DNA of 6,019 nucleotides, taken from NCBI GenBank assembly GCA_025774805.1, contig JALGZR010000141.1, positions 1 through 6,019 on the forward strand. The letters run 5' to 3'. The translations under genes and the position numbers were made by a program. The stretch comes from a bacterium (GTDB lineage: Bacteria > ARS69). A model generated the notes under the pieces. It was not told the DNA's origin. It ran no database searches and worked only from the letters and a program-made list of their open reading frames with translations. Of this stretch, positions 1-6,019 are shown piece after piece (position 1 is the stretch's first letter; each line of letters starts with the position of its first letter).

Positions 1-471
1 CTCGGCGAGGATCGCCGCGCAGACGAAGTCCTGCTGCGGGGTCAACCTCTTCTTGAACGTGAAGTCGTCCCACCCGAGGACGTCGCCCTTGCGGTACTCG
101 ACCTTGCCCCGGCCGCTCCCCACGGCGAGGACGACGTCCTCCCCGTCGATCCCCTCCTCCGCCTCCAGCGCCTTCCGGAGGAGGTAGAAGGCGTCGGCCT
201 CGGGGTCGTCCGGGACGACGTAGGGGACGGTCACGATCCGCTTCCCCTTCTTCTTTTTCTTTTTCTTCTCGTCGTCCTCCCGGTCCTCGATCTCCTTCGA
301 GAACCAGACGCGGCGGCGGTGGATTATGTCCGTCTCCGGGTGGAGCCAGATGAGAGCCTTCGGCCGCCAGTCCATCCGGTCCGCCCGGACGGTCGTCTTC
401 GTCGCCTCCTTCAACTTCGCGAGGCGCTCCCTCGCCCGGCGGAGCCTCTCCTCGTCTTTACCCTTCTCCAT
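1..471 (-). CDS. Hypothetical charged protein, N-terminal part (3' end outside window)
   Basis: The gene starts at the ATG at 471-469 and stays open for 157 codons to the window edge, so its C-terminus is missing. The start is supported by a GGAG ribosome binding site six bases upstream, inside the end of the preceding gene, which it overlaps by 14 bases. Residues 1-30 form a basic/acidic, probably helical stretch. Residues 33-57 carry the pattern DWRPKALIWLHPETD followed by IIHRRRVWF. Residues 60-78 are a low-complexity linker, acidic and then seven lysines (69-75). Residues 79-157 look globular (TVPYVVPDD, FYLLRKAL, VEYRKGDVLGW). I do not recognise the family. The order of a basic N-terminus, a W/PK segment and a beta-rich core, next to a polymerase, is loosely like phage gp32-type ssDNA-binding proteins, but no zinc-binding cysteine cluster is visible in this part. 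That reading is a guess; the gene itself is well supported by codon bias and start context. Confidence 0.8.
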   Translation of the reverse strand, partial: MEKGKDEERLRRARERLAKLKEATKTTVRADRMDWRPKALIWLHPETDIIHRRRVWFSKEIEDREDDEKKKKKKKGKRIVTVPYVVPDDPEADAFYLLRKALEAEEGIDGEDVVLAVGSGRGKVEYRKGDVLGWDDFTFKKRLTPQQDFVCAAILAE

Positions 472-1057
472 CGTTCTCTCCTCTCCGTCGCTTCCGACGG
501 TCGAGTAGGTTCGGGTCGACCCCGCGTCGACTCATCACGAAATCCACCTGCTTCCGGAGCGAGGCCGCGCGCGACGTCCACGCGTCGGCCATCTGCTTCG
601 CGAGGTTCCTGCTCCGCTCGAGCGCCCGTCGCGCGTCCCGCCAACGGCGGTAGTCCGCGACGTTCCGGGCGACCCAGTTCTCGACGACCTCGTTCGTCAC
701 GACCCCCGAGTGGCGCTTCTCCCGCTTCCGCAGCTCGAGGTTCTCCCGCGCGTGCGCCTCCCACTCCGAGCGGGCGGCCTTGAAGTGCACGTCGAACTCG
801 TCGAGCTCCTCGGTCGCGACCTGCGCGAGCATCCCCGCCCGCCGGACGTTCGCGTCGACCGCGTCGAGCGCGCGGGATAGCCGCTCGGGGTCCGACCTCC
901 CGTCCCCGAGGGTCAACCCCGCCTCGAGCTCGGCCCAGACGCCCTCGACGTCGACCCGAGCGAGACGCTCCCGCATGAACCCGAACCGCTCCCCGCGCTC
1001 CTCGTGGCGCTCGATCGCGCGCGTCGCGTCTTTCGAGCTGGCCAGCCTCTTCTTCAT
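458..1057 (-). CDS. Helical charged protein, possibly a UvsY-like recombination mediator
   Basis: This is a complete 199-residue gene. The reading frame is open upstream to 1180, but the ATG at 1057 is preferred: it forms an ATGA overlap with the polymerase stop, has GGTGA ten bases upstream, and the extension upstream lies inside the polymerase coding sequence. The protein is almost entirely predicted helical and rich in Arg, Glu and Ala. Residues about 60-160 alternate long heptad-like segments (ALDAVDANVRRAGMLAQ, KAARSEWEAHARENLELRK, YRRWRDARRALERSRN) around a conserved-looking VVTNEVVENWVARN element, and the C-terminus is a basic tail, LDRRKRRR. No catalytic motif, signal peptide or membrane segment is visible. 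Small helical proteins of this build next to phage polymerases include the T4 UvsY recombination mediator, which loads recombinase on gp32-coated ssDNA. The resemblance is in architecture, not in identifiable sequence, so that function is only a hypothesis. Confidence 0.8.
   Translation of the reverse strand: MKKRLASSKDATRAIERHEERGERFGFMRERLARVDVEGVWAELEAGLTLGDGRSDPERLSRALDAVDANVRRAGMLAQVATEELDEFDVHFKAARSEWEAHARENLELRKREKRHSGVVTNEVVENWVARNVADYRRWRDARRALERSRNLAKQMADAWTSRAASLRKQVDFVMSRRGVDPNLLDRRKRRRGENDGEG
478..481 (-). promoter_or_regulatory. Ribosome binding site GGAG for the gene starting at 471
   Basis: On the minus strand GGAG lies six bases before the ATG at 471, within a purine-rich GGAGAGGAGAGAA tract. 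It is embedded in the last codons of the preceding reading frame, so translation of the two genes is probably coupled. Confidence 0.6.
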
Positions 1058-3762
1058 TCGACCGTCTTCACCCGGGGCGCGCGGCGGAGCTCCGCGAGTT
1101 CCGCCTCCCCGAGGTATCCCTTCTTGTTCTCCCGGATCCGCTCGACCGCCTTCCCGACGTTCTTCGGGTCGCGGAGCCACCGCTTGTACCGGGCGAGCAA
1201 CTTCTCCCGTCGCTGCCTAACCTCGATGAGCCATCCGTCCCAGTCGCGGTCGGGGAAGCAGACCCGGAGGACCCGGAGCGAGGCGGGGAAGATGATCCGG
1301 TCCCAGTAGTAGAGCGGGTCGTACGCGTGCTCGTCGGGGTCGAAGTGGTCGAGGAGGACGCCGTCGAGCCGCGGCTTCGCGGAGGTCACGACGTACTCGA
1401 TCTTCATCCCGATGAAGAACCCCTGCCCCTCGTCGCGGACCCACTCGGCGAGGTTCACGTGGAGGGGGCGCGTCTTGTACCGGTCGGGGTCCTTCGAGAT
1501 CGACTTCGAGATGACGACCTCCTCGACGTCGAGCTCCCCGGAGGCGACGCGGTCGAAGGTCGGCGCGACGATCTCCCGCTCGATCCGCTCCCCGTCCCAC
1601 GCCTTCATCAGGATCGCGTCCATCACCCGGCGCTGGAGGTCCCGCTGGAGCCGCGCGGTGTCGCCGCGCATGACCTCGAGCCCCTTCACCTCGACGTGGT
1701 CGGTGGCGGTCCCCTTATGCGAGAGCATCCGCCCGGCGTACCGCTTCTTGACGACGAAGAAGATCCGGTCGAAGATGTCCTCGAACTCGAGGAGGACGGA
1801 GTTCCACTCCATCCGGCAGCCGAGGGAGCGGAGGATCTCGGCGTAGCGCTCCTGGCAGTAGGCGACGAATCGGTTCCCGATCTCGTTCAACTCGCGGATC
1901 CGCGCCTCCTCGGAGGGCCACTCGCGGTCGCTCGGCGCGAGCTGAATGAAGATGCTGTCAGTATCACCATAAAGTGGAATAAATCCAAGCTCTTGTGCAT
2001 ATTTCGCGGTCTCGGTGATGAAGAACTGACCCGAGAGCGTGATCGCCTCCGCGAGCTCGACGTCGTAGAAGCGCGACCGCGGGTTCCCCATATCCCCGTA
2101 GAACGAGAGGCCGAGCCGCTTGAAACTGTAGGCCAGGCGGTAGTAGAGGAGGTAGAGGTCGTCCTGCGTCGTCCCCGTGACCTTCAGCCGCTCGTCCTGG
2201 AGCGTCGTATACTTCTTCCGCCGCTCGAGCGTCGAGACGAACATCTGCGAGATGAAGCCCTCGCGGTCGACCCGGAAGGTCGAGCCCCCGCGGAGCCCGT
2301 CGGTCTCCGCGTCGGCCGGGACGAACTCCGGGCAACGGCAGAGCGGGACGCCCTCGGCCTCGAGCTCCGCCAACCGGCCGGCCTTGACGATCGTCTCCGG
2401 CGAGATGTTGAACGCGCGGACCATCGACGGGTACAGACTCTTGAAGTCGAAGTCGGCCACGTTCTTATAAAGACCGACCGACGGTGGGAAGACGTAGGCG
2501 CCGGTGTACTTCTCGGGCCGCTTAGCGATCCAGAATCGAGACCGGTAGTGGAACCCGTCCTTCCGCCCCTTCTTGAGGAGGAGCTGGTCGACCTTCGTCG
2601 AAATACTAAAGTCATTTACGAACCCACAGCCGATCCGACAGAAGATCTGCTCGATGGAAACGAACCCAGTGAACTCCTCGAGCTTCCTGAGGATCTCGAC
2701 GTCGCGCTCGTTGTACCGGCGAAGCGTCGCCGGGTCCCGGCGATAGAGTTCGATAACCTTCGGCGGGACCCCCGGGAACCGCTCCCGGAACTCCGGCCGC
2801 CAGTCGAGCTTTGGCATCTTCAGAACCGACTGGCCTACGGCGTCGAGCGAGTAGGACGTGACGTCCGCACCCGCGCGGATGTAGTGTCTCCTGAAGACCG
2901 GGAGGGGGTCGGCGAAGAGCCAGTGACGCCAATTAATTCTGATATCGTAACGATTAAAGCGGGCGAAGATCATCGGGAAGTCGAAGTCCGCACCGTTCCA
3001 GGCGAGGAGCACGTCGTACGGCTTGATCGCGTCGCGGAAGTCCCGGAGCATCCGCTCCTCGTCCGCGTCCGACTCCTCGGCGAGCTCGAGGTACCCGGAG
3101 TCGGAGGGGTCGCCCTCGAACTCGTCGCCCTGCCAGGCGATCGAGAGGATCCGGTTCTCCTCCTTCCGGTCGAACCCCCCGACGGTGTCGTCGGTCTCGA
3201 TGTCGACGAACATCATTCGGTACTTCGCCTGGATCCGGAGATCGTGGTCGGTCATGAACCGCTGCTTCGGCGAGAGGTCGGCCTCGAGCGGCTCGACCCC
3301 CTTCTTCTGGAGCCAGTTGATCACCTCGTGAAAAGGTTTCCAGCGGTCGCGATCGAGCGGAAAGCGGATACTCTGCGGTCGCTCGCCGAGTGACAGTGGA
3401 GTAGACCAATTATATTGCGATGAACCAGAGTCAATTCTATCGAATATTAACTTCGAATCGAACTTCTCCATCGCGCGGTCGACGTAGATCCGGAGGTAGC
3501 GGTCGGGGAACTCCGGGTCGGGTTCCACCCGGTCGGCCCAACCGCGGGAGAGGAGCCACGCCCACTTCTCCGGCGGGATCGCGGCGTCCGCCTCCCGCCG
3601 GTCGACGAAGAAGTAAAACGGGTACTCGACGACCTCCCGCTTCCTGGCGCCGGTCTCCGTCCGGTAGAGGAGGACGACCTCGTCCCCCTCGGACCAACCG
3701 TGGTAGTAGTCGCGGGTCGGGTTCCACTGGTAGCGGGCGTCGACCTCCGTGATCGCGGTCAT
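1054..3762 (-). CDS. polB: B-family DNA polymerase with 3'-5' exonuclease
   Basis: Replicative template-directed DNA polymerase, 902 residues from the ATG at 3762. The N-terminal domain spans about 25-180. The exonuclease follows: Exo I FVDIET (Asp187, Glu189), Exo II NGADFD (Asn256 to Asp261), Exo III YNERD (Tyr350, Asp354), so proofreading should be active. Palm motif A is DFKSLYPS (Asp439) and motif C is YGDTDS (Asp600, Asp602). The thumb has KKRYAG (672-677) and KGLEVMRGD (693-701). Motif B reads KRLGLSFYG (548-556), with Leu552 where the family nearly always has Asn. No intein interrupts any motif, and no PCNA-binding box is evident at the C-terminus. Archaeal cellular and viral enzymes are typically about 780-900 residues, so the length is normal. 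The start is uncertain: the ATG has no ribosome binding site, and the 200 bases upstream look coding in the same frame. Several short patches use AT-ending codons unlike the rest. The stop overlaps the next gene as ATGA. Confidence 0.95.
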   Translation of the reverse strand: MTAITEVDARYQWNPTRDYYHGWSEGDEVVLLYRTETGARKREVVEYPFYFFVDRREADAAIPPEKWAWLLSRGWADRVEPDPEFPDRYLRIYVDRAMEKFDSKLIFDRIDSGSSQYNWSTPLSLGERPQSIRFPLDRDRWKPFHEVINWLQKKGVEPLEADLSPKQRFMTDHDLRIQAKYRMMFVDIETDDTVGGFDRKEENRILSIAWQGDEFEGDPSDSGYLELAEESDADEERMLRDFRDAIKPYDVLLAWNGADFDFPMIFARFNRYDIRINWRHWLFADPLPVFRRHYIRAGADVTSYSLDAVGQSVLKMPKLDWRPEFRERFPGVPPKVIELYRRDPATLRRYNERDVEILRKLEEFTGFVSIEQIFCRIGCGFVNDFSISTKVDQLLLKKGRKDGFHYRSRFWIAKRPEKYTGAYVFPPSVGLYKNVADFDFKSLYPSMVRAFNISPETIVKAGRLAELEAEGVPLCRCPEFVPADAETDGLRGGSTFRVDREGFISQMFVSTLERRKKYTTLQDERLKVTGTTQDDLYLLYYRLAYSFKRLGLSFYGDMGNPRSRFYDVELAEAITLSGQFFITETAKYAQELGFIPLYGDTDSIFIQLAPSDREWPSEEARIRELNEIGNRFVAYCQERYAEILRSLGCRMEWNSVLLEFEDIFDRIFFVVKKRYAGRMLSHKGTATDHVEVKGLEVMRGDTARLQRDLQRRVMDAILMKAWDGERIEREIVAPTFDRVASGELDVEEVVISKSISKDPDRYKTRPLHVNLAEWVRDEGQGFFIGMKIEYVVTSAKPRLDGVLLDHFDPDEHAYDPLYYWDRIIFPASLRVLRVCFPDRDWDGWLIEVRQRREKLLARYKRWLRDPKNVGKAVERIRENKKGYLGEAELAELRRAPRVKTVE
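1068..1072 (-). promoter_or_regulatory. Ribosome binding site GGTGA for the gene starting at 1057
   Basis: GGTGA, complementary to the usual 16S rRNA 3' end, lies ten bases before the ATG at 1057 and inside the last codons of the polymerase. It supports this start over the longer open frame and suggests translational coupling through the ATGA stop/start overlap. Confidence 0.45.
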
Positions 3763-3962
3763 GTCGTCGATCGAGCGGTCGACGTCGCCGTCGAACTTCC
3801 CGGCCTTGACCGCGTCGGCGTCGACGACTTGCTCGTGGAGGGCGGCCGCCCGCTTCCCTCCGTGGAGGTCGCCGTGGAGCGCCTGCGTGTCGTCGTCCGA
3901 GATCAGCGCGGCGCCGGTGCGGAAGTCGTCCCGGACCTCGACCGCGTCCCCCCCGTCCGGTT
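3763..3962 (-). other. Gene-free gap; probable N-terminal extension of the polymerase
   Basis: These 200 bases lie between the glycosylase stop (3963) and the first ATG of the polymerase. The polymerase frame is fully open here with strongly C/G-ending codons, encoding an acidic, probably flexible segment (for example LISDDDTQALHGDLHGG and ADAVKAGKFDGDVD). The other two minus frames hold no start codon for a small gene. No ATG, GTG or TTG occurs in the polymerase frame within the gap. The nearest upstream candidate is the GTG at 4047, which would give 997 residues, overlap the glycosylase gene by 85 bases, and has a GAGG only two bases before it. A run of seven C on the plus strand (3948-3954) sits just past the glycosylase stop and is a possible sequencing-error or slippage site. 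The coding reading rests on codon bias only. Confidence 0.5.
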
Positions 3963-4589
3963 TTAAGAGCGGGTTCGGAGCGAACTCGGAGCGAACCTCG
4001 TCAGGAACCCCCGGACCGTCTCCGTCTCGGTCGGGAGCCGCGTCCACTTCCTCAGCGTCGAGATCGGGTGGCGGAGGAGGATCCCCACCGCCGCCGTCCC
4101 CTCGACCGGTGAGACCTCCCCGAAGTCGCTTAACCCGAGGGCGACGCCGGCGACCCTCCCGAAGATCAGGACCGCCCGGAGGTCCGGGAGCGCCTCGAGC
4201 TCCCTCCGCAAGAACCTTTCTGCGCACGTCGTCACCTCCTCCGGCGTCGGCCTCCGGTTCCCCGGCGTCGCGCACTTGACGAGGTTCGCCGAGAAGACCC
4301 GCGCGAGGTCGAGCCCTGCGCCGTCGGCGATCGCCGCGAACGCCCTCGGGGACCCGCCGAGACGGAGCGCCCGCCACCGACCGCTCGCCCAGAACTTCGC
4401 GAGGGTCGGGACGAAGAACGCGCCGGCCTCGAAATTCATCGTCCGGACCGACGGGTTGATCCCGACGACCGCGACCTCGGCGTCCGGGGGACCGACCGCC
4501 CGGAGCTTCGGGAGCCCGAGCCCGCCGAGGCCGCACGCCCGGCAGGGTCCTGGATCCTCCCCGGTCAGCGCGCGATCCCGCTCGTCCAC
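3963..4589 (-). CDS. Uracil-DNA glycosylase superfamily protein, family 4/5-like with putative Fe-S cluster
   Basis: A 208-residue protein of the usual size for family 4/5 uracil-DNA glycosylases, which cut uracil (or related damaged bases) from DNA to begin base excision repair. Four cysteines fit the 4Fe-4S pattern of those families: Cys16 and Cys19 (CRACGLG), Cys106 (NLVKC) and Cys122, with the typical TPGNRRPTPEE between the last two. IFGRVAG (142-148) matches the conserved strand/helix turn, and LLRHPIST (171-178) is the C-terminal His motif of the uracil pocket. Motif 1 is GINPS (44-48) rather than the family-4 GEAPG, and the following NFEAGAFFVPTLAKFW recalls family-2 TDG/MUG enzymes, so substrate preference is uncertain. 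The GTG start at 4589 overlaps the preceding gene by 25 bases and has a GGGGAGGGG tract about 12 bases upstream. No later start keeps the first cysteine pair. Confidence 0.85.
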   Translation of the reverse strand: MDERDRALTGEDPGPCRACGLGGLGLPKLRAVGPPDAEVAVVGINPSVRTMNFEAGAFFVPTLAKFWASGRWRALRLGGSPRAFAAIADGAGLDLARVFSANLVKCATPGNRRPTPEEVTTCAERFLRRELEALPDLRAVLIFGRVAGVALGLSDFGEVSPVEGTAAVGILLRHPISTLRKWTRLPTETETVRGFLTRFAPSSLRTRS

Positions 4590-5599
4590 GGCGCGAACGC
4601 CCCCTCCCCGGCGCGGGAGAGCGTCTCGGGGAGGAGCCGCACCACGTGCCGTCTTAGTCCCCCCGGGTTCGCCCGGGCGCGCTCGACCTCCGCGCGGATC
4701 GCTTCCCTCAGCGGGGTCGGCCTCGAGTCGACGTACCGCCAGGCCCGTCCGGCGGCGTCCCCATCGTAGAGGTTGTCGCCCTTGTAGTCGAGCGCGCCGC
4801 GGACGTCGAGCCGGTCGCGGAAGAAGTCGTCCGCCCCGGTCTCCTCCCGAACGATCTCGACGATCTCACCGTATTTCAGCGCGCTCAGTCCCGCGATCGG
4901 GTGGGTCCCGCGAACGTACCGCCCGACCGCGCCGACGACGAAGCGACCGATGTCCTCGTGCCACGTCGGCTGCTTGATCCGCTCGGGGTCCAGCGGGAGG
5001 AGCACCCGCTCGTACCCCGGGATCCCGAGCGCGCCGCGAACCATCGCCGAGATCATCGAGATCCCGTCGTTCGCCCCGCCGAACCCGAAGGACGGGTAGA
5101 GGACGAGGAGGTTGTCCTCGCGCGCGGCCGCCCGGGCGACGCACTCGCCGAGCCACTTCGTCCAGCCGTAGAGCGTCCGCGGCCGCGGCGGGATCTCCCC
5201 GGGGGCGATCCGCCGGTCCACCCCGTAACCGTCCGCGCCGAAGGAGAAGACCGAGTCCGAGGAGAAGTGAACGAGGAGCGCGTCGACCGCGTCGGCCGCC
5301 TCCGCGAGGAGTCCCGCGACCGCGACGTTCGAGCGGTGGGCGACGTCGAACCCGACGGCGTCGACCTTGTGCGACCCGACGACCGCCGCCGCGTTGAGGA
5401 CGACGTCCGGCGCGACGTCGCGGACCCACGCGGCGAACGCCGGGTTCGCGGCGTCCGGCTCCGACCTCCCCGGGAAGAACGGGTCGCTCCACCTCGGGAA
5501 CTCCTCGGGCGCGTCGAGTCGCTCCCAACCGCTCTCCCGCGCGACGCGGTCCACCTCCGCCCCCATCATCCCGTGGTAACCGGTTATCACGTACCTCAT
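4565..5599 (-). CDS. Extended SDR, dTDP-4-dehydrorhamnose reductase/NAD-dependent epimerase-like
   Basis: A complete 344-residue cytosolic oxidoreductase of the extended short-chain dehydrogenase/reductase family. The Rossmann nucleotide-binding motif is GYHGMMG (7-13) after VIT. VVLNAAAVVG (66-75) is the family's NAA strand, FSSDSVF (112-118) holds the catalytic Ser region, and YGWTK (144-148) is the YxxxK catalytic pair. PSFGFGG and IKQPTWHEDIGRF match the later substrate-loop and Asp-Ile (DLA-type) elements of RmlD and epimerases. RmlD reduces dTDP-4-keto-L-rhamnose to dTDP-L-rhamnose, but the substrate cannot be read from the motifs and other nucleotide-sugar epimerases/reductases are possible. 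A 40-residue basic tail (about 305-344) extends past the usual fold. The ATG start overlaps the kinase stop as ATGA, with GGAG seven bases upstream. Its thymidylate-kinase-like neighbour fits dTDP-sugar supply, by inference only. Confidence 0.88.
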   Translation of the reverse strand: MRYVITGYHGMMGAEVDRVARESGWERLDAPEEFPRWSDPFFPGRSEPDAANPAFAAWVRDVAPDVVLNAAAVVGSHKVDAVGFDVAHRSNVAVAGLLAEAADAVDALLVHFSSDSVFSFGADGYGVDRRIAPGEIPPRPRTLYGWTKWLGECVARAAAREDNLLVLYPSFGFGGANDGISMISAMVRGALGIPGYERVLLPLDPERIKQPTWHEDIGRFVVGAVGRYVRGTHPIAGLSALKYGEIVEIVREETGADDFFRDRLDVRGALDYKGDNLYDGDAAGRAWRYVDSRPTPLREAIRAEVERARANPGGLRRHVVRLLPETLSRAGEGAFAPWTSGIAR

Positions 5600-6019
5600 C
5601 GGTCAACTCCGATTTCGAGTCCCCGCGAACCGTCGACGACGAGCACCGGGACGCCGGCCGCGGCGACCCTCGCGAAGAGCCTGTCGTAGGCGTCGATCTC
5701 CCTTATGACATCCGACGGGGTGGATCCCTCGCCTCGCTCGCTCAGCCTCCCGAGGATGACGCCGATCTCCGCGCGGACGTGAATCAGGACCTCCGATCCG
5801 CGTCCCCGGATCGCCCGCTCGACCGGTCCGGAAGCCAGGTGCTCCGGGAGCGACGGCCGATCGGGGTTGAGGTCCTTAAAGACGAAGGTCGTCGGCCAGT
5901 ACCGGTCGAGGACGAAGTCGTGGTTCGGCGCGACCTGCTCGACGATCAGGTCGAACGACGGCGTCTGCGTCTGAAGGTCGACCCCGGAGCAACCGGCCCG
6001 CTGCGCGACCTTCCGCCCG
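5596..6019 (-). CDS. Thymidylate kinase-like / deoxynucleoside kinase-like protein, C-terminal part
   Basis: This is the last 140 codons of a gene whose 5' end lies beyond the window (base 6019 belongs to a split codon). Enzymes of this fold transfer phosphate from ATP to dTMP or to deoxynucleosides to supply dNTPs. The visible part has VLDRYWPTTFVF, with the Asp38-Arg39 pair after a beta strand as in the DRY motif of thymidylate kinases. Next come VLIHVRAEIGVILGRLSERGEG, a strand followed by an Arg-rich helix like the phosphate-contacting lid region, and REIDAYDRLFARV, the usual helix before the terminal strand VPVLVVDGS. The P-loop, which would confirm the family, is in the missing N-terminus. 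The stop overlaps the next start as ATGA. A related dNMP kinase or another P-loop kinase cannot be excluded. Confidence 0.75.
   Translation of the reverse strand, partial: GRKVAQRAGCSGVDLQTQTPSFDLIVEQVAPNHDFVLDRYWPTTFVFKDLNPDRPSLPEHLASGPVERAIRGRGSEVLIHVRAEIGVILGRLSERGEGSTPSDVIREIDAYDRLFARVAAAGVPVLVVDGSRGLEIGVDR
5607..5610 (-). promoter_or_regulatory. Ribosome binding site GGAG for the SDR gene
   Basis: GGAG lies seven bases before the ATG at 5599 on the minus strand, inside the final codons of the kinase-like gene. It fixes the start of the reductase and points to coupled translation. Confidence 0.6.

Follow-up and report, generated by a model that had tools for sequence, protein, structure and literature searches.

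Leucine in place of the motif-B asparagine in the B-family DNA polymerases of an uncultured phage lineage

We describe a clade of otherwise orthodox B-family DNA polymerases (PolBs), probably phage replicases, all of which have lost a residue that is conserved across the family according to the literature. The reading to which we give a somewhat better than even chance is that a phage replicative PolB exchanged its otherwise universal motif-B asparagine for leucine once, that selection has held the leucine since, and that ribonucleotide discrimination has changed with it.

The polymerase gene and its motif B

The window analyzed here is the whole 6,019-base contig C260 of a 5.1 Mb genome bin (G000), and all of its evident genes are carried by the minus strand (Table 1). 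The polymerase gene is coding at least from 1057 to 3762, with its stop codon at 1054-1056; read from the ATG at 3762, the product is 902 residues long. The true start is probably the GTG at 4227, since an N-terminal extension is conserved and this GTG stands behind GGAGGAGGT; the N-terminal segment PRVKRLR, conserved in relatives, was used for this reading of the start site. The product matches PF00136 (E 2.4e-45; 155.6 bits, cut-off 23), exonuclease models and phrog_262 (E 8.8e-74), and its PDB relatives are KOD, RB69, Pol II and Pol alpha.

The original prediction, that motif B reads KRLGLSFYG with Leu in place of Asn, is borne out by the codons (AAG CGG CTC GGC CTC TCG TTC TAC GGG, 2121-2095) and by a gap-free HMMER alignment, in which K548, L552, S553, Y555 and G556 fall on K487, N491, S492, Y494 and G495 of KOD. 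The consensus at this site is KxxxNSxYG, from which PolB2 members depart too; in the window polymerase its Lys, Ser, Tyr and Gly are kept and its Asn is Leu. Because the motif is common to both enzymes, Leu552 is equated with N828 of yeast Pol epsilon. Membership in the PolB family rests on profile, fold and catalytic residues, and the departure in motif B is a variant. A shift of register that would restore the Asn was ruled out, as the KOD alignment is free of gaps and the stretch from K548 to G556 contains no Asn. A read error had been called unlikely on the grounds that Asn lies at least two base changes away; two changes do separate CTC from AAY, and sequencing error was ruled out by the agreement of eight sequences using four Leu codons.

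Table 1. Features of the 6,019-nucleotide window and of its polymerase
Feature	Position	Strand	Remark
Thymidylate-kinase-like protein	5596..6018	-	phrog_761, E 7.7e-5; truncated at contig end
RmlD/epimerase-like gene	4565-5599	-	
UDG-superfamily protein, family-4-like cysteines	3963..4589	-	PF03167, E 9.6e-13; TIGR00758 below cut-off
B-family DNA polymerase gene, exonuclease and palm/fingers/thumb	1054..4227	-	PF00136, exonuclease models, phrog_262, PDB relatives; start probable
Exonuclease motif I, DIE	3196..3204	-	Asp187 and Glu189; intact
Motif A, DFKSLYPS	2425..2448	-	Asp439 and steric-gate Tyr444; intact
Arg515	2218..2220	-	Retained helix-N Arg (RB69 R482)
Thr519	2206..2208	-	Fourth residue after the helix-N Arg; Lys in most PolBs (RB69 K486)
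Ala544	2131..2133	-	Four residues before the motif-B Lys; Gln in 88% of other PolBs
Motif B (helix P), KRLGLSFYG	2095..2121	-	
Lys548	2119..2121	-	Retained catalytic Lys of motif B (RB69 K560)
Leu552, codon CTC	2107..2109	-	Motif-B Asn position (KOD N491, RB69 N564, yeast Pol epsilon N828)
Motif C, YGDTDS	1954..1971	-	Intact
Two small genes		-	3'-most one truncated at contig end

Distribution and origin of the leucine

When the residue at position 552 was tabulated across PolBs, as the original prediction had proposed, Asn was found in all 160 of the other PolBs with intact motifs, many of them close kin rather than independent observations; Leu occurred in none, chance was excluded as an explanation, and the idea that Leu is common among ordinary relatives was dropped. 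The sample covers T4-like, cyanophage, haloviral and many metagenomic viral lineages with a few bacterial Pol II-like enzymes; most of it was fetched with motif C or motif A patterns, and it was not selected on motif B. Column 552 alone combines at least 90% conservation elsewhere with a difference that holds in every Leu-bearing polymerase. Among PF00136 matches from 116 species genomes, the intact-motif PolBs all carry Asn and the PolB2-type proteins carry Val (KWMLVTCFG, KWLLVVSFG); the PolB2 loci L009 and L011 fall on a branch of the tree separate from the Leu clade. Two viral outliers were set aside as degenerate: L124, with Lys at the Asn position and SLYDS as motif A, and L146, with Cys and a degenerate helix N. 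With their other damaged motifs, these PolB-like proteins are possibly inactive polymerases. In another viral PolB, L188, which has the conserved Asn, an intein-like insertion interrupts motif B immediately behind that residue (aligned as KELAN...NSMYG).

The Leu clade comprises eight distinct members, all reading KRLGLSFYG, at about 38-100% identity to the window polymerase. The seven relatives are a frameshifted copy on contig C263, which belongs to the same bin (72-85% identity), and six polymerases from independent viral contigs: L006 (62-63%), L017 (about 60%), L118, L119/L120 and L121 (about 60-63%), and L123 (38%). Across the clade the Leu codon is CTC, CTT, CTG or TTA; because the codon varies synonymously while the residue stays, we take the leucine to be genuine and maintained by purifying selection. 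A tree of 56 PolBs from which the trait columns 519, 544 and 552 had been left out separates the eight members from the rest by a single branch (SH-aLRT 99) and requires one change of state for the Leu trait, that is, a single origin. The suggestion that the substitution marks a distinct viral clade is thereby upheld. No clade member was seen among isolated phages, where the best INPHARED matches have 24-28% identity, nor by two pattern scans of the GTDB species genomes, a set that may lack the records of the window's genome, nor in four other genomes of the host's phylum; the clade is an uncultured phage lineage. The C263 copy (also L002, L115) has two frame-changing gaps and may be decayed or misassembled. 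In L017 (7750-8990), an intein-like insertion with a LAGLIDADG-like segment separates YGD from TDS in motif C.

Catalytic residues and gene neighborhood

That motifs A and C are intact beside the substitution, as originally stated, holds at the level of single residues: D439, D600, D602 and Y444 are present in the window polymerase. The exonuclease patterns DxE, NxxxFD and YxxxD are conserved as D187/E189, N256/D261 and Y350/D354. Invariant throughout the clade are D439, D602, D187/E189/D261/D354, Y444, R515 and K548/Y555/G556. An AlphaFold2 model computed from 37 sequences, without nucleotide, has a mean pLDDT of 84 and adopts the canonical PolB fold, with Z 27.8 to KOD and about 25.6-25.9 to RB69 within a range of 24-28 for KOD, RB69 and Pol alpha. 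The enzyme is most likely a fully active DNA polymerase with proofreading.

Each of six clade contigs (75-106 kb) carries one PolB gene, and neither PolA nor PolIII was detected on these contigs, which may be incomplete; the RNR large subunit is present on five of the six. In L017, UvsX/RecA-like and SbcD-like genes lie downstream of the polymerase. Since no other polymerase of families A, B or C was detected on the clade contigs, and replication genes adjoin it in L017, the simplest reading is that the window polymerase is probably the phage replicase. We therefore see very little probability in a catalytically weakened or accessory enzyme, as PolB2 was once thought to be. PolB2, with Val, is the other coherent group without the Asn, but the catalytic and exonuclease residues are all intact here, and even a PolB2 enzyme, Dpo2 of S. 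islandicus, is an active polymerase (PMC8764526). The degenerate exonuclease and the loss of the first motif-C Asp that define PolB2 are not found in the window polymerase.

A UDG-superfamily gene adjoins the polymerase in the window and in L006, L017, L118, L121 and L123. This neighbor might be thought to favor the earlier suggestion of uracil tolerance, by which the polymerase would replicate or make U-containing DNA. We consider this extremely improbable: a UDG and the dUTPase-like domain encoded upstream of the L017 polymerase are genes that keep uracil out of DNA, and the substituted residue does not contact the base. The UDG-like protein of the window has GINPS as its first motif instead of GExPG and scores far under the family-4 cut-offs; we presume that this motif is MUG/TDG-like. 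If the polymerase begins at GTG 4227, the two genes share about 260 nt, read in different frames (3963-4227); the segment PRVKRLR in the overlap is kept in L006, L017, L118 and L121, and also in L119, where no UDG was detected. In two distantly related viral PolBs (L134, 1767-3002; L141, 1761-3002), a UDG-superfamily domain (PF03167) is fused in frame to the PolB N-terminus and followed by the PolB exonuclease domain, which suggests that UDG and PolB may form a working partnership.

The original prediction also named tolerance of modified nucleotides. All six clade contigs carry a divergent ThyX-family gene, which adjoins PolB where it could be placed, an orthodox ThyX is found elsewhere on four of the six as well, and upstream of the L017 polymerase lie a kinase and a dUTPase-like/HAD-like fusion; the ThyX paralogue, kinase and pyrophosphohydrolase could together make a non-canonical pyrimidine dNTP for the polymerase. 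We regard this account as improbable. The same divergent ThyX adjoins the Asn-type polymerases L158, L128, L138 and L143, so it does not explain the Leu, and a specific link between the two was rejected. No ThyA-type hydroxymethylase was found, T4-like phages, some of which are known for modified bases, carry Asn, and the motif-B residue contacts phosphate and sugar, not base. In the divergent ThyX-family proteins (L006, 35-1198; L017, 3613-4683; L123, 3-932; L158, 1357-2337) the RHRxxS motif is altered to RARLG or RQRVG.

Proposed change in ribonucleotide discrimination, and the nearest known systems

The original prediction assigned the motif-B Asn to the nascent base-pair pocket, an assignment that the literature does not sustain. 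In RB69, N564 contacts the beta-phosphate through water while R482, K486 and K560 hold the triphosphate (PMC3564110). In yeast Pol epsilon, N828 makes a loose beta-phosphate bond with a dNTP, and a ribonucleotide pushes it aside; the N828V mutant is still active with dNTPs, accepts rNTPs and builds them in, and shows a 3.8-fold increase in mutation, and the Asn has been proposed as a ribonucleotide sensor in B-family polymerases generally (PMC10639073). The TNA polymerases Kod-RS, Kod-QS and Kod-RSGA contain the KOD substitution N491S (PMC9738464). A literature search on phi29 N387 and K379/K371 found nothing. On the strength of the RB69, Pol epsilon and KOD work, we take the residue to govern sugar and triphosphate sensing rather than the base-pair pocket. 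Because its contact is with the beta-phosphate and it senses the sugar, an effect on ribonucleotide discrimination is the prediction with the firmer footing. Altered sugar/triphosphate sensing would be the likeliest effect of Leu552, and by analogy with Pol epsilon N828V its direction would most likely be a relaxed discrimination against rNTPs. Leu is bulkier than Val; its bulk might leave the steric side of the sensing in place, or the effect on rNTPs could be small.

The surroundings of Leu552 in the fingers have changed too. Position 544 is Ala in all eight clade members and position 519 is Thr in seven and Gln in one; elsewhere the helix-N Lys position is also occupied by Q, S, R or G. In the model, L552 and A544 flank K548 at a distance of one turn within helix 535-559, and helix 503-529 contains T519; by sequence, positions 519 and 544 share a polar face with 552. 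A link of these changes with Leu552 is suggestive only, and the changes at 519, 544 and 552 all lie on a single branch. Arg549, directly after the motif-B Lys, was entertained as a compensating charge and dropped as a diagnostic, Arg being common there in Asn-type PolBs.

The changed helix positions, together with the single origin, also fit structural drift, in which the Leu would be neutral and kept through a re-packed helix while nucleotide selection stays normal. The hydrogen bond of the Asn is reported to be loose and non-essential, and dNTP activity is normal in Pol epsilon N828V (PMC10639073). We nevertheless hold drift to be unlikely, given the uniform Asn of the other intact-motif PolBs and a Leu that persists in the whole clade despite synonymous codon change. 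In the reading that we favor, altered ribonucleotide discrimination, the polar, triphosphate-facing side of the fingers would have been remodeled jointly while Arg515 and Lys548 were retained, and the sensor in the fingers, which serves as a second check behind the steric-gate Tyr, would have been altered. A bolder form of that reading, which we think quite unlikely, is a phage replicase without a finger sugar sensor, whose genome would be ribonucleotide-dense or contain a non-standard nucleotide, and which would be a natural counterpart of the engineered XNA/TNA polymerases.

The Leu clade is a natural exception to the finger-sensor model among apparently working, proofreading replicases; it suggests that replication in nature can do without the motif-B Asn, and it offers a natural test of the choice between DNA and RNA building blocks and of what replaces the Asn. 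As KOD N491 is changed in laboratory-selected TNA polymerases, the Leu-clade enzymes may also be useful starting points for sugar-modified substrates.

Four known systems come closest. In yeast Pol epsilon N828V, the same position of KxxxNSxYG is aliphatic and the steric-gate Tyr is kept, as in the window polymerase; the Val is engineered whereas the Leu is natural, and the Gln four residues before the motif-B Lys and the helix-N Lys are unchanged in Pol epsilon. Kod-RS, Kod-QS and Kod-RSGA are engineered from an archaeal PolB with a fold that is among the nearest to our model; they are altered at the same position and are reported to favor TNA, which has another sugar, over DNA (PMC9738464). 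Unlike the window polymerase, they carry Ser, have either A485R or L489Q in addition and a knocked-out exonuclease, and were selected in the laboratory. PolB2 (G2; archaeal and bacterial, for example S. islandicus Dpo2) has likewise lost the motif-B Asn in nature, the residue being Val in the sequences examined, and is a family that has been maintained and includes an active enzyme. Its members lack a working exonuclease and usually the first motif-C Asp and serve in translesion extension, whereas the window polymerase has both elements intact and is replicase-like. The T4/RB69-like, cyanophage and haloviral PolBs (phrog_262) are viral replicative enzymes with the same domains and motifs at 20-28% identity; in contrast to the window polymerase, all of them carry Asn, with mostly Gln four residues before the motif-B Lys and Lys or Arg on helix N.
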